From Chondrocystis sp. NIES-4102 (GTDB lineage Bacteria; Cyanobacteriota; Cyanobacteriia; Cyanobacteriales; Xenococcaceae), in contig AP018281.1 of assembly GCA_002368355.1 (NCBI GenBank), forward strand, positions 124,001 through 188,000: DNA of 64,000 nucleotides, read 5' to 3'. The notes under the pieces are model-generated. The model saw only the letters and a program-made list of their open reading frames with translations, was not told the origin of the DNA and did not search any database. Shown one piece after another: positions 1 to 64,000 of this stretch. A program made the position numbers and the translations under genes. The number at the start of each line of letters is the position of its first letter. Positions within the stretch are counted from its first letter, which is position 1.

Positions 1-1
1 A

Positions 2-1213
2 CCCCAAAGAGCAGAATTTTCTTTCCCAGGTTTACCCGATTATGAAAGAATGTCTGCCACTGTTTATAGTATTTCCCTCGCTACAATTATTTATGATTTC
101 GAGCGGATTAATAAGTTTAGCCCAAGCTGGATAGATATACCAATGCTTGTATGGTGTATTTGTCCTTTATTTTCTTCCCTTAGCAATGGGTTAGGCATAT
201 ATGATGGTGTTTCAGAATCTCTTATTAATACTGTTGCTTATGGAGGACCGTATTTTATTGGCAGAATTTATCTCAATAGTTTAACAGGAATGCGTCAGCT
301 GGCGATCGCTATATTTATAGGTGGATTAGCCTATATTCCTTTATGTTTATATGAAATTCGTTTTAGTCCTCAATTACATAGAATGGTTTATGGATATCAT
401 CCTAACAGTTTTGGGCAAACAGTACGCTATGGAGGATTTAGACCAACTGTATTTATGGAGCATGGTTTAGCAGTTGGTATGTGGATGATGGCTGCTACGT
501 TAATCGGGATTTGGCTATGGAAGACCAATGTTATTAAACAGCTTTTTGGTATTTCAATGCTTTGGTTAGTAGCAATGTTATTCGCTACATTTATTTTGGT
601 AAAATCCACTGGTGCTTATGGATTATTGTTTGCTGGAACTATTATTTTATTGATAGCTTGGCAATTTCGCACTTCCGTCACTTTATTATTAGTAGTTCTT
701 TTCACTATTTTTTACCTCCAGCAAAATGTGTCTGCTAATGCAAATTTGACAGAACAAGTAGTTACAACTTTAAATAGCTATGGGTTACCTGAAGACAGAA
801 TACAATCTTTACAATTTAGGTTTGACAATGAAGAACTTCTAGCTGACAAAGCTAGAGAAAGAATAGTTTTTGGTTGGGGAGGATGGGGAAGAAACCGCGT
901 ATATGACTATAACTGGAGAGGAGAACTTGTAGATGTATCTATTACTGATAGCCTTTGGATTATTGCTTTTGGAGTCAATGGACTTGTTGGCTTGATTTCT
1001 TTATATGGTTCGGTATTTATCCCAGTTGTAGCTTTTGTTTTGTCATATCCTGCTGAAAATTGGTCTAATTATAAGGTGGGTCCAGCAGCAGCAATAGTAG
1101 TAGTTCTTACCCTCTATATGGTCGATTGTACTTTAAATAATCAAGTCAACCCCGTATTTACCTTAGCAACAGGTGGCATATCTGGTTTAATTGTACAAAA
1201 CAAAGATATTTAA
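2..1213 (+). CDS. O-antigen polymerase/ligase-like membrane protein (5' end outside window)
   Basis: Multi-pass inner-membrane protein of the kind that polymerises or ligates polysaccharide chains. The frame is open upstream of the first ATG at position 50 (codons read PQRAEFSFPGLPDYER), so the true start lies outside the window. About nine hydrophobic segments are visible. A longer hydrophilic loop (about residues 255-300 counted from ATG 50) contains WGGWGRNR and YDYNWRG, matching the large periplasmic loop of Wzy/WaaL-like proteins. It faces the minus-strand glycosyltransferase cluster and probably acts on the same glycan. Family assignment rests on topology and context; ligase and polymerase cannot be told apart. 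The stop overlaps the stop of the next gene. Confidence 0.7.
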   Translation, partial: PQRAEFSFPGLPDYERMSATVYSISLATIIYDFERINKFSPSWIDIPMLVWCICPLFSSLSNGLGIYDGVSESLINTVAYGGPYFIGRIYLNSLTGMRQLAIAIFIGGLAYIPLCLYEIRFSPQLHRMVYGYHPNSFGQTVRYGGFRPTVFMEHGLAVGMWMMAATLIGIWLWKTNVIKQLFGISMLWLVAMLFATFILVKSTGAYGLLFAGTIILLIAWQFRTSVTLLLVVLFTIFYLQQNVSANANLTEQVVTTLNSYGLPEDRIQSLQFRFDNEELLADKARERIVFGWGGWGRNRVYDYNWRGELVDVSITDSLWIIAFGVNGLVGLISLYGSVFIPVVAFVLSYPAENWSNYKVGPAAAIVVVLTLYMVDCTLNNQVNPVFTLATGGISGLIVQNKDI

Positions 1214-2967
1214 TTAGCATGAGTTGATGATTCAACAAATCCTTCTTTTACATAATTAATAAAAGAATTAACATTAATACCACTATTTCCAGTCATAGTA
1301 TTCTTTTGTTTTGCCAAATCTATAAATTTTTCAAATAAAATATCATCGTGCATTATTTGACAATTACTTTTAGTATTTCCTAAAACAAAATCATCATAAT
1401 ATGTAGCAAAGGTTCGGCAGGGATCGACAAAACTAATCTGATTTTTTCCAACTGCTCTTGATTCTGCATTTTCTTTCCAGGCAAAAAAACTAACATTAGG
1501 CTGTCCTGGAAGCGAAAACATATTTTTAACTGTCAGATAATTACTAATGTATGTATTACCCGCAAAATTATAGCGATTATTTAAAATTTCATTATTAGCA
1601 GTTACAAATTTTATGCCATTATTAATTGCTATAAATGAGTTTTCTTGCAAAGTATGATTAATAACTAAGGAATTCTTATAGTTATTAGTATTAATTAAAC
1701 TACCTCCTAATTCATTTCCCCAATTATAAATAAAGTTATGTGAGAAATTAGATTTACATTCATCGGTAATACTTGTATGAACATCATCCGTTCTACATAC
1801 TATATCCAACGCATTTTTATTGTATTTGGATGGAGATAAGAGGTGAGCAATTATATTATTTTCATAATAAGCATTATAAGCATTGTTATGCTGAATTCCA
1901 GTGCCTCTTTGCTGTAGATCATTAATATCATTTCCTTCTAGAACAACATTATTTCTAGCCACCATAGCCTGTTTATTAGAAATTCCATTGTATCCTTTAC
2001 TGGAAATAAACATTTGGATAGGATTGCGAGCAAAGACATTTGCTTCTACTAAAGCTCCAGATCTTGCTTGTAAACCATGAGAAGAAGCACGAGTAATGAT
2101 ATTTTCTCTAATTGTGGCGCGATCGCTTCCACTCTGTAAATATATGCAATGATTAAAGATAGTAGCTGCTCTAGAATCTGCTAATTTTCCATTGCGATCC
2201 TTATACCAGCCACAGGTATCTATCACATTTCCTGTAATGGATAATACTTGATAATCTTGGGCGAAAATTGCCTGAGAATGTCCCTCTCCCGAACTTGCTG
2301 AATTTACTAAAATATTGTCTTTAATAATAGTATTTCTAAACCATTGATTGTTAGTTGCTTGACCTTGAAGATTAATTGCAAGCGCAAATCCATCAATATA
2401 GTTATTATGAATTACATAATTTGTACCTTCATAAAGAGTGCGAATTGCAATTCCTCCTTGACCAGGCTGTTGCCTAAATTCTAACCCAGAAATTGTAATG
2501 TTTCTAAAAGAGCCCCAAAGATCTATTCCCGAATTTTTTCCTGGCTGAACGATGGGACGCTTTGTGGATTCTCCATAACTTGTAATAACCATTGGAGATT
2601 CAACAAGATTTCCCCCTAAAGGTTGTTCGCCAGCGCGATAAGCAAGAACCCCAAAGCTATCATTAAAAGTTTCACCTCTTTTAAGAACAATCCAATCAGG
2701 AGAATTTCTTCTGGTCAAACTTATTGCTTTAGATAAAGATTTTATTGGAGAATTAGCAGACAAACCATTATTATTGTCAGTACCTAAAGTGCTAACGTAA
2801 ATAACTCTAGAATTGCTACCTGGACAAGAAACCAGTTGATTAGCTGTTGGCACTGGATAAATTTTTTGTGCTGTAAAATTGCCACAGATATTAGATTGGG
2901 CTAATACAATATCTTTCCTAAGCAAAACAAAAATCAATGACAAAAATAGCCAATAAAACTTGTTCAT
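1210..2967 (-). CDS. Secreted right-handed beta-helix repeat protein
   Basis: Probable exported polysaccharide-binding or -modifying protein. Residues 1-23 form a signal peptide ending in VLAQ. Residues 57-85 (YVSTLGTDNNNG..) match the start typical of DUF1565/parallel beta-helix proteins. The body is rich in asparagine ladders such as NNYIDG, NNVVLEG and NNIIAH, the signature of stacked beta-helix coils found in polysaccharide lyases and epimerases. No catalytic triad can be assigned by eye. It is the last gene of the minus-strand cluster, 94 bp after the GT4 gene, and converges on the polymerase-like gene. A lyase, epimerase or structural role are all possible. Confidence 0.7.
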   Translation of the reverse strand: MNKFYWLFLSLIFVLLRKDIVLAQSNICGNFTAQKIYPVPTANQLVSCPGSNSRVIYVSTLGTDNNNGLSANSPIKSLSKAISLTRRNSPDWIVLKRGETFNDSFGVLAYRAGEQPLGGNLVESPMVITSYGESTKRPIVQPGKNSGIDLWGSFRNITISGLEFRQQPGQGGIAIRTLYEGTNYVIHNNYIDGFALAINLQGQATNNQWFRNTIIKDNILVNSASSGEGHSQAIFAQDYQVLSITGNVIDTCGWYKDRNGKLADSRAATIFNHCIYLQSGSDRATIRENIITRASSHGLQARSGALVEANVFARNPIQMFISSKGYNGISNKQAMVARNNVVLEGNDINDLQQRGTGIQHNNAYNAYYENNIIAHLLSPSKYNKNALDIVCRTDDVHTSITDECKSNFSHNFIYNWGNELGGSLINTNNYKNSLVINHTLQENSFIAINNGIKFVTANNEILNNRYNFAGNTYISNYLTVKNMFSLPGQPNVSFFAWKENAESRAVGKNQISFVDPCRTFATYYDDFVLGNTKSNCQIMHDDILFEKFIDLAKQKNTMTGNSGINVNSFINYVKEGFVESSTHAN

Positions 2968-3061
2968 ATTTATCTAAATTAATACTTATTTGAAAGGTAA
3001 TTTTTTGAGTAGATTACACATCTTTAATAACATTAATTTTAGATTTAGTCCTGTTTGATTT

Positions 3062-4429
3062 TTATTTTACGGGTATATACCTATCAATTGCTTCTTGATA
3101 TATCTCCAGTATCTTATCTATTTTCTTTTCCCAGTCAAAATTCTCTAAAATACTTTGGCGACCAGCTTGACCCATTGTTTTGCGTAACTCCAGAGATCTA
3201 GCTAATTTAAGCATTGCATTTGCCAAGTAATCAATAAATAAGTCCCGTGATTTAGGCTCAACTAAGATTCCACATGACTCATCTACATAGTCTGCAGGTC
3301 CACCCCAATTAGTTGCAATTACAGGTAGTTCCATACTCATTGCTTCTAGTATAACCGCCCCGCCACATTCATGAAGGCTTGGTAAAACTAATATATCAGC
3401 TAACTGTAATCTCTCTGCACATTCGGTTTGAGAAAGCCATCCTAAAAAATGAATTGGCTGTTGGATATAATGTTCATTTAGCATTAGCTTTTGTGAGTCT
3501 AATTTTTCCCTATTAGATGAAGCTAAACCCAATTCTTGCACTTGTAATTCGAGATTTTCCCTTTCTACACCGTCGCCAATAATTTCTAATTCAACTGGTA
3601 GTTTTTCCAGCACCTGTTTAAAAGCATTGATTAATAAATCTACAGCTTTCCAATCAACTAATCTACCGACAAAAACAAATTTAATAGCTTGTTTTGTTTG
3701 ATCATCCTGAGAATAAAATGTTAGCTCGTTATTATTGATAAATTTGCTATTACTATTTTTTTGCCAAATAGATAAATCTACGCCGTTTTCAACTAATTCT
3801 ATGATTTTTCCTTCAATCTTTTGTGGTAATGCCTCTTTAGTACGTTGATTTGCAACTAATAATGTTGTGGCTTTTCTTTTACCAGGAATTAAAAAATTTA
3901 AAAAATTAGATAATGTTCGCCCAATTTCAACAGTTTTACGAACGAGGAAATTTTCCATGTATTTAAAACCGTCAGGATATGTCATACCTCCATTCATCGG
4001 TCCAATCACTATTGGTACTCCCATGTTAAAAATCAATGAAGGTTCTTTAGGAGATACAGGAATTGGTTGATGGATAATATCGATCTTTTTTTCTAGTATT
4101 ACTTGCTTGGCGATACGACGCTGAGTTATTTGGGTAGTTAAACGTAACAACGACCCAAAGGTAAAATAAGCTAGTTTTTTTGGCAAAAATTTTCCACATC
4201 GCCACAACAAAAGATGAACAAAAGTATCTTTAATAAAATAAATGCGATCGCCTTCATCAGGAAACAAGTTTATTAATTCTTCCTTAGTTCTTTCGTGGAC
4301 AATTAGCCATACTTCTATCTGACGTTTTCGCAAAACTCGAAAATAATGTAAAGGAAGAGCAGCTTCTCCACCAAACTTTAAAGATGCGTGTTCTGCAATA
4401 ATAAGTATACGTTTATTATATATATTCAT
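3062..4429 (-). CDS. Glycosyltransferase family 4 (GT-B)
   Basis: Transfers a sugar from a nucleotide-sugar donor during exopolysaccharide assembly on the cytoplasmic face. The N-terminus (ILIIAEHASLKFGGEAALP) is the usual acceptor-domain opening with a glycine-rich loop. VFVGRLVDWKAVDLLINA opens the C-terminal Rossmann domain. The E-x7-E donor motif is intact at about residues 353-361 (HECGGAVILEAMS), followed by PVIATNWGGPADYV. The 455-residue length is slightly long for GT4 because of an insertion after the E/IGDG motif (about residues 295-325). It sits 52 bp after the broken FkbM gene and 94 bp before the beta-helix gene. Donor and acceptor are unknown. Confidence 0.85.
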   Translation of the reverse strand: MNIYNKRILIIAEHASLKFGGEAALPLHYFRVLRKRQIEVWLIVHERTKEELINLFPDEGDRIYFIKDTFVHLLLWRCGKFLPKKLAYFTFGSLLRLTTQITQRRIAKQVILEKKIDIIHQPIPVSPKEPSLIFNMGVPIVIGPMNGGMTYPDGFKYMENFLVRKTVEIGRTLSNFLNFLIPGKRKATTLLVANQRTKEALPQKIEGKIIELVENGVDLSIWQKNSNSKFINNNELTFYSQDDQTKQAIKFVFVGRLVDWKAVDLLINAFKQVLEKLPVELEIIGDGVERENLELQVQELGLASSNREKLDSQKLMLNEHYIQQPIHFLGWLSQTECAERLQLADILVLPSLHECGGAVILEAMSMELPVIATNWGGPADYVDESCGILVEPKSRDLFIDYLANAMLKLARSLELRKTMGQAGRQSILENFDWEKKIDKILEIYQEAIDRYIPVK

Positions 4430-4481
4430 ATAAACATAAATTGCTCAACTTGTTTATAATTTATTTTTTCCACTGAAATTA

Positions 4482-5240
4482 TTAAATTGCTCTTGCGTAA
4501 ATATCTCCTCTTTTACCTAATAATGATATATCCCATTCTTTATTTATATAGTCTTCTATTTCTTGCTTTGTCTGCCACTTTTCAAAAATGAAATAAGATT
4601 TATCTGTTGGAGTAATCTTAAAGCATCTTTCTTGAACATTTGATAATAGGTCAATATATTCCATTACTTTTGATATTTGCTGATAATGGAACTCAAAAGA
4701 AATTAAATCAATTGATTGTGATAGAGCCTTTAAAACTTCTGTTTCAAATCCTTCTACATCTATTTTGATATATTTAAGTGTACTAAATTCTTCAATTAAC
4801 AAGTCTAATGTATTGGTTTCTATCTCTTAAGTTGCTACAATATCGGTAAATTCTTTACACCAATCTTTTACCACACCAGATGTAGATGCTGTTTTACGTC
4901 TATAAAATAACAATTTTTATAGTTTAGACGATATACCCTTATTGACAAAATGGACTTGAGATTTACCTGAAAACCTCTTTTTTTGATAGTTAATTAATCT
5001 AGGATCAGGTTCAATTGAAACAACTAAGGCATTTAAATCTACAAAAATAGCTGCTTTATCTCCTAAATGTGAACCAACATCGAACACAATATCACCACTG
5101 CTTATTAAACTATGATAAAAGTTCTTTTCTTCAGATATTGATTTGATTATTTCTGGATTTTTGCTTCTATAATGATTACGAAATTGGCTATATAATCCAC
5201 CAATCCAAAGTAATTCTTTTAAGTAATATTTAAAGTTCAT
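4482..5240 (-). pseudogene. FkbM-family methyltransferase interrupted by two in-frame TAA stops
   Basis: A single reading frame of 253 codons encodes an FkbM-type SAM-dependent methyltransferase. Two TAA codons break it, at 4917-4919 and 4827-4829, with no frameshift. The N-terminal piece (107 codons) carries the SAM-binding motif IVFDVGSHLGDKA and the acidic-loop motif VVSIEPDPRL. Between the stops the frame reads FYRRKTASTSGVVKDW. After the second stop come TNTLDLLIEEF and the FkbM signature YIKIDVEGFETEVLKAL. All family landmarks are in order, so this was recently one gene. Its start overlaps the upstream acetyltransferase by 11 bp. The two pieces could be expressed separately, but neither is a complete enzyme. 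Confidence 0.85.
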
Positions 5241-5754
5241 GGTAATATTCTGTTGACTTAATAATTTTTGCTGGTATTCCTACTGCTGTGGAGAAAGTAG
5301 GAACATCATTTAAAACTACTGCATTAGCACCAATTTTTGCATGGTCTCCAATAGAAACAGGACGAATAATTTTCGCCCCAGCACCAACATCAACATGACC
5401 ACCAATTTTTACGCCTTTTACTATAGTCACTTGTTGTAGAATTAGGCAATTTACGCCAATGGAAGCTTCAGGATGAATTACTATTCCATTGGGATGTCTC
5501 AATATTAAACCTCCTCCAAGTTGACAATTAAGAGGAATATCTGCTCCTGTAATTACACTCCAAAATCGGTACTCTATTACATTAATTGATCTAAAAAATT
5601 TAGCAATAAAACCTGTAAGTTTTTGCCACTTTTGATATTGACGAATAGATTTGATTAGTTGTTTAGAAGGAGACCACCAACGATCAATTTTTTCGCGTTC
5701 CCAGTCTGGTTCTGTCGCAGATATTATCTTACTTTCTATATGATTTTTGGTCAT
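5230..5754 (-). CDS. Serine-acetyltransferase-like hexapeptide transferase
   Basis: Left-handed beta-helix acyltransferase of the CysE/WcaB type, 174 residues. The C-terminal half has hexapeptide turns with the CysE-like signatures LRHPNGIVIHPEASIG, ILQQVTIVKG, HVDVGAGAKIIRPVSIGD and KIGANAVVLNDVP, ending AVGIPAKII. The catalytic histidine candidate is in HPNGIVIH. The short N-terminus lacks the long helical domain of housekeeping CysE, and the gene sits inside a glycosyltransferase operon, so O-acetylation of a polysaccharide is more likely than cysteine synthesis. Its 3' end overlaps the FkbM start by 11 bp. Confidence 0.75.
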   Translation of the reverse strand: MTKNHIESKIISATEPDWEREKIDRWWSPSKQLIKSIRQYQKWQKLTGFIAKFFRSINVIEYRFWSVITGADIPLNCQLGGGLILRHPNGIVIHPEASIGVNCLILQQVTIVKGVKIGGHVDVGAGAKIIRPVSIGDHAKIGANAVVLNDVPTFSTAVGIPAKIIKSTEYYHEL

Positions 5755-5969
5755 AGATCATAGTTTATAAATCTATTTTTTTAAATTGGAGACATTTAGT
5801 CTTTACAGATAAATTGATAGTCTTAACAATGAAAACTTTTCTTGCTACAAAAAAGATTTATAATGCTAATATAGCCTTTCTTAGATCAGTGAAGTACACC
5901 CCATCAACCATTAACAATTCACAAAAACCAGGATTGATCGACAACCTCAAGAATGTTAGAACTGCTATA

Positions 5970-6545
5970 TTAATGTCTAACTATTATTTTTGCTGGAATA
6001 CCAACTGCTGTGCTGTCAGGTGGAACATCGCATAAAACTACCGCATTAGCTCCAATTTGAGCGCGATCGCCTATATTGACAGAGCCAAAAATTTTTGCTC
6101 CAGCACCAACATTGACTTTTTTTCCGAGCCGAGGCGCATCTAAAGGACGTTCTAGATAGCGATTACCTAAAGTAACACCTTGGCGAATGATACAATCATC
6201 ACCAATCAAACAGTCTCCATGAATAACAATTCCATTTTGATGCTCAAAAATCACTCTACGACCTAATTTGACGCTGTAGGGTAATTCTATTCCATAAGTG
6301 TTACGTACTTTGCGATATAGTATACGGTAGAAAAGACTAAAAGAAGCCCTCAAAAGCTTTGGTTTTATATTCATTCGCCAAACTCCAAAGCGATGTACTG
6401 CGACTGCTCTAAAACCAGGTTTAGTCCAATCTTTACCATGTGCAATCCAATCTTCTCTTATTTGTTGAAATAAACTTAGTTCAACAGATTTTGTTTCATC
6501 ATTTCCCTCTGCTGTTTTTTCCCTGAGTAGCCATATTTTATCCAT
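5970..6545 (-). CDS. Serine-acetyltransferase-like hexapeptide transferase, second copy
   Basis: 191-residue paralogue of the downstream gene. It shares FEHQNGIVIHGDCLIGDDC, IIRQGVTLGN, KVNVGAGAKIFGSVNIGD and AQIGANAVVLCDVP, ending AVGIPAKII. It has a fuller N-terminal region (FQQIREDWIAHGKDWTKPGF), as in CysE/WcaB-type enzymes annotated in colanic-acid-like clusters. It lies 33 bp after a GT2 gene and 215 bp before the next gene. Polysaccharide O-acetylation is inferred from context; classical serine O-acetyltransferase activity cannot be excluded. Confidence 0.75.
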   Translation of the reverse strand: MDKIWLLREKTAEGNDETKSVELSLFQQIREDWIAHGKDWTKPGFRAVAVHRFGVWRMNIKPKLLRASFSLFYRILYRKVRNTYGIELPYSVKLGRRVIFEHQNGIVIHGDCLIGDDCIIRQGVTLGNRYLERPLDAPRLGKKVNVGAGAKIFGSVNIGDRAQIGANAVVLCDVPPDSTAVGIPAKIIVRH

Positions 6546-6578
6546 AACATTAATAAATTGATAATTAAAAAATTAGAG

Positions 6579-7571
6579 CTATACTTGCAAAACATTCTTT
6601 AATTTATTGACGATAACTAAAGAACTATTAGAAATAAAATCAACAAAAAATTTTGGGGGATCATTGTAAGGTTTTCTTTGAATTAATCGTCTTGTTTGCC
6701 ATATAGTGTAACAAAAGATCCAGACAAAATCTACAGTAATTGTATAAAGATAACCATAGTTTTTTAAAAAATATCGTTGCCTTGATTCAAACCAATATTT
6801 TGGCAATCGCTTTTTCTGAACATTTGAGCTATTAATCCCTGAACTCTGTCCGACTAAATGAACAACTCTACTTTCAGGTACGTACCAACAATTCCATCCT
6901 GCTTTTTTAGCTTGTAAACAAAAATCTACTTCTTCATAATAAAGAAAATATGATTCATCCATTAACCCTACTTGTTCAAAGACTTCACTGCGAATAATCA
7001 TACTAGCCCCTGCTACCCAATCAGTCTCACAAGCTTCTTCTGGAACTGGAGGTGCGACAATCCATCTAGACAGCAATTTAGATACTAACCCTAAACGTAA
7101 ACCAGAATCTATTTCACTTAATATCGTATGAAAACGAAAAGCAGAACGTTGTGGCGAGCCATCTGGATTCTCTAAACGACTTCCAGCAATTCCTACTGTT
7201 GGATGCTGTTCCATAAACTCAATTAATTTTGTTATCGCACCAGGTCGAATAATTGTGTCGGGATTGAGTAGCAAATAATATTTAGGAGAATTATCAGTTT
7301 TCAAACTTGAGCGTATTGCTGCGTTGTTACCTATAGCAAAACCACCGTTTTGTTGTAGAGACATAACAGAGGCCCAGTTTTGCCATCCACTAATTTCAAT
7401 TACTTCGTTGATTATTTTGTCCGAATTATCTTTAGAATCATTATCAACCACAATTATCGAACAATTATCTATACCTATGTATTTAATATCATTTTGAAGT
7501 GAAGTTAGGCAGTTTATAACTAACTTTGCAGTCCGATAATTAACAATTATTATTTTTATTTCCATAGTCAA
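6579..7571 (-). CDS. Glycosyltransferase family 2, rhamnosyltransferase-like
   Basis: GT-A fold enzyme of 330 residues. It opens IKIIIVNYRTAKLVINCLTSL, followed by VVDNDSKDNS. The metal-binding region is LLLNPDTIIRPGAI (N-P-D in place of DXD), which with the later WVAGASMIIRSEVFEQVGLMDE and FLYYEEVDFCLQAKKAGW is the pattern of WbbL/rhamnosyltransferase-type GT2 enzymes. It is followed by the acetyltransferase 33 bp downstream and preceded by another acyltransferase 5 bp upstream, so it is probably co-transcribed. The sugar transferred is not determinable from sequence. Confidence 0.85.
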   Translation of the reverse strand: MTMEIKIIIVNYRTAKLVINCLTSLQNDIKYIGIDNCSIIVVDNDSKDNSDKIINEVIEISGWQNWASVMSLQQNGGFAIGNNAAIRSSLKTDNSPKYYLLLNPDTIIRPGAITKLIEFMEQHPTVGIAGSRLENPDGSPQRSAFRFHTILSEIDSGLRLGLVSKLLSRWIVAPPVPEEACETDWVAGASMIIRSEVFEQVGLMDESYFLYYEEVDFCLQAKKAGWNCWYVPESRVVHLVGQSSGINSSNVQKKRLPKYWFESRQRYFLKNYGYLYTITVDFVWIFCYTIWQTRRLIQRKPYNDPPKFFVDFISNSSLVIVNKLKNVLQV

Positions 7572-7576
7572 GACAA

Positions 7577-8194
7577 CTATTCAGTTTTCCTCTGATAAAA
7601 ATAATTAACTCTTTGTTGTATTAAATAAGGTTCCATCGTTTTATCATAACCGCCTTCTCTACATTCGATTAAATCGGCCCAAGGCAGTAGTTGTGTTTGA
7701 TTTTTGAGCTTTTCTACTAGGGCATCGACTCTACCTACTGGCTTCGCTGGTACACCCGCCACAATATCTCCTTCTAAAACATTTTTGGTAACTACCGCAC
7801 CAGCGGCTACAATAGAATTTGGACCAATAGTAACATTTGGTAAGATTAAAGCGTTATAACCAATAAAAACATTATCACGGATATCAATTTTGCCTACAGA
7901 ATCAATCTTGACATTGTAAGCACGATTAAGCATTGCCACTGAACCATCATGACCAATTAAAGTACAAGAAGAAAAATGTACGTTATTACCTATACAAACA
8001 TACTCAGGATCAGTAAAGATAGTTGATGTTAGGATACTGCAATTATCGCCCATATGGTAAAATCTTCCATGTTTACGAAGATATTCAGCATACTCCTCTC
8101 CTCTAGGCTTACAAATTTTACGATATAAAGAAGAAAATTTTCCATATTTAAAAGCTAGATAGCGAATAATCTTTTTGGCAATGGTAACTATCAT
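7577..8194 (-). CDS. Acyltransferase, hexapeptide-repeat (LbH) family
   Basis: 205-residue left-handed beta-helix acyltransferase resembling WcaF/maltose-acetyltransferase-like enzymes. Visible hexapeptide stretches are CSILTSTIF, YVCIGNNVHFSSCTLIGHDG, IDIRDNVFIGYNALILPNVTIG and NSIVAAGAVVTKNV, ending DIVAGVPAKPVGRVD. The histidine in LIGHDGSV is a plausible catalytic residue. The C-terminal 40 residues (LPWADLIECREGGYD..) are an extension outside the helix. It lies 46 bp after a GT2 gene and 5 bp before another, so it belongs to the same operon and probably acetylates a sugar of the exported glycan. Confidence 0.78.
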   Translation of the reverse strand: MIVTIAKKIIRYLAFKYGKFSSLYRKICKPRGEEYAEYLRKHGRFYHMGDNCSILTSTIFTDPEYVCIGNNVHFSSCTLIGHDGSVAMLNRAYNVKIDSVGKIDIRDNVFIGYNALILPNVTIGPNSIVAAGAVVTKNVLEGDIVAGVPAKPVGRVDALVEKLKNQTQLLPWADLIECREGGYDKTMEPYLIQQRVNYFYQRKTE

Positions 8195-8240
8195 TATTAT
8201 TAGCTAAAAATAAATTTGATGTGATTGTAAAGAAAAAGTA

Positions 8241-9239
8241 TTAAACTAGTTCTGAATTTTTATATTCGACAATGTTTCTTTGTCGTCCAAGTAATCTATC
8301 TAAATGAAACTGGATTTGACCCCATGCTTGGGGAAACTTAATTAATACGCAGTTAGTAGCATACAACAAAGCATTTTTATTACTAAAATTTCTTGTTTGG
8401 AAATAGCGATAGATTTTATAAATCATCACAGGATAACCCAATAATAAAGTTAAGCTCCATCCTTGGGTTGGCAAAAGCAAAGCTATCACTATTAAAGGAA
8501 TGATCGCGCCCCAAAGCCAAATACTTTTAGTTTCTTTAACTCGATGACGTTCGGGATCTTTACCATATAGCCAAGCACCTTCAGCATAAGCATGACCAGA
8601 CCTTAAAGATCTTTTCCACCACTGAGTGAAGCGGATTATTTGGGCATCGTGTAAGGTCATCTGGGCATCAATACGCCAAACTTTCCAACCCTTTCGTCGC
8701 AAACGCAGACACAATTCGGACTCCTCCCCAGCAATTAAAGTAGGATTAAAGCCATCAACCTGTCGAAAAGCTGCCACTCGCATCATGGCATCACCCCCAC
8801 AAGTTAACGCCTCTCCTATGGGAGTATTCCATTCAATGTCGCAGAGCAAATTATAGATAGAGCGATCGCTCTTTCTTTCTCGACGGCGACCACAAACTAC
8901 CGCCCAATCTGAATGCTGCGAAATTTCTTGATAGGCTTTTGAGAGCCAACTGGCTATAACTTCACAGTCACCATCGACAAACTGTACGAATTCAAGATGA
9001 GGATTGGTTTTTAGTAAATACTCAAAGCCTTCATTTCTTGCACGAGCAGCAGTAAAAGGAATAGATAAATCAAGTTCTACTACTTTTACTCCGTTTCCTT
9101 GTGCCATTGCGACGCTGTCATCTGTCGAACCCGAATCTACGTAAACAATATCATCTACTAGCTCGACTACCGATAGCAAACATTGTCGCAGGCGTTCGCC
9201 TTCATTTCGCCCGATAATTACTATTCCCAAATTTTTCAT
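8241..9239 (-). CDS. Glycosyltransferase family 2 with C-terminal membrane segment
   Basis: GT-A enzyme of 332 residues. The N-terminus LGIVIIGRNEGERLRQCLLS and YVDSGSTDDSVAMA bind the nucleotide sugar. FVQFVDGDCEV holds the DXD-type metal site (DGD), and TCGGDAMMRVAAFRQVDGF with AGEESELCLRLRRKGW forms the acceptor region. A hydrophobic segment (about residues 243-275, AIIPLIVIALLLP..) suggests membrane association. The 5' end overlaps the preceding GT2 gene by 38 bp, indicating translational coupling. Donor and acceptor are unknown. Confidence 0.85.
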   Translation of the reverse strand: MKNLGIVIIGRNEGERLRQCLLSVVELVDDIVYVDSGSTDDSVAMAQGNGVKVVELDLSIPFTAARARNEGFEYLLKTNPHLEFVQFVDGDCEVIASWLSKAYQEISQHSDWAVVCGRRRERKSDRSIYNLLCDIEWNTPIGEALTCGGDAMMRVAAFRQVDGFNPTLIAGEESELCLRLRRKGWKVWRIDAQMTLHDAQIIRFTQWWKRSLRSGHAYAEGAWLYGKDPERHRVKETKSIWLWGAIIPLIVIALLLPTQGWSLTLLLGYPVMIYKIYRYFQTRNFSNKNALLYATNCVLIKFPQAWGQIQFHLDRLLGRQRNIVEYKNSELV

Positions 9240-10275
9240 CTTTCGACAATAAAAATCTTAAATATTGACGTAAATAATAGCTGACTCGCTTCGATCCTTG
9301 AGGCATTTTGGAATTGCTACTGATATTTTTGCTATTAGGAACTTCGGGAATTACTTCTAATCTTTTACCTAACTTTAATCTTTCCATTTGCCAAGCGTGC
9401 AGAGATTTGCGAAAAGCACTGTCATCATATCTTGGCATAGAAGTAAGAAACGCTCGACAATAGCCAATGAAAATACATAAACCACCAATAAAAAATGGTT
9501 TTTCTCGCATCCGATAAACAGTAATAGCCAATAAAAATAAAGGATGAGTTCCCATAAAGTATTGACCTTTACCCCATCGTAATCTTCCCTGTATAATTCC
9601 TTCTCCAGAAGAACCCATCAATCGTTTGTGAACATAGTTTAGCTCCTGATGGCAAATGCTACGAGTTCTCCAACCTTCCATTCGCGCTCGATGAAAAGCA
9701 ATTCCATCCCAGTGAACTTCTCTAACAAAACCTCCAATATCTTCAAAACATTTTCGCCGATAAAAATTAATTTGCCCTGCTACCATCTCACGATGAGTAC
9801 GTTCTTCTATCAGTTTGCCATTATCTTCTAAAAAAGGTTTTCCACTAGCAGCACCCAAGTAAGGATCTTGATCAAAATAACTTATGAGAGTTTCAAAATA
9901 TGTTGGCTTTAATTCTAAATCCCCATCCATTTTACAGACATAATCATAATCATCGCTGTTGATGCGCTCATATCCATAGTAGAAAGTTTGTACTACTCCT
10001 GGTCCTACTGATCTAAAACCTCGATCTTGTTTCTTAATTACTCGAATCCAATCATACTCGGCAGCAGCTTTACTGGCTATTTCATAAGTTCTATCAGACG
10101 AACCATCATCAACAATAATCCATTCTATAGGCTTTAGTGTTTGATTGATCACTGATTCAATAATCCCTGAAATAAACTTTTCTTCGTTTCTGACAGGGGA
10201 GATAATAACTATGCGAGAAGTTAATAGATTCATAGAAATAATTTTGATTTTGATTTGATAAGAATTTTGTGCCAA
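9202..10275 (-). CDS. Glycosyltransferase family 2
   Basis: GT-A enzyme. It reads IVIISPVRNEEKFISGIIES, then WIIVDDGSSDRTYEIA and the DXD-type site VCKMDGDLELKP. IGGFVREVHWDGIAFHRARMEGW forms the acceptor part. The start is uncertain. A TTG at 10275 has a good GAGGA about 7 bases upstream. An ATG at 10233 (MNLLTSRIV) gives the usual family N-terminus but has no visible ribosome-binding site. The 3' end overlaps the next GT2 by 38 bp. It follows the GT4 gene by 32 bp in the same operon. Confidence 0.83.
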   Translation of the reverse strand: MAQNSYQIKIKIISMNLLTSRIVIISPVRNEEKFISGIIESVINQTLKPIEWIIVDDGSSDRTYEIASKAAAEYDWIRVIKKQDRGFRSVGPGVVQTFYYGYERINSDDYDYVCKMDGDLELKPTYFETLISYFDQDPYLGAASGKPFLEDNGKLIEERTHREMVAGQINFYRRKCFEDIGGFVREVHWDGIAFHRARMEGWRTRSICHQELNYVHKRLMGSSGEGIIQGRLRWGKGQYFMGTHPLFLLAITVYRMREKPFFIGGLCIFIGYCRAFLTSMPRYDDSAFRKSLHAWQMERLKLGKRLEVIPEVPNSKNISSNSKMPQGSKRVSYYLRQYLRFLLSKDEKFGNSNYRAK

Positions 10276-10307
10276 AGTAAATCCTCGGCTACGATGAAAA
10301 TTGCAAT

Positions 10308-11534
10308 TTAAGCCTTGAAAATCCCTAATAATTGCTCGACATTACTGTCCAATTCAAATTCCTTTAATACCTTTTCTCGAGCCCCCTTAGTAATCTCAGA
10401 TATAGAGTGCGCTTGCTGCACAAAATCATTTAAAGTCTGAGCCAAAGATTCGGGATCGTTTGGTTGAGCTAAAAAACCTGATTTTCCATCTTGTATTAAT
10501 TCGGGAATGCCAGAAATACTGGTGCTGATCACAGGAATTCCTACATACATTGCCTCCATTAAAACTACAGGAATACCATCGCGATCGCCTTGACTATTTT
10601 GTTTACAAGCTAGAACAAATACATCTAAACTTGAGAACCAGTCGTAAACTCGATCATTGGGAATCGCTCCTTTTAATACAACATTTGAGCTTAAGTCATG
10701 GGTTTTTATTAATTCCTGCAAGCGATTATTTAAAGGTCCATCGCCACCTATTTCTAGTTGAAAATCTAGATTTTGTTGATGCAACTTACTACAAGCTAAA
10801 ATTAAATCGTCCATGCCTTTTTTTTCGATTAATCTACCCAAAGATCCAATCTTGAGAGGAAACTTAATTTCTGACTTAGTAATAAAATCGCGATCGCACG
10901 TGTCTATGCCACATCTAACTACTTTTAATTTGTCGACACTTATTCCTAAATTGAGTAAATATTTATAGTTGTATTCGGAAATTGTAATTACGGCTTTAGC
11001 CCGTTCTGCTTTCTCTTTTAAAAGAAATTTATTTTCAAAAATATCATTGGCATGACAAGTAAAGCTAAAAGGAATTCCTGTTAGTGCTGAGGCATACATC
11101 CCTATTTGTGTGGGGAAATGGGCAAAGTGAATATGCATATATTGACAAGAGTTTTTTAAAATAGCTTTGGCAACAATGCTCGAATACAAAAACTGATACA
11201 GGAGTTTCCAAGATTTGATTTCAACTATACCAACATTATTAATATCCGCTAATACCATCAGCAGAGTATTAAAATAGCTTTTTGGTCTATTTATAAAAAT
11301 AAATAAAGAAGTAAATAAAGCTGTAATCAAACTTTGTTGATATAAATACTCAGTGCGCTCAGATAATGTACGTACTTGAGGATCGTTAAGCTCGACACTT
11401 GTAATTTTATGAACTGAAATTGGGATAATTTTAATTCCTTTCTTTTCTAAGGCTAAAATTTCTTTATATACAAATGTACCCGATACAGACGGAATCTCTG
11501 GTGCAAGATATGCAATAATATTGTTCGCTTCCAT
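10308..11534 (-). CDS. Glycosyltransferase family 4, WcaL-like
   Basis: First gene of the minus-strand polysaccharide run. 408 residues with IIAYLAPEIPSVSGTFVYKE at the N-terminus, resembling colanic-acid WcaL-type GT4 proteins. HIHFAHFPTQIGMYASALTG and FSFTCHANDIF follow, then LKIGSLGRLIEKKGMDDLI opening the donor domain. The E-x7-E motif lies in DGIPVVLMEAMYVGIPVIS (a variant context), followed by SGIPELIQDGKSGFLA. No gene lies upstream on this strand for 1.8 kb, so the cluster promoter is probably between 11535 and about 11700. Donor unknown. Confidence 0.85.
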   Translation of the reverse strand: MEANNIIAYLAPEIPSVSGTFVYKEILALEKKGIKIIPISVHKITSVELNDPQVRTLSERTEYLYQQSLITALFTSLFIFINRPKSYFNTLLMVLADINNVGIVEIKSWKLLYQFLYSSIVAKAILKNSCQYMHIHFAHFPTQIGMYASALTGIPFSFTCHANDIFENKFLLKEKAERAKAVITISEYNYKYLLNLGISVDKLKVVRCGIDTCDRDFITKSEIKFPLKIGSLGRLIEKKGMDDLILACSKLHQQNLDFQLEIGGDGPLNNRLQELIKTHDLSSNVVLKGAIPNDRVYDWFSSLDVFVLACKQNSQGDRDGIPVVLMEAMYVGIPVISTSISGIPELIQDGKSGFLAQPNDPESLAQTLNDFVQQAHSISEITKGAREKVLKEFELDSNVEQLLGIFKA

Positions 11535-12837
11535 TATTTTAAATATCTAACAGTTATCAACGACATTTCAACTATTACTCTTATTGGTTAATTGAAAAAA
11601 CTAAGCAAATAATTATTATTGTTGAAAACAGTTTCTTTATTGTTTAATACCAACCAAACTTTCAAAAATGATTAAATAAAAAAAAGATAAATTTTCTAAT
11701 AAATATCTTTAGTTTCCGAGCATCTCGAAGCATTATATACAATTATTTAAGACCAGTTGTGCTTATCAATTCAGGATTTCTTTATCTCCGTTCCTGCTTT
11801 AAATTTGATGGTCGCACCAATCGCCATAAATGCTTTGACGTTTAATATATTTCTTCTTATATTTATTAATTCCTTTTTCTTTTTGGCACTCCCACCCCAA
11901 TTATCAATACCGTTGCCGAAGGAAGATTTATTAATTTAATTAATAATCTTTCAATTTTCTTAATTATTATTTTCACATCTCATTGGAGGAGAATAGGCTA
12001 CAACTACAATTGGGTTGCTAGACTTTTTATTATTATTAACTTTAGCAGGTTTTGCAGACTATTTACTACCTCCTAATAAAAATATTTTGATATCTCGATT
12101 GTCTTGATAAGATTGACAAAATAAAGTAAGAAAAAAAATCAGATCCTAAATTTTTTCTCTTATATGTTGACCGATAAATTTAGAAGCCTATTATAATAAT
12201 TTGCTATTACATACCACATCCCCTACCTTTCTATAGATTTATTGAAAATCTTTATTCCAATGAATCTTCATCAAATAATTGACATCGGGAGTCAATAAAA
12301 TTATGCCATTTTTATTTTTAAAACAAACTTTGTTAGGGAATTATATTAATTTCAGCGAACAAAATGTTTATTTTTTCGTTCAATACTTTAAAGTATTAGT
12401 AAATCAATACTATACTTAAGTTACAATTTTATATCTTAATTATTTTTGGCATAACAAACTAAAAGTATTGATGTTTATAAAAGTCTGTAATTAATGAAAA
12501 AAAGCCAATTAACCAGAAGAATTGATTAATCTATGTTTTATAAATACTAGTATCTACACCTATGGTAGTATACAATAACTCAACCAAAAAAAACACAGTA
12601 TCTTCATAAATTTAGTTTTAGCTTAATCTTGTTGGCAATAATTGGGGGTTATGAAGGGTTGAATTAAACTAAGCTGTGGGTCACGCTTGCATTCGCCTGC
12701 AAAACTAAATGAGAACCTTTCAACAATGTTATTGTTTACTGATATTAAATCGGTGCGACTCGTTTAGTGAAAAGTACTATAAATAAGTGGAAGTAAGTAG
12801 GACATAGTCAGACTATCCACAAGCAACTATTATTACT
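11535..12837. other. Long AT-rich stretch without an intact gene
   Basis: About 1.3 kb between the polysaccharide cluster and the kinase remnant. Stops are frequent in all frames. The longest open stretches are about 60 codons (for example 11757-11939 on the plus strand) and look like no known protein. The region may contain eroded coding sequence: a minus-strand stretch around 11770-11930 reads FGNGIDNWGGSAKK and KAFMAIGATIKFKAGTEI, which resembles protein but has no start or family assignment. It should also hold the promoter of the minus-strand cluster, near 11535-11700; no clear -35/-10 pair was recognised. Confidence 0.5.
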
Positions 12838-13239
12838 AAAGGAGCAGAAGACTTAGCAACCTTAAGAAAGGGTTCTATGATAGAGCTTGTTATACAAATC
12901 ATAGTACCCTCAATAAAAGTAATAAGCGATCGCCCGATGGCTAGATTGTTTAGGGATCAATGCTATTCAACATATCTTAAGAGGCGGTACAGTTACTATT
13001 ACAACTATTACTCCAACGGTAGTTAATCAATATGCAATCATTTGTGTTTGAGATCCAGGTATTAGTATTACGTTACAGGAACAACAATATATTTTTGCTC
13101 GCTTTTACCCTGGTAGATAAGGTTCTTTCTAGAAGTATAGAAGGTTGTTGCTTAAGTAAGTGCAATTTATAATAACAGTCGCGAAGTACTATATTGAGGA
13201 GAGAAAAGGAAGCAATTTTTCAATTAAATTAGCGAATTC
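12838..13239 (+). pseudogene. Eroded C-terminal (HATPase) half of a sensor histidine kinase
   Basis: Pieces of a histidine-kinase ATP-binding domain appear in order but in different frames and with stops. At about 12928 the text reads VISDRPMARLF. At 12956-13117 it reads INAIQHILRGGTVTIT (N box), AIICV-stop-DPGISITLQEQ (G1 box) and QYIFARFYPGR (F box). At 13119-13172 it reads SRSIEGCCLSKCNL, aligning with the SGLGLAI-type G2 box. Near 13200 EERKGSNFSIKLANS matches the usual terminal GKGSTFTIxLP. The order of boxes is that of cyanobacterial RppB/NrsS-type sensor kinases. At least two frameshifts and several stops make it non-functional. No matching N-terminal half or response regulator was seen nearby. 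Confidence 0.7.
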
Positions 13240-13378
13240 CAATGATTAAAAAATCTTGCTTATTATTATAGTTCCACAGCTATAAGCTATCTAAGTCGAT
13301 TAAATATATTAACCGCTATGCTATAAGTTTGTTGACTTAATTACTCAATTAAAATATATCAAATAAACCCAAAAGCTA

Positions 13379-14500
13379 ATGAACTGGTGGCAAAAACTTA
13401 AAAAAAATACTTTGGCACGCTTAGGAGCAACAATACTAATTATATTTTATCTTGCTGCTATTTTTGCCGATTTTATAGCTCCCTATTCCCCCTATGACTC
13501 TCAGGTAGATGGTTCTTTGCTTCCACCCACAGCTATACATTGGCGCGACAAAACAGGTAGCTTTACAAGACCCTATGTTTATCCTACCAAGCAGGGAGTA
13601 ACAAATATTGAGACAGGCGATCGCTTACTAATTGTAGACAAGGATAATCCAAATCCCATTACATTTTTCTCTTCAGGAGATACCTATAATTTTCTAGCCA
13701 TTTCTCTACCCCTACCGCCCAAGTTTGAACCAGTTACCATATTTCCTGGTATACCTTTAAATCGTCATTTATTTGGAGTTGCAGGCGCAGGTAAAATCAA
13801 TATTTTAGGTACAGACGAACAAGGTAGAGATTTATTTAGTCGTCTATTATTTGGTAGCAGAATTAGTTTATTTATTGGGCTAGTTGGTATTATCGTTTCT
13901 TACCCATTAGGGATGATTATAGGCGGTATTTCGGGCTATTTTGGCGGTTGGCTCGATGCAGTAATTATGCGCATTATCGAAGTGATTATGACTATACCAG
14001 GTCTTTATCTCCTAATTGCTTTGGCTGCCATTTTACCTCCAGGTTTGAGTAGCGCGCAGACATTTCTCTTAATTGTTTTAATTACTTCTTTCATTAGTTG
14101 GTCTGGGTTAGCTAGAGTCATCCGAGGACAAGTACTATCAATTAAAGAACAAGAATTTGTCCAAGCTGCTAAAGCAATGGGGGCAAACCCGTTATATATT
14201 ATCATGCGTCACATTTTGCCTCAAACTGCTACTTATATTATTATTTCTGCCACCTTAGCTGTACCTGGATATATTATTGCGGAATCTGTTTTAAGTTTAA
14301 TTGGCTTGGGTATTCAATCAAAAGATCCTAGTTGGGGAAATTTATTATCTTCTGCTACCAACGCTTCTATCTTAGTATTGCAACCTTGGCTAATTATTCC
14401 TCCTGCTGTATTAATTATCCTGACGGTTTTAGCATTTAATTTATTAGGGGATGGTTTACGAGATGCTCTAGATCCTCGCAGTTTATATCAAAATAAATAG
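13379..14500 (+). CDS. ABC transporter permease, DppC/OppC family
   Basis: Inner-membrane permease of a peptide/nickel-type ABC importer, 373 residues. An N-terminal membrane helix (LGATILIIFYLAAIFADFIA) is followed by a large soluble loop of roughly 105 residues. Then comes FGTDEQGRDLFSRLLFGSR-type sequence (here LGTDEQGRDLFSRLLFGSR), the hallmark of DppC/OppC, and a five-helix permease domain. The EAA loop that docks on the ATPase is present as EFVQAAKAMGANPLYIIMRH. No DppB partner, ATPase or binding protein is adjacent, so the transporter is dispersed, as is common in cyanobacteria. The start ATG at 13379 is the first in frame. The dndE homologue starts 2 bp after its stop. Confidence 0.88.
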   Translation: MNWWQKLKKNTLARLGATILIIFYLAAIFADFIAPYSPYDSQVDGSLLPPTAIHWRDKTGSFTRPYVYPTKQGVTNIETGDRLLIVDKDNPNPITFFSSGDTYNFLAISLPLPPKFEPVTIFPGIPLNRHLFGVAGAGKINILGTDEQGRDLFSRLLFGSRISLFIGLVGIIVSYPLGMIIGGISGYFGGWLDAVIMRIIEVIMTIPGLYLLIALAAILPPGLSSAQTFLLIVLITSFISWSGLARVIRGQVLSIKEQEFVQAAKAMGANPLYIIMRHILPQTATYIIISATLAVPGYIIAESVLSLIGLGIQSKDPSWGNLLSSATNASILVLQPWLIIPPAVLIILTVLAFNLLGDGLRDALDPRSLYQNK

Positions 14501-14502
14501 TT

Positions 14503-14874
14503 ATGAATAATCCTATTGAACGAATACGCATTTCCACATCTGCTGAAGAACAATTAATTAAACTCAAGCGCAGTACCAAAATTAAACAATGGAATATCCT
14601 CTGTCGCTGGGCTTTTTGTCGCTCTTTGGCTGAACCTAGTATTCCTTCGCCAATACCACTTAAAACTGATAGTAAGGTTGAAATGACTTGGAATGTTTTT
14701 GGAGGTGAGATAGCAGATATACTCTTTATTGCCTTGAAGCAAAGATGTCATCTTGATAAAATCGCCCTAGATCCAGAAACTCTCAAACAGCAATTTACTT
14801 TACACCTTCATCGAGGCATTGGTTATTTAGCTGGAGATCTGGAGATTAAAGAGATTGAAGACTTAGTGAAATGA
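14503..14874 (+). CDS. dndE: DndE-family protein (DNA phosphorothioation), orphan
   Basis: 123-residue protein matching DndE: IRISTSAEEQLIKLKR, then WNILCRWAFCRSLAEPSIPSP and the C-terminal LKQQFTLHLHRGIGYLAGD. DndE belongs to the DndABCDE phosphorothioate DNA-modification system, where it is a small structural or nicked-DNA-binding subunit. No dndA, B, C, D or F-H gene is visible in the window. Instead the gene starts 2 bp after an OppC-type permease stop, so the two are probably co-transcribed. It could act with a dnd locus elsewhere in the genome, or have been recruited for another role. Family recognition rests on the pattern of conserved residues and length. Confidence 0.75.
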   Translation: MNNPIERIRISTSAEEQLIKLKRSTKIKQWNILCRWAFCRSLAEPSIPSPIPLKTDSKVEMTWNVFGGEIADILFIALKQRCHLDKIALDPETLKQQFTLHLHRGIGYLAGDLEIKEIEDLVK

Positions 14875-14929
14875 CACATATAAGTTGACAATACTTTTTA
14901 AGTTTTGCGATGGTTATTGTTATTAGCTA

Positions 14930-15142
14930 TTAGCTATGACGCGCAGCTAATCATTTAGGATAGCTTTTAGCTCTTAGCTTTGGGCTTTAACTACTACTCC
15001 TACTACTAGACTCGTTACTCGTTACTCTCATTGTCCCCTTGTGGGATTACTCCTTTCCCACTACCTACATTGTCCCCTTGTGGGATTAGCTCCGCTTATC
15101 CTTTAGGGCTACCTACTACCTACTACCTGTCTCCCCTCTCCT
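14930..15142. repeat. Heptanucleotide repeat island (STRR) with two copies of a dispersed element
   Basis: Low-complexity intergenic island between dndE and the next gene. It starts with AGCTNTT-type units (TTAGCTATTAGC.., TTAGCTCTTAGC), continues with CTACTAC-type heptamers, and contains two copies of a dispersed element beginning CATTGTCCCCTTGTGGGATT, at 15029 and 15068. The second copy continues into GCTTATCCTTTAGGGCTACC. Period-7 structure of this kind is the STRR class known from cyanobacteria. It has no coding potential. Confidence 0.8.
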
Positions 15143-15152
15143 TAAATTATCA

Positions 15153-15794
15153 ATGAACGAAACCCTAATTATTTTTAGTCGCTATCCTGAAGCGGGAAAA
15201 ACCAAAACTCGTATGATCCCTGCTTTGGGTGCAGTAAAGGCAGCTAAATTACAACAGCAAATGAGCGAACATACCCTCAATACCGTCAGAAGTTTGCAAG
15301 CATACCGTAGTAATTTAATTGAAGTACATTTTGGCGGTGGAAATCAGCACTTAATGAAGGAGTGGTTAGGTTCGGGGGTAGAATATATTGAGCAAGTGCC
15401 TGGTGATTTAGGATTTAAAATGTATTCGGCATTTGAACGCGCTTTTAGTTTAAATAATCAGCGTGTAATTATTATTGGTACTGATTGCCCTGATATAGAT
15501 TTAGAAATATTAAATGATGCTTTTGAAGCTTTGCATCAACATGATTTAGTTTTAGGGGCTGCTGTCGATGGTGGGTATTATTTAATTGGTTTAAATAATT
15601 TAAATAATAGTATTGCTCAGTTATTTGAAAATATAAATTGGGGAACAGCAGAGGTTTTTAGTCAAACTCAAACTATTGCAGCAAAATTAAACTTAAAAGT
15701 TCATTATCTTCCTTGCTTATCGGATGTCGATCGCCCTGAAGATTTATGTATTTGGCAGAAATACAGCGATTTGAAAATTGAGAAGTTAAGCTAG
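15153..15794 (+). CDS. TIGR04282-type (arsenosugar biosynthesis-annotated) glycosyltransferase, DUF2064
   Basis: 213-residue nucleotide-sugar-transferase-like protein. The opening TLIIFSRYPEAGKTKTRM matches the (F)xRxPxxGxxKTRL loop of the DUF2064/TIGR04282 family. VIIIGTDCPDIDLEIL carries the conserved GTDCP motif, and LGAAVDGGYYLIGL the substrate-binding DGGYYLIGL. SDVDRPEDL closes the domain. The fold is that of MobA/CofC-like GT-A enzymes. Members are often linked to arsenosugar or related glycolipid pathways, but no arsenic genes are nearby, so substrate is uncertain. Confidence 0.83.
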   Translation: MNETLIIFSRYPEAGKTKTRMIPALGAVKAAKLQQQMSEHTLNTVRSLQAYRSNLIEVHFGGGNQHLMKEWLGSGVEYIEQVPGDLGFKMYSAFERAFSLNNQRVIIIGTDCPDIDLEILNDAFEALHQHDLVLGAAVDGGYYLIGLNNLNNSIAQLFENINWGTAEVFSQTQTIAAKLNLKVHYLPCLSDVDRPEDLCIWQKYSDLKIEKLS

Positions 15795-15831
15795 ACATTG
15801 CCATAATTATCTAGTTAAATTTAATTGTAAT

Positions 15832-16560
15832 ATGTCTTCTAATAGCTCAGATAAGCCAGACAAAAACCCAATTAATAATCATCTAAAATCTAGTATTGTT
15901 CATAAGCCTTTTGACACGGGAACAATTAATATTTTTAGTCCTTATAAAAATACTACCGCCAAGTTATCTACGGATGCTCAATTAGAAGCAGAGAAATTGA
16001 TAGTAAATGCAAATATAGATAACCAAAAAAGTTTAAATAATGATCACTGGTTAGATAGTATATTAAATCCTTGGGGAATAAGCGCGATCGCACTTGTTTT
16101 TTTGGCTAATTTTATTTCGGGTGGCTTTATTTGGCGCAATGAGCATTTAGCTAGCACCGCAGTTAATAAGCCTCAATTACCCCTTGTAGGCAATGTCAAT
16201 CTAGTTAATCGAGAATTTATACCTTTAAATCTTAGTACCTTAAGTACCATCAAAATAGACTCTCCTAAGCCTGAGTTGAAATCTCAGCTTACACCCATTC
16301 CCCCTGCTCTTGCTCCTTTAGAAAATATTGGCACGAGTGCAGTAATAAACCCTCAATACTATTATATTTTGACTGAATATGCTGGGGAACAATCCTTATC
16401 TATTGCACAACAACACGTTAAACAAATTTCTTTGGTAAATTTACCTCAAGGAGTATTTATTTATTTAGGTGCTTTTACCGACAAGCAACAAGCACAGGAG
16501 TTTGTCGCACAATTAAAGTTGAAGAATTTTCAATCCTATGTCTATCCCCTCCCTGGTTAA
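15832..16560 (+). CDS. Single-pass membrane protein with C-terminal SPOR-like domain
   Basis: 242 residues. A polar cytoplasmic N-terminus (1-75) is followed by one membrane helix (about 82-100, GISAIALVFLANFISGGFIW), a proline-rich linker and a C-terminal domain of about 70 residues. That domain reads YYYILTEYAGEQSLSIAQQ, GVFIYLGAFTDKQQAQEFV and FQSYVYPLPG, the beta-alpha-beta pattern of SPOR peptidoglycan-binding domains. A role at the cell wall or septum is inferred only. It starts 37 bp after the upstream gene and may be co-transcribed with it. Confidence 0.6.
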   Translation: MSSNSSDKPDKNPINNHLKSSIVHKPFDTGTINIFSPYKNTTAKLSTDAQLEAEKLIVNANIDNQKSLNNDHWLDSILNPWGISAIALVFLANFISGGFIWRNEHLASTAVNKPQLPLVGNVNLVNREFIPLNLSTLSTIKIDSPKPELKSQLTPIPPALAPLENIGTSAVINPQYYYILTEYAGEQSLSIAQQHVKQISLVNLPQGVFIYLGAFTDKQQAQEFVAQLKLKNFQSYVYPLPG

Positions 16561-16579
16561 GCACGATATATATAATGTG

Positions 16580-16735
16580 TGGTAGTTTTTTTAAGCTTTT
16601 AGCTTTGAGCTTTTAGCTGTGAGCTTCTTAGTTTGTAACTCAGTTTTTACTCTTATTACCTACTACCTACTACCTACTACCCACTACCTATCTCCTCCTA
16701 ACTCCCCTCTCCTGTCTTCTGACTATCATTAAATA
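16580..16735. repeat. Heptanucleotide repeat island (STRR)
   Basis: Period-7 repeat island upstream of vipp1. AGCTTTT-type units (about 16593-16640) lead into CTACTAC units (16660-16690) and then CTCCTGT/CTTCTGA units (to about 16730). The order of modules is the same as in the other islands of this window. It ends about 200 bp before the vipp1 start, leaving 16736-16938 as the likely vipp1 promoter region. Confidence 0.8.
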
Positions 16736-16938
16736 AACCGATAATTGAGGTATAAAAAGACTTAGGTGTAGGGAAAATAACATTAATTTTTAGATCGACA
16801 GTACACTAAAAGAATGTGCCACACTAAAGACGTGAAGAGCGGAGTCACTCTTTTGATGAAAAATAATAGTGGGTTTAGTATCTTAGAGTAGATCCAGCCT
16901 ACACTTGATTTGTAAACGATTATAAGATAGATACAGTC

Positions 16939-17706
16939 ATGGGATTATTTGATCGCCTTAGCCGTGTTGTCAGAGCCAATATTAATGATCTAGTCAGCAA
17001 AGCTGAAGATCCAGAAAAGGTATTAGAGCAAGCAGTAATTGATATGCAGGAGGATTTGGTGCAGCTACGTCAAGCTGTTGCCAGAGCGATCGCAACTCAA
17101 AAACGCACTGAACAACAATACAATAAAAATCAGTCTGAAGCCAACACTTGGCAACAAAGAGCGCAGTTAGCCTTATCTAAAGGGGATGAAAATTTAGCTC
17201 GTGAAGCACTAGTACGCAAAAAGTCTTTTAGTGATACTGCTGCTACTCTTAAAGCTCAATTGGATCAACAAGAAGGTAATGTTTCCAGCCTTAAAAGTAA
17301 TCTAATTGCTTTGGAAAGTAAGATTTCTGAGGCAAAAACTAAAAAGGATATGCTGAGAGCCAGAGCCAATGCTGCTAAAGCTCAGGTGCAGTTACAGGAA
17401 TCAATGAATAACATTGGTACTAAAAGTGCTATGGGTGCTTTTGAACGCATGGAGGATAAGGTAGCCGAACTAGAGGCACGATCTCAAAGCGCAACAGAAT
17501 TGGGTGGTGTTGGCATTGAACAACAATTTGCAGCACTAGAAGCTGGTAGTGGGGTTGAGGATGAACTCGCAGCCATGAAAGCTCAGTTATCTGGTACTTC
17601 CGCCCAAACACCAATCTTAGAAGCTGCCGATACTTCCACTAAAACCCCTAAAGATGCAGTAATTGATGCAGAATTAGAGGAATTACGTTCTCAATTGGAT
17701 AAGTAA
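16939..17706 (+). CDS. vipp1: Vipp1 / IM30, PspA-family membrane-remodelling protein
   Basis: Peripheral membrane protein of the ESCRT-III-related PspA/Vipp1 family, needed for thylakoid biogenesis and membrane repair. 255 residues. The amphipathic N-terminal helix MGLFDRLSRVVRANINDLV inserts into membranes, and a long alpha-helical hairpin fills residues 24-190. A C-terminal extension ending DAVIDAELEELRSQLDK, set off by a Ser/Thr-rich linker, is what separates Vipp1 from PspA. It is preceded by about 200 bp of non-repeat DNA after the STRR island, so it has its own promoter. No other psp genes are adjacent. Confidence 0.93.
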   Translation: MGLFDRLSRVVRANINDLVSKAEDPEKVLEQAVIDMQEDLVQLRQAVARAIATQKRTEQQYNKNQSEANTWQQRAQLALSKGDENLAREALVRKKSFSDTAATLKAQLDQQEGNVSSLKSNLIALESKISEAKTKKDMLRARANAAKAQVQLQESMNNIGTKSAMGAFERMEDKVAELEARSQSATELGGVGIEQQFAALEAGSGVEDELAAMKAQLSGTSAQTPILEAADTSTKTPKDAVIDAELEELRSQLDK

Positions 17707-17816
17707 TAGTTTTAAGCGATAAGTTGATTCGGGCGATCGATAAGTTGAGAAAACTTTCATTCTTTAGCCCTCAGATAATTGATAATTGATCAGAGTAATC
17801 GTCAGTTATTAATTAT

Positions 17817-19091
17817 CTATTTATTTGCTAATAATTTAGTGAGTATAAACTGAGCTTGGGTATGACTCGGTTGTAGTTCAATAGTACGGCGTAAACAAGC
17901 GATCGCCTTTTCTAATTGCTGTTGCCCGATAAATCTTTTAGCTAAATTAAAATATTCTTCTGGTTTTACTTGATCTGGCTCTAGTCTACAAGCATCATAC
18001 CAATGAACGGCAGCTTTTTCTTGTTCTCCTAATTTTGTATAGGCTCTTGCTAAATTACGGTGAGCTTTGGCAAAGTTTGCATCAAGTTGTAATGCTTCTT
18101 GATAACAGCTTATGGCTTTATTCCATTGTTGTTTTTGTGCATATAAACTACCTAAATTATTCCAGGAATTGGCGTTATCAGGTTTGTTGGTTTCTATTAT
18201 TTGTGGTGCAAGGGTTTTTTGCTCACTTATCGCAGGTAAAGATAGGGGAACAACTTTATTATTGGTAATATGACAACGAGATAGCAAATTTTTAATTGGT
18301 TTATTTACTTTATTTGCAGGCTCACTTTTACCCTGAGATAAAGCCATCAATTGATGATAATAGGTTACTGCTTGTTGCCAGTCGCCAAGCTCTTCTAACA
18401 TTGCTACTAACTGTTTTAATTGCTGTTGTGCTTGAGGATTATATTTAACTCCTTGAATATAAAAAATACTGGCTTCTCTTACTTTTCCCTGCTGATATAA
18501 TTCTTGTCCAAAACTAAAATATTCCTGCTCACCTAAAACTTCAGGATCAAGATTAATAGCTTGACAAAGACATTCTAAAGCTTGCTCCTCATTGCCTAAT
18601 TCTTCCCATATTCGCGCCAGGCTACGATATACTCCCGATAGCTGAGGATCGAGAATTGCAGCTTGTTGATAATAGTCTAAAGCTTTTTGCCAGTTTTGTT
18701 GTTCGGCATAAAAACTGCCTAAATTAGCGTAAATGCTGGCAGAGTTGGGATTAATACTTAAGGCTTTAGCATATACCCCCAAAGCTTCTGCTTTACGATC
18801 ATTAATAATTAAAATATTACCTAAAATCTTATAAGCATCGGCAGTATTAGCATCAATTTCCAAGGCATTTTTACAGGCTGCGATCGCTTTACTCCAATTT
18901 TGCTGTCGGAAATAAATAGATGCTTGTTCTATATAAATACAGGCGATTGATTTTTTTTGTTGTTGTGTTGGTTTATCTGATGGAATTGTTGTTAATGACT
19001 GCCTTGAGAAATCATGGCTGTTTATTAACCGACTATTTTGTACAGGGGAAATTGCAGTAGTAAGATTATTAGTCTTCATTTGAAGAAGCAT
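17817..19091 (-). CDS. Tetratricopeptide-repeat protein
   Basis: 424-residue helical repeat scaffold, function unknown. Recognisable TPR units include IYFRQQNWSKAIAACKNALEI, ADAYKILGNILIINDRKAEA, IYANLGSFYAEQQNWQKALD, YRSLARIWEELGNEEQALEC, NSWNNLGSLYAQKQQWNKAI and AHRNLARAYTKLGEQEKAAV, with a low-complexity polar N-terminus (1-50). About seven or eight repeats occur in two blocks separated by a loop near residues 265-305. No catalytic domain is seen. It is divergently arranged with the aminotransferase gene. It probably mediates protein-protein contacts. Confidence 0.8.
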   Translation of the reverse strand: MLLQMKTNNLTTAISPVQNSRLINSHDFSRQSLTTIPSDKPTQQQKKSIACIYIEQASIYFRQQNWSKAIAACKNALEIDANTADAYKILGNILIINDRKAEALGVYAKALSINPNSASIYANLGSFYAEQQNWQKALDYYQQAAILDPQLSGVYRSLARIWEELGNEEQALECLCQAINLDPEVLGEQEYFSFGQELYQQGKVREASIFYIQGVKYNPQAQQQLKQLVAMLEELGDWQQAVTYYHQLMALSQGKSEPANKVNKPIKNLLSRCHITNNKVVPLSLPAISEQKTLAPQIIETNKPDNANSWNNLGSLYAQKQQWNKAISCYQEALQLDANFAKAHRNLARAYTKLGEQEKAAVHWYDACRLEPDQVKPEEYFNLAKRFIGQQQLEKAIACLRRTIELQPSHTQAQFILTKLLANK

Positions 19092-19224
19092 TCATTATAA
19101 AAAAATTAGCGATTGAAGAATTTGCCGTAAACGAAGTTAAGATAAACGAAAACAATCTTATCTCAGGTACTTATAAATCGCCATGTTTTGGGGATTAGTA
19201 CTTATATCTCATAATCTCAATTAA

Positions 19225-20421
19225 ATGCAGTTTGCCACACGATTACAAAATTTAGATCGCAACGTCTTTGCGGATATGGATCGGGCTAAAACCCAAGCTA
19301 GAAATGCTGGGAAGGAAATTATTGATTTATCTCTAGGATCAGCCGATTTACCCGTAGCTGAATCTACAATTAAAGTAATTGAAACCGCCCTGCATAATCC
19401 TGATACCCACGGTTATCTACTTCATGCTGCAACTAAAGACTTTAGGGAGGCTGCTGCTAAATGGTATAGCGATCGCTTTGGTATTGCTGTTGATCCTCAA
19501 ACCGAGGTTTTACAATTAATAGGATCTCAAGAAGGTACAGCCCATTTACCCTTGGCAATTCTTAACCCTGGTGATGTGGCTTTATTACTCGATCCTGGTT
19601 ATCCTTCCCATGCAGGCGGAGTTTATTTAGCAGGGGGAGATATATATCCTATGCCATTACTGGCGGAAAATAATTTTTTACCTGTACTAAAGGATATCCC
19701 AGAACAGGTATTATCTAAGTCTAAAATGATGGTGTTAAGTTACCCCCATAACCCGACAACCGCGATCGCACCTCTGAGTTTTTTTGAGGAAGTTGTTAGT
19801 TTTTGTCGTCAACATGATTTAGTTTTAGTTCACGATTTCCCTTATGTGGATTTGGTATTTACTGATTCACACTCTACACCAATTAACACCCTTGCTCCCT
19901 CAATTTTTCAAGCCGATCCTCAAAAGGAATTGAGTATTGAATTTTTTACTCTTTCTAAGTCCTATAATATGGGCGGATTTCGTATAGGTTATGCCATCGG
20001 TAATCAGAATCTAATTAATGCCCTGCGACAAATTAAAGCTGTAGTAGACTTTAATCAGTATCGTGGTATTTTAGACGGCGCGATCGCTGCTATGTCTGGA
20101 TCTCAACAAGCTGTTGCTCAAACTGTGGCGACTTTTCAACAACGTCGTGATGTCTTTATTCAAGCTCTAGAGGCGATCGGTTGGCACGTACCCTCACCTA
20201 TCGCTACCATGTATGTCTGGGCTAAATTACCCCCTGCTTGGCAAAATAACTCCGTGGACTTTTGTACTAAATTGGTAGCAGCTACTGGCGTGGCTATCTC
20301 TCCTGGGGCTGGTTTTGGTAGTTCGGGAGAAGGTTATGTACGCTTTGCTTTAGTTAGAGAACCCGATGTACTACAACAAGCAGTGATTAAAATTAAAGAG
20401 TTTTTAACAACATCTGCTTAA
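19225..20421 (+). CDS. Class I/II aminotransferase, LL-diaminopimelate aminotransferase-like
   Basis: PLP-dependent aminotransferase of 398 residues. The N-terminus ends in EIIDLSLGSADLPVAE. GSQEGTAHLPLAILNPGD and LLDPGYPSHAGG follow. The cofactor pocket includes MVLSYPHNPTTAIA and VHDFPYVDLVF, with the Schiff-base lysine in FFTLSKSYNMGGFRIGYA, and the carboxylate-binding arginine in YVRFALVREPD. This group is often annotated LL-DAP aminotransferase (lysine and cell-wall pathway), but many members are paralogues with other substrates. The methyltransferase gene starts 12 bp downstream, suggesting a two-gene operon. Confidence 0.83.
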   Translation: MQFATRLQNLDRNVFADMDRAKTQARNAGKEIIDLSLGSADLPVAESTIKVIETALHNPDTHGYLLHAATKDFREAAAKWYSDRFGIAVDPQTEVLQLIGSQEGTAHLPLAILNPGDVALLLDPGYPSHAGGVYLAGGDIYPMPLLAENNFLPVLKDIPEQVLSKSKMMVLSYPHNPTTAIAPLSFFEEVVSFCRQHDLVLVHDFPYVDLVFTDSHSTPINTLAPSIFQADPQKELSIEFFTLSKSYNMGGFRIGYAIGNQNLINALRQIKAVVDFNQYRGILDGAIAAMSGSQQAVAQTVATFQQRRDVFIQALEAIGWHVPSPIATMYVWAKLPPAWQNNSVDFCTKLVAATGVAISPGAGFGSSGEGYVRFALVREPDVLQQAVIKIKEFLTTSA

Positions 20422-20433
20422 ATATTACTAATA

Positions 20434-21036
20434 ATGAATTTAACCGCTAAAGCTTGGGAACAAAGATATCAAGATAAGAGCGATCCTTGGGATTTAGGAT
20501 TTCCTGCTCCTCCTTTTGTTAATTTACTAGCTGCTGATGCTCCTAAGCCTGGAAAGATGGCTGTTTTAGGGTGTGGCAAAGGACACGATGCTTTACTATT
20601 TGCTGAGGCTGGTTTTGAAGTAACGGGGTTTGATTTTGCACCGACAGCGATCGCTCAAGCCACTACTACCGCACAAGCAAGAAACCTACAAGCGCAATTT
20701 ATCCAACAAGATATCTTTGCTTTAGATAATCAGTTTACCCATAGCTTTGACTATGTACTTGAACACACTTGTTTTTGTGCCATCGATCCCCTAAAGCGAT
20801 CGCAATATGTAGAGGTTGTAAAAAGTCTCTTGCGCCCACAAGGTCAGTTAATAGGTTTATTTTACACCCATAACCGTCCTGGAGGCCCGCCGTTTGGCAT
20901 AAAGCCCCAAGAAGTTTTACAATATTTCACCCCTTATTTTGAAACGATTATTTTCCAAATAGCTAAAGATTCAATTTCCCGTCGCCAAGGAGACGAACAC
21001 TTAGCAGTTTTTCAGCTTACTACGGTTGGCAAATGA
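20434..21036 (+). CDS. SAM-dependent methyltransferase, TPMT-like
   Basis: 200-residue class I methyltransferase of the thiopurine S-methyltransferase group, which also includes halide/thiol methyltransferases. WEQRYQDKSDPWDLGFPAP is the family N-terminus. SAM motif I is MAVLGCGKGHDALLFAEAG, with VTGFDFAPTAI as the acidic loop. FDYVLEHTCFCAID and GGPPFG are typical TPMT-family loops. It probably methylates a small sulfur or halide nucleophile. It follows the aminotransferase by 12 bp. Confidence 0.83.
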   Translation: MNLTAKAWEQRYQDKSDPWDLGFPAPPFVNLLAADAPKPGKMAVLGCGKGHDALLFAEAGFEVTGFDFAPTAIAQATTTAQARNLQAQFIQQDIFALDNQFTHSFDYVLEHTCFCAIDPLKRSQYVEVVKSLLRPQGQLIGLFYTHNRPGGPPFGIKPQEVLQYFTPYFETIIFQIAKDSISRRQGDEHLAVFQLTTVGK

Positions 21037-21152
21037 GTAGATTTTAAAAAAGCTAAAAGCTCTTTAATTGAATACGTAGTCTATTCAACTGAAAACGGTT
21101 GTAAATCATAACTTTAAAAATTTATCTTTAATGCTTGGTTTTCTATATATAT

Positions 21153-22652
21153 TTAGTCTGCTTCAGGTTTAGGTGGGACTATAGGGGTTGAATATACAAC
21201 TTGTAATTCTAAATCCAAAAATTCGCTAATTTCTTGCCCTACCCACCAAAGTTCATCATCAGATAATTTATTATTTTGAAATATATCTCTTCTGTCTGGA
21301 CTACCAGTTCCGTTAATTGATAATTTGGAAGATACAGTTATAGTTCTGCCGTGAACTAAATGTCCTTTGCTATTAAAACATTTATCGAAAGAATAGCTAG
21401 GATTGTAAACTATCAGATTGATTTTTTCATTATCGCACGAACTATTCCAGTTGATTTTTTTAACAGTCTTTAAAAATTTGTCTGCTCGATTATTATTAGC
21501 TTGTGTTTGTAAAGAATTAATCAAATTGGGTTCACTATATCTTTGAAAATAACTACCAATTCCAGTAGAAATATTATTATCTTTATTTCTAGTCATTATT
21601 ACAACTCCATGAGTTGAGCCTAGGCGTTTTGATAATATTTTTATCATAAAAAATAGCAACACAGGAATAGTAATAATTGCTAAAAGATAAGGAGCAGCTA
21701 AAGGTAATAAGGGAAAACAAAGAAGTAATAAAAGAACTAACCAGCCAAACACATTGCTATCCTTAACTCCCACAAAAGGATAAGTAATAATTAATTCATC
21801 ATATTCGCGAGATAAATTAATTTTACTGTATTGTGGTTTTAAATGTATAAAATCACTATTATTATTCTTAGTCTGTAAAGCCGTAAGAGCTATAGCAGCC
21901 GATTGATATCTATTATCTACATAAGGATCAGTAATTTTCTCTAGCCAAGCTGCAAAGTTGCGACTTATATTATTAGTATTAAATTGAACTTTCCCTTTAA
22001 CTTGAGTTAAGTCTGCTGGATGAATTCCTGTAACTAAATAGATTAAAGTCATCCCCAAACTATAAAGATCCGAGGCGAAAGTAGTTTTTCCCATAAATTG
22101 TTCTAGGGGAATATAACCGTAACTACCAACGATCGTAATAGTTCCTGTTTCTTTCTTGGCTATTGTTTGTATTGAACCGAAATCTACTAAATATATCTCA
22201 CCAATACTATTACCAGATCGATTGCTTAATAAAATATTACTGGGTTTAATATCTCGATGAATTATGGGAGGATTAAGATTGTGTAGATACTTTAAAATGT
22301 TGAGTATTTTTTCTGCTAATTCAACTATTTCTGACTCTGAGAAATTAACACCACGCTCTATTATTTCAGCTAAAGACGATGCTTTGATATAGGATTGTAC
22401 TAAAGCGAAACCGTGCTGCTTTTCTGACTCGACTTCAAAATAATCAAGATATTTTGGGATATGAGGATGGTTTAAGTTCTTTAAGGTTTTGGCTTCTCTT
22501 TCAAATAGTTTAAAATCTTCCCAAGTAAGTAGCTCGTTAAACTCAAGAATTTTAATGATAACTTGCTCATTAGTTTCCAAATCATCAGCTAAATAGGTAC
22601 TTCTACCTGCTTTATGACTTATTTTTTGTTTGATGTGATATCTTTCTAGCAT
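21153..22652 (-). CDS. Membrane-anchored Ser/Thr protein kinase
   Basis: 499 residues. Residues 1-265 form a eukaryotic-type kinase domain: catalytic lysine K34 in VIIKIL, the HRD loop IHRDIKPSNILL at 131-142, DFGS at 157-160, and GSYGYIPLEQ as the activation-segment end. The usual glycine-rich loop is degenerate (HKAGRST), so ATP binding may be atypical. A hydrophobic double segment lies at about 300-340. The last 150 residues form an uncharacterised domain ending with a proline-rich tail. The domain order is common for cyanobacterial signalling kinases. It is an isolated gene with no obvious partner. Confidence 0.88.
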   Translation of the reverse strand: MLERYHIKQKISHKAGRSTYLADDLETNEQVIIKILEFNELLTWEDFKLFEREAKTLKNLNHPHIPKYLDYFEVESEKQHGFALVQSYIKASSLAEIIERGVNFSESEIVELAEKILNILKYLHNLNPPIIHRDIKPSNILLSNRSGNSIGEIYLVDFGSIQTIAKKETGTITIVGSYGYIPLEQFMGKTTFASDLYSLGMTLIYLVTGIHPADLTQVKGKVQFNTNNISRNFAAWLEKITDPYVDNRYQSAAIALTALQTKNNNSDFIHLKPQYSKINLSREYDELIITYPFVGVKDSNVFGWLVLLLLLCFPLLPLAAPYLLAIITIPVLLFFMIKILSKRLGSTHGVVIMTRNKDNNISTGIGSYFQRYSEPNLINSLQTQANNNRADKFLKTVKKINWNSSCDNEKINLIVYNPSYSFDKCFNSKGHLVHGRTITVSSKLSINGTGSPDRRDIFQNNKLSDDELWWVGQEISEFLDLELQVVYSTPIVPPKPEAD

Positions 22653-22977
22653 TAATCTTTTGCTCTTAAAGAGATTTTTAAGTTAAATATCTAAACTCAG
22701 ATATGCCTGTATCAAGTGTAAGTAAATGTAATTAACTAGAATTACATAAAAATAATATAACATATATAGATACAATGATGTTAGTAGCTTAGTGCATCTC
22801 GCTTTATTAGTTGTGAAAAATTTCTGTGATCAACATCTATTAATTATCAATAAGAGTTTACCTTTATTGTAAAAAGAAGTGGCTATGTGTATTTGGGAAA
22901 CTAAAACTTAACCTAAAAATAGTTTGTTTAAAGTTGATAAACATATTTATAGCTTCGATTAGGTAAGAAAAGATTAA
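22653..22977. other. Intergenic, nothing recognised
   Basis: 325 AT-rich bases between the kinase start and the first open codon of the interrupted gene downstream. They probably contain the kinase promoter on the minus strand. No RNA gene, terminator or repeat was recognised. Confidence 0.4.
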
Positions 22978-23664
22978 AGAATATTTCTCGTCAATTTCAG
23001 ATTATCAAAAAGAAAGATAATTAATAATAATGAAATTACGTCATTTTTTTCTCAGATAAATAATTTAGCTTGGCAAGATTTTTTAGCAATTTTAATTCAG
23101 CGACGTTTCTTATCTCTTTTGATCGTCAATATTTATGAACTAGCGATCGATGTTGTCAACGAGCAACCAGATAAACAAACTATTCGAGAAATTTTACATG
23201 AGGAATATCCCCACAATAATAAAGGTATTTCCTTACCATCCCATCGGGAGTTATTGTTTCAAGATTTACTTAATTTGGGTGCAACTACTGAAATGATTTT
23301 TACCACTCCCGAAACAACTATAACTAGGGAAGTTAGAGAGGAAAGCTATTAGTTAATGGTGGATTGTATAGGAAAAACCGCATCTGATGCACAATTAATT
23401 GTTTTTTTACGATTTTGGGCAGAAGTTTTAGTTGCAGTGGAGTATTCTTGCCTATGGCAGCGTATTTCTGAAAGATTAGACAGCAAAAATTCTCAAGCAA
23501 AACCGCGCTCTGAATTTTATTATTTCCATCTAGTTCACGATAATAGAAGTTCCGATCTTGGTCAAGAAAACTTATTAGGTGGATTAACCCACGCTCAAGA
23601 ATTAGCAATTCACTTAACAAGATTAATGTCGTCTTCAGAAAGTCTTGAGTTTGGTATTACTTGA
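22978..23664 (+). pseudogene. Helical, heme-oxygenase-like protein gene interrupted by an in-frame TAG
   Basis: One frame from 22978 to 23664 is broken by a single TAG at 23350-23352. Before the stop it reads NNLAWQDFLAILIQRRF, ILHEEYPHNNKG, HRELLFQDLLNLGATTEM and REVREESY. After it come LMVDCIGKT, FLRFWAEVLVAVEYSCLW, FYYFHLVHD and LLGGLTHAQELAIHL. The E and H-x3-H-D pattern on long helices resembles heme-oxygenase-like/TenA-like proteins, a tentative assignment. No ATG precedes the frame; only a TTG at 23119, inside conserved-looking sequence, so the N-terminus is also missing. The 3' end lies in the first unit of a 169-bp tandem duplication. The TAG could derive from a CAG. Confidence 0.65.
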
Positions 23665-23956
23665 GAAAAAAATGCTTATTTACTTAAATGCAAATTTTAT
23701 GATCAATTTTTGACGTTTTTAAAGTAAAATTAAAAATTATAATAGGATATCGCCTTGCCTTAAAAGCTGTTATCACCCTCGACAGAAAAGATTAATGTCA
23801 TCTTCAGAAAGTTTTGAGTTTGGTATTACTTGAGAAAAAAATGCTTATTTACTTAAATGCAAATTTTATGATCAATTTTTGACGTTTTTAAAGTAAAATT
23901 AAAAATTATAATAGGATATCGCCTTGCCTTAAAAGCTGTTATCACCCTCGACAGAT
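23619..23956. repeat. Direct tandem duplication, two 169-bp units
   Basis: Units 23619-23787 and 23788-23956 are adjacent and almost identical; I see two mismatches (TCG/TCA and GTCTTG/GTTTTG near the start). The first unit begins inside the 3' end of the interrupted gene and includes its last 14 codons and stop; the second repeats them out of context. The rest is non-coding, ending TTATCACCCTCGACAGA. The near-identity indicates a recent duplication. No flanking inverted repeats or transposase were seen. Confidence 0.93.
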
Positions 23957-24060
23957 AAGCAGCCAACTATTTTATAAATTATTTTTTATAAATAGCAGTG
24001 CAATAAAATCTAATGTCTTGAATGCGGTCAGGTTTGTTAATAAAACATGGTAGGTTTGAT

Positions 24061-26115
24061 TTAAAACTCATCCTCATCTTCATATTCATCACTACTTAAT
24101 TCTTCCCTTGTCAAGTCAGCGATTAACTCTGTTACAGAGATATCCTTTACTTGTTCCTCGGTGCTATCTAAACGAACTAATTCACCTTCAAAACTAGCGG
24201 TTAACTTATCAATCGCTTTTTGTAAATCTGGATCAAAATCATCAGAAATAAATTCCGACTCTTGTATAATCGGCGTTATTAAATCTGTTTTAAGATCCTG
24301 CACTGTTGCATGATTAACTGGGAGTGATATTACTTTAGACTCTTGTATAATCGGCGTTACTATATCGCTTTTAAGATCCTGCACTGTTGCATTATTAACC
24401 CGAAGTGGTATTACTTTAGACTCTTGTATAATCGGCGTTACTATATCTGTCTTGTTATCCTGGGCTGTTGCATGATTAACTGGGAGTGATATATCAGATT
24501 TAATTACTGCTACTGGATCTTTAGCCACACCAGCATTAGCCACTTCTAATTGCACTCTAATTTTACGCTGGCAAACCTGGAAAAAAGCAGCTTCAATATT
24601 AGAGACTTTACCCTGATGCAGTTTTTGTAATCTATCTGTACTAATACCTACAATTGCACTAAAACCATCAAAACTAACTAAATGACACTGCTGTTTTAAT
24701 AAAGCTTGGGTGGTGGGTGGCTGTATACGACTGACAACTTTTTGCCAGATATCCTCACTTTCCACATCTGCCTTAATTTCTACTGGGGGCGGTGTAACAG
24801 GCTGGTTAATTACTTGGTGTTGATCATTAGTCTTAGGTGGCGGTGGGGGCGAGGTTGGGGGTTGTACTGGCGCAGTTTTAGGTTCAGTAGCAATAGCTGG
24901 CGCAGGTTGTATGTCTGGCGCAGTTTTAGGTTCAGTAGCAATAGCTGGCGCAGGTTGTATGTCTGGCGTAGTTTTAGCTGAAGTAGCAATAGCTGGCGCA
25001 GGTTGTATATATCTTATAGGTTGCTCTGTATTAGGTATTAAACCCAATAAAGTAATTTCCAACCATAAACGGGGTTGCGTCGTCTGCTTCAATTGTGCTT
25101 CGGCGAGTTTGAGTTGCTGTTGTCCATATAAAATTAAGTTAATATCCCAGTCTTTACCCATGCTACATAACTGTTGCCAGCAAGTCTCAGTAACAGCTAC
25201 CAGATCAGGAGATTGAGGGGCGGTTTTAGCAATTAATAAATTTAAATAAAAACTAGCTAAATTCTGTAAAACAACTAGGGGTTCTCGTCCACGATCCAAA
25301 AGACTACGACATTGCTGTAGGATGCCTATAGAATTATTATTTTTCACCGCCTCCAATAATTGTAATAAATCTTGTTCAGGTACAGCCCCAACTAAATCCC
25401 AAACCTTAGCTACAGAAATTTCATCGGGGAATAAACTTAGTTGATCCAATAAACTTTCCGCATCTCTCAAACCACCATTAGCAATTTGAGCAATTAAAGC
25501 GATCGCCTCTGGAGTAATAGCAATCTTTTCCATCTGTGCAATATATGTTAAATGGTTGCACATCTGCTCTATGGGAATACGGCGATAATCAAACCTTTGA
25601 CAACGGGAAATAATCGTTGATAGAACTCTTTGAGGATCGGTAGTAGCCAGAACAAATACAACCTGTGGTGGTGGCTCTTCTAAAGTCTTTAATAGGGCAT
25701 TAAAGGCAGCACTACTGAGCATATGACATTCATCAATCACATAAACCTTATAACGACACTGTACGGGTGCAAAACGCGAGCGATCGATAATTTCGCGGAT
25801 ATTATCCACCCCTGTATTACTTGCAGCATCAATTTCAATTACATCCAAGGCTGAACCATTGGCGATCGCCCTACATACTTCGCATTTGCCACAGGGTTCG
25901 GGGGTCGGTTGACTATAATTTAAGCAATTAAGAGATTTTGCTAAAATTCTGGCACTAGAAGTCTTACCAGTTCCCCTGGGTCCTGTAAATAAATAAGCAG
26001 GGGCAATTTTTGCCTGTTTTAAGGCATTACTTAAGGTTAAGGAAATCGTTTGTTGACCGACTAAATCTTTAAAAGTTTGCGGTCGATACTTGTGGTGTAG
26101 AGGTTCGTAGGTCAT
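24061..26115 (-). CDS. dnaX: DNA polymerase III subunit gamma/tau
   Basis: Clamp-loader ATPase of 684 residues. It starts YRPQTFKDLVGQ. Walker A is GPRGTGKTS (residues 45-53). The zinc site is C64, C75, C78, C81. Walker B is DECH (128-131) and the arginine-finger motif SRC is at 170-172. The C-terminal part from about residue 365 is a long proline- and acid-rich linker with two internal repeat arrays, then a tau-like domain (DIWQKVVSRIQPPTTQALLKQ), the 27-residue repeats and an acidic tail. No intein interrupts the P-loop, unlike some cyanobacterial dnaX genes. It is monocistronic; the divergent TPR gene is 280 bp away. Confidence 0.95.
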   Translation of the reverse strand: MTYEPLHHKYRPQTFKDLVGQQTISLTLSNALKQAKIAPAYLFTGPRGTGKTSSARILAKSLNCLNYSQPTPEPCGKCEVCRAIANGSALDVIEIDAASNTGVDNIREIIDRSRFAPVQCRYKVYVIDECHMLSSAAFNALLKTLEEPPPQVVFVLATTDPQRVLSTIISRCQRFDYRRIPIEQMCNHLTYIAQMEKIAITPEAIALIAQIANGGLRDAESLLDQLSLFPDEISVAKVWDLVGAVPEQDLLQLLEAVKNNNSIGILQQCRSLLDRGREPLVVLQNLASFYLNLLIAKTAPQSPDLVAVTETCWQQLCSMGKDWDINLILYGQQQLKLAEAQLKQTTQPRLWLEITLLGLIPNTEQPIRYIQPAPAIATSAKTTPDIQPAPAIATEPKTAPDIQPAPAIATEPKTAPVQPPTSPPPPPKTNDQHQVINQPVTPPPVEIKADVESEDIWQKVVSRIQPPTTQALLKQQCHLVSFDGFSAIVGISTDRLQKLHQGKVSNIEAAFFQVCQRKIRVQLEVANAGVAKDPVAVIKSDISLPVNHATAQDNKTDIVTPIIQESKVIPLRVNNATVQDLKSDIVTPIIQESKVISLPVNHATVQDLKTDLITPIIQESEFISDDFDPDLQKAIDKLTASFEGELVRLDSTEEQVKDISVTELIADLTREELSSDEYEDEDEF
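24257..24499 (-). repeat. Three 81-bp tandem repeats inside dnaX
   Basis: Three units of 81 bp start at 24257, 24338 and 24419. They encode 27-residue repeats of the type VNHATVQDLKTDIVTPIIQ followed by ESKVI, in the linker after the tau-like domain. The units are closely similar at DNA level, so expansion is recent. The length stays in frame. Confidence 0.92.
24869..25012 (-). repeat. Three 48-bp tandem repeats inside dnaX
   Basis: Three 48-bp units (24869, 24917, 24965) encode 16-residue repeats of the type IQPAPAIATEPKTAPD. The two lower-coordinate units are identical or nearly so and the third is diverged. They lie just after the clamp-loader domain III and form a proline-alanine hinge before the tau-like region. 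Confidence 0.92.
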
Positions 26116-26254
26116 ATTAAATGAGGACTTTTTTATTTGCCACTAGTTGCTAATAAATTCTCCCTGTACAATTGAGCAATATTTCATTTAGCTTGCTTAA
26201 AGCCAATAGACTCCTAAAGGGGATCGATGAACTTTAAGTAAAACTCGTGCAAGA

Positions 26255-26347
26255 GTGACGGAAGCGAACGGGCGCGTTGTGGGGGTTTCCCCCGTTGAGC
26301 GACTCGTTCAAGAAGCAACGGGATGTGAAATCCCGTGGTCGCGTCAC
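26255..26347. repeat. Short palindromic repeat element (GTGACG...CGTCAC), long form
   Basis: A 93-bp GC-richer segment in AT-rich intergenic DNA upstream of the TPR gene. Its ends are inverted copies, GTGACGGAAGC at the left and GGTCGCGTCAC at the right. Internally it has the hairpins GGGGGTTTCCCCC and CGGGATGTGAAATCCCG. A 42-bp relative in the opposite orientation lies at 48546-48587 with the same ends and the same GTGAAA core. It looks like a small mobile or structured repeat. Confidence 0.7.
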
Positions 26348-26395
26348 TATTAGTTTAACTTTTATCTTAAAAATAGTATATTTGATCTAAAAAAA

Positions 26396-27805
26396 ATGAG
26401 TCATAGGAGCGGACAAGTTAAGGAAAATAACCAGCAGTCAAACTCAGACTTATTTGAGGTTAATCAAAACCTACCCAAGCCTGAAGATGAGAAGATACCC
26501 TCATTATCTTCGTTAAGTGATGCTGACTATGAATTTTTATTTAATCAGCTATTAGAGGGGGTGAGTCATGGTTGGCATGATCACAGAATAGCTAAATTCT
26601 TTGATCAATTAGGCGATCGCGGTAAACAAGAAGATTGGGTTGCTTGGTTAGAGCGTCTAAGAGTCAAGGTTGTAACTCTCCCCATTAAGTCTCAACGCTC
26701 ATTGGGTACGATGATGATGCGTCTAGGAGACTTAACCAAAGCTATACCAAAAGTTGCTCAAATAGGGGTTTGCTGTGATCAAATTGGTAGAGAATTATTA
26801 TTTGGGGATAGCGAAGATATCATCTGGGAATACGCGGGCCCTGATCTAATTTTGGAGTCAGCAACTAATGAGATAGCTATAGAAACTGAGCAAGAATTAT
26901 CTCAACGATTACCGATCGATTTTAGCGATCTTGCTGCTTCACCGCCATCGGAACAAGTAATAGTAGATTTTGTAGATACTACTCCAGACAATGATCCCAG
27001 CCCATCAGAATTACCTCTGTCTCCATCGTCAATTGAGATTAAAGATACCATAACCACTGATACCTACGTAGCAGAATCATCAGAGATAATCACAAGTAGC
27101 ACATCAAATAACTCTACACCACCTAGTGAGATAACCACTACCGAATCACAACTATCAGAACTAGAAGTTATCAATTTAGAACAACTAGCAAGTTTAATTA
27201 AACAAGATCCAGAATTAACTCAACAAATAGCCGAAAAACTAAATCTTTCCTTACCCACAGTTAGTGATATAGCTCAAAAACCCATAAAACAGACAGCTAT
27301 AAGCCAATTAGCCGAGCTTGAGCAATCTAGTATCGAGTTAATCGAAAGTTGGTTCAATTTAGGACTAAAACAAGTGGGAGCGGGAGAATTTGAAAAAGCG
27401 ATCGCATCCTGGGAAAAAGCCTTAAAAATAAATCCTAATCTTTCAGAAGCCTGGCATAATCGAGGTAGTGCTTTAGGACGCTTAGGCAAATATGAAGATG
27501 CAGTCAATTCATTTCAAAACGCCTTAGTTATTGATCAAGATAACTATCAAGCTTGGAATGACCGCGCCCATGCTCTATATCAGTTACAAAATTGGACAGA
27601 AGCAATCAATAGTTGGAACAATGCTATTAAAATAATGCCAGGTAATAATTTATTCTGGTATCACCGTGGCTGCGCCTTTGAACAACTAGAAAATTGGTCA
27701 GAAGCGATCGCAAGTTATGAAAAATCTTTGGAAATTAAACCAGATTTTCATCCAGCCCGCTCAAGATATATTAACCTAGTAGCAGATAACTCTCGTTCAA
27801 ATTAG
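26396..27805 (+). CDS. TPR protein with conserved cyanobacterial N-terminal region
   Basis: 469 residues, no catalytic motif. Residues 35-140 (LSDADYEFLFNQLLEGVSHG.., WLERLRVKVVTL, RLGDLTKAIPKVAQIG) are a compact helical region that I have not assigned to a named domain. Residues 165-300 are acidic and Ser/Thr-rich linker. The C-terminus has three clear TPRs: LKQVGAGEFEKAIASWEKAL, RGSALGRLGKYEDAVNSFQ and DRAHALYQLQNWTEAINSW, with a fourth, HRGCAFEQLENWSEAIASYE. It is probably a scaffold. The ATG at 26396 follows an A-rich leader without a strong ribosome-binding site. Confidence 0.75.
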   Translation: MSHRSGQVKENNQQSNSDLFEVNQNLPKPEDEKIPSLSSLSDADYEFLFNQLLEGVSHGWHDHRIAKFFDQLGDRGKQEDWVAWLERLRVKVVTLPIKSQRSLGTMMMRLGDLTKAIPKVAQIGVCCDQIGRELLFGDSEDIIWEYAGPDLILESATNEIAIETEQELSQRLPIDFSDLAASPPSEQVIVDFVDTTPDNDPSPSELPLSPSSIEIKDTITTDTYVAESSEIITSSTSNNSTPPSEITTTESQLSELEVINLEQLASLIKQDPELTQQIAEKLNLSLPTVSDIAQKPIKQTAISQLAELEQSSIELIESWFNLGLKQVGAGEFEKAIASWEKALKINPNLSEAWHNRGSALGRLGKYEDAVNSFQNALVIDQDNYQAWNDRAHALYQLQNWTEAINSWNNAIKIMPGNNLFWYHRGCAFEQLENWSEAIASYEKSLEIKPDFHPARSRYINLVADNSRSN

Positions 27806-27893
27806 CTAAGATGACGGTAAGAAACTTAATCGGATAAACTTTAATATCCACCAGAAAGAATTAATAATTGAGGTATTTAAATTCTAGCTAGCT

Positions 27894-28169
27894 ATGACTG
27901 ACTTATCAAACAGCACAATGGAAGAAATTAGAGTATCAAATGAAAAGAGAGTCCCTCAATTAAGAGATTTAATTGACACTCTTAGAATCGCTGAGGAAAT
28001 AGCTAGCAAAGGTTATTTAATCAGCAGTTCTGAACTAGCAGATCTGATGGATATTAATGCTAGTGCTGTAACTAGTCGAGGAGATCATTGGTCTTGGCGT
28101 AATTGGGTTGTCTCTAGAGTCAGACGAGAAGGTAACCAAATTTTATGGCAATTAGAAAGAGTTGACTAA
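27894..28169 (+). CDS. Small conserved protein with HTH-like pattern
   Basis: 91 residues. The stretch LRIAEEIASKGYLISSSELADLMDINASAVTSRGDHW looks like a helix-turn-helix (recognition helix around DINASAVTSR), followed by basic residues (RNWVVSRVRREGNQILWQLER) typical of a small DNA-binding wing. I do not recognise a named family. It sits 88 bp after the TPR gene and 7 bp before the GNAT gene, so it is probably co-transcribed with the latter. Confidence 0.65.
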   Translation: MTDLSNSTMEEIRVSNEKRVPQLRDLIDTLRIAEEIASKGYLISSSELADLMDINASAVTSRGDHWSWRNWVVSRVRREGNQILWQLERVD

Positions 28170-28176
28170 ATAAATC

Positions 28177-29472
28177 ATGACTTCATCTGTACCTGATAAT
28201 GACCAGCTTATAGTTCGTCCTCTTCAATATCGTGATGTGGATGCGATTAATGCTTTGGTGAGTGAATGTGTAGCCAAAGAAACTTCAAAACGCCTAATAA
28301 CTATCGATAGAGAACTAGAACAAGTAGGTTCTTGGTACGGACTAAAAAGGTTTTTAAGTCTTCTACCTCGTTCTTATTATCATGGTTGGCGCGTATACGT
28401 TGCCGAGCATTTAGAAGCAGTTTTGGGGTTAATTCAAGTTTCTACTTTAAACAGTACTCGCAGTACTTGGAGAGTTGAAAGAATTCTGCTCAATAGTAAC
28501 TCGCCTGAACTTGAACTGCTTAAAACTCAAAAAGAAATGGGTTCGCAGTTATTACGTTACTGTCTCCAAAATATTTGGGAGGCGCGTACATGGATGCTGG
28601 AAGTAAATGTCAATGAAAAAAATCATTTGGCTCTTTACCGCGAAAATGGATTTCAGCCTTTAGCACAAATGACCTATTGGCAAATATCTTCAGAATTAAT
28701 TGCTCAATTAGCCGAGCAAAATCCAGATCTACCTAATTTTCTGCCTATAAGTAATGCTGATGCCCCTTTGTTGTATCAGTTGGACTGTGTATCTATGCCA
28801 CCTTTGTTGCGTCAAGTTTTTGATCGCCATGTGGAAGACTTTAAAGCTAATTTGATTCAAAATGCTGTAAGCCAAATTAGGCATTGGATTAATGGTACAG
28901 ATGTAGTTAGTGGTTACGTCTTTGAGCCACAGCGTAAAGCAGCAATTGGCTATTTTAGGCTGGAGTCTTCTAAAGATGGTTCTCGTCCTCATCGAGCGCA
29001 ATTAACAGTAAATCCTGCTTACACCTGGTTGTACCCTAAATTAACGGCACAAATGGCGCAGATTATTCAAAAATCTTTAGAAGGTAGATCTGGTTTTACG
29101 GCCGATCGTCATTTATATTCCCAACCATTAGAAATTGTTTCTGCTGATTATCAACCAGAAAGGGAGGAATATTTTAATAAAATTGGCGCAACTGTCGCTG
29201 AGCATACTTTGTTGATGTCTCGTTCAGTATGGCATAAAATTAAAGAAGTAAAACCATTAGAAGGATTACAATTATCTGATGTTCTTCAAGGATTAAAACC
29301 AGCCCGCGCTCCCATCCCTACCCGCATCTCACCCTTAAAATCTCTCGCTAGTTTTTATCAAAATACTGTCAGACAAAAAAATATTTTTTCTTCAAAATCT
29401 AGTCAATTTGTTTCAAGTGAAAATACTAACTCTGGAGAATCTTTTGAACCTCCCAGTGGCGGTTTAATTTAG
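28177..29472 (+). CDS. GNAT-family N-acetyltransferase
   Basis: 431 residues. The N-terminal half follows the GNAT pattern: LIVRPLQYRDVDAINALVSE, then a central sheet with YVAEHLEAVLGLIQVS and WRVERILLN, and acetyl-CoA-binding region GSQLLRYCLQNIW with LEVNVNEKNHLALYRENGF (the N-x-x-A-x-x-x-Y-x-x-x-G-F motif). The second half (from about 190) looks like a divergent second GNAT domain, with DVVSGYVFEPQRKAAIGYF, and ends in a disordered tail. The acceptor is unknown. A strong terminator follows 20 bp after the stop. Confidence 0.8.
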   Translation: MTSSVPDNDQLIVRPLQYRDVDAINALVSECVAKETSKRLITIDRELEQVGSWYGLKRFLSLLPRSYYHGWRVYVAEHLEAVLGLIQVSTLNSTRSTWRVERILLNSNSPELELLKTQKEMGSQLLRYCLQNIWEARTWMLEVNVNEKNHLALYRENGFQPLAQMTYWQISSELIAQLAEQNPDLPNFLPISNADAPLLYQLDCVSMPPLLRQVFDRHVEDFKANLIQNAVSQIRHWINGTDVVSGYVFEPQRKAAIGYFRLESSKDGSRPHRAQLTVNPAYTWLYPKLTAQMAQIIQKSLEGRSGFTADRHLYSQPLEIVSADYQPEREEYFNKIGATVAEHTLLMSRSVWHKIKEVKPLEGLQLSDVLQGLKPARAPIPTRISPLKSLASFYQNTVRQKNIFSSKSSQFVSSENTNSGESFEPPSGGLI

Positions 29473-29491
29473 TGCTTGTGATTTTCTATTT

Positions 29492-29520
29492 CCCCCAAAC
29501 TTTGGGGGTTATTTTTTTTT
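29492..29520 (+). terminator. Rho-independent terminator after the GNAT gene
   Basis: Stem CCCCCAAA / TTTGGGGG (29492-29508) followed by TTA and a run of nine T. It lies 20 bp after the GNAT stop and ends the operon formed with the small HTH-like gene. Confidence 0.88.
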
Positions 29521-29530
29521 CGGGTAGGAC

Positions 29531-29720
29531 TAACTTTTAGCTCTTAGCTCTTAACTTCTCCCCTCTGTTACCTATTACTTACATTGTCCCCTTGTGGGAT
29601 TACTTATTACTTGTTACTCCCATCTCCTACCTATTACTTACTACTTACTACTTACTACCCACATTGTCCCCTTGTGGGATTAGCTCCGCTTATCCTTTAG
29701 GGCTACCTACTACCCCCTAG
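29531..29720. repeat. Heptanucleotide repeat island with two dispersed-element copies
   Basis: Starts with TTTTAGCTCTTAGCTCTTA, continues with CTATTACTTA/CTACTTA heptamers and holds two copies of the CATTGTCCCCTTGTGGGATT element (29582 and 29662). The second is followed by GCTTATCCTTTAGGGCTACC, just as at 15068. Its end runs into the last codons of the convergent membrane-protein gene. Confidence 0.8.
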
Positions 29721-30382
29721 TCCCTAGCCACTACCTTGTCCACGGCTGGTAGTTGAGGACGAGAACACCAATATATTAAAGTTCCTAAAATGGGTATAAA
29801 TGTAGCTAAATAAACAAACTTTTTAGATTCAACTGCTCGTCTTTCTAGATCCCAGGGAACAAGTGCAGGTAATAAACTAGCTAAAACACAGAAGTCAATG
29901 CTCATAATTTTGACAAATTGGCTATTTTGTCTCTGAATTAGAAAGTTTGACCAATCACCATTAGTTATCCCCCAGACAAGAAAAATGATAATACCCAAGG
30001 ATGAACTAATTGCCAGAAAACGAGAATCAAGTATTTTGAGTAACCAATTTTTTTCTCTAGTCTCGGTAAAATTGGCTGGACGTAAAGCTAAATAAGGTAA
30101 CAAGGAAAATGCACCCAAACCAAAAGCTGCGATCGCAAAAGGATAGGGGGAAATCTTACCTTTATTACTATCAAAGAGAATAAAAGCAGCATACACTATT
30201 GGGAAAATTCCCATGATACAGAAGATAGCAATGGTGACTGTATTGATTCCTTCCCAGTTACCAACTGAAAGATTAGTAATTAACGCAAAATCTTCCTCGA
30301 ATGAACTCGATGGGTCAATTGCTGAAGTAATACTATAAATTATCAGAATTAGCCAAATAGAGCCAAAAACTATACGTGTCAT
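29717..30382 (-). CDS. Multi-pass membrane protein, unknown function
   Basis: 221 residues with about six hydrophobic segments: IVFGSIWLILIIYSITSAI, VTIAIFCIMGIFPIVYAAF, FAIAAFGLGAFSLLPYLAL, FLAISSSLGIIIFLVWGIT, MSIDFCVLASLLPALVPW and VYLATFIPILGTLIYWC. It resembles uncharacterised cyanobacterial/plastid-type membrane proteins with the loop WDLERRAV, but I cannot name it. The final residues (LPAVDKVVARD) are encoded at the edge of a repeat island, so the C-terminus may have been replaced by repeat-derived sequence. Confidence 0.65.
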   Translation of the reverse strand: MTRIVFGSIWLILIIYSITSAIDPSSSFEEDFALITNLSVGNWEGINTVTIAIFCIMGIFPIVYAAFILFDSNKGKISPYPFAIAAFGLGAFSLLPYLALRPANFTETREKNWLLKILDSRFLAISSSLGIIIFLVWGITNGDWSNFLIQRQNSQFVKIMSIDFCVLASLLPALVPWDLERRAVESKKFVYLATFIPILGTLIYWCSRPQLPAVDKVVARD

Positions 30383-30861
30383 TTAGTTATTAATTATCTA
30401 AAGATTGAGATTTATTGATTTTATTGTAGTTGTTTATCATTATTATTGATTTGTTGGTAGTTTGTTTAAAGAAAGTAAAATAACTCAAGAAAAACTTTTA
30501 AATCTTACTTGATTACATTAATAAACATTTTTATCCTATTACAAGAAATTACAATTTTTACTTTTTAAATCCTTAAAGCTGTAATCTCAAGATAGATAGA
30601 CATTAAAGTTAAATCAGTCAGCAAAACAACCATAATTATATTAGATGAGACTGAATTGATTATCTGTTTTTGGATGGCTAACCGTCGATAAAAGTAAACT
30701 AAAAATTTAAGCTCAATATTCTTTACTTTTTGTCCAAAACTATAGATAGTATAACCTTCATCAAAAAAAGGCGATAAAAATCTAAAAATATTAATTCCAT
30801 CTCATCAATACGAAAAATAATGTCTTAACTAACAACAGCAATTTTACTTTGGGGTGAAATC
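30383..30861. other. Intergenic, promoter region, nothing distinct recognised
   Basis: 479 AT-rich bases between the divergent membrane-protein gene and the EF-G-like gene. Both promoters must be here. No repeat island, RNA gene or palindrome stands out. The EF-G-like start is preceded by TTTGGGGTGAAATC, a weak ribosome-binding site. Confidence 0.4.
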
Positions 30862-32886
30862 ATGAGTAAAAACGAGATTAAGCAAACTCGTAATGTAGCA
30901 ATTGTTGGGCCTTATTCTAGTGGAAAAACTACATTACTAGAAAGTATTTTATTTGTTAGCGGAGCAATTACTCGCAAAGGGAATATCAAAGACGGTAACA
31001 CGGTGGGGGATAACTCTACGGAAGCTCGCGATCGCCAAATGAGTGTAGAGTTATCAGTAGCTAATACCAACTATCAAAATATTAATTTTACTTTTTTAGA
31101 TTGTCCAGGATCTGTAGAATTTGCCCAAGAAACTTATAATACTCTAGTCGGTGCAGGACTCGTTATTGTCGTTTGTGAACCGATAATTGAAAAAGTTTTA
31201 ACCCTCTCACCCTTATTTAAATTCCTTGATGATTGGGAGATTCCTCATCTAGTATTTATTAATAAAATTGACCGTAGTTCTTACGGTTACATGGAAATTT
31301 TACAAGCTTTTAAACAAGTTTCTAGTCGTCCTCTAGTTCCTCAACAATACCCTATAGGACAAGCTGACACTTGCATTGGTTATATTGATTTAATTACAGA
31401 ACAAGCTTATCACTATCATTCCCATAGTCGCGCTGATGCTGTACCACTTCCCGAAAATTTACGAGAGTTTGAGAAGGCTGCAAGACAAGAAATGCTAGAA
31501 ACTCTGGCAAATTTTGATGATCATTTATTAGAAGAATTGATAGAAGAAATTGAACCGAGTCAAGCAGAAATTTTACAGGATCTTAAACAGGAATTGAGTG
31601 CTGATCTGATCGTCCCTGTATTCTTTGGTATAGCTAATAATGATTATGGTGTTCGTCCTTTACTCGATGCTTTAGTTCGTGAAGCACCTGAACCTGAAAT
31701 TACCGCCCAGCGTCGGGGTTTAACACCCAAAACCCAAGGAGAAACAATCGTTCAAGTATTAAAAACCTACTTTACCGCTCAAGGGGGACGTTTATCTTTA
31801 GTTCGAGTTTGGCAGGGTGAATTACTCGATGGCATGACTCTTAACGGCGAAAGAATTGGGGGTATATATCGCTTGATGGGACAGCAACATCTAGCAATAC
31901 AAGAAGCAACTGAGGGTGAAATTGTGGCTCTGGCTCGTTTGGAAACAGCTAAAACAGGAGACACCCTAACTAATAGTAGTAAAGCTATAGAACTACCCCA
32001 AGCAGATAAAATAACTCCAGTTTATGCCCTGGCGATCGCTCCTGAAAATCGCAAAGATGAAGTAAAACTTAGCAATGCCTTAAGTAAACTATTGGATGAA
32101 GATCCAGCCTTGCATTGGGAACAACACGGGGATACTCATGAAGTTATTTTATGGGGACAGGGAGAAGTTCATCTTCATGTAGCTTTAGATCGTCTACGTC
32201 GTAAGTATGGCTTACCGATGAGTACCCATTTACCACAAATTCCCTATAAAGAAACTATTCGCACCTCCGTCAATTCCCACGGGCGTTATAAACATCAAAG
32301 TGGTGGACACGGGGCTTTTGGAGATGTTTACTTAGATATTAAACCCTTACCAAGAGGAGAAGGTTTTCAGTTTCATCAAGCTATTGTGGGGGGCGTAGTT
32401 CCTAAGCAGTATATTCCAGGAGTTGAAACAGGAGTTAGAGAATATCTTAAGCAGGGCCCTTTAGGTTATCCTGTAGTGGATGTTGATGTAACTTTAACTG
32501 ATGGTTCACATCATTCTGTAGATAGTTCCGAACAAGCATTTAAGCAGGCTGCGCGTATTGCTATGAATGAGGGAATGAGCAAATGTCACCCAGTATTATT
32601 AGAACCTGTTTTATACATTACTGTTTCTGTGCCTAGCGAATTTACTTCTAAAGCCCTACAACTAGTTACAGGACGCAGAGGACAAATACTAGGTTACGAT
32701 CGCATCGCTGACTGGAAAGATTGGGATACAGTCTCAGCTTACTTACCTCAAGCAGAAATGCACAACTTTATTATCGAATTGCGATCGCTTACTTTGGGAG
32801 TTGGTTTTTTTAATTGGCAATATGATCATCTGCAAGAAGTACCTGAAAAGCTAGCGGATACTATTTTAGCTACTGCGGATAGTTAA
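30862..32886 (+). CDS. Elongation factor G-like GTPase (EF-G2 / FusA paralogue)
   Basis: 674-residue translation-factor-family GTPase, related to EF-G but of the shorter EF-G-like branch. P-loop GPYSSGKTT (16-24), DCPG (80-83, DTPG in true EF-G) and NKID (134-137) are present. The switch I region reads EARDRQMSVELSV instead of the RGITI motif of canonical EF-G, a hallmark of EF-G2-like proteins. Domains II to V follow, with GEVHLHVALDRLRRKYGL (domain III) and YKHQSGGHGAFGDVYL (domain IV start). It is probably an auxiliary ribosome-associated factor rather than the main translocase. Monocistronic, with a terminator 105 bp downstream. Confidence 0.88.
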   Translation: MSKNEIKQTRNVAIVGPYSSGKTTLLESILFVSGAITRKGNIKDGNTVGDNSTEARDRQMSVELSVANTNYQNINFTFLDCPGSVEFAQETYNTLVGAGLVIVVCEPIIEKVLTLSPLFKFLDDWEIPHLVFINKIDRSSYGYMEILQAFKQVSSRPLVPQQYPIGQADTCIGYIDLITEQAYHYHSHSRADAVPLPENLREFEKAARQEMLETLANFDDHLLEELIEEIEPSQAEILQDLKQELSADLIVPVFFGIANNDYGVRPLLDALVREAPEPEITAQRRGLTPKTQGETIVQVLKTYFTAQGGRLSLVRVWQGELLDGMTLNGERIGGIYRLMGQQHLAIQEATEGEIVALARLETAKTGDTLTNSSKAIELPQADKITPVYALAIAPENRKDEVKLSNALSKLLDEDPALHWEQHGDTHEVILWGQGEVHLHVALDRLRRKYGLPMSTHLPQIPYKETIRTSVNSHGRYKHQSGGHGAFGDVYLDIKPLPRGEGFQFHQAIVGGVVPKQYIPGVETGVREYLKQGPLGYPVVDVDVTLTDGSHHSVDSSEQAFKQAARIAMNEGMSKCHPVLLEPVLYITVSVPSEFTSKALQLVTGRRGQILGYDRIADWKDWDTVSAYLPQAEMHNFIIELRSLTLGVGFFNWQYDHLQEVPEKLADTILATADS

Positions 32887-32990
32887 GATTGGAAATATGA
32901 GATATAAAGCATTACTATTTATAGCTTTTGTCCTCAAAAATCATCTCTTAAGTTACTAACGTCACAATTGTTTATACCGTATAAATTTTA

Positions 32991-33018
32991 GAACGTATAA
33001 GGTGCGTTCTTTTTTTTT
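32991..33018 (+). terminator. Rho-independent terminator after the EF-G-like gene
   Basis: Stem GAACG (32991-32995) with CGTTC (33005-33009), an 8-9-base loop, then a run of nine T. Located about 105 bp after the stop codon. Confidence 0.78.
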
Positions 33019-33044
33019 GAGTAAATTTGTATGTGAATAAATGG

Positions 33045-33175
<131 letters not shown>

Positions 33176-33338
33176 CCTAAACATTTATGTAGATGTTTGT
33201 TTAGTTACTAAATGCAATGATCGCAGTCTTATATACTTTTTCTCAAAGATGATCTGGTGGTGTAAATAAAACAAACCAGATGTTTATACCAGAAGATTAT
33301 CCCCAATAGCCTATACGCTTCAAAAATACATAAAAATA

Positions 33339-35135
33339 ATGTCTTCTCTTAGCGATCAATTATCTGACCATTTCACCCCAGGAGCAAGTGGAGTGGGTGA
33401 TTCCCTTTATCCAAATTTTGGCAATGGAGGTTATGATGCAACTCACTATCAAGTTAATTTAAATATTACGGATGTTGCTACAAGTACATTAGATGCAACT
33501 ACCAACATCAACGCGATCGCAACTCAAGATTTAAGTAGTTTTAATCTGGATTTTATTGGTTTTACAGTTAATGAAATTACTGTTAATGGTGAATCTGCTC
33601 AATTTAGTCGCAACGGACAAGAGTTAACCATTATTCCCCCAGAATTTATTACAACGGGAGAAACATTTAATGTAGCAGTTAACTATAGTGGCGCACCTAC
33701 TCCTATCAACTCTGTGGCTTTTACCTTTCCTGTGCCAACTGGTTGGATAATTACCGAAAATGGCAGTTTTGTTTTAAGTGAGCCTGACGGTGCTGCTAAT
33801 TTCTATCCCGTCAATGATCACCCTTTAGATCGAGCTTCCTACACCTTTAATGTAACTGTTCCAGAACCTTATGAGGTGGCAGCTAATGGTGTATTAGAGC
33901 AAACCCTAGACAATGGTGAAACCACAACCTACACCTTTGAGGCGCGCGATCCAATGGTAAGTTATCTGACAACGATCAATATTGATCAAGATTTTAAGTT
34001 GGAAACTAGTATCAGTGAAAGCGGTGTCTTAATACGTAATTACTTTGCTTCAGATATTGCCCAAGAGAAATTAGAATTATTTGATTTACAACCTGCAATG
34101 GTTGATTTTTTTAGCGAAATTTATGGAACATATCCTTTTGAAGTTTACGGGGCTGTAGTAGTTAATGCTGAAACAGGATCGGCTTTAGAAACACAAACCC
34201 TTTCTATTTTTGGAGTGGATACATTAGATAGAGAAGATCTAGAAGGGACGATCGCCCATGAAACGGCGCATCAATGGTTTGGTAATCATCTGGCTTTATC
34301 AGACTGGCAGGATATTTGGCTCAATGAAAGCTTGGCTACCTATTCTCAGGGGCTGTGGGTAGAACATAGTCAGGGTGCATTAGCATTAGATGAGTGGGTA
34401 AAAGAGCAGTATAGTTTTATTGCCGAGAATTTCGACACCCTTGTCATTCCAGGCGCACCACCGAAAGATGATTTATTTAATTCTGCGGTTTATGAATGGG
34501 GTGCATTGGGTTTACACGCTTTACGTTTAGCTATAGGGGATGATGATTTTTTTGCAAGTTTGCGAACTTATTACGATCGCTATTCTGGGGATAATGTTAA
34601 ACCTGAAGACTTTATTGCTGTGGTTAAAGAGATAAGTCAAGAAGATGTTCAACTTTTTGATCGCTGGATTTATAGTGATACTCTTGCTTCTATTCCCGAA
34701 CTTAATTTATTTGCAGGGACGCTACAAAATGATATCTTATGTGGCACAAGTGCGGATGAGTTATATAGTGGTTTAGCTGGAGACGATACTATCTATGGAA
34801 ATGGCGGTATGGATACCCTCATTGGCAATGGCGGTGACGATATTATTTATGGAAATGGCAGTGAGGATTTTATAGATGGTGGTGAAGGGTCTGATATTAT
34901 TTGGTTATGTGGTGCAGCAACTGTGGTTTTAGCAACGGGAGTAGGATCTGATACCCTCAACAACTTTCAATTGGCAAGTACTAAGCTACAAATAGGCGAC
35001 ATAGACATTAATAGTCTTTCTTTTTTTGATAGTAGTCGAGGGGCGCAAATCTTTCAATCTGAGGATCTTTTGGCTACCATAACTGGGGAATCAGCAAGTA
35101 CTTTAAGTGATAATGTTACTGATATTTTTGTCTAA
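33339..35135 (+). CDS. M1-family metallopeptidase with C-terminal RTX calcium-binding repeats
   Basis: 598 residues. The N-terminal beta domain (about 25-210) leads to a thermolysin-like domain with the zinc motif HETAH at 307-311 and the third ligand in LNESLATYSQ, spaced as HExxH-x18-E. The exopeptidase GAMEN motif is replaced by GSALETQTL. From about residue 470 there are RTX nonapeptides (GLAGDDTIYGNGGMDTLIG, GNGGDDIIYGNG, DGGEGSDIIWL), followed by an LVTGVGxDxxxxF-like segment and a terminal domain. No N-terminal signal peptide is visible, consistent with type I secretion via the RTX tail. An extracellular peptidase, probably calcium-dependent in folding. Confidence 0.88.
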   Translation: MSSLSDQLSDHFTPGASGVGDSLYPNFGNGGYDATHYQVNLNITDVATSTLDATTNINAIATQDLSSFNLDFIGFTVNEITVNGESAQFSRNGQELTIIPPEFITTGETFNVAVNYSGAPTPINSVAFTFPVPTGWIITENGSFVLSEPDGAANFYPVNDHPLDRASYTFNVTVPEPYEVAANGVLEQTLDNGETTTYTFEARDPMVSYLTTINIDQDFKLETSISESGVLIRNYFASDIAQEKLELFDLQPAMVDFFSEIYGTYPFEVYGAVVVNAETGSALETQTLSIFGVDTLDREDLEGTIAHETAHQWFGNHLALSDWQDIWLNESLATYSQGLWVEHSQGALALDEWVKEQYSFIAENFDTLVIPGAPPKDDLFNSAVYEWGALGLHALRLAIGDDDFFASLRTYYDRYSGDNVKPEDFIAVVKEISQEDVQLFDRWIYSDTLASIPELNLFAGTLQNDILCGTSADELYSGLAGDDTIYGNGGMDTLIGNGGDDIIYGNGSEDFIDGGEGSDIIWLCGAATVVLATGVGSDTLNNFQLASTKLQIGDIDINSLSFFDSSRGAQIFQSEDLLATITGESASTLSDNVTDIFV

Positions 35136-35146
35136 AATCACTGCTA

Positions 35147-36679
35147 TTAATAATCTCCCCCTGATCCATATTTCCAAGCATCTAACCAACGGTGATAATA
35201 GTATTGCTGGGTTGGAGATAGGTTTTTAGTGATTGGTTGAATTAATGTAGCTGCATTATATAAACCGCTATATAACGCCAAGTTGAAATAGTGCCAACTC
35301 CAATTAAGCAAAGAATTAATGCCAATTTGCGGTAGTAAGGGTAAAACCAACTTAGGATTTACTAAAGGTAGAGTTTTGGCTAAAGGAATAAACTGAATAA
35401 CATCCTGTAAAAATGGGTTAAGAACATCTTCTCCCAAACGATCCATTACCTTAAACACACCCCCCATTAAATTATTAATCTGTTGCGGATTAACTTGCTT
35501 GTTTACAGGTACACTCATGGTTTGCTGAAATAACCAGGTGACAGAAATATTGGGTTGATATGGTTGCAATAACCATAAATCTCGACTATTTAACTTATTT
35601 AGGTTTAAAGCTTCTTCAATACCATCTGTTAGTCTTGTTAAATGCCTTACCATAGCCCCAAAACCCCCAAAGCTAACAGGAGATTGCCCCCCAGCACTGT
35701 CTCCCACGGGTAAAATACGGTTGAAAGGTAATTTAATTGGACTATCTTTATAGGCGGGGAAAAACCCAAATAAAAACCGTTTAAAATCTAATTTTTCTAG
35801 TGGAACACCTTGGTATTCTGGTAATAACCGTAGATATTCCTCCATGAAGTATTCTAAACTTGGTCTTTGGGAGTCCGCATCTAAATAACTAAACATATAG
35901 GTAGTACGACCGTCCCTAGCTGGGAAAGCTTCCCAAAAATACTGACAACTATTAATTATTGGGGTGAAAGCATAAATTAAATCCCCCGAACTATTTTGAG
36001 GAAAACCTTGAGCGCAACTACCGACAACTACACATACTGCTTCTGGTTTTGCACCCTTCCTAGCTTGTTTAATGATAGGTGAAAAGTGACCCATTGCATC
36101 GAGCAACAGACGAGTTGAGATCACCTGTTCTCCTGCCTTAATTACTACCCCATCAGCATAAACAGTAGCAGTTTTAAAAGCAGTATTTTCTAATAAATTA
36201 CCCCCTGCTTGCAGAAATCTTTGCTTAAGTCTGTCTAATAAATAAACAGGATCGATACCAATATTGAGGATATTTTCCACCCAAATTTCACTACTAGGAA
36301 AACCCACTCTTGCAGGATTATATTCTGTGGCGATCGCTTTTTCTAATTCTGCTGGTGTTAAAAGTTCTAATTCTATAAATGTCTCTAATTCCTTACGAGA
36401 GATATTCCATTCTTGATCTCTACCTTTTAAAACACCCCTCTCAATTACAGTTACCTTAAAACCACGTTGTTGTAGGGCTGCACCAAGTAAAATACCTAAT
36501 GTTCCACCACAAATTACTACATCGCTATCACATTTGCCTAGCATATCCGAACTTGCGGTAACTACTTCTGGGATATCCATCTTACTACAGCGTAAATTCG
36601 ACCAAAACATATCTGCCTGACGTAATCTTGATAGCACGTCATCGGGCTGTTGCGAGAGTATATCTACTGTTAAATTCAT
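35147..36679 (-). CDS. cruP: CruP-type lycopene cyclase paralogue (FAD-dependent)
   Basis: 510-residue flavoprotein of the CruA/CruP carotenoid cyclase family. The dinucleotide-binding motif is VVICGGTLGILLGAALQQRG (about 52-71), followed by VTVIERGVLKGRDQEWNISR, characteristic of the family. LLLDAMGHFSPI and GDSAGGQSPVSFGGFGAMVRHL are further conserved blocks. The length suits CruP, which is shorter than CruA. CruA cyclises lycopene; CruP is linked to limiting carotenoid epoxides under oxidative stress, and its exact reaction is unsettled. The stop lies 11 bp from the convergent M1-RTX stop. Confidence 0.78.
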   Translation of the reverse strand: MNLTVDILSQQPDDVLSRLRQADMFWSNLRCSKMDIPEVVTASSDMLGKCDSDVVICGGTLGILLGAALQQRGFKVTVIERGVLKGRDQEWNISRKELETFIELELLTPAELEKAIATEYNPARVGFPSSEIWVENILNIGIDPVYLLDRLKQRFLQAGGNLLENTAFKTATVYADGVVIKAGEQVISTRLLLDAMGHFSPIIKQARKGAKPEAVCVVVGSCAQGFPQNSSGDLIYAFTPIINSCQYFWEAFPARDGRTTYMFSYLDADSQRPSLEYFMEEYLRLLPEYQGVPLEKLDFKRFLFGFFPAYKDSPIKLPFNRILPVGDSAGGQSPVSFGGFGAMVRHLTRLTDGIEEALNLNKLNSRDLWLLQPYQPNISVTWLFQQTMSVPVNKQVNPQQINNLMGGVFKVMDRLGEDVLNPFLQDVIQFIPLAKTLPLVNPKLVLPLLPQIGINSLLNWSWHYFNLALYSGLYNAATLIQPITKNLSPTQQYYYHRWLDAWKYGSGGDY

Positions 36680-36786
36680 TTGTTAAATAATTGTCTGGCG
36701 ATCGGGTGATTATTTATCGCTATAACAAGATCTTGCCACATATTTAACAAGAGTTATTAATCGTTCTTTAGCTGCATTAGTTTCAT

Positions 36787-37066
36787 TATGTCGCTTTTAG
36801 TTTTTAGCTTCTTAGCTTTTAGCTTTTTATCTTCTTCCCCTTCCTGACTCCTACCTCCTACCCACTACCTACTACCTCCTACCTACTACCTACTACCTAT
36901 TTGCGAAGCTTATCCTTTAGGGCTACCCCCTACCTACTACCTACTACCCCCTACCTACTACCTACTACCTACTACCTACTACCTCCTACCTACTACCTAC
37001 TACCTATTTGCGCAGCTTATCCTTTAGGGCTACCCCCTACCCCCTACCTACTACCCCCTCTAAAAA
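36787..37066. repeat. Large heptanucleotide repeat island
   Basis: Begins TCGCTTTTAGTTTTTAGCTT with AGCTTTT units, then GACTCCT/CTCCTAC, then a long CTACTAC array. Two copies of GCTTATCCTTTAGGGCTACC, each preceded by TTGCGAAG or TTGCGCAG, sit at 36908 and 37015. The array abuts the stop codon of the downstream dynamin-type gene. An open frame through it on the plus strand is only translated repeat. Confidence 0.85.
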
Positions 37067-38823
37067 TTCCTGGTTGTTTGCTGATTTATTTGACTAATAG
37101 TTGTTAAAATTTGCTCAAATTCTTGGCGGATGCTAATTAACTGTCTCATGCTTCTATTAGATAAAGCTATCTCATCTTCATTTTGTTTTCTGGCATTAGC
37201 AATCATTTTTTCTATTTCACCATAGACTTGTTTGTCAAATTCATCAAATTGAATTTCTACTTGATGTTCTAAATCTTTAGCTAGCTTTTGATATTGACTA
37301 TTAATTTGTCCACGGGCATTAGCCATATCCTGTTCTAACTGTCTTGCTTTAGACATTTCATGCAAATCTAAACCCAAAGCACCCACAGCAAAAATTGGAC
37401 CTAGGAATATAGCGAAATTACCAAGATTTTTAGCTATTCCTACGGCTTGCCAAGGTTTGAACTTAAAGCCAATAAATTTGCCCACACCTAAAACAGTTTG
37501 ATGTAGCCCACTACCTACTACATCCATACTTCTTAAAAGACCTGTTGTACTAGCCGTGCTGAGAAAGCTTCTACTAGCGTTTTTTAAAATATTTGCCCCT
37601 GTAGATTCGGCAATTCCCCTTAGCGTGTTAAATTGATTTTTGAGGGTGTCATTATTATTTTCTCTACGAATATGATCCACAGAAGCATCTAAAGATTTTC
37701 CAATGTAAGTAATATAGGTTTGAACTAAATTACCTTCTATGACTCCTTCTACTTGTTGTTTAATATCTCTGAGTGCATTATCAAATATCCCTTGTAATTC
37801 TCGCCCAGCTTTTTCATAATGTTTCTCTACTTTTGAATTGATAGTTTTTTGCGCGTATTCCCATTCATGTTCACTTCTAACATTGCCTACATATTTAGCT
37901 AATTGTGATCCTTCGTCTGCGATCGCACTAGCTAACCTTAAAGCGACACCTTGATTTTGAATTTTAATACGGTTACGTTCATTTTTTATTTGACGAGACA
38001 ATTGATTGAGGATTTCAATAAAGGTTGGATCTGCTTTAGCTATACGAGTAAGTTCAGCTTGTGTATCGTTAACTGCGCTCAAAGCAATACGCACTGGTGT
38101 ATCCAATTTTGCCAAAGATCCACGACGGGCAACAAATTGATTTAATTGCCGAATAAACGTGTCAAAACGACTAATTTCACGCAAAAATTCATCTTTTTGA
38201 TCAACACTATCACAATAGTCCTTAGCATCGACAAAGCAAACAGGAAAGTCATCTAAGGAATAGGGCTTTAAAGCTTCTGCCAAACTATAACGATAATTAA
38301 TTATTTTTTGTTCATCTTCCCCTGCTTCATCGGACATTTTATTAACTAGCAACATCATTTTCCAGGCGTAACCCTTTTCATAAGCTAGCTTTTTAAAGTT
38401 TTTTACTGTTATCGAGTCAAATAACATATAGGTGAGGGAGAAAACCAGTAAGTCAGCTTGATCGATCGCCTGATAAGTAATTGCATCGTGATCAGCGCGA
38501 TCGGTAAATAGCCCTGGAGTATCAATTATTTTAATACCATTCCAGTTGTAACTGGCGGTTTTATCTGTTGATATGTCAGCATCAATTTTAATATCTCTCT
38601 TTCCCGTCAAAGCGGAAATAATTGTTGATTTACCTGCGCTATATTGTCCGACAAAGGCTACACTAATTAATCCTTCTTGTTTATATTTCTGCCAATCTTG
38701 ATTTAGTTTAGTTTTTATTTGATTTAAACTTGGATCATTAGACAGAAAGTTGTTTAAATTATTGCAAGCACTATTAAATTTTTCAGTAATAATAGCAGCA
38801 TTGAATTGTTGATTTTGGTTCAT
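37060..38823 (-). CDS. Bacterial dynamin-like GTPase
   Basis: 587-residue large GTPase of the dynamin superfamily. P-loop GQYSAGKST (59-67), switch II DTPG (101-104) and the G4 region LLVNKMSDEAG (159-169) are intact, as is the conserved threonine region DKTASY. The remainder is mostly helical, with a weakly hydrophobic glycine-rich stretch (about 445-500, GKFIGFKFKPWQAVG.., NFAIFLGPIFAVGALG) that could act as a membrane paddle. Bacterial dynamins remodel or repair membranes. It follows a second, TerB-fused dynamin-type gene by 73 bp, so the two probably work as a pair. Confidence 0.85.
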   Translation of the reverse strand: MNQNQQFNAAIITEKFNSACNNLNNFLSNDPSLNQIKTKLNQDWQKYKQEGLISVAFVGQYSAGKSTIISALTGKRDIKIDADISTDKTASYNWNGIKIIDTPGLFTDRADHDAITYQAIDQADLLVFSLTYMLFDSITVKNFKKLAYEKGYAWKMMLLVNKMSDEAGEDEQKIINYRYSLAEALKPYSLDDFPVCFVDAKDYCDSVDQKDEFLREISRFDTFIRQLNQFVARRGSLAKLDTPVRIALSAVNDTQAELTRIAKADPTFIEILNQLSRQIKNERNRIKIQNQGVALRLASAIADEGSQLAKYVGNVRSEHEWEYAQKTINSKVEKHYEKAGRELQGIFDNALRDIKQQVEGVIEGNLVQTYITYIGKSLDASVDHIRRENNNDTLKNQFNTLRGIAESTGANILKNASRSFLSTASTTGLLRSMDVVGSGLHQTVLGVGKFIGFKFKPWQAVGIAKNLGNFAIFLGPIFAVGALGLDLHEMSKARQLEQDMANARGQINSQYQKLAKDLEHQVEIQFDEFDKQVYGEIEKMIANARKQNEDEIALSNRSMRQLISIRQEFEQILTTISQINQQTTRNF

Positions 38824-38896
38824 AATAAATTACCTCAGTAAAAATATATTGTTTGATTGGCAAGTTGAGAATTATCAACCAGCTTTAACTTAACTA

Positions 38897-41401
38897 TTAA
38901 CGTTCAAATGCAATATCTTCTTGAATTACTAGCTTAATTTCTGTCAAAGATTTTTTCAGCTTTATTTCTGTTTTACTCTGAATTATCATCCTTTGTCCAA
39001 AGTTACGCTCAATTTTATTAATTATCTTTTTAACGTTTGCCATAGTTAGAGGTTCATATTGATCTGATGCCCAATCAATTATGCGTTTACCGTACCCATA
39101 ATTGAGATAATTTACTGTTGCATCTAAACTCTTTTGTCCCGCTTCTAACTGATGTGATATATCATCCAAACCTGCAATTAATTGTTGAAAATATTTATCA
39201 ATATTCATTGAATTAGATATACAGAATTGTTCATAATCTCGCAATAATTGTTTAGTAATAGAACGCTTTTGTTGCTCGACTTGATCTTTTAAAGAATTAG
39301 AAATTTTTTCGACTGCTTGACGACGTTTTTTTTCTTTTGAAGTTAACAAATTAGAAATCAAATTTAATCCCGTACCTAATAGACCTACTGCAATACCAAC
39401 AGGAGGAACAACAAAACTTAAACCCAGTCCTAGTGCAGCAATAATTCCCCCTCCAATTTTTAAGAGTTTCTGGTAATCAAAACTATCCTGACTATTTAGG
39501 TTAAAACTATTAAAAGTTAAAGCAGAAACTACCTGCAATTCCCTCCCAACTTCTGCCAGAGATTCTTTAATTTCCTCGTTAAATTTATCGGCTGCTTCTT
39601 TGTTTAATATTTGAATTTTTTTCTCTAATCTTAGAGTTTCTATATTTTGTTTCCAGGCGCGGTTTAAGCTGACTTCATCTGCTGACCAATTATTTTCAGC
39701 AAAGCTAGGAATAGAATTAATAACTTCTTGAAAAATTCCTTGAATTCTATGCTCTAAATAGTTACACCCATCTTTCTGAGCCACCCTAAGATCTTTTTGA
39801 ATCTTTTCTTGCTTAGATTTTAAAGTATTGCTGAATTTCTGATAAGCTTGTTTTTGTTGAGTTATCCATTGAACAGGCTTGATAATTGACCCAACAGTAG
39901 AGCCTAAAAAAGTTTGCGATCGCCTAATTTTTCCATGTTTAATTAATGATTCGCGAATTGAATCAAGAAAGTCTTGAATGCGACTAGCTTTATACAGTTT
40001 ATCTTGATCTTTCTGGTGTTCTATTTCACTTGATAATTGTGCAGCCAACAACATTACAGGCACAATCTCAAAATAATCATTAGTATAATGTTGGTTCGCG
40101 TAACGTTTGATTCTTTCTATATGTCCGCCTATCCCACTATTACCATCTTTAGCAAATAGTTTATTAGGATTTTGTAGAAAATATTGTAAGCGTTTGGAAT
40201 CACGAAGATTATATTTAATATTGAGCAAAATAATTAAGGGTTTTGCTTTTTCTTTCAATAGCTTTAAAAAATTAAATTCTGTCTCTTGAATACTGTCATT
40301 CGTAACCACATAACAAATAACATCCGCTTCATCAATAATACTTTTGGCAATTTCTTCATCATCTTTTCCCATCTCTTCCGCAGCACCAATACCAGGAGTA
40401 TCAATAATCCGAATGTTTTTCCATTCATAGATACGATTAAAGCGAGTTGTGCGCTGTTTTCCTAGTCCGATAGATTCCCACCCATCTTGAGTAATAATTG
40501 AATGGAGAGTACTCTTACCTGCTTTAGTTCTTCCCATAAAAGCGATGGTAAAATAACTCAATGCTCTGTGCTTTGCTTGATGAGATTCTTTAACTTTATC
40601 TAATTCTTGAATAATTTGACTGTCGAGATATTTTATACTTTCCTCTAGTTGATTAGCAACTTCCTTTGCAGTGGTAGCTCTACTATTTTTATTCTCAACT
40701 TTTAACATTACTTCTTTTAAGCTGAGGATTGCAGTTTTTAGCGTTGATTCTGTTTTTTTATAAGCTAATTCTGCATATTGATAATCTTCTTGAGCAACCT
40801 TACAACACTCCTCAATTGCTTGATCATATTCAGGTCCCGATAGTAGAATTTGTCTTTCTAACCGCTCTACTTTTCTGCCAATTATCTCTGGTGCAACTAT
40901 ACTAGCTACATCTATTACAGCCCGAGATAAAGCGGATTTTTGTTCATGCCTAAATAGTTTAGCAGCTAATGACAATTGAGAGCGATCGCTATTACTATTT
41001 TTGTTAACCCCATGCTTTGATCTTTCTACTTTAGTAATCATGCGGTCTATCTCTCTACTTGACCAATTCCAAAGATTAGCCAAACCTTCAAGCATTTCCT
41101 TTTCTGATGATGCTAAATAACCATCTGCATAGGCAATTTCTAAAATTTGTTGCATTACTTCCAAACGATTATTTATTGGAATTAGTTGGGCAACATTCGC
41201 CAAGGTAAGATGATCTTTATCTTGCGTCAAAATCTTATTCATCTCATCTTTAGTCTGCTGGGAGACATTAGGGCGAGTGCTTAATGTATTAAGATATTTA
41301 ATCTCTTGAGAATGAATTTGTTGGTCAGCACAAATAAGATGAACTATTAACAAAAAACTATAATCTATCTGCTCTGATGCAGTGTGGGAATTGTAAAGCA
41401 T
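38897..41401 (-). CDS. Dynamin-like GTPase with N-terminal TerB-like domain
   Basis: About 834 residues from the ATG at 41401; a TTG at 41431 would add ten. Numbering here is from the TTG. Residues 20-135 (YSFLLIVHLICADQQIHSQE, EVMQQILEIAYADGYLASSE) have the paired acidic metal-binding helices typical of TerB-like domains. A helical region is followed by a GTPase with P-loop GRTKAGKST (300-308), DTPGIGAAEEMG (344-355) and LNIKYNLRD in the G4 position. A two-helix hydrophobic hairpin (about 660-700, GGIIAALGLGLSFVVPPVG..) suggests membrane insertion. TerB-type domains occur in stress and phage-defence-linked proteins. Upstream partner of the downstream dynamin gene, 73 bp apart. Confidence 0.8.
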   Translation of the reverse strand: MLYNSHTASEQIDYSFLLIVHLICADQQIHSQEIKYLNTLSTRPNVSQQTKDEMNKILTQDKDHLTLANVAQLIPINNRLEVMQQILEIAYADGYLASSEKEMLEGLANLWNWSSREIDRMITKVERSKHGVNKNSNSDRSQLSLAAKLFRHEQKSALSRAVIDVASIVAPEIIGRKVERLERQILLSGPEYDQAIEECCKVAQEDYQYAELAYKKTESTLKTAILSLKEVMLKVENKNSRATTAKEVANQLEESIKYLDSQIIQELDKVKESHQAKHRALSYFTIAFMGRTKAGKSTLHSIITQDGWESIGLGKQRTTRFNRIYEWKNIRIIDTPGIGAAEEMGKDDEEIAKSIIDEADVICYVVTNDSIQETEFNFLKLLKEKAKPLIILLNIKYNLRDSKRLQYFLQNPNKLFAKDGNSGIGGHIERIKRYANQHYTNDYFEIVPVMLLAAQLSSEIEHQKDQDKLYKASRIQDFLDSIRESLIKHGKIRRSQTFLGSTVGSIIKPVQWITQQKQAYQKFSNTLKSKQEKIQKDLRVAQKDGCNYLEHRIQGIFQEVINSIPSFAENNWSADEVSLNRAWKQNIETLRLEKKIQILNKEAADKFNEEIKESLAEVGRELQVVSALTFNSFNLNSQDSFDYQKLLKIGGGIIAALGLGLSFVVPPVGIAVGLLGTGLNLISNLLTSKEKKRRQAVEKISNSLKDQVEQQKRSITKQLLRDYEQFCISNSMNIDKYFQQLIAGLDDISHQLEAGQKSLDATVNYLNYGYGKRIIDWASDQYEPLTMANVKKIINKIERNFGQRMIIQSKTEIKLKKSLTEIKLVIQEDIAFER

Positions 41402-41858
41402 CGGGATTAAAATATAATTAATTTTCCTCAATTATTATTCCCAATCACTACACTTAATCTGGCAAACGCATCTTACAATTGTGTTTAAACTTGTTAACTG
41501 ATAGCAACAATCATCATTGATTAAGACATTTTTTTACGCCTTAACATCTATTACATGAGATAAACAGCAATTATCTTAACCTTTACTCCTACTGCTATAT
41601 ATCTAACTTGTATTGAATAATTAGCAAAATATCTAAAACTAATATAATTGCTCAAAGATAGACAACTCAAGCCAGAAAGTTAACACCTAAAAAAATATAA
41701 CTCTTCAAATTAACATTATTAACTTAATCTGCTCACCGAACATATTCCCCTTGCTACATACGATCTGTAACAACAAACTCAATTTTGTATTTACGACCAA
41801 TTAAACCTTACTGTAGAGAATAAAAAAGTTTAACAGAATCAATTGTAAAAATTTTTAG
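41402..41858. other. Intergenic, nothing recognised
   Basis: About 430 AT-rich bases between the dynamin-type gene and tRNA-Tyr. They should hold the promoter of the minus-strand GTPase pair. No repeat island, RNA gene or strong hairpin was recognised. Confidence 0.4.
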
Positions 41859-41943
41859 TGGTGGGCCGAGCTGGATTTGAACCAGCGTAGGCATAGCCAG
41901 CGGATTTACAGTCCGCCCCCATTAACCACTCGGGCATCGACCC
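41859..41943 (-). tRNA. tRNA-Tyr (anticodon GTA)
   Basis: Acceptor strands GGGTCGA and TCGGCCC pair with one G-T. The anticodon stem-loop is GCGGA-CTGTAAA-TCCGC, giving anticodon GTA. A long variable arm is present, as in tyrosine tRNAs (class II). The T arm contains GGTTCAAATCC. CCA is encoded at the 3' end (41859-41861). Confidence 0.95.
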
Positions 41944-42048
41944 TTATGCACCACGGTTATCAATCATAGCACAGGATATTCAAAATTCAACAAATTAAAA
42001 TTAATAATCTGCTATTTTTAAAATTTTCCTCATCCTGCTTCGCCTCAA

Positions 42049-42186
42049 CTACACTATATAAGCGGATTTCAACGCCCAAAAAATTAAGGCAGCTATTCCA
42101 CCAAAAACTAAAACAGCCGATACAGTCACCACAATAGGTTTATCTGCACCCTCAAATTTCATAATTCCACGATTTAAGTCGGACAT
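42049..42186 (-). CDS. 45-residue single-pass membrane protein
   Basis: A complete small frame: MSDLNRGIMKFEGADKP, then a single membrane helix (about 18-38, IVVTVSAVLVFGGIAALIFW) and a short tail ALKSAYIV. The ATG is preceded by AGAAGAG at a reasonable distance. Size and topology are those of small thylakoid-complex subunits (Psb, Pet, Ndh types), but it does not match PsbX, PsbY, Psb30, PetM or PetG as I know them. Probably co-oriented with tRNA-Tyr, 106 bp away. Function unknown. Confidence 0.7.
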   Translation of the reverse strand: MSDLNRGIMKFEGADKPIVVTVSAVLVFGGIAALIFWALKSAYIV

Positions 42187-42452
42187 AATAATTTCGCTCT
42201 TCTACTGGTTTAAATGATTGATTTCAAAGGGACAAAAGAAACTTTCAATTAGCTACTGCCTTGATTTTTCTATTTAAATGGTATCAAATCAATTTCAAGA
42301 CAGCGATATTTTTAAAAGTTTTCCCAAATCTCAAAGTAATTAGAATTTGTTGCTTTGAGTAAACAGAATTTATTATAAAATGTATGGTTTAAAGATTTTT
42401 GTTCCTTAAATAGTACAATTGTTTCAATCATCCTGTTAAATTAAGCTTAGAA

Positions 42453-43622
42453 ATGAAAATTGTTTGTAGTCAAAGCGATCTCAAAAATAATCTTTCCTTA
42501 GTTAGCCGTGTTGTACCCTCTCGTCCAGAACCTGCGGTATTGGGTAACGTTTTGATTCAAGCAAATGACACCACTCAAAAAATAAGCATCACTGCCTTTG
42601 ACGGTAGTTTAGGTATCAAAACAAGTTTTCATGCCGAAGTTATCCAGCCTGGTAGCATTACTCTTCCTGCTAGATTGTTAAACGATATAGTAACCCGTTT
42701 AAGCGAAATCGAAATAACCATAGAAGTAGGCGAAGAGGAGGGGGATTTCTTAGTTACTATTAGTTGTGTTTCAGGTCAGTTTCAAATAGCAGGCATGGAT
42801 GCTACAGAATTTCCAGAATTGCCAACTATTGTAAACCAACAAACTATAACCCTACCTATCTTTGCCCTAAATGAAGGGTTGGGAGGATGTTTATTTGCTG
42901 CTTCGACGGAATTATCTAAACAAATACTGACAGGGGTACATTTAAAAACTCAAAGCTTGGGAGAAGATAGCACTAACGATATCTTAGAATTTGCTGCTAC
43001 AGATAGTCATCGTTTAGCAGTAGTCGCCACGGATGTTAATGCAATGGAGAGTGAATCTAACATCGATTTGCCTGAATTTGCCGTTACCATTCCTGCTAAA
43101 GCCCTCAGAGAATTAGAAAAAATAGTTAGTGGTGCGGGGAGTAACGAACAAGTTAAAGTCAGTTTTGATGAACAGGTGATGAATTTTGAACTAGGAGAAC
43201 GGTTATTAACTAGTACAAAAATACCAGGCGACTATCCTGCTTATGGGCAATTAATACCGCGCAAATTTACCCGTGAAATTATTGTCGATCGCAAGAGATT
43301 ATTAAGCAGTTTAGAATTAGTAGCGGTACTTGCACAAAAGAATAACCTAGTAAAATTTTCCATCAATAATGATCAAGGTGAGTTAATTGTTTCTGCTGAT
43401 GCGCAAGATATTGGTAACGCCCAACAGTCATTACCCGCAGAAATTATGGGAGAAGATATTGAAATCGCTTTTAATATTAAGTATCTAATGGATGGATTAA
43501 AAGCACTCCCCACAGCAGAAATAAAAATGCAATTAAACGAATGGAATCAACCTGTCATCTTTAGTCCTTTGGGTGGGGTAAAAATCACTTATTTAGTAAT
43601 GCCTGTTCAGATCAGGAACTAA
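42453..43622 (+). CDS. dnaN: DNA polymerase III sliding clamp (beta subunit)
   Basis: 389-residue ring-forming processivity factor. The N-terminus MKIVCSQSDLKNNLSLVSRV, the domain I pattern PAVLGNVLIQA and SFHAEVIQPGSITLPARLL, and the domain II block FAATDSHRLAVVA (the conserved TDxHRLA motif) are all present. It ends MDGLKALPTAEIKMQLNEWNQP and ITYLVMPVQIRN, the typical YLIMPVR-like terminus. The upstream region has TATAAAAT about 60-70 bases before the start as a possible -10. It stands alone; dnaA and recF are not adjacent, as usual in cyanobacteria. Confidence 0.96.
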   Translation: MKIVCSQSDLKNNLSLVSRVVPSRPEPAVLGNVLIQANDTTQKISITAFDGSLGIKTSFHAEVIQPGSITLPARLLNDIVTRLSEIEITIEVGEEEGDFLVTISCVSGQFQIAGMDATEFPELPTIVNQQTITLPIFALNEGLGGCLFAASTELSKQILTGVHLKTQSLGEDSTNDILEFAATDSHRLAVVATDVNAMESESNIDLPEFAVTIPAKALRELEKIVSGAGSNEQVKVSFDEQVMNFELGERLLTSTKIPGDYPAYGQLIPRKFTREIIVDRKRLLSSLELVAVLAQKNNLVKFSINNDQGELIVSADAQDIGNAQQSLPAEIMGEDIEIAFNIKYLMDGLKALPTAEIKMQLNEWNQPVIFSPLGGVKITYLVMPVQIRN

Positions 43623-43817
43623 TATTGCATTAATTATTTAAATTACAGTAGGGTAAATAAATTTTGGCAACTGCAAACTAAATAATCAACAATTAGTAAG
43701 CGTTAAAAAGTCCAACAAGTAAATTAACAATCAATTATGATCAGTAAGCATTAACCATCTATGAGTACTAATACTCTTATGGGATAGCAACCATTACTAA
43801 TGATTAATTGATTATTT

Positions 43818-44534
43818 ATGCCTGCTAAAGCCTCTAGCCCTTACCAACCACTACTATTGCGAATTTTACACGGTTTAATAGGAATAACTGCGATCGCAGC
43901 GATCATTACTGCTTATTGGACTTACGATGTATATGATGGACGGTGGGGTAAGATTTCCTTACCTGAATATGCAGAAATTGAAGGGATACATGGAACGTTT
44001 GGGCTATGGACATTACTAATCCTGCCTTTATTTATAGTTTATGCTTTCAACCTCGGTCAAAACAAACTAATTCAATCCAATTCCCTCTCAAAACTAAGCG
44101 CGTTAGGTAAACCTATCTGGTGGTACAGTCTCCATCGCCTAGTCAATACTATTAGTCTGCTTGCCATAACTTTTGCTGTCTTTTCGGGCAAAATGATGGA
44201 TGAAAAGTGGTTACCCCAAGGCGAACTTAACCACACTTGGTATTATGCCCATCTAATCTCTTGGATAATACTAACCGCTTGCTTGATCCTACATTTACTA
44301 ATGAATATCAAAATTGGCGGTATTCCCTTAATTCTATCCATGTTTCATTGGCGATACAGATCCCAAGATAGTCCGAACTTGTGGCGTAGAAATTTAGCTA
44401 ATTGGCGTTCTAATTTCAGTATGAATGTAAGACAATGGATCTCACCCACATCCTTACTTAAAGTTATCGAAATCTCCCTATTACTTGCTATTATCCTAGC
44501 CTGGGTAATATCACTCCTGAAAGAAGTAAGTTGA
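43818..44534 (+). CDS. Cytochrome b561/b6-type membrane protein
   Basis: 238 residues with four to five membrane helices and several helix-associated histidines fit for heme: LRILHGLIGITAIAAIITAY, EGIHGTFGLWTLLILPL, WYSLHRLVNTISLLAITF, YYAHLISWIILTACLILHLL and a C-terminal helix LLAIILAWVISLL. This matches the cytochrome b/b6 (Ni-Fe hydrogenase b-type) domain used in membrane electron transfer. No partner oxidoreductase is adjacent, so the redox partner is unknown. Confidence 0.75.
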   Translation: MPAKASSPYQPLLLRILHGLIGITAIAAIITAYWTYDVYDGRWGKISLPEYAEIEGIHGTFGLWTLLILPLFIVYAFNLGQNKLIQSNSLSKLSALGKPIWWYSLHRLVNTISLLAITFAVFSGKMMDEKWLPQGELNHTWYYAHLISWIILTACLILHLLMNIKIGGIPLILSMFHWRYRSQDSPNLWRRNLANWRSNFSMNVRQWISPTSLLKVIEISLLLAIILAWVISLLKEVS

Positions 44535-44557
44535 TACCCAAGCAAATATCGATAATA

Positions 44558-44631
44558 CAGGCCATTCAGGACTCGAACCTGAAACCTACGCCTTAGAAGG
44601 GCGGTGCTCTATCCGATTGAGCTAATGACCC
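44558..44631 (-). tRNA. tRNA-Arg (anticodon TCT)
   Basis: GGGTCAT at the 5' end pairs with ATGGCCT, with G-T wobbles at the first and fourth pairs. The D arm reads AGCTCAATCGGATAGAGC. The anticodon stem-loop CGCC-CTTCTAA-GGCG gives TCT. The T arm is TCAGGTTCGAGTCCTGA. CCA is not encoded, unlike in the tRNA-Tyr gene. Confidence 0.93.
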
Positions 44632-44715
44632 AAATGAGCTAGATCATAATAACATATTATTCTTAGAGAATGATCAAAAAATTCTCAAAATTATTTTATT
44701 TAAGGAATATAAAAG

Positions 44716-46527
44716 ATGCGACTAAACGAGATGCTGTTTGTGACACTGCGAGAAACTCCAGCAGAGGCAGAAATACCCAGCCATCAATTGCTACTACGTG
44801 CTGGATATATTCGTCGTATTGGCAGTGGCATCTATGCGTATATGCCTTTAATGTGGCGAGTGTTGCAAAAAGTTTCTCAGATAGTGAGAGAAGAAATGGA
44901 CGCAACAGGGGCGCAAGAGTGTTTATTACCACAGCTACAGCCAGCCCAATTATGGCAGGAATCTGGACGTTGGGATACCTACACCAAAGCAGAAGGTATT
45001 ATGTTCTCCCTAAGCGATCGCAGTGAACGGGAATTGGGGTTAGGGCCCACCCATGAGGAGGTGATCACCACCATTGCTAAGGAAACTATTCGTTCCTATC
45101 GTCAACTACCCTTAAATCTTTATCAAATTCAAACTAAATTCAGAGATGAAATTCGCCCTCGTTTTGGTTTGATGCGTGGTAGGGAATTTATTATGAAGGA
45201 TGCTTATTCTTTTCATGCTGATGAAGCCAGTTTGAAGCAAACCTATCAGTTGATGGATCAAGCATATCGCCGAATTATGACTCGCTGCGGTTTGGAATTT
45301 CGCCCTGTAGAAGCTGATTCTGGGGCTATTGGGGGTTCGGGATCTCAAGAATTTATGATTATTGCTGAGGCGGGGGAAGATGAAATCCTCTATACCGAAG
45401 ATGGCAAATATGCAGCTAATGTGGAAAAGGCTGTTTCCCAACCTCCAGATCTCGCCCAGTCGCCTTTTGATAGCTACCAAAAGCAAGCAACTCCAGCCAC
45501 AGAAACCATCGCCAAACTAGCCCAAGTAGCCCAATGTTCACCCACAGTCATAATTAAAAATGTCTTGTATGAGGTGATCTATGATAATGAAATGCGAGTT
45601 TTGGTTTTAATTAGTATACGTGGCGATCGCGATGTGAATGAAATTAAGTTGCAAAATGAATTAACTAAACTTGCGCCTCAATATAAAGCTAATAGTATTA
45701 TTGCTCTAACTGTTCCTGATGCTAACTCTCAAAAGCAATGGGCAGCTAAACCTTTACCTTTGGGCTATATTGCCCCCGATCTAGATGATAGTTATATCAA
45801 TAGTTCAAAAAATATTGCTAAGGAGTTTTTACGTTTAGTCGATCATACTGCGGTGGAAGTGAAAAACTTTGTCACAGGCGCAAACGAAGAGGGTTATCAT
45901 GTTTTTGGGGCAAACTGGGGGGATAATTTCCCTCTACCAAAATTGCAGGTAGATATCCAAAAAGCTCAAGCTGGCGATCGCGCTTTACATGATTCGAGTC
46001 AGACTTTAATTAGTGCTAGAGGCATTGAAGCAGGGCATATTTTTCAATTGGGTACTAAATATTCTCAGGCGATGGGGGCAAATTTTACTAACGAGGCTGG
46101 TAAAACTGAACCTCTATGGATGGGTTGTTATGGAATTGGGGTATCTCGTTTAGCCCAAGCTGCGGTTGAACAGTCTTATGATCAAGATGGTATTATTTGG
46201 CCCGTGGCGATCGCTCCCTATCATGTGGTGGTAATTGTGCCTAATATTTCTGATGAATCAAAAATGACTGTTGGGGAAAAACTTTATACCGAATTTAAAC
46301 AAGCAGGGGTTGAAGTTTTGTTTGATGATCGCAAAGAAAGAGCAGGGGTAAAATTTAAGGATAGTGAATTGATTGGTATACCTTTTCGTGTAGTTACAGG
46401 GCGATCGCTTTCTGAGGGCAAAGTGGAAGTTGTCAAACGAGCTACTAAGGAGTCTTTTGACCTACCTTTGGAATCCGTAGTAGATACGGTTAAACAGTGG
46501 ATTGATCAAGCAATTGCTAGTAAATAG
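44716..46527 (+). CDS. proS: Prolyl-tRNA synthetase
   Basis: 603-residue class II aminoacyl-tRNA synthetase of the bacterial type with an editing insertion. It opens [20 protein letters not shown]. Motif 2 is [21 protein letters not shown] (in part) and the [14 protein letters not shown] block precedes it. The inserted editing domain spans about 225-405 ([22 protein letters not shown]). Motif 3 is [17 protein letters not shown], followed by the anticodon-binding domain ([31 protein letters not shown]). Start ATG at 44716, 84 bp past the divergent tRNA-Arg. Confidence 0.96.
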
Positions 46528-46558
46528 CCCTATGGGTATAATTTAGCCAGAAAATAAA

Positions 46559-46602
46559 GGAGTCTAAGAATAGACAATGAAAAATGATTGTTTATAGACT
46601 CC
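46559..46602. other. Long hairpin after proS
   Basis: Perfect inverted repeat GGAGTCTA / TAGACTCC (46559-46566 and 46595-46602). A further stem ACAAT/ATTGT lies inside it, around GAAAAATG. It lies 32 bp after the proS stop, before the MFS gene. There is no T-run, so it is more likely an mRNA-stabilising structure than an intrinsic terminator. Confidence 0.6.
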
Positions 46603-46698
46603 CTTATAACAATATCCTCTCTTCCAAAGTAACCTTAGATACATAAATTTAATAAGGTTTGTTAAGCTAAATAATATTAATTTTTTTTACAAAAACCT

Positions 46699-47967
46699 GT
46701 GGAAGTTTGGAAAGTTCTTGATCGAAAAGTCAGACAACAGCTAATTATCCTGTTTCTTAGCGGTTTACTATTTTGGATTTGCATTACTTTACTACTACCT
46801 ACCTTGCCTACCTATATTCAATCTATGGGGGGGACTACACAGCAAGTAGGTATGGTGATGAGTTGTTTTGCTATTGGTTTGATAGCTTCCCGCACTTGGT
46901 TAGGGAAAGTCGCCGATCGCCGTAGTCGTAAAATAGTTATCTTAATTGGTACTTTAGTTGCTGCCCTTGCCCCTGTGGGTTATTTATCGGTTCATTCTAT
47001 TATCGGTCTTGCACAAATTCGGGCTTTTCATGGAATCAGTATTGCAGCTTTTACTATTGGTTATAGTGCTTTAGTGGTGGATTTAGCCCCCATACAACAC
47101 CGAGGTACTTTGATTGGATATATGAATTTGGCTGTACCCGTGGGAATGTCCATCGGCCCTGCTTTGGGAGGCTTTTTACTCTCTAGTGGTAAAGAATATA
47201 TGCCAAATGCTACAGGTTATCAATTAGTATTTATTATTTCGATTATTTGCGGTGTTTTTGCCTGGCTTTTGTCTTCTCAAATTAAGGAGTCTTCCCCCCC
47301 CAATAGTAGCTTGCAAGCAACGACACCTAGTAATGTTCAACGGGAATTCTGGGATTTAACTAAAGATCCTGCTTTAATTATGCCAACTATTGTGTTGATG
47401 TTAATTGGTTTGGTGTTTGGATCTTTGGTGGCTTTTCTACCCTTATATATTCAAGAGTTGCAATTGGATTTCAATGTGGGGCTGTTTTATACCGTAATTG
47501 CCATCGCCTCCTTTAGTGTTCGACTATTTATAGGACAAGCAAGCGATCGCTATGGTCGTGGTTTATTTATCAGTGCTAGTCTAGTTTGCTATCTTATTTC
47601 GATGCTATTGCTAATGAGCGCGCAAACGCCAATTATGTTTATTTTAGCAGCGATCGCTGAGGGGATGGGAGCAGGTATTTTAATTCCCCTATCTCTGGCT
47701 TTAATTTCAGATCGTTCTCACAATAACGAAAGGGGTAAGGTTTTTGCTTTATGTATGGGTGGTTTTGATGTGGGTATTGCCCTGGGGGGTTTAGTATTGG
47801 GGTCTTTGGCGAATATTCTGGGAGGTTATCAGGGTATATTTGCCGTAGCTGCACTTTTATCTTTTTTTGCTTTGACGATCTTTGCTACTCAAGCGGGTAA
47901 AAATCTGAGTCAATCTGTTAATTTTGCCCTAGGTAAAGTCCCAGATGTTTATGCTTTAAATCAGTAG
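46699..47967 (+). CDS. Major facilitator superfamily (MFS) transporter
   Basis: 422 residues, twelve predicted membrane helices in two halves. The loop between helices 2 and 3 reads GLIASRTWLGKVADRRSRK, the MFS motif A (G-x-x-x-D-R-x-x-R), repeated in the second half as RLFIGQASDRYGRG. VGMSIGPALGGFLL matches the drug/H+ antiporter motif C of the DHA1 group. The start is GTG at 46699. Substrate is unknown; efflux of a small organic compound is the likeliest role. The next small gene starts 9 bp after the stop. Confidence 0.85.
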   Translation: MEVWKVLDRKVRQQLIILFLSGLLFWICITLLLPTLPTYIQSMGGTTQQVGMVMSCFAIGLIASRTWLGKVADRRSRKIVILIGTLVAALAPVGYLSVHSIIGLAQIRAFHGISIAAFTIGYSALVVDLAPIQHRGTLIGYMNLAVPVGMSIGPALGGFLLSSGKEYMPNATGYQLVFIISIICGVFAWLLSSQIKESSPPNSSLQATTPSNVQREFWDLTKDPALIMPTIVLMLIGLVFGSLVAFLPLYIQELQLDFNVGLFYTVIAIASFSVRLFIGQASDRYGRGLFISASLVCYLISMLLLMSAQTPIMFILAAIAEGMGAGILIPLSLALISDRSHNNERGKVFALCMGGFDVGIALGGLVLGSLANILGGYQGIFAVAALLSFFALTIFATQAGKNLSQSVNFALGKVPDVYALNQ

Positions 47968-47976
47968 TCGAGGCTG

Positions 47977-48315
47977 ATGCTAAAATCTAATAATGTACTG
48001 CGTCTAAGATATTATTTTGATGCTGGTAGTGGCATTTGTTTATGGTCAGCAGATGAATTTACCAGTAAAAAACTAGGTTACGCTGTGGAATTGGATGATT
48101 TGCCCTTATCTTCCAATACTAGCAAGTGGTTAATTTATTTAATTGCTTGGTTTGACACCTCGATTGATTGGACGTATCCAACCCAAACCAGTTTAAACTG
48201 GACGCATGAGACAGCTAGGAACTTTAAAACTGCATATATAATTGGACTGAGGATGATCCAGGCGGATTTAGCTACGAGTAATTTTGAGATTATCCCCGAT
48301 GAGCAATATTATTAA
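47977..48315 (+). CDS. Hypothetical protein, 112 residues
   Basis: Soluble, tryptophan- and tyrosine-rich protein: YYFDAGSGICLWSADEFTS, WLIYLIAWFDTSIDWTYPTQ, then a helical end (ETARNFKTAYIIGLRMIQADL). No domain or membrane segment recognised. It begins 9 bp after the MFS stop, so it is probably co-transcribed and may be real despite its size. Function unknown. Confidence 0.6.
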   Translation: MLKSNNVLRLRYYFDAGSGICLWSADEFTSKKLGYAVELDDLPLSSNTSKWLIYLIAWFDTSIDWTYPTQTSLNWTHETARNFKTAYIIGLRMIQADLATSNFEIIPDEQYY

Positions 48316-48626
48316 CTTACTAATTTTAATTTTAAATATATATATGTGTTGCTGATTTAAACTACATTACGCAATGTGAAACCGAATAAGTAATCTTTTG
48401 GTAGCTATTGGCTTTTTAATTAATCTATCAGTAGCATTAGATTGTCGAGATCATACCTCGATGTTTAAAACTGCGATCGCTAGAATTAAAACCAGGCAAT
48501 AGTGTTTTAGAGGAATTTTTGTTAAGCTATAACACTACATATAGCGTGACGCGACCCTTGGATGTGAAAGCTAGGGGCTTCCGTCACTGCGATCGCAGTT
48601 AAATTTATATATAATTTTAAATTTTT
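48316..48626. other. Intergenic region with nrdB promoter and repeat element
   Basis: 311 bases between the small gene and nrdB. The GTGACG...CGTCAC element lies at 48546-48587, flanked on the left by CTATAACACTACATATAG, an imperfect palindrome. Two GCGATCGC octamers are present. No other gene was seen. Confidence 0.5.
48546..48587. repeat. Short palindromic repeat element (GTGACG...CGTCAC), short form
   Basis: 42-bp relative of the element at 26255-26347 in the opposite orientation. It has GTGACGCGACC at the left, GATGTGAAAG in the core and CTTCCGTCAC at the right. It lies 39 bp upstream of the nrdB start, so it could affect nrdB expression. Confidence 0.65.
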
Positions 48627-49694
48627 ATGACTTCTTTGTTATCCGACTCGCAAAAAATCATGTCAGCTAACCCCATTTTTAATCCTGGTGGGGATGATCG
48701 AGTGGAAAATCGTTCTATTTGGTTCGGTAATACCACCAACTTGATGCAGCTTAATGATGTGCGTTATTCTTGGGCAATTGGTTTATATCAGCAAATGCGA
48801 GAAAACTTTTGGATACCGCAAAAGCTAGATCTAACCCAAGATGTAACTGATTATTGGAATTTAACCACCCAAGAACGTCGGGCATATGATGGTATTTTAA
48901 GTTATCTAACCTTTCTAGATTCTGTTCAAACTTGTAATATTCCTCACATCAAAAGTTGTGTTACTGCGCCAGAAGTTAGCGTGTGCATGGCTGAACAAAT
49001 TTCCCAAGAAGGGATGCACAACCAATCTTACCAATATATAATTGAAACCGTAATTCCTAGCGATCGCCGTAGCAGCGTCTATGATTTTTGGCGTACTGAT
49101 AAAGTACTAGCTGATCGTTGCGAATTTATTGCTTCTATTTATCAGAAATACGTAGATCATCCCACCAAAGAGAATTATTTTGTTTCGTTATTGGCGGACT
49201 ATTTATTAGAAGGAATTTATTTTTATAACGGTTTTATCTACTTTTATAATCTCGCTTCACGGATGCTAATGCCAGGTAGTGCAGATATTTTTAAGATGAT
49301 TAACCGCGATGAACTTTCCCATGTAAGACTTTATCAAAAACTTCTGCCATCGGCTATGCAGATCTTCCCCCATTCAGTGGAACAAATCTATGAGATGGTT
49401 GATACCGCAGTGCAACACGAATGTTGTTGGACGAATCATATTGTCGGCGATAATATTTTGGGCATAACTTCTGATAGTACAGAACATTACACCAAGTATA
49501 TGGCTAATTTGCGTTTAGGGGCGATCGGTTTAGAACCTTTATATAAGGAAGAAAAATATAAGAAAAGTCCTTACAAGCATCTAGAAAGGTTTTCTGACAC
49601 TAAAAAAGATGGTCATACAAAAGCTAACTTTTTTGAAGCTGGAGTAACTAGTTATGTAATGTCTTCTGGTATTAGTGGTTGGGAAGAAATTTAA
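48627..49694 (+). CDS. nrdB: Ribonucleotide reductase class I, small (beta) subunit
   Basis: 355 residues. Generates the radical for reduction of ribonucleotides to deoxyribonucleotides with an alpha subunit that is not in this window. All six metal ligands are identifiable: D98, E128, H131, E195, E229 and H232, and the radical tyrosine Y135 follows in EGMHNQSYQ. The presence of tyrosine rather than phenylalanine argues against the class Ic type. Dinuclear-metal helices LLEGIYFYNGF and NRDELSHVRLYQ are intact. A second ATG at 48660 is an alternative start. Transcribed alone. Confidence 0.93.
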   Translation: MTSLLSDSQKIMSANPIFNPGGDDRVENRSIWFGNTTNLMQLNDVRYSWAIGLYQQMRENFWIPQKLDLTQDVTDYWNLTTQERRAYDGILSYLTFLDSVQTCNIPHIKSCVTAPEVSVCMAEQISQEGMHNQSYQYIIETVIPSDRRSSVYDFWRTDKVLADRCEFIASIYQKYVDHPTKENYFVSLLADYLLEGIYFYNGFIYFYNLASRMLMPGSADIFKMINRDELSHVRLYQKLLPSAMQIFPHSVEQIYEMVDTAVQHECCWTNHIVGDNILGITSDSTEHYTKYMANLRLGAIGLEPLYKEEKYKKSPYKHLERFSDTKKDGHTKANFFEAGVTSYVMSSGISGWEEI

Positions 49695-49851
49695 CACGAA
49701 ATCCGATTACCAAAACATAAGATCGATCTGTAGTTTTAATTAGTCTAAAACTAAGCGTGCCTCAACTTTTAAATAGCGTATCTAAACAGGATTTAGTATA
49801 ACTATTTAAGCCGATCATTTTAATTTCTTTGAGCGATATATAAGATCAACA

Positions 49852-50205
49852 TTATTGTAGATCTTCTAGTTCTTGAAATAGACAATCAAGCTCATTTAAA
49901 ATCATCTCTTTAAGATCAGGAGATTGGGCAGAATTATAATCTGAAATTTGATTTATATCCCCCAATCTTCTTTGAATATAGTTAAAGATATCAAAGATTT
50001 TATCTTGAGTAATTTGATGTGAGGAAGTGATTAAAGCTATTTTTTGTTGAAGATAGAATAAGAATTCTGGGAGATTGTCGAAGGGGTCGGGGTAATTTCG
50101 GGTTGTGACGGGTGTTGAGTTTTGATCACCCAGAAAAAGGCGATCGCGATGACTAAAATTAGGGCGATCGCTAGACCCAATAATATTCTTTTTTTTTGAG
50201 CCTGA
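49852..50205 (-). other. Long open frame without a start codon, overlapping the 3' end of the tail-anchored protein gene
   Basis: On the minus strand, in the -1 frame relative to the gene at 50037-50885, the text is open for about 117 codons from just upstream of a nine-A tract (coding strand; plus 50189-50197) to a TAA at 49852-49854. Its later part reads protein-like: NYPDPFDNLPEFLFYLQQKI, HQITQDKIFDIFNYIQRRLG, DLKEMILNELDCLFQELED. There is no ATG or GTG before this; the only TTG is near the end and would give 37 residues. One extra A in the A9 tract joins the upstream gene exactly to this frame, replacing its membrane anchor. Slippage product, frameshifted old C-terminus or a start-less remnant are the alternatives. 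Confidence 0.5.
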
Positions 50206-50885
50206 TTAGCTGGAGTTTTTACTAAGTTATATTCTTCAAATTCCGTCAATTCTACGCGATTTGATAACCCTCGCCAGACACCAATTTCTTTTAAAGCCGA
50301 ACTTGATTTTATACTAGTTATTAGAATTAGTACTCCTTCTGTTTCTGGTAAAGTAATAGTTTCTAATTCTTGAGCAAGTTCTGTTCTTAAATTTTGACAG
50401 TTATTGCCAATTTTATTAATAGTATATTTAATTTTATTATGATTGATTTGAGTTTGGTTTGATAATTCCCTTAATCTTTCATAGTCTATTTGAAATTCCT
50501 GTTCACCCCCAGGATTAATTAATTGATCAACCTCCCCTTCTATTGTTCCTTCTAAAGCTTTAATGACAATTGATCTAATTTTTTCCTCATTACTTGCAGT
50601 TGCCTTATAAATCCACAGTAAAGAGTTTAAGACCTGACGACCCATAAAATCTGCTCTTTCTTTTCTAGCTTTTAAACCAGTAATAAATAAATAATATTCT
50701 TGATTACTTCTAACTAAAACTAGAGAATACTTTTGTGTATCGATTAAATCATCCAGCTTGATAGCATTACCATTAGCAATTACTACAAAATCTGGCTTTT
50801 CTGGCAAGATCTTATTTTCCAAAACATTAAGCCAACAATAACCATTTTCTTGGGCAATTCCGCGACTTTGGACATAAACCAACAT
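50037..50885 (-). CDS. Tail-anchored protein of the GTPase operon, unknown function
   Basis: 283 residues from the ATG at 50885, which has a strong GGAGG eight bases upstream. A soluble N-terminal domain (YVQSRGIAQENGYCWLNVLE.., DTQKYSLVLVRSNQEYYLFI, ADFMGRQVLNSLLWIYKA) is followed by a helical middle. One hydrophobic helix (about 236-256, ILLGLAIALILVIAIAFFWV) and a short polar tail end it. It has no nucleotide-binding motif. The stop codon of the upstream GTPase gene (TAG) is part of the ribosome-binding site, so the two are translationally coupled. It probably anchors the GTPases to a membrane or senses their state. A nine-A tract precedes the membrane helix. Confidence 0.72.
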   Translation of the reverse strand: MLVYVQSRGIAQENGYCWLNVLENKILPEKPDFVVIANGNAIKLDDLIDTQKYSLVLVRSNQEYYLFITGLKARKERADFMGRQVLNSLLWIYKATASNEEKIRSIVIKALEGTIEGEVDQLINPGGEQEFQIDYERLRELSNQTQINHNKIKYTINKIGNNCQNLRTELAQELETITLPETEGVLILITSIKSSSALKEIGVWRGLSNRVELTEFEEYNLVKTPANQAQKKRILLGLAIALILVIAIAFFWVIKTQHPSQPEITPTPSTISQNSYSIFNKK

Positions 50886-50897
50886 CAACTTATCCTC

Positions 50898-51869
50898 CTA
50901 AATATTCAACCATTTTTCGCCTTTAATCACAGTAAACTGACCATTCGTTTTACACCCTCGCGCAAATTCATCAACGGCTTTTTTTAGATAACTATCTAAT
51001 TCCAACCAATCGCGAACAAAATTAAAAAATAACCATCTTCGATTCTCAAAATGTAACTTTAAAAGAAAGCGCAACAAATAACGCAATGGCTGTTCACTAT
51101 CCACAGGAGAATATTGAGCATCATGACGTGTTTTGCGGAAATAAAAACGAGGATTATTATTGTCAACTTCCATACGGGAAAAAACCACACTCCCAACTGT
51201 TTGCACAGGAGTAATTACACTAGCAATCCAGGGATTTAAATTAGGAGAATTAAAATGATCTATTAACGGTGCATACCCTTGTTTTACTGCTTCTAATAAC
51301 TCTTTCGCTGTGGCACTATTCCTTAAATATTTTTCACATTTAACAGGAGCAAAAATAACCAAACGTGGAGAATCTAAATCCTGATAAGCTGCATTAAATA
51401 AACCCTTAATTTGTTGAGGTCGATTTTTCTTTTCATGAAATTTACCATTCTTTTCCATCAAAGAAGGAGAATCAATTGGAATTAAAACGGCTGTAGATTC
51501 CCTCAATAATTTTTTAACAGCTTCTTTTTCCTCCTTAGATGCTTTAGATTCGTGATATTCACCTGAATAATCGTAAAAACGCAATTGCAAAGAAGGTTTT
51601 GCACCTTTTTCCCCCAACCCAAAACAAAAAGAGCGAACATCCGACGCATTAGTTGGTGTAATACCTACTTCACCCCTAGCCTCAAAGACATCCAGCAAAC
51701 TTTTCAATTCAATTAAACGATCTTGTAAAATTGCTGCACTTTCATCATCGGGGGTTAATTGTAAATTAGTATTACCAATATTACTTTCAAATTGTTCGTA
51801 CATGGCTGTTAAAAGAGTAGTTTTACCTACCCCACTCGCCCCTAACATGGTTATTTTTAATTCTTGCAT
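50898..51869 (-). CDS. P-loop GTPase, TRAFAC/double-GTPase-like
   Basis: 323 residues. Walker A is LGASGVGKTTLLTAMYEQF (P-loop GASGVGKT, about 10-17). The switch II-like acidic motif is LRFYDYSGEYHE, in which D-x-S/A-G-E replaces DxxG, as in the TRAFAC-like 'double GTPase' proteins described in bacterial conflict-system surveys. LIPIDSPSLME follows. A G4 NKxD is not obvious (FAPVKCEKYL may be its equivalent). The C-terminal region is helical and aromatic (FENRRWLFFNFVRDWLELDS). It lies 19 bp after the dynamin-type gene and is coupled to the tail-anchored gene. Confidence 0.7.
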   Translation of the reverse strand: MQELKITMLGASGVGKTTLLTAMYEQFESNIGNTNLQLTPDDESAAILQDRLIELKSLLDVFEARGEVGITPTNASDVRSFCFGLGEKGAKPSLQLRFYDYSGEYHESKASKEEKEAVKKLLRESTAVLIPIDSPSLMEKNGKFHEKKNRPQQIKGLFNAAYQDLDSPRLVIFAPVKCEKYLRNSATAKELLEAVKQGYAPLIDHFNSPNLNPWIASVITPVQTVGSVVFSRMEVDNNNPRFYFRKTRHDAQYSPVDSEQPLRYLLRFLLKLHFENRRWLFFNFVRDWLELDSYLKKAVDEFARGCKTNGQFTVIKGEKWLNI

Positions 51870-51888
51870 CGAGATTTGCGGTTAAAAT

Positions 51889-54087
51889 TTAGAAAAATTG
51901 AAAATTATCTTTTTGGTTGGCTTTAATTGCGCTTTCCACATCCGCCATCCATTGTTGACTTATCCTGCTATTGTGGTCAAACTCCTGAAATTCTTCTACC
52001 CAAACTTGATTGTAGTTTTCTTGTAGGAATTTCAACCATTCTTGTCTAACTTGTTTAGCCCTGAGAATACGATCTAAAAACTCCTCAACGATCGCAAATG
52101 CAGCCTGGTTAGGTTCGGCTAAAAGATCATCCAATGCAGTTTCACATTTATACACAGCTTCCGAATGTAAGGAATTTAAACAGCTTAATACTTCCTGTGC
52201 CGAGGGAGAAGCAGAAAGTTGTAGAGAGGTTTCATCGGGAGTGAGATCATCAAGATGTTGGCGAATACGGTGCTGTATTAAACCACGATAGGAAAGATCG
52301 AATTGTGCTAAGGTTTCAAAACCTAACTTAAGGCGTTTTAAATTATCAGGAATTATTTGAGCGATCGCTCTTATCAAGTCTGCATCCTTAACTGCTGTTA
52401 GATTACCTAATCTACCCTGATCTATCAGTATTTTAGCCACTTGAGTTTTTACTTTATTTATTTCCCCTTTGAGAACATCATCTAGAAGTAGAAAATGTTG
52501 GGATAAATGAGCGCGAACCTCATTGAGATATTGATAATAAGCATTAGGATATCCCCCCTTACTATGACGCAGTTTCTCAATTTCCGACTCTGTGGGAATA
52601 CCATTATCCTCACGACAAGCAGTAACCGCAGCTTCCACCTGTTGCTTAAAGGCTAAATTCTCTAAATCCCTCTCGGCGCGTAATTCCTGTAATAATCCTT
52701 CTAAACCACTGGTTAATTCTAGCCACAGATCCTCAAACAGATCGCTAAATAGGGGAAAGTAATTATGATTTTGAGTAAAACCTTGAAAGACATTACTTGC
52801 TTGCTGTAATTGCGCTGCTACTTGCTGTTGTATGTATAATACTTGCTCCCTGCAAGAAGATATATATTGAATATCTAGTTCGCTAATTTGATTAACCAAA
52901 TAATTTAAAACAGGTTCGAGTAATTGTTGGTTAACTGCTGAAGCATCGGCACAATCAACTTTAATACAGTCAGCAAAATACAAACCTTTTTTTTCGCGAT
53001 CGCTCTCTAAATCTTGACAGTAAATAGAATTATTACCGATGGGAGAATTTATCTGAGTCTGATTAAGCACTAAAAATGACCATTGTTTAAAGGGCAAAAT
53101 AGTTAAAGCTTGACTAGCTGTATCATATAACTGTAAATCCACATCACCCCAATAATCCCTTGGAGGTCTAGGAAGACGTACCATTAACACTATATCCACA
53201 TCCTGCGCCAAGGTTTCAATTAACCGCTTTTCATCTCCTACCCCCGTATCTCCCAATCCAGGCATATCAATTAGAGCGATTTGTCCGACATCAGGATGGG
53301 GAAAAGAACAATAGATTTTCGCCTCTTTAACAGCTAAATAATTATGATAAACTCGTTCACCTGCAAGATTATCTTGAGCCACATATTCTCTAATTTGCCC
53401 CTTATCAATTTTAATTGGGGTTGATTTAGCAAGTAAATGACGATATTGGGGTAAATAATCGCGATATCTTTGCAAATACTCATATTTACCTTCCGCAACT
53501 GCCGTATTAGCCAGATTACTAGGGCGCGCTGGTAGAGGGTAACGGGCAAACTCATCTAAATTACTGGGTACTCTACCTAAACCCAAATCCTGATAATAAG
53601 GGGCGATAACTTCCTGGAGAAAAGAATGTTCTGTATGAAAAGTAATCTCGCCGTAAGTCTCATTTTCAGACTGATGTAAAATTGTACTACGAACTCCAGT
53701 ACAATGTCCGCGATCGCCTGTGGGAATTTCATTACTAGATAATCCTGTCAAACTCTGCAATAAACGGCTTTTCCCTTGTCCTGCACGACCAATTACCCCA
53801 ATATTTATACTATCTCGATTAAAGCGATGTTTGAGGAGATGTAACTTGGCTAATTGAGATTGAATTTGAATCTGTAGTTGTGGAAAATCAAGTTGTTGTA
53901 AATTACTTTGTACTTGAGGATCGGTAATTTTAGTAATTAAATGATTACGACTTATAGCTAAATTATCTAAAAAATTAGCAAGCGATCGCAGATTGTCTTC
54001 CACAGTGGCTATTTTCTCCCTTAAAGGAAGACGTTGAGTAAGAATTTCTTGAATTTTCCTAGTTCTTAAGGTTGTAGCAATTTGCAT
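51889..54087 (-). CDS. Dynamin-superfamily large GTPase
   Basis: 732 residues. An N-terminal helical stretch (1-90) precedes the GTPase domain: P-loop GRAGQGKSR (100-108), a threonine in GHCTGVRS for switch I, and switch II LIDMPGLGDTGVGDEKRL. The G4 equivalent is FLVLNQTQIN. The remainder (400-732) is long helical stalk with no clear membrane hairpin. It resembles bacterial dynamin-like or Roc/GBP-style proteins only in the core. It begins the three-gene operon, 19 bp before the next gene. Membrane remodelling or a stress/defence response are both plausible. Confidence 0.8.
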   Translation of the reverse strand: MQIATTLRTRKIQEILTQRLPLREKIATVEDNLRSLANFLDNLAISRNHLITKITDPQVQSNLQQLDFPQLQIQIQSQLAKLHLLKHRFNRDSINIGVIGRAGQGKSRLLQSLTGLSSNEIPTGDRGHCTGVRSTILHQSENETYGEITFHTEHSFLQEVIAPYYQDLGLGRVPSNLDEFARYPLPARPSNLANTAVAEGKYEYLQRYRDYLPQYRHLLAKSTPIKIDKGQIREYVAQDNLAGERVYHNYLAVKEAKIYCSFPHPDVGQIALIDMPGLGDTGVGDEKRLIETLAQDVDIVLMVRLPRPPRDYWGDVDLQLYDTASQALTILPFKQWSFLVLNQTQINSPIGNNSIYCQDLESDREKKGLYFADCIKVDCADASAVNQQLLEPVLNYLVNQISELDIQYISSCREQVLYIQQQVAAQLQQASNVFQGFTQNHNYFPLFSDLFEDLWLELTSGLEGLLQELRAERDLENLAFKQQVEAAVTACREDNGIPTESEIEKLRHSKGGYPNAYYQYLNEVRAHLSQHFLLLDDVLKGEINKVKTQVAKILIDQGRLGNLTAVKDADLIRAIAQIIPDNLKRLKLGFETLAQFDLSYRGLIQHRIRQHLDDLTPDETSLQLSASPSAQEVLSCLNSLHSEAVYKCETALDDLLAEPNQAAFAIVEEFLDRILRAKQVRQEWLKFLQENYNQVWVEEFQEFDHNSRISQQWMADVESAIKANQKDNFQFF

Positions 54088-54153
54088 AATTAATATTTAC
54101 CAGGTTATTAATATAAATAATTCGCGATCGCGAGCTTTATAAACAATGCTGCT

Positions 54154-54327
54154 TTAATTAAGATATAGCCAACTAAAAATTATTAGATTGGGTTTTAACC
54201 GCATAGGCTTTTTTTCAATTTCTTGACTATATTTATTAAGATAGCGATTATAAAAAGGTCTTGATAGAGAGATAGGCTTAATTTCTAAACCAATAGCTTG
54301 AACATTCCCACTATCGACGCAAAACTA
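54154..54327 (-). other. Possible gene fragment
   Basis: An open frame of about 55 codons without a start: SGNVQAIGLEIKPISLSRPF then YNRYLNKYSQEIEKKPM and LIIFSWLYLN-stop. It reads like protein rather than random AT-rich DNA, but no family was recognised. It lies upstream of the GTPase operon on the same strand. Could be a decayed gene. Confidence 0.3.
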
Positions 54328-54359
54328 CAAGATGCAACTGCAAACTGGGGTAATTTCAA

Positions 54360-54560
<201 letters not shown>

Positions 54561-54668
54561 GTAGGGTAATCCGCCTATGAATGGGTGAGGTATCCTAGAA
54601 CATATATATTGAAAGCGATCAGACAATATTGATATCAAAATCCACGATTGATCTTGTAATTACAATAT

Positions 54669-56639
54669 ATGGCTGTACTGGAAAAAGGTAACATTACGAT
54701 CCATACCGAGAATATCTTTCCCATCATCAAGAAATCCCTCTACACGGATCACGAAATCTTTTTGCGTGAATTAATATCTAATTCCGTTGATGCTATTTCC
54801 AAATTAAAGATGGCATCTTTAGCAGGGGAAGTACAGGGAGAAATTGCCGAAGCGAAAGTAACCATCGCTCTTGATAAAACTAATAAAACTCTTTCTGTTT
54901 CCGATAATGGTATCGGTATGACAGCAGATGAGGTAAAAAAATATATAAATCAAGTTGCTTTTTCTAGCGCAGAAGATTTTATTAAAAAATATGAGAAAAA
55001 TTCCAATGATTTAATTGGTCATTTTGGTTTAGGTTTCTATTCTGCCTTTATGGTAGCAAGCAAAGTAGAAATTGATACTCTTTCCTATAAAGAGGGTGCA
55101 ACTGCGGTACACTGGTCTTGTGATGGATCACCTGAGTTTGAATTAACCGAGAGCGATCGCAAAACTGTAGGCACTACTATTACTCTCACTCTTCAAGATG
55201 AGGAATTGGAATATGCCGAACCTCAGCGTGTTAAACAGTTGATTAAAACCTACTGTGATTTTATGCCTGTTAAAATTGTTTTGGATAACGAACAAATCAA
55301 TAAACAGGAAGCACTTTGGAAGAAATCCCCACAGGAATTAACCGATCAAGATTACTTAGACTTTTATCGTTATTTGTATCCTTTTCAAGAAGATCCTCTT
55401 TTATGGGTACATCTAAATACTGATTATCCCTTCCTACTCAACGGTATTCTTTATTTCCCCAAACTCAAACCTGATGTAGATTTCTCTAAAGGGCAAATTC
55501 AACTATTCTGTAATCAAGTATTTGTCAGTAAACACTGCGAAGAGATTATTCCCGAATTTTTGATGCCATTACAGGGTGTAATAGATAGCCCTGACATCCC
55601 TCTCAATGTTTCTCGTAGTGCTTTAACTAACGATCGCACTGTACGTCGTATTGCTGATTTTATCTCTAAGAAAATTGGTAATCGTTTAAAATCTCTTTAT
55701 GATGAAGACCGTAGTAAATACATTAGTTCTTGGTCTGATGTTGGTACATTTGTAAAATACGGTGCTATTCGAGACGAGAAATTTAAAAAACAAGTTGAAG
55801 ATTTAATTATCTACCGCACTACCTATCAACCAGATACAACCAATACCGAAGCCACACCCAAAGTAGAAGTTCAATCTGCTGGTGATGATGCTTGGTCTGA
55901 AGTATCTAATAATAATAGCAGTGATTCTACTGAACCATATACCACTTTAAAGGAATATTTAGAACGCAATAAAGAAAAGCAGGAAAATCGTGTATTCTAT
56001 TGCAGTGATCCTGCTACTCAAAATTCTTTTGTGGAACTATATAAGAATCAAGGTTTAGAAGTTCTCTTCCTCGACTCTTTTATTGATACTAACTACTTTA
56101 TTCCTTTTCTAGAGAGAGAATATTCTGAGGTTAAATTTGCCAGGGTTGATTCTGAATTGGATCAAACTTTAGTAGAAGACGATAAAGCACAAGAAATTGT
56201 CGATCCAACTACTAATAAAACTCGCAATGAATTGATTAAAGAATTGTTTGAAAAGGCACTCAATAAACCCAGAGTGAATATTAAAACTCAAGCAATTAAA
56301 TCCGATGATCCACAAGCAACACCACCTGCAATGGTTTTATTACCTGAAGCCATGCGCCGAATGCAGGAAATGGCTGCTTTAATGCAGGAAAGAGCTATGA
56401 CTTTCCCAGAAGATCATGTTTTAATGATTAATACTGCTCACCCTTTAATTCAAAATCTCTTAGATTTGGATAAAACTACCATTATTCAAGGCGGTAATGA
56501 CAGTAATTCTATGGTGAACTTGATGTGTAATCATATTTACGATTTGGCGTTAATGTCTCAAAAAGCTTTTGATGCTGAAGGAATGAAATCTTTTGTTCAA
56601 CGTTCTAATCAGGTATTAACTAATTTGACTAAAAAGTAG
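54669..56639 (+). CDS. htpG: HSP90-family chaperone HtpG
   Basis: 656-residue ATP-dependent chaperone. The N-terminal GHKL ATPase domain shows E34 and N38 in FLRELISNSVDAISKL, DNGIGMTADEV, and GHFGLGFYSAFMVA. The middle domain has the catalytic-loop arginine region GVIDSPDIPLNVSRSALTND. The C-terminal dimerisation domain is present to the end (TAHPLIQNLLDLDK.., LMSQKAFDAEGMKSF). The start ATG at 54669 follows AT-rich DNA with no strong ribosome-binding site. A terminator lies 145 bp past the stop, so it is monocistronic. Known in cyanobacteria to be heat and light-stress induced. Confidence 0.96.
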   Translation: MAVLEKGNITIHTENIFPIIKKSLYTDHEIFLRELISNSVDAISKLKMASLAGEVQGEIAEAKVTIALDKTNKTLSVSDNGIGMTADEVKKYINQVAFSSAEDFIKKYEKNSNDLIGHFGLGFYSAFMVASKVEIDTLSYKEGATAVHWSCDGSPEFELTESDRKTVGTTITLTLQDEELEYAEPQRVKQLIKTYCDFMPVKIVLDNEQINKQEALWKKSPQELTDQDYLDFYRYLYPFQEDPLLWVHLNTDYPFLLNGILYFPKLKPDVDFSKGQIQLFCNQVFVSKHCEEIIPEFLMPLQGVIDSPDIPLNVSRSALTNDRTVRRIADFISKKIGNRLKSLYDEDRSKYISSWSDVGTFVKYGAIRDEKFKKQVEDLIIYRTTYQPDTTNTEATPKVEVQSAGDDAWSEVSNNNSSDSTEPYTTLKEYLERNKEKQENRVFYCSDPATQNSFVELYKNQGLEVLFLDSFIDTNYFIPFLEREYSEVKFARVDSELDQTLVEDDKAQEIVDPTTNKTRNELIKELFEKALNKPRVNIKTQAIKSDDPQATPPAMVLLPEAMRRMQEMAALMQERAMTFPEDHVLMINTAHPLIQNLLDLDKTTIIQGGNDSNSMVNLMCNHIYDLALMSQKAFDAEGMKSFVQRSNQVLTNLTKK

Positions 56640-56783
56640 TTTAATACAGTTGTTTACACAGCTTTAAACACTATTCTTTAAATCTGAAATACTTAAATGT
56701 CTGCTACGGTTATGGGATTATTAAGGCTATTGTTTAAAACAAAATATAACTGTTTATAGCATTCTTTTTGTTATTTCATTCAA

Positions 56784-56817
56784 GGACGGGAATTTATTAA
56801 ACCCGTTCTTTTTTTTT
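56784..56817 (+). terminator. Rho-independent terminator after htpG
   Basis: Stem GGACGGG (56784-56790) with CCCGTTC (56802-56808), one G-T pair, loop of about 11 bases, followed by nine T. Confidence 0.85.
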
Positions 56818-56844
56818 GATAATTATTATAAGTATGATATTTTA

Positions 56845-57102
<258 letters not shown>

Positions 57103-57184
57103 AAATATAACGTTGCTTAATAAAAACCACATATTGATTTATATCTGAAGTATATTTTCTTGTTTCAAACAATTAAATGTATTG

Positions 57185-58402
57185 ATGTCAGATTTACAAA
57201 TAGATATTAAAGAAATTAGAAATAAATTCATTCTAGGAACTATTTTAGAGTTTTCCCCAGGCTTAATAATTAGTTTATTTGAGCAGTGGTTGGAAAATTT
57301 GCCCGCAACAATTACTTTTTTAATAGCATTGTTGTTCCTAATTATGCTGTTATACGGTTATGGTTTATGTTTTCAAGCTGCTGATCAATATGCACAGTAT
57401 AAAGGATATAAAAATCACTGTTATATTTATAGTATTTTAAATATTTTAGGATTATCAATTTTATTTCTCTTGCCTAATCGATGTAAGAAAAATAATCTTA
57501 ATGACGAGCCGTTATTAAATTTTAGTATATTAGCAGTAATTATATCTTTATTTGCTATTACTATCGTCTTAGTAGGCTCTGTTTGCTTAATTCTTTTAAT
57601 AGTTCTTGGTTTAGAAGGATATGAAAAATATGTTTTAGAAAACAAAAGTTTAGATCAAGTTTTAATTATTTCTGCTTTAATTAGCTGGGCTTACTATCTT
57701 ATCAAACAATTTAAAAATTCTCAGATAGAATATAAATTTATATTAGGCTCTCTAACAAGTATAGATTTAAAATTACCTATTATCATCACTGTATTTAAAT
57801 ATCTATTTGCTTCTGGCATCAATCCCATAATTTTATATAGCTTATCTTTAATTGTGCCTCGATATGTGGAATATGAAATTAACTGAAAATATGCCACAAC
57901 TCCTATAGGTTGGATAGGCTTTGCGATAAGTACGCTAATAGTTGCCCCTGTGCTAGAAGAATTTCTTTTTAGAGGTTTAATTTTCCAGAAAATAGCAATA
58001 CAAAAAAATCTAATTAAAGGCTTACTTATCTCAGCCCTCGCTTTTGCCTCGTTGCACCTTCGTTACGATCTAATTACTTTATTTATTGCAGGAATTATCT
58101 ACGCAGTTTTATATCTAAAAACAAAAAAGTTAATTTATCCTATCCTGTGTCACTTTTTCTACAATCTAATAGTAGTTACCAGAAATATATACGAACAATT
58201 TTACTCTGGCGTTGACCCCCAACTGCATTTTACTGTTGCTCAATATCAAGAAAAATTCCTCGGCAATTGGAAAATATCAATTCTTTTTGTTGCCTTGTCT
58301 ACACCCTATCTTTGCTATTTTATTTATAAAAACCTGTATCCTAACCTAAATAATCAAGAGTTGCCATACTTTAACAATCAAAAAAAATTATCACAACTTT
58401 AA
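57185..58402 (+). pseudogene. CPBP-family intramembrane protease gene interrupted by one in-frame TGA
   Basis: One frame of about 405 codons, broken only by a TGA at 57884-57886. Upstream: five or more membrane helices (LPATITFLIALLFLIMLLYG, FAITIVLVGSVCLILLIVLG, KLPIIITVFKYLF). Downstream: GFAISTLIVAPVLEEFLFRG, with the CPBP catalytic EExxxR motif, then LISALAFASLHLRYD (histidine motif 3) and LCHFFYNLIVV (motif 4). These motifs make up the CAAX-type protease active site and all lie after the stop. The stop may stem from TGG (Trp) or CGA (Arg). The second part alone (ATG-less; nearest start GTG at 57947) could form a short active core. ATG at 57185 chosen over TTG 57182. Confidence 0.85.
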
Positions 58403-58706
58403 CAAAACCTAAAACTCGCCAGACTTAGGGCAGGAATTGTAACACTATATTAATATTTATTATTAAGTAGGACTAAAAATTGAGGTTTATTTATAGTACT
58501 TAATATGCTGCATTTTTTTTCCCAATTGATTTGCACAGATGTAAAAATGGGAAGAGCTTAAATAATCATAAAAATTCTCGAATTAAAGCTCAGAAATCAC
58601 TAGTGTTTAACATTAGTGCTAAAGTTGGCTTGTCAATCAATCTGCTTGTCAATCTAGATGCTGAGAAAATTACGAGTTGATATTGGTGTGAGTGAGGATA
58701 AAAAAT

Positions 58707-60350
58707 ATGTCTCGATATTGGGGAAAAATTAAATCTGTCATCCCTGTCTGCATGATTTATTTACTATTAGCATCGAGTAGAGAAGCAATTGCTAAACCAG
58801 AAGCCCAAAAGCTCAATTTAAGCAAGTTCAATAAAATTACACCAAAAATAGAGCAGCGTCAAGCAGATACAATTAATCAGGATAAGAGAGTAATTGTCCA
58901 AACCAATAAGCCACTAAACCTATTAGATATTAAATCTACAGATTGGTCTTACCAAGCCTTAAACAACTTAATAAATCGTTATGGTTGCATAAGTGGTTTT
59001 CCTGATGGTACTTATCGAGGTGAACAAACAATTAACCGTGCTGAATTTGTTGCAGGACTAAATAATTGCTTAAATAAAATCGAAGTAATAATAACTAATT
59101 CTGGTCAGATTCCGCAATCTGATATTGACACCATCTTACAATTAATGAAGGAATTCCAATCAGAGTTAGCAATTTTACAAGGAAGAACAGACGGTTATCA
59201 AGCCCGTATAGAAGATTTAGAAGCGACAAACTTCTCAACTACTAGCAAGCTGCAAGGAGAAGCAATTATAGGTGTAAGTAGTATTGTAGCGAGTGATGGA
59301 GGAGCAGATAAGACTATATTAGGAAGTAGGGCAAGATTAGAAATAGAAACCAGTTTTAATGGGGATGATCTACTCTTTACAAGATTATCTAATACAAATT
59401 TTCCTGGTTTTTCAGCCGAACTTGATACCTTCCAAGGTAAAACAGCTTTCTCAAAAAGCGATCGCTCAGATCTAGAATTAGAAAAATTACACTATACCTT
59501 TGGACTAGGTAATAAAATAGATTTGATTGTAGGTGCAGCAGGAATTACCGCCGATGATTTCGCCCCCACTCTCAATAGTTTAGATGGAGATGGTAATAGG
59601 GGTGCAATTTCCGCTTTTGGTACTCGCAATTCTATTTACTACCCCCCAGGGGATGCTGGAGTAGGAATTATCCACCGTGCTAGTGAGGAAGTTCAAATTA
59701 GCGCAGGTTATTTAGCAGGAAATGCCGATCAAGCTACGCCTGGTAATGGTTTATTCAATGGTGCTTACAGTGCGTTAGGGCAAATTACGATCGCTCCTTT
59801 GGATAATTTAAGTTTAGCTGCTACCTATATCCACAGTTACAATCAAAGTGATCCAGGTACAGGTACAAAAAGAGCAAATTTACAGACACAAACCGTCGAT
59901 TTATTTAATCAATCCGCTTTAACTGCAAGCAATTCCTATGGATTAGAATTATCTTGGGCAATTAGCGATCGCATTATACTTGGTGGTTGGGGTGGCTTAA
60001 GTAAAGTTAATAATCTTACGACTCTCAATCAACAAATCACTCGCGGTACTCAAGATGTCTGGAATTGGGCTGCTACGTTGGCTTTTCCCGATTTAGGTAC
60101 AGAAGGTAGTTTAGGAGGTATTGTAGTAGGATCAGAACCTACAGTAACAGCTTCTTCCGTTAACTCGGTTGATAATAATTTAGGTGAAGATAAAGAGCGC
60201 TCGCTACATTTGGAGGCTTTTTACCAATATCAAGTTAACGATAATATCGCTATTACTCCTGGCGTAGTTTGGATCACTAAACCCGAAAGTGATAAACCCC
60301 AAGTCAATGATTTAGTTATCGGTACAATTCGCACCACCTTAAGTTTTTAA
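58707..60350 (+). CDS. Iron-uptake-type porin with SLH domain (OprB-like)
   Basis: Outer-membrane beta-barrel protein of the cyanobacterial iron-uptake porin family. From the ATG at 58707 it begins with a signal peptide (about 1-30). A GTG at 58692 would add five residues. The S-layer homology domain follows (STDWSYQALNNLINRYGCI, GFPDGTYRGEQTINRAEFV), anchoring to peptidoglycan. Then comes a short coiled coil and an OprB-type barrel of about 370 residues ending in a phenylalanine (TIRTTLSF), as expected for outer-membrane insertion. No obvious Fur site lies upstream. The DUF1810 gene starts 10 bp after its stop. Confidence 0.9.
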   Translation: MSRYWGKIKSVIPVCMIYLLLASSREAIAKPEAQKLNLSKFNKITPKIEQRQADTINQDKRVIVQTNKPLNLLDIKSTDWSYQALNNLINRYGCISGFPDGTYRGEQTINRAEFVAGLNNCLNKIEVIITNSGQIPQSDIDTILQLMKEFQSELAILQGRTDGYQARIEDLEATNFSTTSKLQGEAIIGVSSIVASDGGADKTILGSRARLEIETSFNGDDLLFTRLSNTNFPGFSAELDTFQGKTAFSKSDRSDLELEKLHYTFGLGNKIDLIVGAAGITADDFAPTLNSLDGDGNRGAISAFGTRNSIYYPPGDAGVGIIHRASEEVQISAGYLAGNADQATPGNGLFNGAYSALGQITIAPLDNLSLAATYIHSYNQSDPGTGTKRANLQTQTVDLFNQSALTASNSYGLELSWAISDRIILGGWGGLSKVNNLTTLNQQITRGTQDVWNWAATLAFPDLGTEGSLGGIVVGSEPTVTASSVNSVDNNLGEDKERSLHLEAFYQYQVNDNIAITPGVVWITKPESDKPQVNDLVIGTIRTTLSF

Positions 60351-60360
60351 TCTTAATATC

Positions 60361-60816
60361 ATGAACAAGACAAATGATTCAATTGATTCTAAGGATATAT
60401 TTAACCTAAATCGCTTCTATAACGCGCAAGCAACAACTTATCAGGGTGTTTTAAGAGAACTAAAAAATGGTCGCAAACAATCCCATTGGATGTGGTATAT
60501 TTTCCCACAGCTTGATGGGCTAGGAAAGAGTGAAACTGCCAAATTTTACGCTATCAAAAGCATACGTGAAGCTGTAGCCTACCTCAATCATCCTATTCTT
60601 GGTGCAAGATTATTAGAATGTGCCAATACACTTTTAGAAATTAACAATAAAACCGCAAGAGAAATCTTTGGCTATCCCGATGATCTTAAATTGAAATCCT
60701 CTATGACGCTATTTTCAGAAATTGCACCCAAGTCAGTCTTTGTACAGGTTTTAGATCAATATTTTCAAAGTCAAAGAGATCTGCGATCGCTCTTGATTTT
60801 AGAACAACTCAAATAA
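60361..60816 (+). CDS. DUF1810 family protein
   Basis: 151 residues. LNRFYNAQATTYQGVLRELK, then NGRKQSHWMWYIFPQLDGLG and the block YAIKSIREAVAYLNHPILG are the family signature (HWMWxIFPQ). A C-terminal IFGYPDDLKLKSSMTLF completes it. Biochemical function is not established here. It starts 10 bp after the porin and is probably co-transcribed with it, though the link looks incidental. Confidence 0.88.
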   Translation: MNKTNDSIDSKDIFNLNRFYNAQATTYQGVLRELKNGRKQSHWMWYIFPQLDGLGKSETAKFYAIKSIREAVAYLNHPILGARLLECANTLLEINNKTAREIFGYPDDLKLKSSMTLFSEIAPKSVFVQVLDQYFQSQRDLRSLLILEQLK

Positions 60817-60824
60817 CGTTAATC

Positions 60825-60986
<162 letters not shown>

Positions 60987-60996
60987 ATATAAATAA

Positions 60997-62484
60997 TCAT
61001 TCCTCCTCACTATCCCAAGGCTTAGATGCTTCTGCTGCTTTAAAATGTCTTTTCTGCGACTGCTGTTTAGGAGGAGATACAATTTCTAACTGACGATAGG
61101 TAGTTTTTTCCTCCTCATATTCTCCCCGACGACGTTGAGAAGTTCTTTCTTCGCTGGTTTTTTCAGTCACCACCTCATAGAGAATGGCTTGCTTATTACT
61201 AGTGTTGCCTTTTCTCAGTACTCTACCCAACCTTTGGATATATTCCCTAGTTGAACCTGTACCCGAGAGGATGATCGCAATTCTGGCATTAGGTACATCA
61301 ACACCTTCATTGAGAACATGAGAAGCAACTAAAGTCTTATAGTCTCCTGCTTTAAATTTAGTTAAAATATCATGGCGTTCCTTAACTGCGGTTTGATGAG
61401 TGATCGCAGGGATTAAAAACTGTTGAGAAATACGATAAACGGTGGCATTATCATTAGTAAAAATCAAAATTCGTTCCGTTTGATGCTCAATGATTAAATC
61501 CACCAAAACTCTTAGTTTAGCATCTGTTCCGAGGGCGATTTCCTTGGCTTCCCTGTGGGCTAACATAGCTTGTCTTCCCTGGGGTGAGCGCGCGCTAGCT
61601 TGTACAAATAATTGCCATCCATCCAAACCACTCAAAGAAATTTTAGCTTGACGTAGAAACTGATTACGGGTGGCGATCGCTTGATCATATTTTAGTTGCT
61701 CAAAGTCGGATAATTTTACTTTTACTTGTACTATTTTATGTTCCGCTAAGGCAGATCCCGATAATTCTTCAGGGGTTTTACGATAGATAACCTTACCAAT
61801 TAAAGTATCCAACTCACGATGTGTACCATCACTACGTTCTGGAGTAGCAGTTAAACCCAAACGATAAGGCGCGATCGTATATTCAGCAATAACCTTAAAA
61901 AAATCCGTCGGTAAATGATGACACTCATCAAAAATTACTAAAGCGTAAAGATTACCCAGGGTTTCAGCATGAATAGCAGCACTATTATAAGTAGCAATTA
62001 AAATCGGTGTGCGATCTTTCGATCCACCTCCAAGTAAACCTACTTCCGTATCAGGAAAAGCCGTTTTAATTTGAGCATACCACTGGTGCATTAAATCCAA
62101 GGTTGGCACAACAATTAGAGTCGTACGCGGAGTAGCTTGCATCGCTAACTGTGCTAAATATGTTTTACCTGCTGCGGTGGGTAATACCACAACTCCCTGT
62201 CTACCTGCTTGCTTCCAGGCGATGAGTGCTTCTGCTTGATGAGTATAGGGTTCAAAACCAGATGTAGATTTAAGTTCGAGATTATAAAATTCCTTAGCTT
62301 CGTCAATAATATCAAGCTCATCTGCTTTTAAAGCCTCCATTAAAGGACGATAGTAAATAGCAGGAATGCGAAATTTTTCCACGCGATCGTCCCAAGTAGC
62401 ATAATTCAACCATGCTTTACCTGGTGGTGGAGGATGCAAGATTAATGTTCCGCGATCAAATTTTAGTTTAGGCGCACGAGGCAT
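60997..62484 (-). CDS. XPB-type DEAD/DEAH-box helicase
   Basis: 495-residue SF2 helicase of the XPB/RAD25 group. Motif I is LPTAAGKT (101-108), motif II DECHH (186-190), motif III LTAT (211-214) and motif VI IQRLGRVLRKG near residue 425. SHVLNEGVDVPNARIAI is motif V. An N-terminal domain with FEPYTHQAEALIAWKQ (Q-motif-like) is present, as in bacterial XPB homologues, which unwind DNA. A basic, glutamine-rich tail follows. It is divergent from galE. Confidence 0.88.
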   Translation of the reverse strand: MPRAPKLKFDRGTLILHPPPPGKAWLNYATWDDRVEKFRIPAIYYRPLMEALKADELDIIDEAKEFYNLELKSTSGFEPYTHQAEALIAWKQAGRQGVVVLPTAAGKTYLAQLAMQATPRTTLIVVPTLDLMHQWYAQIKTAFPDTEVGLLGGGSKDRTPILIATYNSAAIHAETLGNLYALVIFDECHHLPTDFFKVIAEYTIAPYRLGLTATPERSDGTHRELDTLIGKVIYRKTPEELSGSALAEHKIVQVKVKLSDFEQLKYDQAIATRNQFLRQAKISLSGLDGWQLFVQASARSPQGRQAMLAHREAKEIALGTDAKLRVLVDLIIEHQTERILIFTNDNATVYRISQQFLIPAITHQTAVKERHDILTKFKAGDYKTLVASHVLNEGVDVPNARIAIILSGTGSTREYIQRLGRVLRKGNTSNKQAILYEVVTEKTSEERTSQRRRGEYEEEKTTYRQLEIVSPPKQQSQKRHFKAAEASKPWDSEEE

Positions 62485-62609
62485 ATTGTACTTTTTGTAA
62501 ACTGAGAAACACTGTCATTTGAATATTTCAAGAAAATGTTCTTTATTTATTCAACATACAATGATTGCACCCAAATTTCAAATTTCAACCCATACAAAAT
62601 CTAGTTTTT

Positions 62610-62627
62610 ATCATTATTGATAATGAT
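62610..62627. promoter_or_regulatory. Palindromic operator-like site between helicase and galE
   Basis: Perfect inverted repeat ATCATTA-ttga-TAATGAT. The GATAATGAT half resembles a Fur-box half, but the other hexamers do not fit a 19-bp Fur box. It lies about 120 bp upstream of galE and 126 bp upstream of the helicase, where it could act on both. Confidence 0.35.
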
Positions 62628-62746
62628 TTATTGCAACCCCATCACAATTAGGCAAAATTCTACTTAAATATCTTGTTCTAAAATTCATAACAAAAGTTTA
62701 ATAGTTAACTATAATTGAATGTCGATTGCCATAAATTTAAATTATT

Positions 62747-63736
62747 ATGAAAAAAATTCTAGTAACTGGTGGTGCAGGCTATATCGGCTCACATACAGTT
62801 AAAAAACTCGCAGAAGCTGACTATCAAATTGTAGTTTACGATAATCTTTCTACAGGGTCACCCGAAGCTGTATTACACGGAGAATTAATCAAAGGGGAAT
62901 TAAGCGATCGCGCGTATCTAAGTAAAGTTTTCGAGCAGCATAAATTCGATGCAGTTATACATTTTGCAGCTAGTATTTCTGTCCCCGAATCTTTAGAAAA
63001 TCCTCTAGCTTATTATTACAACAATACCGCCAACGTAATTAATTTATTACAATCTTGTCAACAATTTGAAGTTAATAAGTTTGTTTTTTCCAGCACAGCA
63101 GCAGTGTATGGAGAAATCCAAGAGTACCCCGTACAAGAAACTTCCCCTACCTTGCCAATCAATCCCTACGGTCAGTCAAAACTGATGAGTGAAAAAATTA
63201 TACGCGATTATGCTCACTCTTCAAACCTTAAATATGTCATCCTACGCTATTTTAATGTTGCAGGTGCAGATAGTTCAGGAAAAATTGGGCAGATGGGTAA
63301 AAAAGCTGCTCATTTAATTAAAGTCGGTTGTGATGCTGCTTTAGGTATTCGTCCCTCCGCTAGTATTTATGGTACAGATTATCCCACTCCAGATGGCACA
63401 GGCATTAGAGACTATATCCACGTCGAAGATCTAGCAACTGCTCATATAGATGCTCTGGCTTATTTAGAAAGGGAAGGTACAAGCCAAATCCTCAACTGTG
63501 GATACGGTACAGGTTATAGTGTCAAAGAAGTATTAACCAAAATACAAGAAATTTCAGGTAATAACTTTCCTATTATTGAAACCAACCGTCGCCCTGGTGA
63601 TCCTGCTTGTGTAGTAGCTTCAGGTACTAAAATACGTCAAATATTAGGCTGGCAACCACAGCACGATTCTTTAGATGAGATTATCACCTCTGCCCTAGAA
63701 TGGGAGAAGAAAAAAGTTATGAATCCTGTAGCCTAA
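62747..63736 (+). CDS. galE: UDP-glucose 4-epimerase
   Basis: 329-residue short-chain dehydrogenase-type epimerase that interconverts UDP-glucose and UDP-galactose. The NAD-binding loop is TGGAGYIGSH (7-16). The catalytic YxxxK is Y141 and K145, with serine/threonine in SSTAAVYGE before it. VILRYFNVAGAD, DGTGIRDYIHVEDLA and RRPGDPACVVASG are the family's substrate-binding blocks. Provides galactose for envelope sugars. Convergent with the ABC permease at the right edge, stops 2 bp apart. Confidence 0.95.
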   Translation: MKKILVTGGAGYIGSHTVKKLAEADYQIVVYDNLSTGSPEAVLHGELIKGELSDRAYLSKVFEQHKFDAVIHFAASISVPESLENPLAYYYNNTANVINLLQSCQQFEVNKFVFSSTAAVYGEIQEYPVQETSPTLPINPYGQSKLMSEKIIRDYAHSSNLKYVILRYFNVAGADSSGKIGQMGKKAAHLIKVGCDAALGIRPSASIYGTDYPTPDGTGIRDYIHVEDLATAHIDALAYLEREGTSQILNCGYGTGYSVKEVLTKIQEISGNNFPIIETNRRPGDPACVVASGTKIRQILGWQPQHDSLDEIITSALEWEKKKVMNPVA

Positions 63737-63737
63737 G

Positions 63738-64000
63738 TTACCCTTTTACCCCACTGCCAACATCAGTAGGAACAATATATCGCTGAAGCAACAAAAATAA
63801 GCCTAAAATTGGTGCAATAGAAATAACTGAACCTGCTGCTATTAATCTCCAGTCTAAGGAAAACGAACCAGCCAAATTAGCCACTGCTAAGGGTAATGTA
63901 TAGTAATTAGGATCATCCAACACAATCAATGGCCAAAGGAAATCACTCCATGAACCAATAAAAACAAAAATTGCTAAGGTAAATAAGGCAGGGCGAATAG
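63738..64000 (-). CDS. Carbohydrate ABC transporter permease, MalG-like (5' end outside window)
   Basis: C-terminal portion of a sugar ABC importer permease. The frame is open to the right edge: RPALFTLAIFVFIGSWSDFL then WPLIVLDDPNYYTLPLAVA, the typical MalG-type sequence (W..F.WPL), followed by IAAGSVISIAPILGLFLLLQ and RYIVPTDVGSGVKG, the usual terminus. The EAA loop lies outside the window. Substrate unknown; a glycerol-3-phosphate, sugar or sugar-alcohol importer is likely. Confidence 0.85.
   Translation of the reverse strand, partial: IRPALFTLAIFVFIGSWSDFLWPLIVLDDPNYYTLPLAVANLAGSFSLDWRLIAAGSVISIAPILGLFLLLQRYIVPTDVGSGVKG

Follow-up and report, generated by a model that had tools for sequence, protein, structure and literature searches.

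Within a 64,000-nucleotide stretch of the Chondrocystis sp. NIES-4102 genome (the window), a dynamin-like large GTPase (A), a small GTPase (B) and a membrane protein (C) are encoded one behind the other, raising the question of whether the three genes form one system and, if so, what such a system would do in the cell.

Organization of the locus

The three open reading frames are located where the initial annotation had placed them, all on the minus strand, which it did not mention (Table 1). The spacing described there was also confirmed, with 19 bp between A and B and the stop codon of B inside the ribosome-binding site of C, whose ATG start gives 282 aa, a TTG being found one codon before. 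The gap between A and B is too short for an intergenic promoter, and the promoter and terminator scan returned promoter-like sites at chance frequency (16, versus 17.4 in shuffles); a promoter may lie within A.

Table 1. Features of the three-gene locus in window coordinates
Feature	Positions	Strand	Basis
Gene A, dynamin-like large GTPase, 732 aa	51889..54087	(-)	
GTPase domain of A, residues 94-377	52957..53808	(-)	motifs and model
Gene B, putative small switch GTPase assigned to the DO-GTPase family, 323 aa	50898..51869	(-)	Pfam
P-loop of B, GASGVGKT, residues 10-17	51819..51842	(-)	alignment of 19
DxxG of B, DYSG, residues 100-103 (earlier called switch II)	51561..51572	(-)	alignment of 19
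Gene C, single-pass membrane protein, 282 aa, probable longin-like N-domain	50037..50885	(-)	AlphaFold2, fold matches
Longin-like N-terminal domain of C (probable), residues 1-151, putatively facing the cytoplasm	50433..50885	(-)	
Transmembrane segment of C, residues 236-254	50124..50180	(-)	hydropathy 3.03
TAG stop of B within the TAGGAGG ribosome-binding site of C	50894..50900	(-)	sequence
A-B gap, 19 bp	51870..51888	(-)	sequence

The dynamin-like GTPase

A is assigned to the dynamin superfamily by its GTPase motifs (P-loop GRAGQGKS, CT, DMPG and LN) together with its predicted dynamin fold, the GTPase domain being delimited from conserved columns of 56 sequences, a motif listing of 20 and the strands and helices of the model. 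The complete P-loop reads GRAGQGKSRLLQSL. In Foldseek searches the model was nearest to BDLP, SynDLP and IniA, from which its sequence is far removed (11-14% in the top rows), and the sequence searches of the PDB with A and B returned only P-loop, short GTPase or helical matches. A has its fold, with N-terminal helices, a GTPase domain and a helical region, in common with the bacterial dynamin-like proteins (BDLP/NosDLP, SynDLP, IniA and the 5owv pair), but differs from them by its remote sequence and by the presence of a switch GTPase and a membrane anchor in its operon. The same fold neighbours would also suit a role outside immunity, where the trio would mend or remodel the plasma or thylakoid membrane in response to abiotic stress, as an accessory counterpart of the phage-shock (Psp/Vipp1) response, a possibility that we hold only tentatively and that is taken up again below.

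The small GTPase

B is assigned by its sequence to the DO-GTPase family (Pfam PF19993/PF19975), matching DO-GTPase2 with an E-value of 5.6e-8 and 33.2 bits, above the curated cut-off of 27, whereas its MMR_HSR1 score of 19.3 bits falls below the cut-off of 21.9. In alignment A2 every one of the 19 B sequences matches DO-GTPase2 (E <= 0.01), although the genome scan for this family, scoring 14 candidates per genome, missed the B of the window. The D and G of the DxxG motif are invariant in these 19 sequences, the window included, and the residue that follows varies (G in 10, E in seven and D in two), so that the "unusual D-x-S-G-E switch II" noted earlier is an ordinary DxxG. For DO-GTPases, the available text of Kaur et al. 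(2020, PMC7159879) gives a Walker B motif with a conserved glutamate, which may refer to a position other than the one after DxxG. As A and B belong to separate GTPase families, the two being ordinary paralogues was rejected and, with only 19 bp between them, paralogous GTPases with separate promoters are disfavoured.

The membrane protein

The AlphaFold2 model of C has a pLDDT of 90.8, while by sequence the protein of the window had no Pfam family at E <= 0.01 and only matches with E >= 0.029 in the PDB. Of the 21 VIA rows that head its fold matches, 17 are longin-domain proteins, weak but consistent matches of which many come from homologous complexes, the longin membership of several rows being presumed; the absence of other folds from this list carries no meaning. 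A longin domain is recognised by a beta-beta-alpha-beta-beta-beta-alpha-alpha sandwich plus a structural match, and the N-domain of C is a candidate for such a fold.

Among the 61 C proteins with a length of 230 aa or more, 56 have a transmembrane segment, which agrees with the description of C as tail-anchored, though only loosely, since about 28 residues follow the segment in the window and 0 to 455 in relatives. WD40 or Ig-like repeats are found in the tails of two of the six long-tailed proteins scanned, and peptidoglycan-binding domains in those of two of the 49 C proteins of alignment A5, the latter also being in favour of a role in envelope maintenance. GAP1 is the defining partner in the proposed DO-GTPase (double-GTPase) conflict systems. 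C was rejected as a recognisable GAP1 protein because no GAP1 model was among those matching the 49 C proteins; with the Pfam search of the window's C (E <= 0.01), no GAP1 partner was thus found beside B. GAP1-N2 was detected in none of 98 genomes of the phylum; a separate GAP1-N2 alignment (A7) comprised three sequences. Detectable homology of C to the protein encoded behind a second cyanobacterial DO-GTPase was also rejected (hhalign probability 0.1). That alignment pairs a D-x-x-x-R element between the two proteins.

Linkage of the three genes

Of 194 genomes of the phylum, 19 contain strong matches to B, exactly these 19 also contain strong matches to C, and A is strongly matched in all of them and in one further genome; at E <= 0.001, with no extra filter, the counts were 21 genomes for B, 22 for A and 19 for C. 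In the 19 genomes the genes are adjacent, on one strand and in the order A-B-C, with one C interrupted. This sharing of genomes, adjacency and order indicate a linkage beyond chance, the hypergeometric probability of the 19 genomes of B falling inside the 20 of A being 2e-25 in a calculation that ignores phylogeny. Moreover, when the named loci among the best 80 of 190 relatives are limited to the 66 having 3 kb or more downstream, A-B-C is kept in 54, and the pairwise distances of A, B and C are correlated across 52 loci (Spearman 0.72-0.82; none of 999 permutations equally high).

The three genes are therefore a real system and a single unit, and the trio was not found in print in the open-access literature. 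Their recurrence in other cyanobacteria and the short gap also support the view, advanced in the initial annotation, of a tightly co-expressed, regulated and membrane-associated GTPase module, for which unlinked neighbours in related genomes had been named as a refuting observation; the linkage in 54 of the 66 loci runs counter to it. Unrelated genes brought together by operon hitch-hiking only would fit the A-only loci (10 of the 66), but this is highly improbable, being already disfavoured by the conserved order, which is fixed in several phyla while the other neighbours are exchanged, and by the correlated divergence.

Distribution, mobility and neighbourhood

The trio is found mostly in cyanobacterial genomes and also in Actinomycetota, and its occurrence is patchy, B being present in 10 of the 27 genomes of the host's family. 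The copy of the window has no flanking gene in common with the nine other family genomes compared, among which a run of neighbours is common to one pair only. An intact trio lies on a Nostoc carneum plasmid with a TrsK-like gene beside it, a conjugation-type gene stands beside another copy (L085), and transposases occur near some others. The patchy occurrence, the exchange of neighbours between close relatives and the plasmid copy mark the block as mobile. In the 25 family relatives with a listed match to both flanking genes, these genes are far apart or on different contigs in every case, so that no empty insertion site is definable. A wide presence in viruses was rejected, as none of 44 pattern matches was a relative of A in viral contigs.

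These features could also describe a selfish or plasmid-maintenance element persisting by its mobility and stabilizing plasmids or conjugation, an improbable explanation on balance. The conjugation-type, TrsK-like and transposase genes are in its favour, as are the plasmid-collection matches, with 10 records for A and three for B, although one record, matched by both, is of chromosome size (11.8 Mb). Meanwhile, the trio contains no partition or toxin-antitoxin gene and only one of the 80 named loci (L140) is labelled as plasmid, most of the 80 being unassigned draft contigs. The patchy occurrence, shifting neighbourhoods and plasmid copies likewise stand against envelope maintenance, as does the absence of PspA_IM30 from the 25 flank families listed.

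Proximity to defence genes had been suggested as a check, and it was answered in part: an Eleos-type pair matching the PADLOC Leo profiles lies 8.6 kb from the trio in the window, but no clear enrichment of known defence genes was seen in the flanks. For the latter, 13 near-duplicate loci were left out, 150 of 221 candidate ORFs (150-900 aa, two nearest per side) were kept, and 120 of these, the nearest on each side, were scanned; 67 PADLOC families match at least one of these 120 proteins at E <= 1e-10 and none matches more than three, a scan that, having no control set, neither shows nor excludes enrichment.

Variant loci and added domains

Tandem copies of B or C occur as A-B-B-C, A-B-C-B-C and A-B-C-C-C-B. 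A is fused to AAA_35 and HEPN_Swt1 in two loci (L084, L117) and to AAA_35 in a third (L160), and vWA proteins follow C in a few, VWA being found in four of the 120 nearest flanking proteins. These variable effector or sensor parts, including the tails of C, were seen in a few loci, and the window lacks them. As add-ons of the conflict type, the fusions and vWA proteins speak for a role in conflict or stress. The HEPN and AAA_35 fusions argue further against envelope maintenance. They could instead belong to regulated cell death (abortive infection), where B, activated by C, would set A free to rupture the membrane of the infected cell and so kill it, with HEPN, AAA_35 and vWA parts setting the threshold. 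We regard this as unlikely, though a constant core joined by variable NTPase and vWA partners is also the design of the NTP-dependent conflict systems in the available text of PMC7159879; dynamins are equally able to protect membranes, and the window's copy is devoid of add-ons.

Comparison with known systems

The suggested link to proposed GTPase-centred conflict systems stands for the family of B, while PADLOC-DB 2.0.0 has no convincing model for the trio (at E <= 1 neither A nor C has a family; B has three weak matches, the best with E 0.011). Relative to the DO-GTPase conflict systems, as presented in the available text of PMC7159879, the trio has in common the Pfam match of B, an association with membranes, variable extra domains and, at some loci, more than one B in tandem, but differs by its dynamin, its longin-like anchor and the lack of a detected GAP1 partner. 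The main text of that paper, as available, does not use the word dynamin and describes these systems as "nearly completely absent" from cyanobacteria.

An earlier glimpse of the A-B pair may be the "HSR1 group" of Jilly et al. (2018, PMC5827413), a cyanobacterial dynamin followed by a GTP-binding "HSR1" protein of suggested regulatory role, for which the available text mentions neither a third gene nor mobility, and gives no assignment to the DO-GTPases and no function. The P-loop of A lacks the extended GxxxxGKS/TxL/INALL/I reported there for nearly all proteins. As in the anti-phage pair Eleos (LeoA/LeoBC), a dynamin-like GTPase is encoded in an operon; however, Eleos has two dynamin-like proteins, the trio one with a small GTPase and an anchor, and A was rejected as a Leo protein since the PADLOC Leo models do not match it. 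MglA-MglB and eukaryotic Rab/Rag with roadblock or longin regulators have in common a small GTPase with a probable longin/roadblock-class platform, a weak and purely structural likeness of C, but their GTPase is of another family, while in the trio C is membrane-anchored and a dynamin is in the operon.

Proposed mode of action

By a narrow balance of judgement, the trio is a mobile, membrane-anchored GTPase switch that controls a dynamin, for immunity or envelope stress. B would be a small molecular switch and C, with one helix in the membrane, its longin-like domain probably in the cytoplasm and its variable tail outside, would be the platform or nucleotide-cycle regulator of B, coupling an envelope signal to it. 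Held at the membrane via C, B would license A, a predicted mechanoenzyme expected to polymerise on membranes and remodel them, and membranes could in this way be tethered, repaired or deliberately permeabilised when a phage or element attacks or the envelope is under stress.

More speculatively, and with considerable doubt, the trio could correspond in bacteria to the membrane-identity logic of eukaryotes, with a small switch GTPase, a membrane-anchored longin-type regulator and a dynamin effector in one mobile immune operon, with AAA_35, HEPN and vWA triggers in some lineages. Joint control of a dynamin by a DO-GTPase and a longin-class protein would then be, as far as we know, a first among bacterial systems. 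Regulators of bacterial dynamins are, to our knowledge, largely unknown.

According to the available text of PMC5827413, it is unclear what the best-studied cyanobacterial dynamin does in vivo. The dynamin described here is accompanied by what appears to be its own switch and membrane anchor in a portable three-gene unit, making dynamin control directly testable by transfer to a laboratory strain. Such a unit would extend the DO-GTPase systems beyond GAP1 and tie membrane remodelling to them.

Gene Organization

The trio is a real, conserved three-gene system with changing neighbourhoods. Three ORFs are present, as the initial annotation had described, and form one gene unit; they lie on the minus strand. 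A encodes a dynamin-like protein (732 aa) with a predicted dynamin fold, B a small GTPase of the DO-GTPase family (323 aa) and C a protein (282 aa) with a predicted longin-like N-domain and a single-pass membrane anchor. The tight spacing claimed for them is also seen, the A-B gap being 19 bp and the B stop codon TAG lying within the TAGGAGG ahead of the ATG of C. Judging by their translations, an htpG-like gene (start 54669) diverges from the trio, and the gene ending at 49694 is ribonucleotide-reductase-like. A promoter scan at the trio found sites no commoner than in shuffled sequence; short direct repeats were noticed by eye between A and the htpG-like gene.

Two further dynamin-like GTPases of the window form an Eleos-type pair (LeoA, E 1.8e-119, and LeoBC, E 2.8e-115, in PADLOC), with a TerB domain at the LeoBC N-terminus (Pfam E 3.1e-8). 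About 32 kb from the trio, the window encodes a protein that by eye resembles the membrane-stress factor PspA/Vipp1.

Coordinates of the trio, the extended operons of its relatives and further features
Feature	Location	Strand	Content
Gene A	window 54087..51889	minus	ORF
Gene B	window 51869..50898	minus	ORF
Gene C	window 50885..50037	minus	ORF
Direct repeats	window 54410-54550		CTCCTGACTCCTGTCTCC-like
Eleos-type pair	window 37060-38823, 38897-41431	minus	dynamin-like GTPases
PspA/Vipp1-like	window 16939-17706	plus	
Extended operon	L117 6897-16104		AAA_35-like gene, A with N-terminal AAA_35 + HEPN, B, C, AAA-type protein ending vWA-like
Extended operon	L160 183-8904		AAA_35-like gene, A with N-terminal AAA_35, B, C, AAA-type protein ending vWA-like
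Extended operon	L084 5450-14537		AAA_35-like gene, A with N-terminal AAA_35 + HEPN, B, C, AAA-type protein
Second DO-GTPase arrangement	L199 8462-10424 (G000:C1 ~960.5-962.4 kb)		
Interrupted A	L299 7001-10368		transposase-looking ORFs
Upstream genes	L088 3037-5605; L148 6546-9801		small membrane proteins, ABC transporter gene

Conservation of the Gene Order

Of 194 genomes drawn evenly from the phylum, 21 have a match to B at E ≤ 0.001 (19 at E ≤ 6e-48), 22 a match to A (20 strong) and 19 a match to C. The strong B and the C matches fall in an identical set of 19 genomes, each of which also has a strong A. The recurrence of the order in other cyanobacteria, envisaged at the outset, holds in 19/19 of these, always A-B-C on a single strand, with C split by ~1.4 kb in genome G091 (locus L082; the second piece is a weak match). 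In genome G042 a remote A (32%) stands alone, followed by a LysM protein.

Scanning named genomes gave 190 relatives of A, and the analysis used the best 80 loci (partly the same records as in the draw). By our own profiles, A-B-C or A-B-B-C is present in 54 of the 66 loci with at least 3 kb after A; the 12 exceptions have A alone (10) or A + B (2). Among the A-only copies are a starred clade (L114, L123, L128, L131 and L139, with less than 3 kb in L114 and L139) and Okeania copies near L125, with B and C at unusual distances, which makes loss or decay likely. Variant orders are A-B-B-C (L154), A-B-C-B-C (L130) and A-B-C-C-C-B (L150, L155). Between A, B and C, pairwise distances are correlated (0.72, 0.74 and 0.82; 52 loci; 0/999 permutations as high), which shows co-inheritance rather than contact.

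Relation to DO-GTPase and Dynamin Systems

The window's B matches the Pfam families DO-GTPase2 (E 5.6e-8) and DO-GTPase1 (E 1.9e-6), the former being matched by 19/19 B sequences. Its DxxG is invariant. At the fourth motif, PVKCE (C and E conserved throughout the 19) replaces the usual NKxD, a change that may bear on base preference. Cyanobacteria carry further DO-GTPases beside it: PF19993 was matched in 26/194 genomes (E ≤ 0.001) by a scan that overlooked the window's own B. A second, distinct arrangement, in which the DO-GTPase precedes an unnamed partner protein starting with a conserved Y-G-x-x-Y-x-x-D-F-R, occurs in the window's own genome and in L200, L201 and L202; the copy at ~960.5 kb has a kinase-like gene on one side and the partner gene on the other. 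L201 and L202 hold several genes of this kind, those of L201 close to an HSP70 gene, and no Pfam family scored above cut-off for three of the scanned partners.

Kaur et al. 2020 (PMC7159879) give GAP1 as the partner in DO-GTPase systems and these systems as near absent in cyanobacteria, and their main text lacks the word "dynamin"; GAP1-N2 was found in 0/98 genomes of the phylum searched. Jilly et al. 2018 (PMC5827413) describe an "HSR1 group" of cyanobacterial dynamins that has a GTP-binding protein downstream, for which they suggest a regulatory role. This group may correspond to the A-B pair, and that part of the trio may then not be new. The trio was not found in print in the open-access literature searched.

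Mobility and Spread

B of the window's type occurs in 10/27 genomes of the family and 5/13 of the genus. Among 11 trio stretches (window, L069, L088 and L288-L295; L088 and L290 are one record, giving 10 genomes), the A-B-C block is found in all, A being disrupted in L289 and running off the end of the contig in L293, and the window's flanks have no gene in common with the others (blastp E ≤ 1e-10). At this threshold L088/L290 and L291 have a three-gene run in common, including an ABC transporter gene, and single genes are common to L288, L292 and L294, and to L289 and L292. In L088 and L148, of distant lineages, the trio also lies directly downstream of an ABC transporter gene, which itself comes after small membrane proteins. 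The A tree mixes families, such as Moorena with Xenococcaceae (FastTree; long branches flagged); the same trio neighbours recur in Laspinema and relatives, which counts against free mobility. Firm non-cyanobacterial cases are Pseudonocardia isolates L161 and L162 (C match weak) and Nonomuraea L302 (A + B + C by profile); several other phylum labels belong to metagenome bins, which could be contaminated.

Searching the plasmid collection gave 10 records with an A match and 3 with a B match; a Nonomuraea "plasmid" matched by both has 11.8 Mb, a chromosome size despite its label. Nostoc carneum plasmid3 carries the trio, annotated as hypothetical proteins. A Streptomyces plasmid has A + B (profile match of B: E 1.5e-26 among 13 proteins); its third protein, of 290 aa, goes undetected by the C profile, and by eye its C-terminus is hydrophobic. 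In a Pseudanabaena plasmid (L299), transposase-looking ORFs interrupt A by eye.

Diverged DO-GTPases also adjoin relatives of A. On Stanieria plasmid pSTA7437.02, the gene after A is DO-GTPase1-like (E 1.6e-5, 24.8 bits, below cut-off); next comes a 992-aa protein of no confident family, and ~2.9 kb upstream of A, on the other strand, is an EAD4-NB-ARC gene. A plasmid of Nostoc ATCC 53789 has A opposite two weak relatives of B, with an annotated vWA gene at a distance of ~6.6 kb.

Accessory Partners and Proposed Mode of Action

A is fused with AAA_35 + HEPN_Swt1 in L084 and L117 and with AAA_35 in L160, an AAA_35-like gene standing immediately ahead in all three. HEPN domains act in conflict. 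After C, an AAA_35 and/or vWA protein family is found in L117, L124, L151, L160 and L164 (blastp clustering), with a VWA match in L151 (E 8.6e-8) and a weaker VWA_2 match in L086 (E 8.8e-4, below cut-off); the 120 nearest flanking proteins include AAA_35 (6), Uma2 (6) and VWA (4), among 25 listed of 146 families. Such vWA/NTPase add-ons are like the design that Kaur et al. (PMC7159879) give for DO-GTPase systems, of vWA and NTPase partners with variable effectors. Eight loci (L137, L141, L142, L145, L146, L148, L152 and L163), whose clade has a longer B (~424 aa), carry a short unnamed gene of 136-243 aa downstream of C, a possible fourth component; the 152-aa gene at this place in L140 falls outside their cluster.

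As to the mode of action, it is proposed, with confidence barely past even, that C would anchor and regulate B at the membrane and B would license A to remodel the membrane; the gene unit, the protein families, the predicted fold and the membrane anchor are shown, and both control steps, C on B and B on A, are inferred, as is the purpose of the trio. A role in envelope stress and one in conflict are inseparable from sequence alone, and the mobility, together with the AAA_35, HEPN and vWA partners of a few relatives, tips the balance towards conflict.
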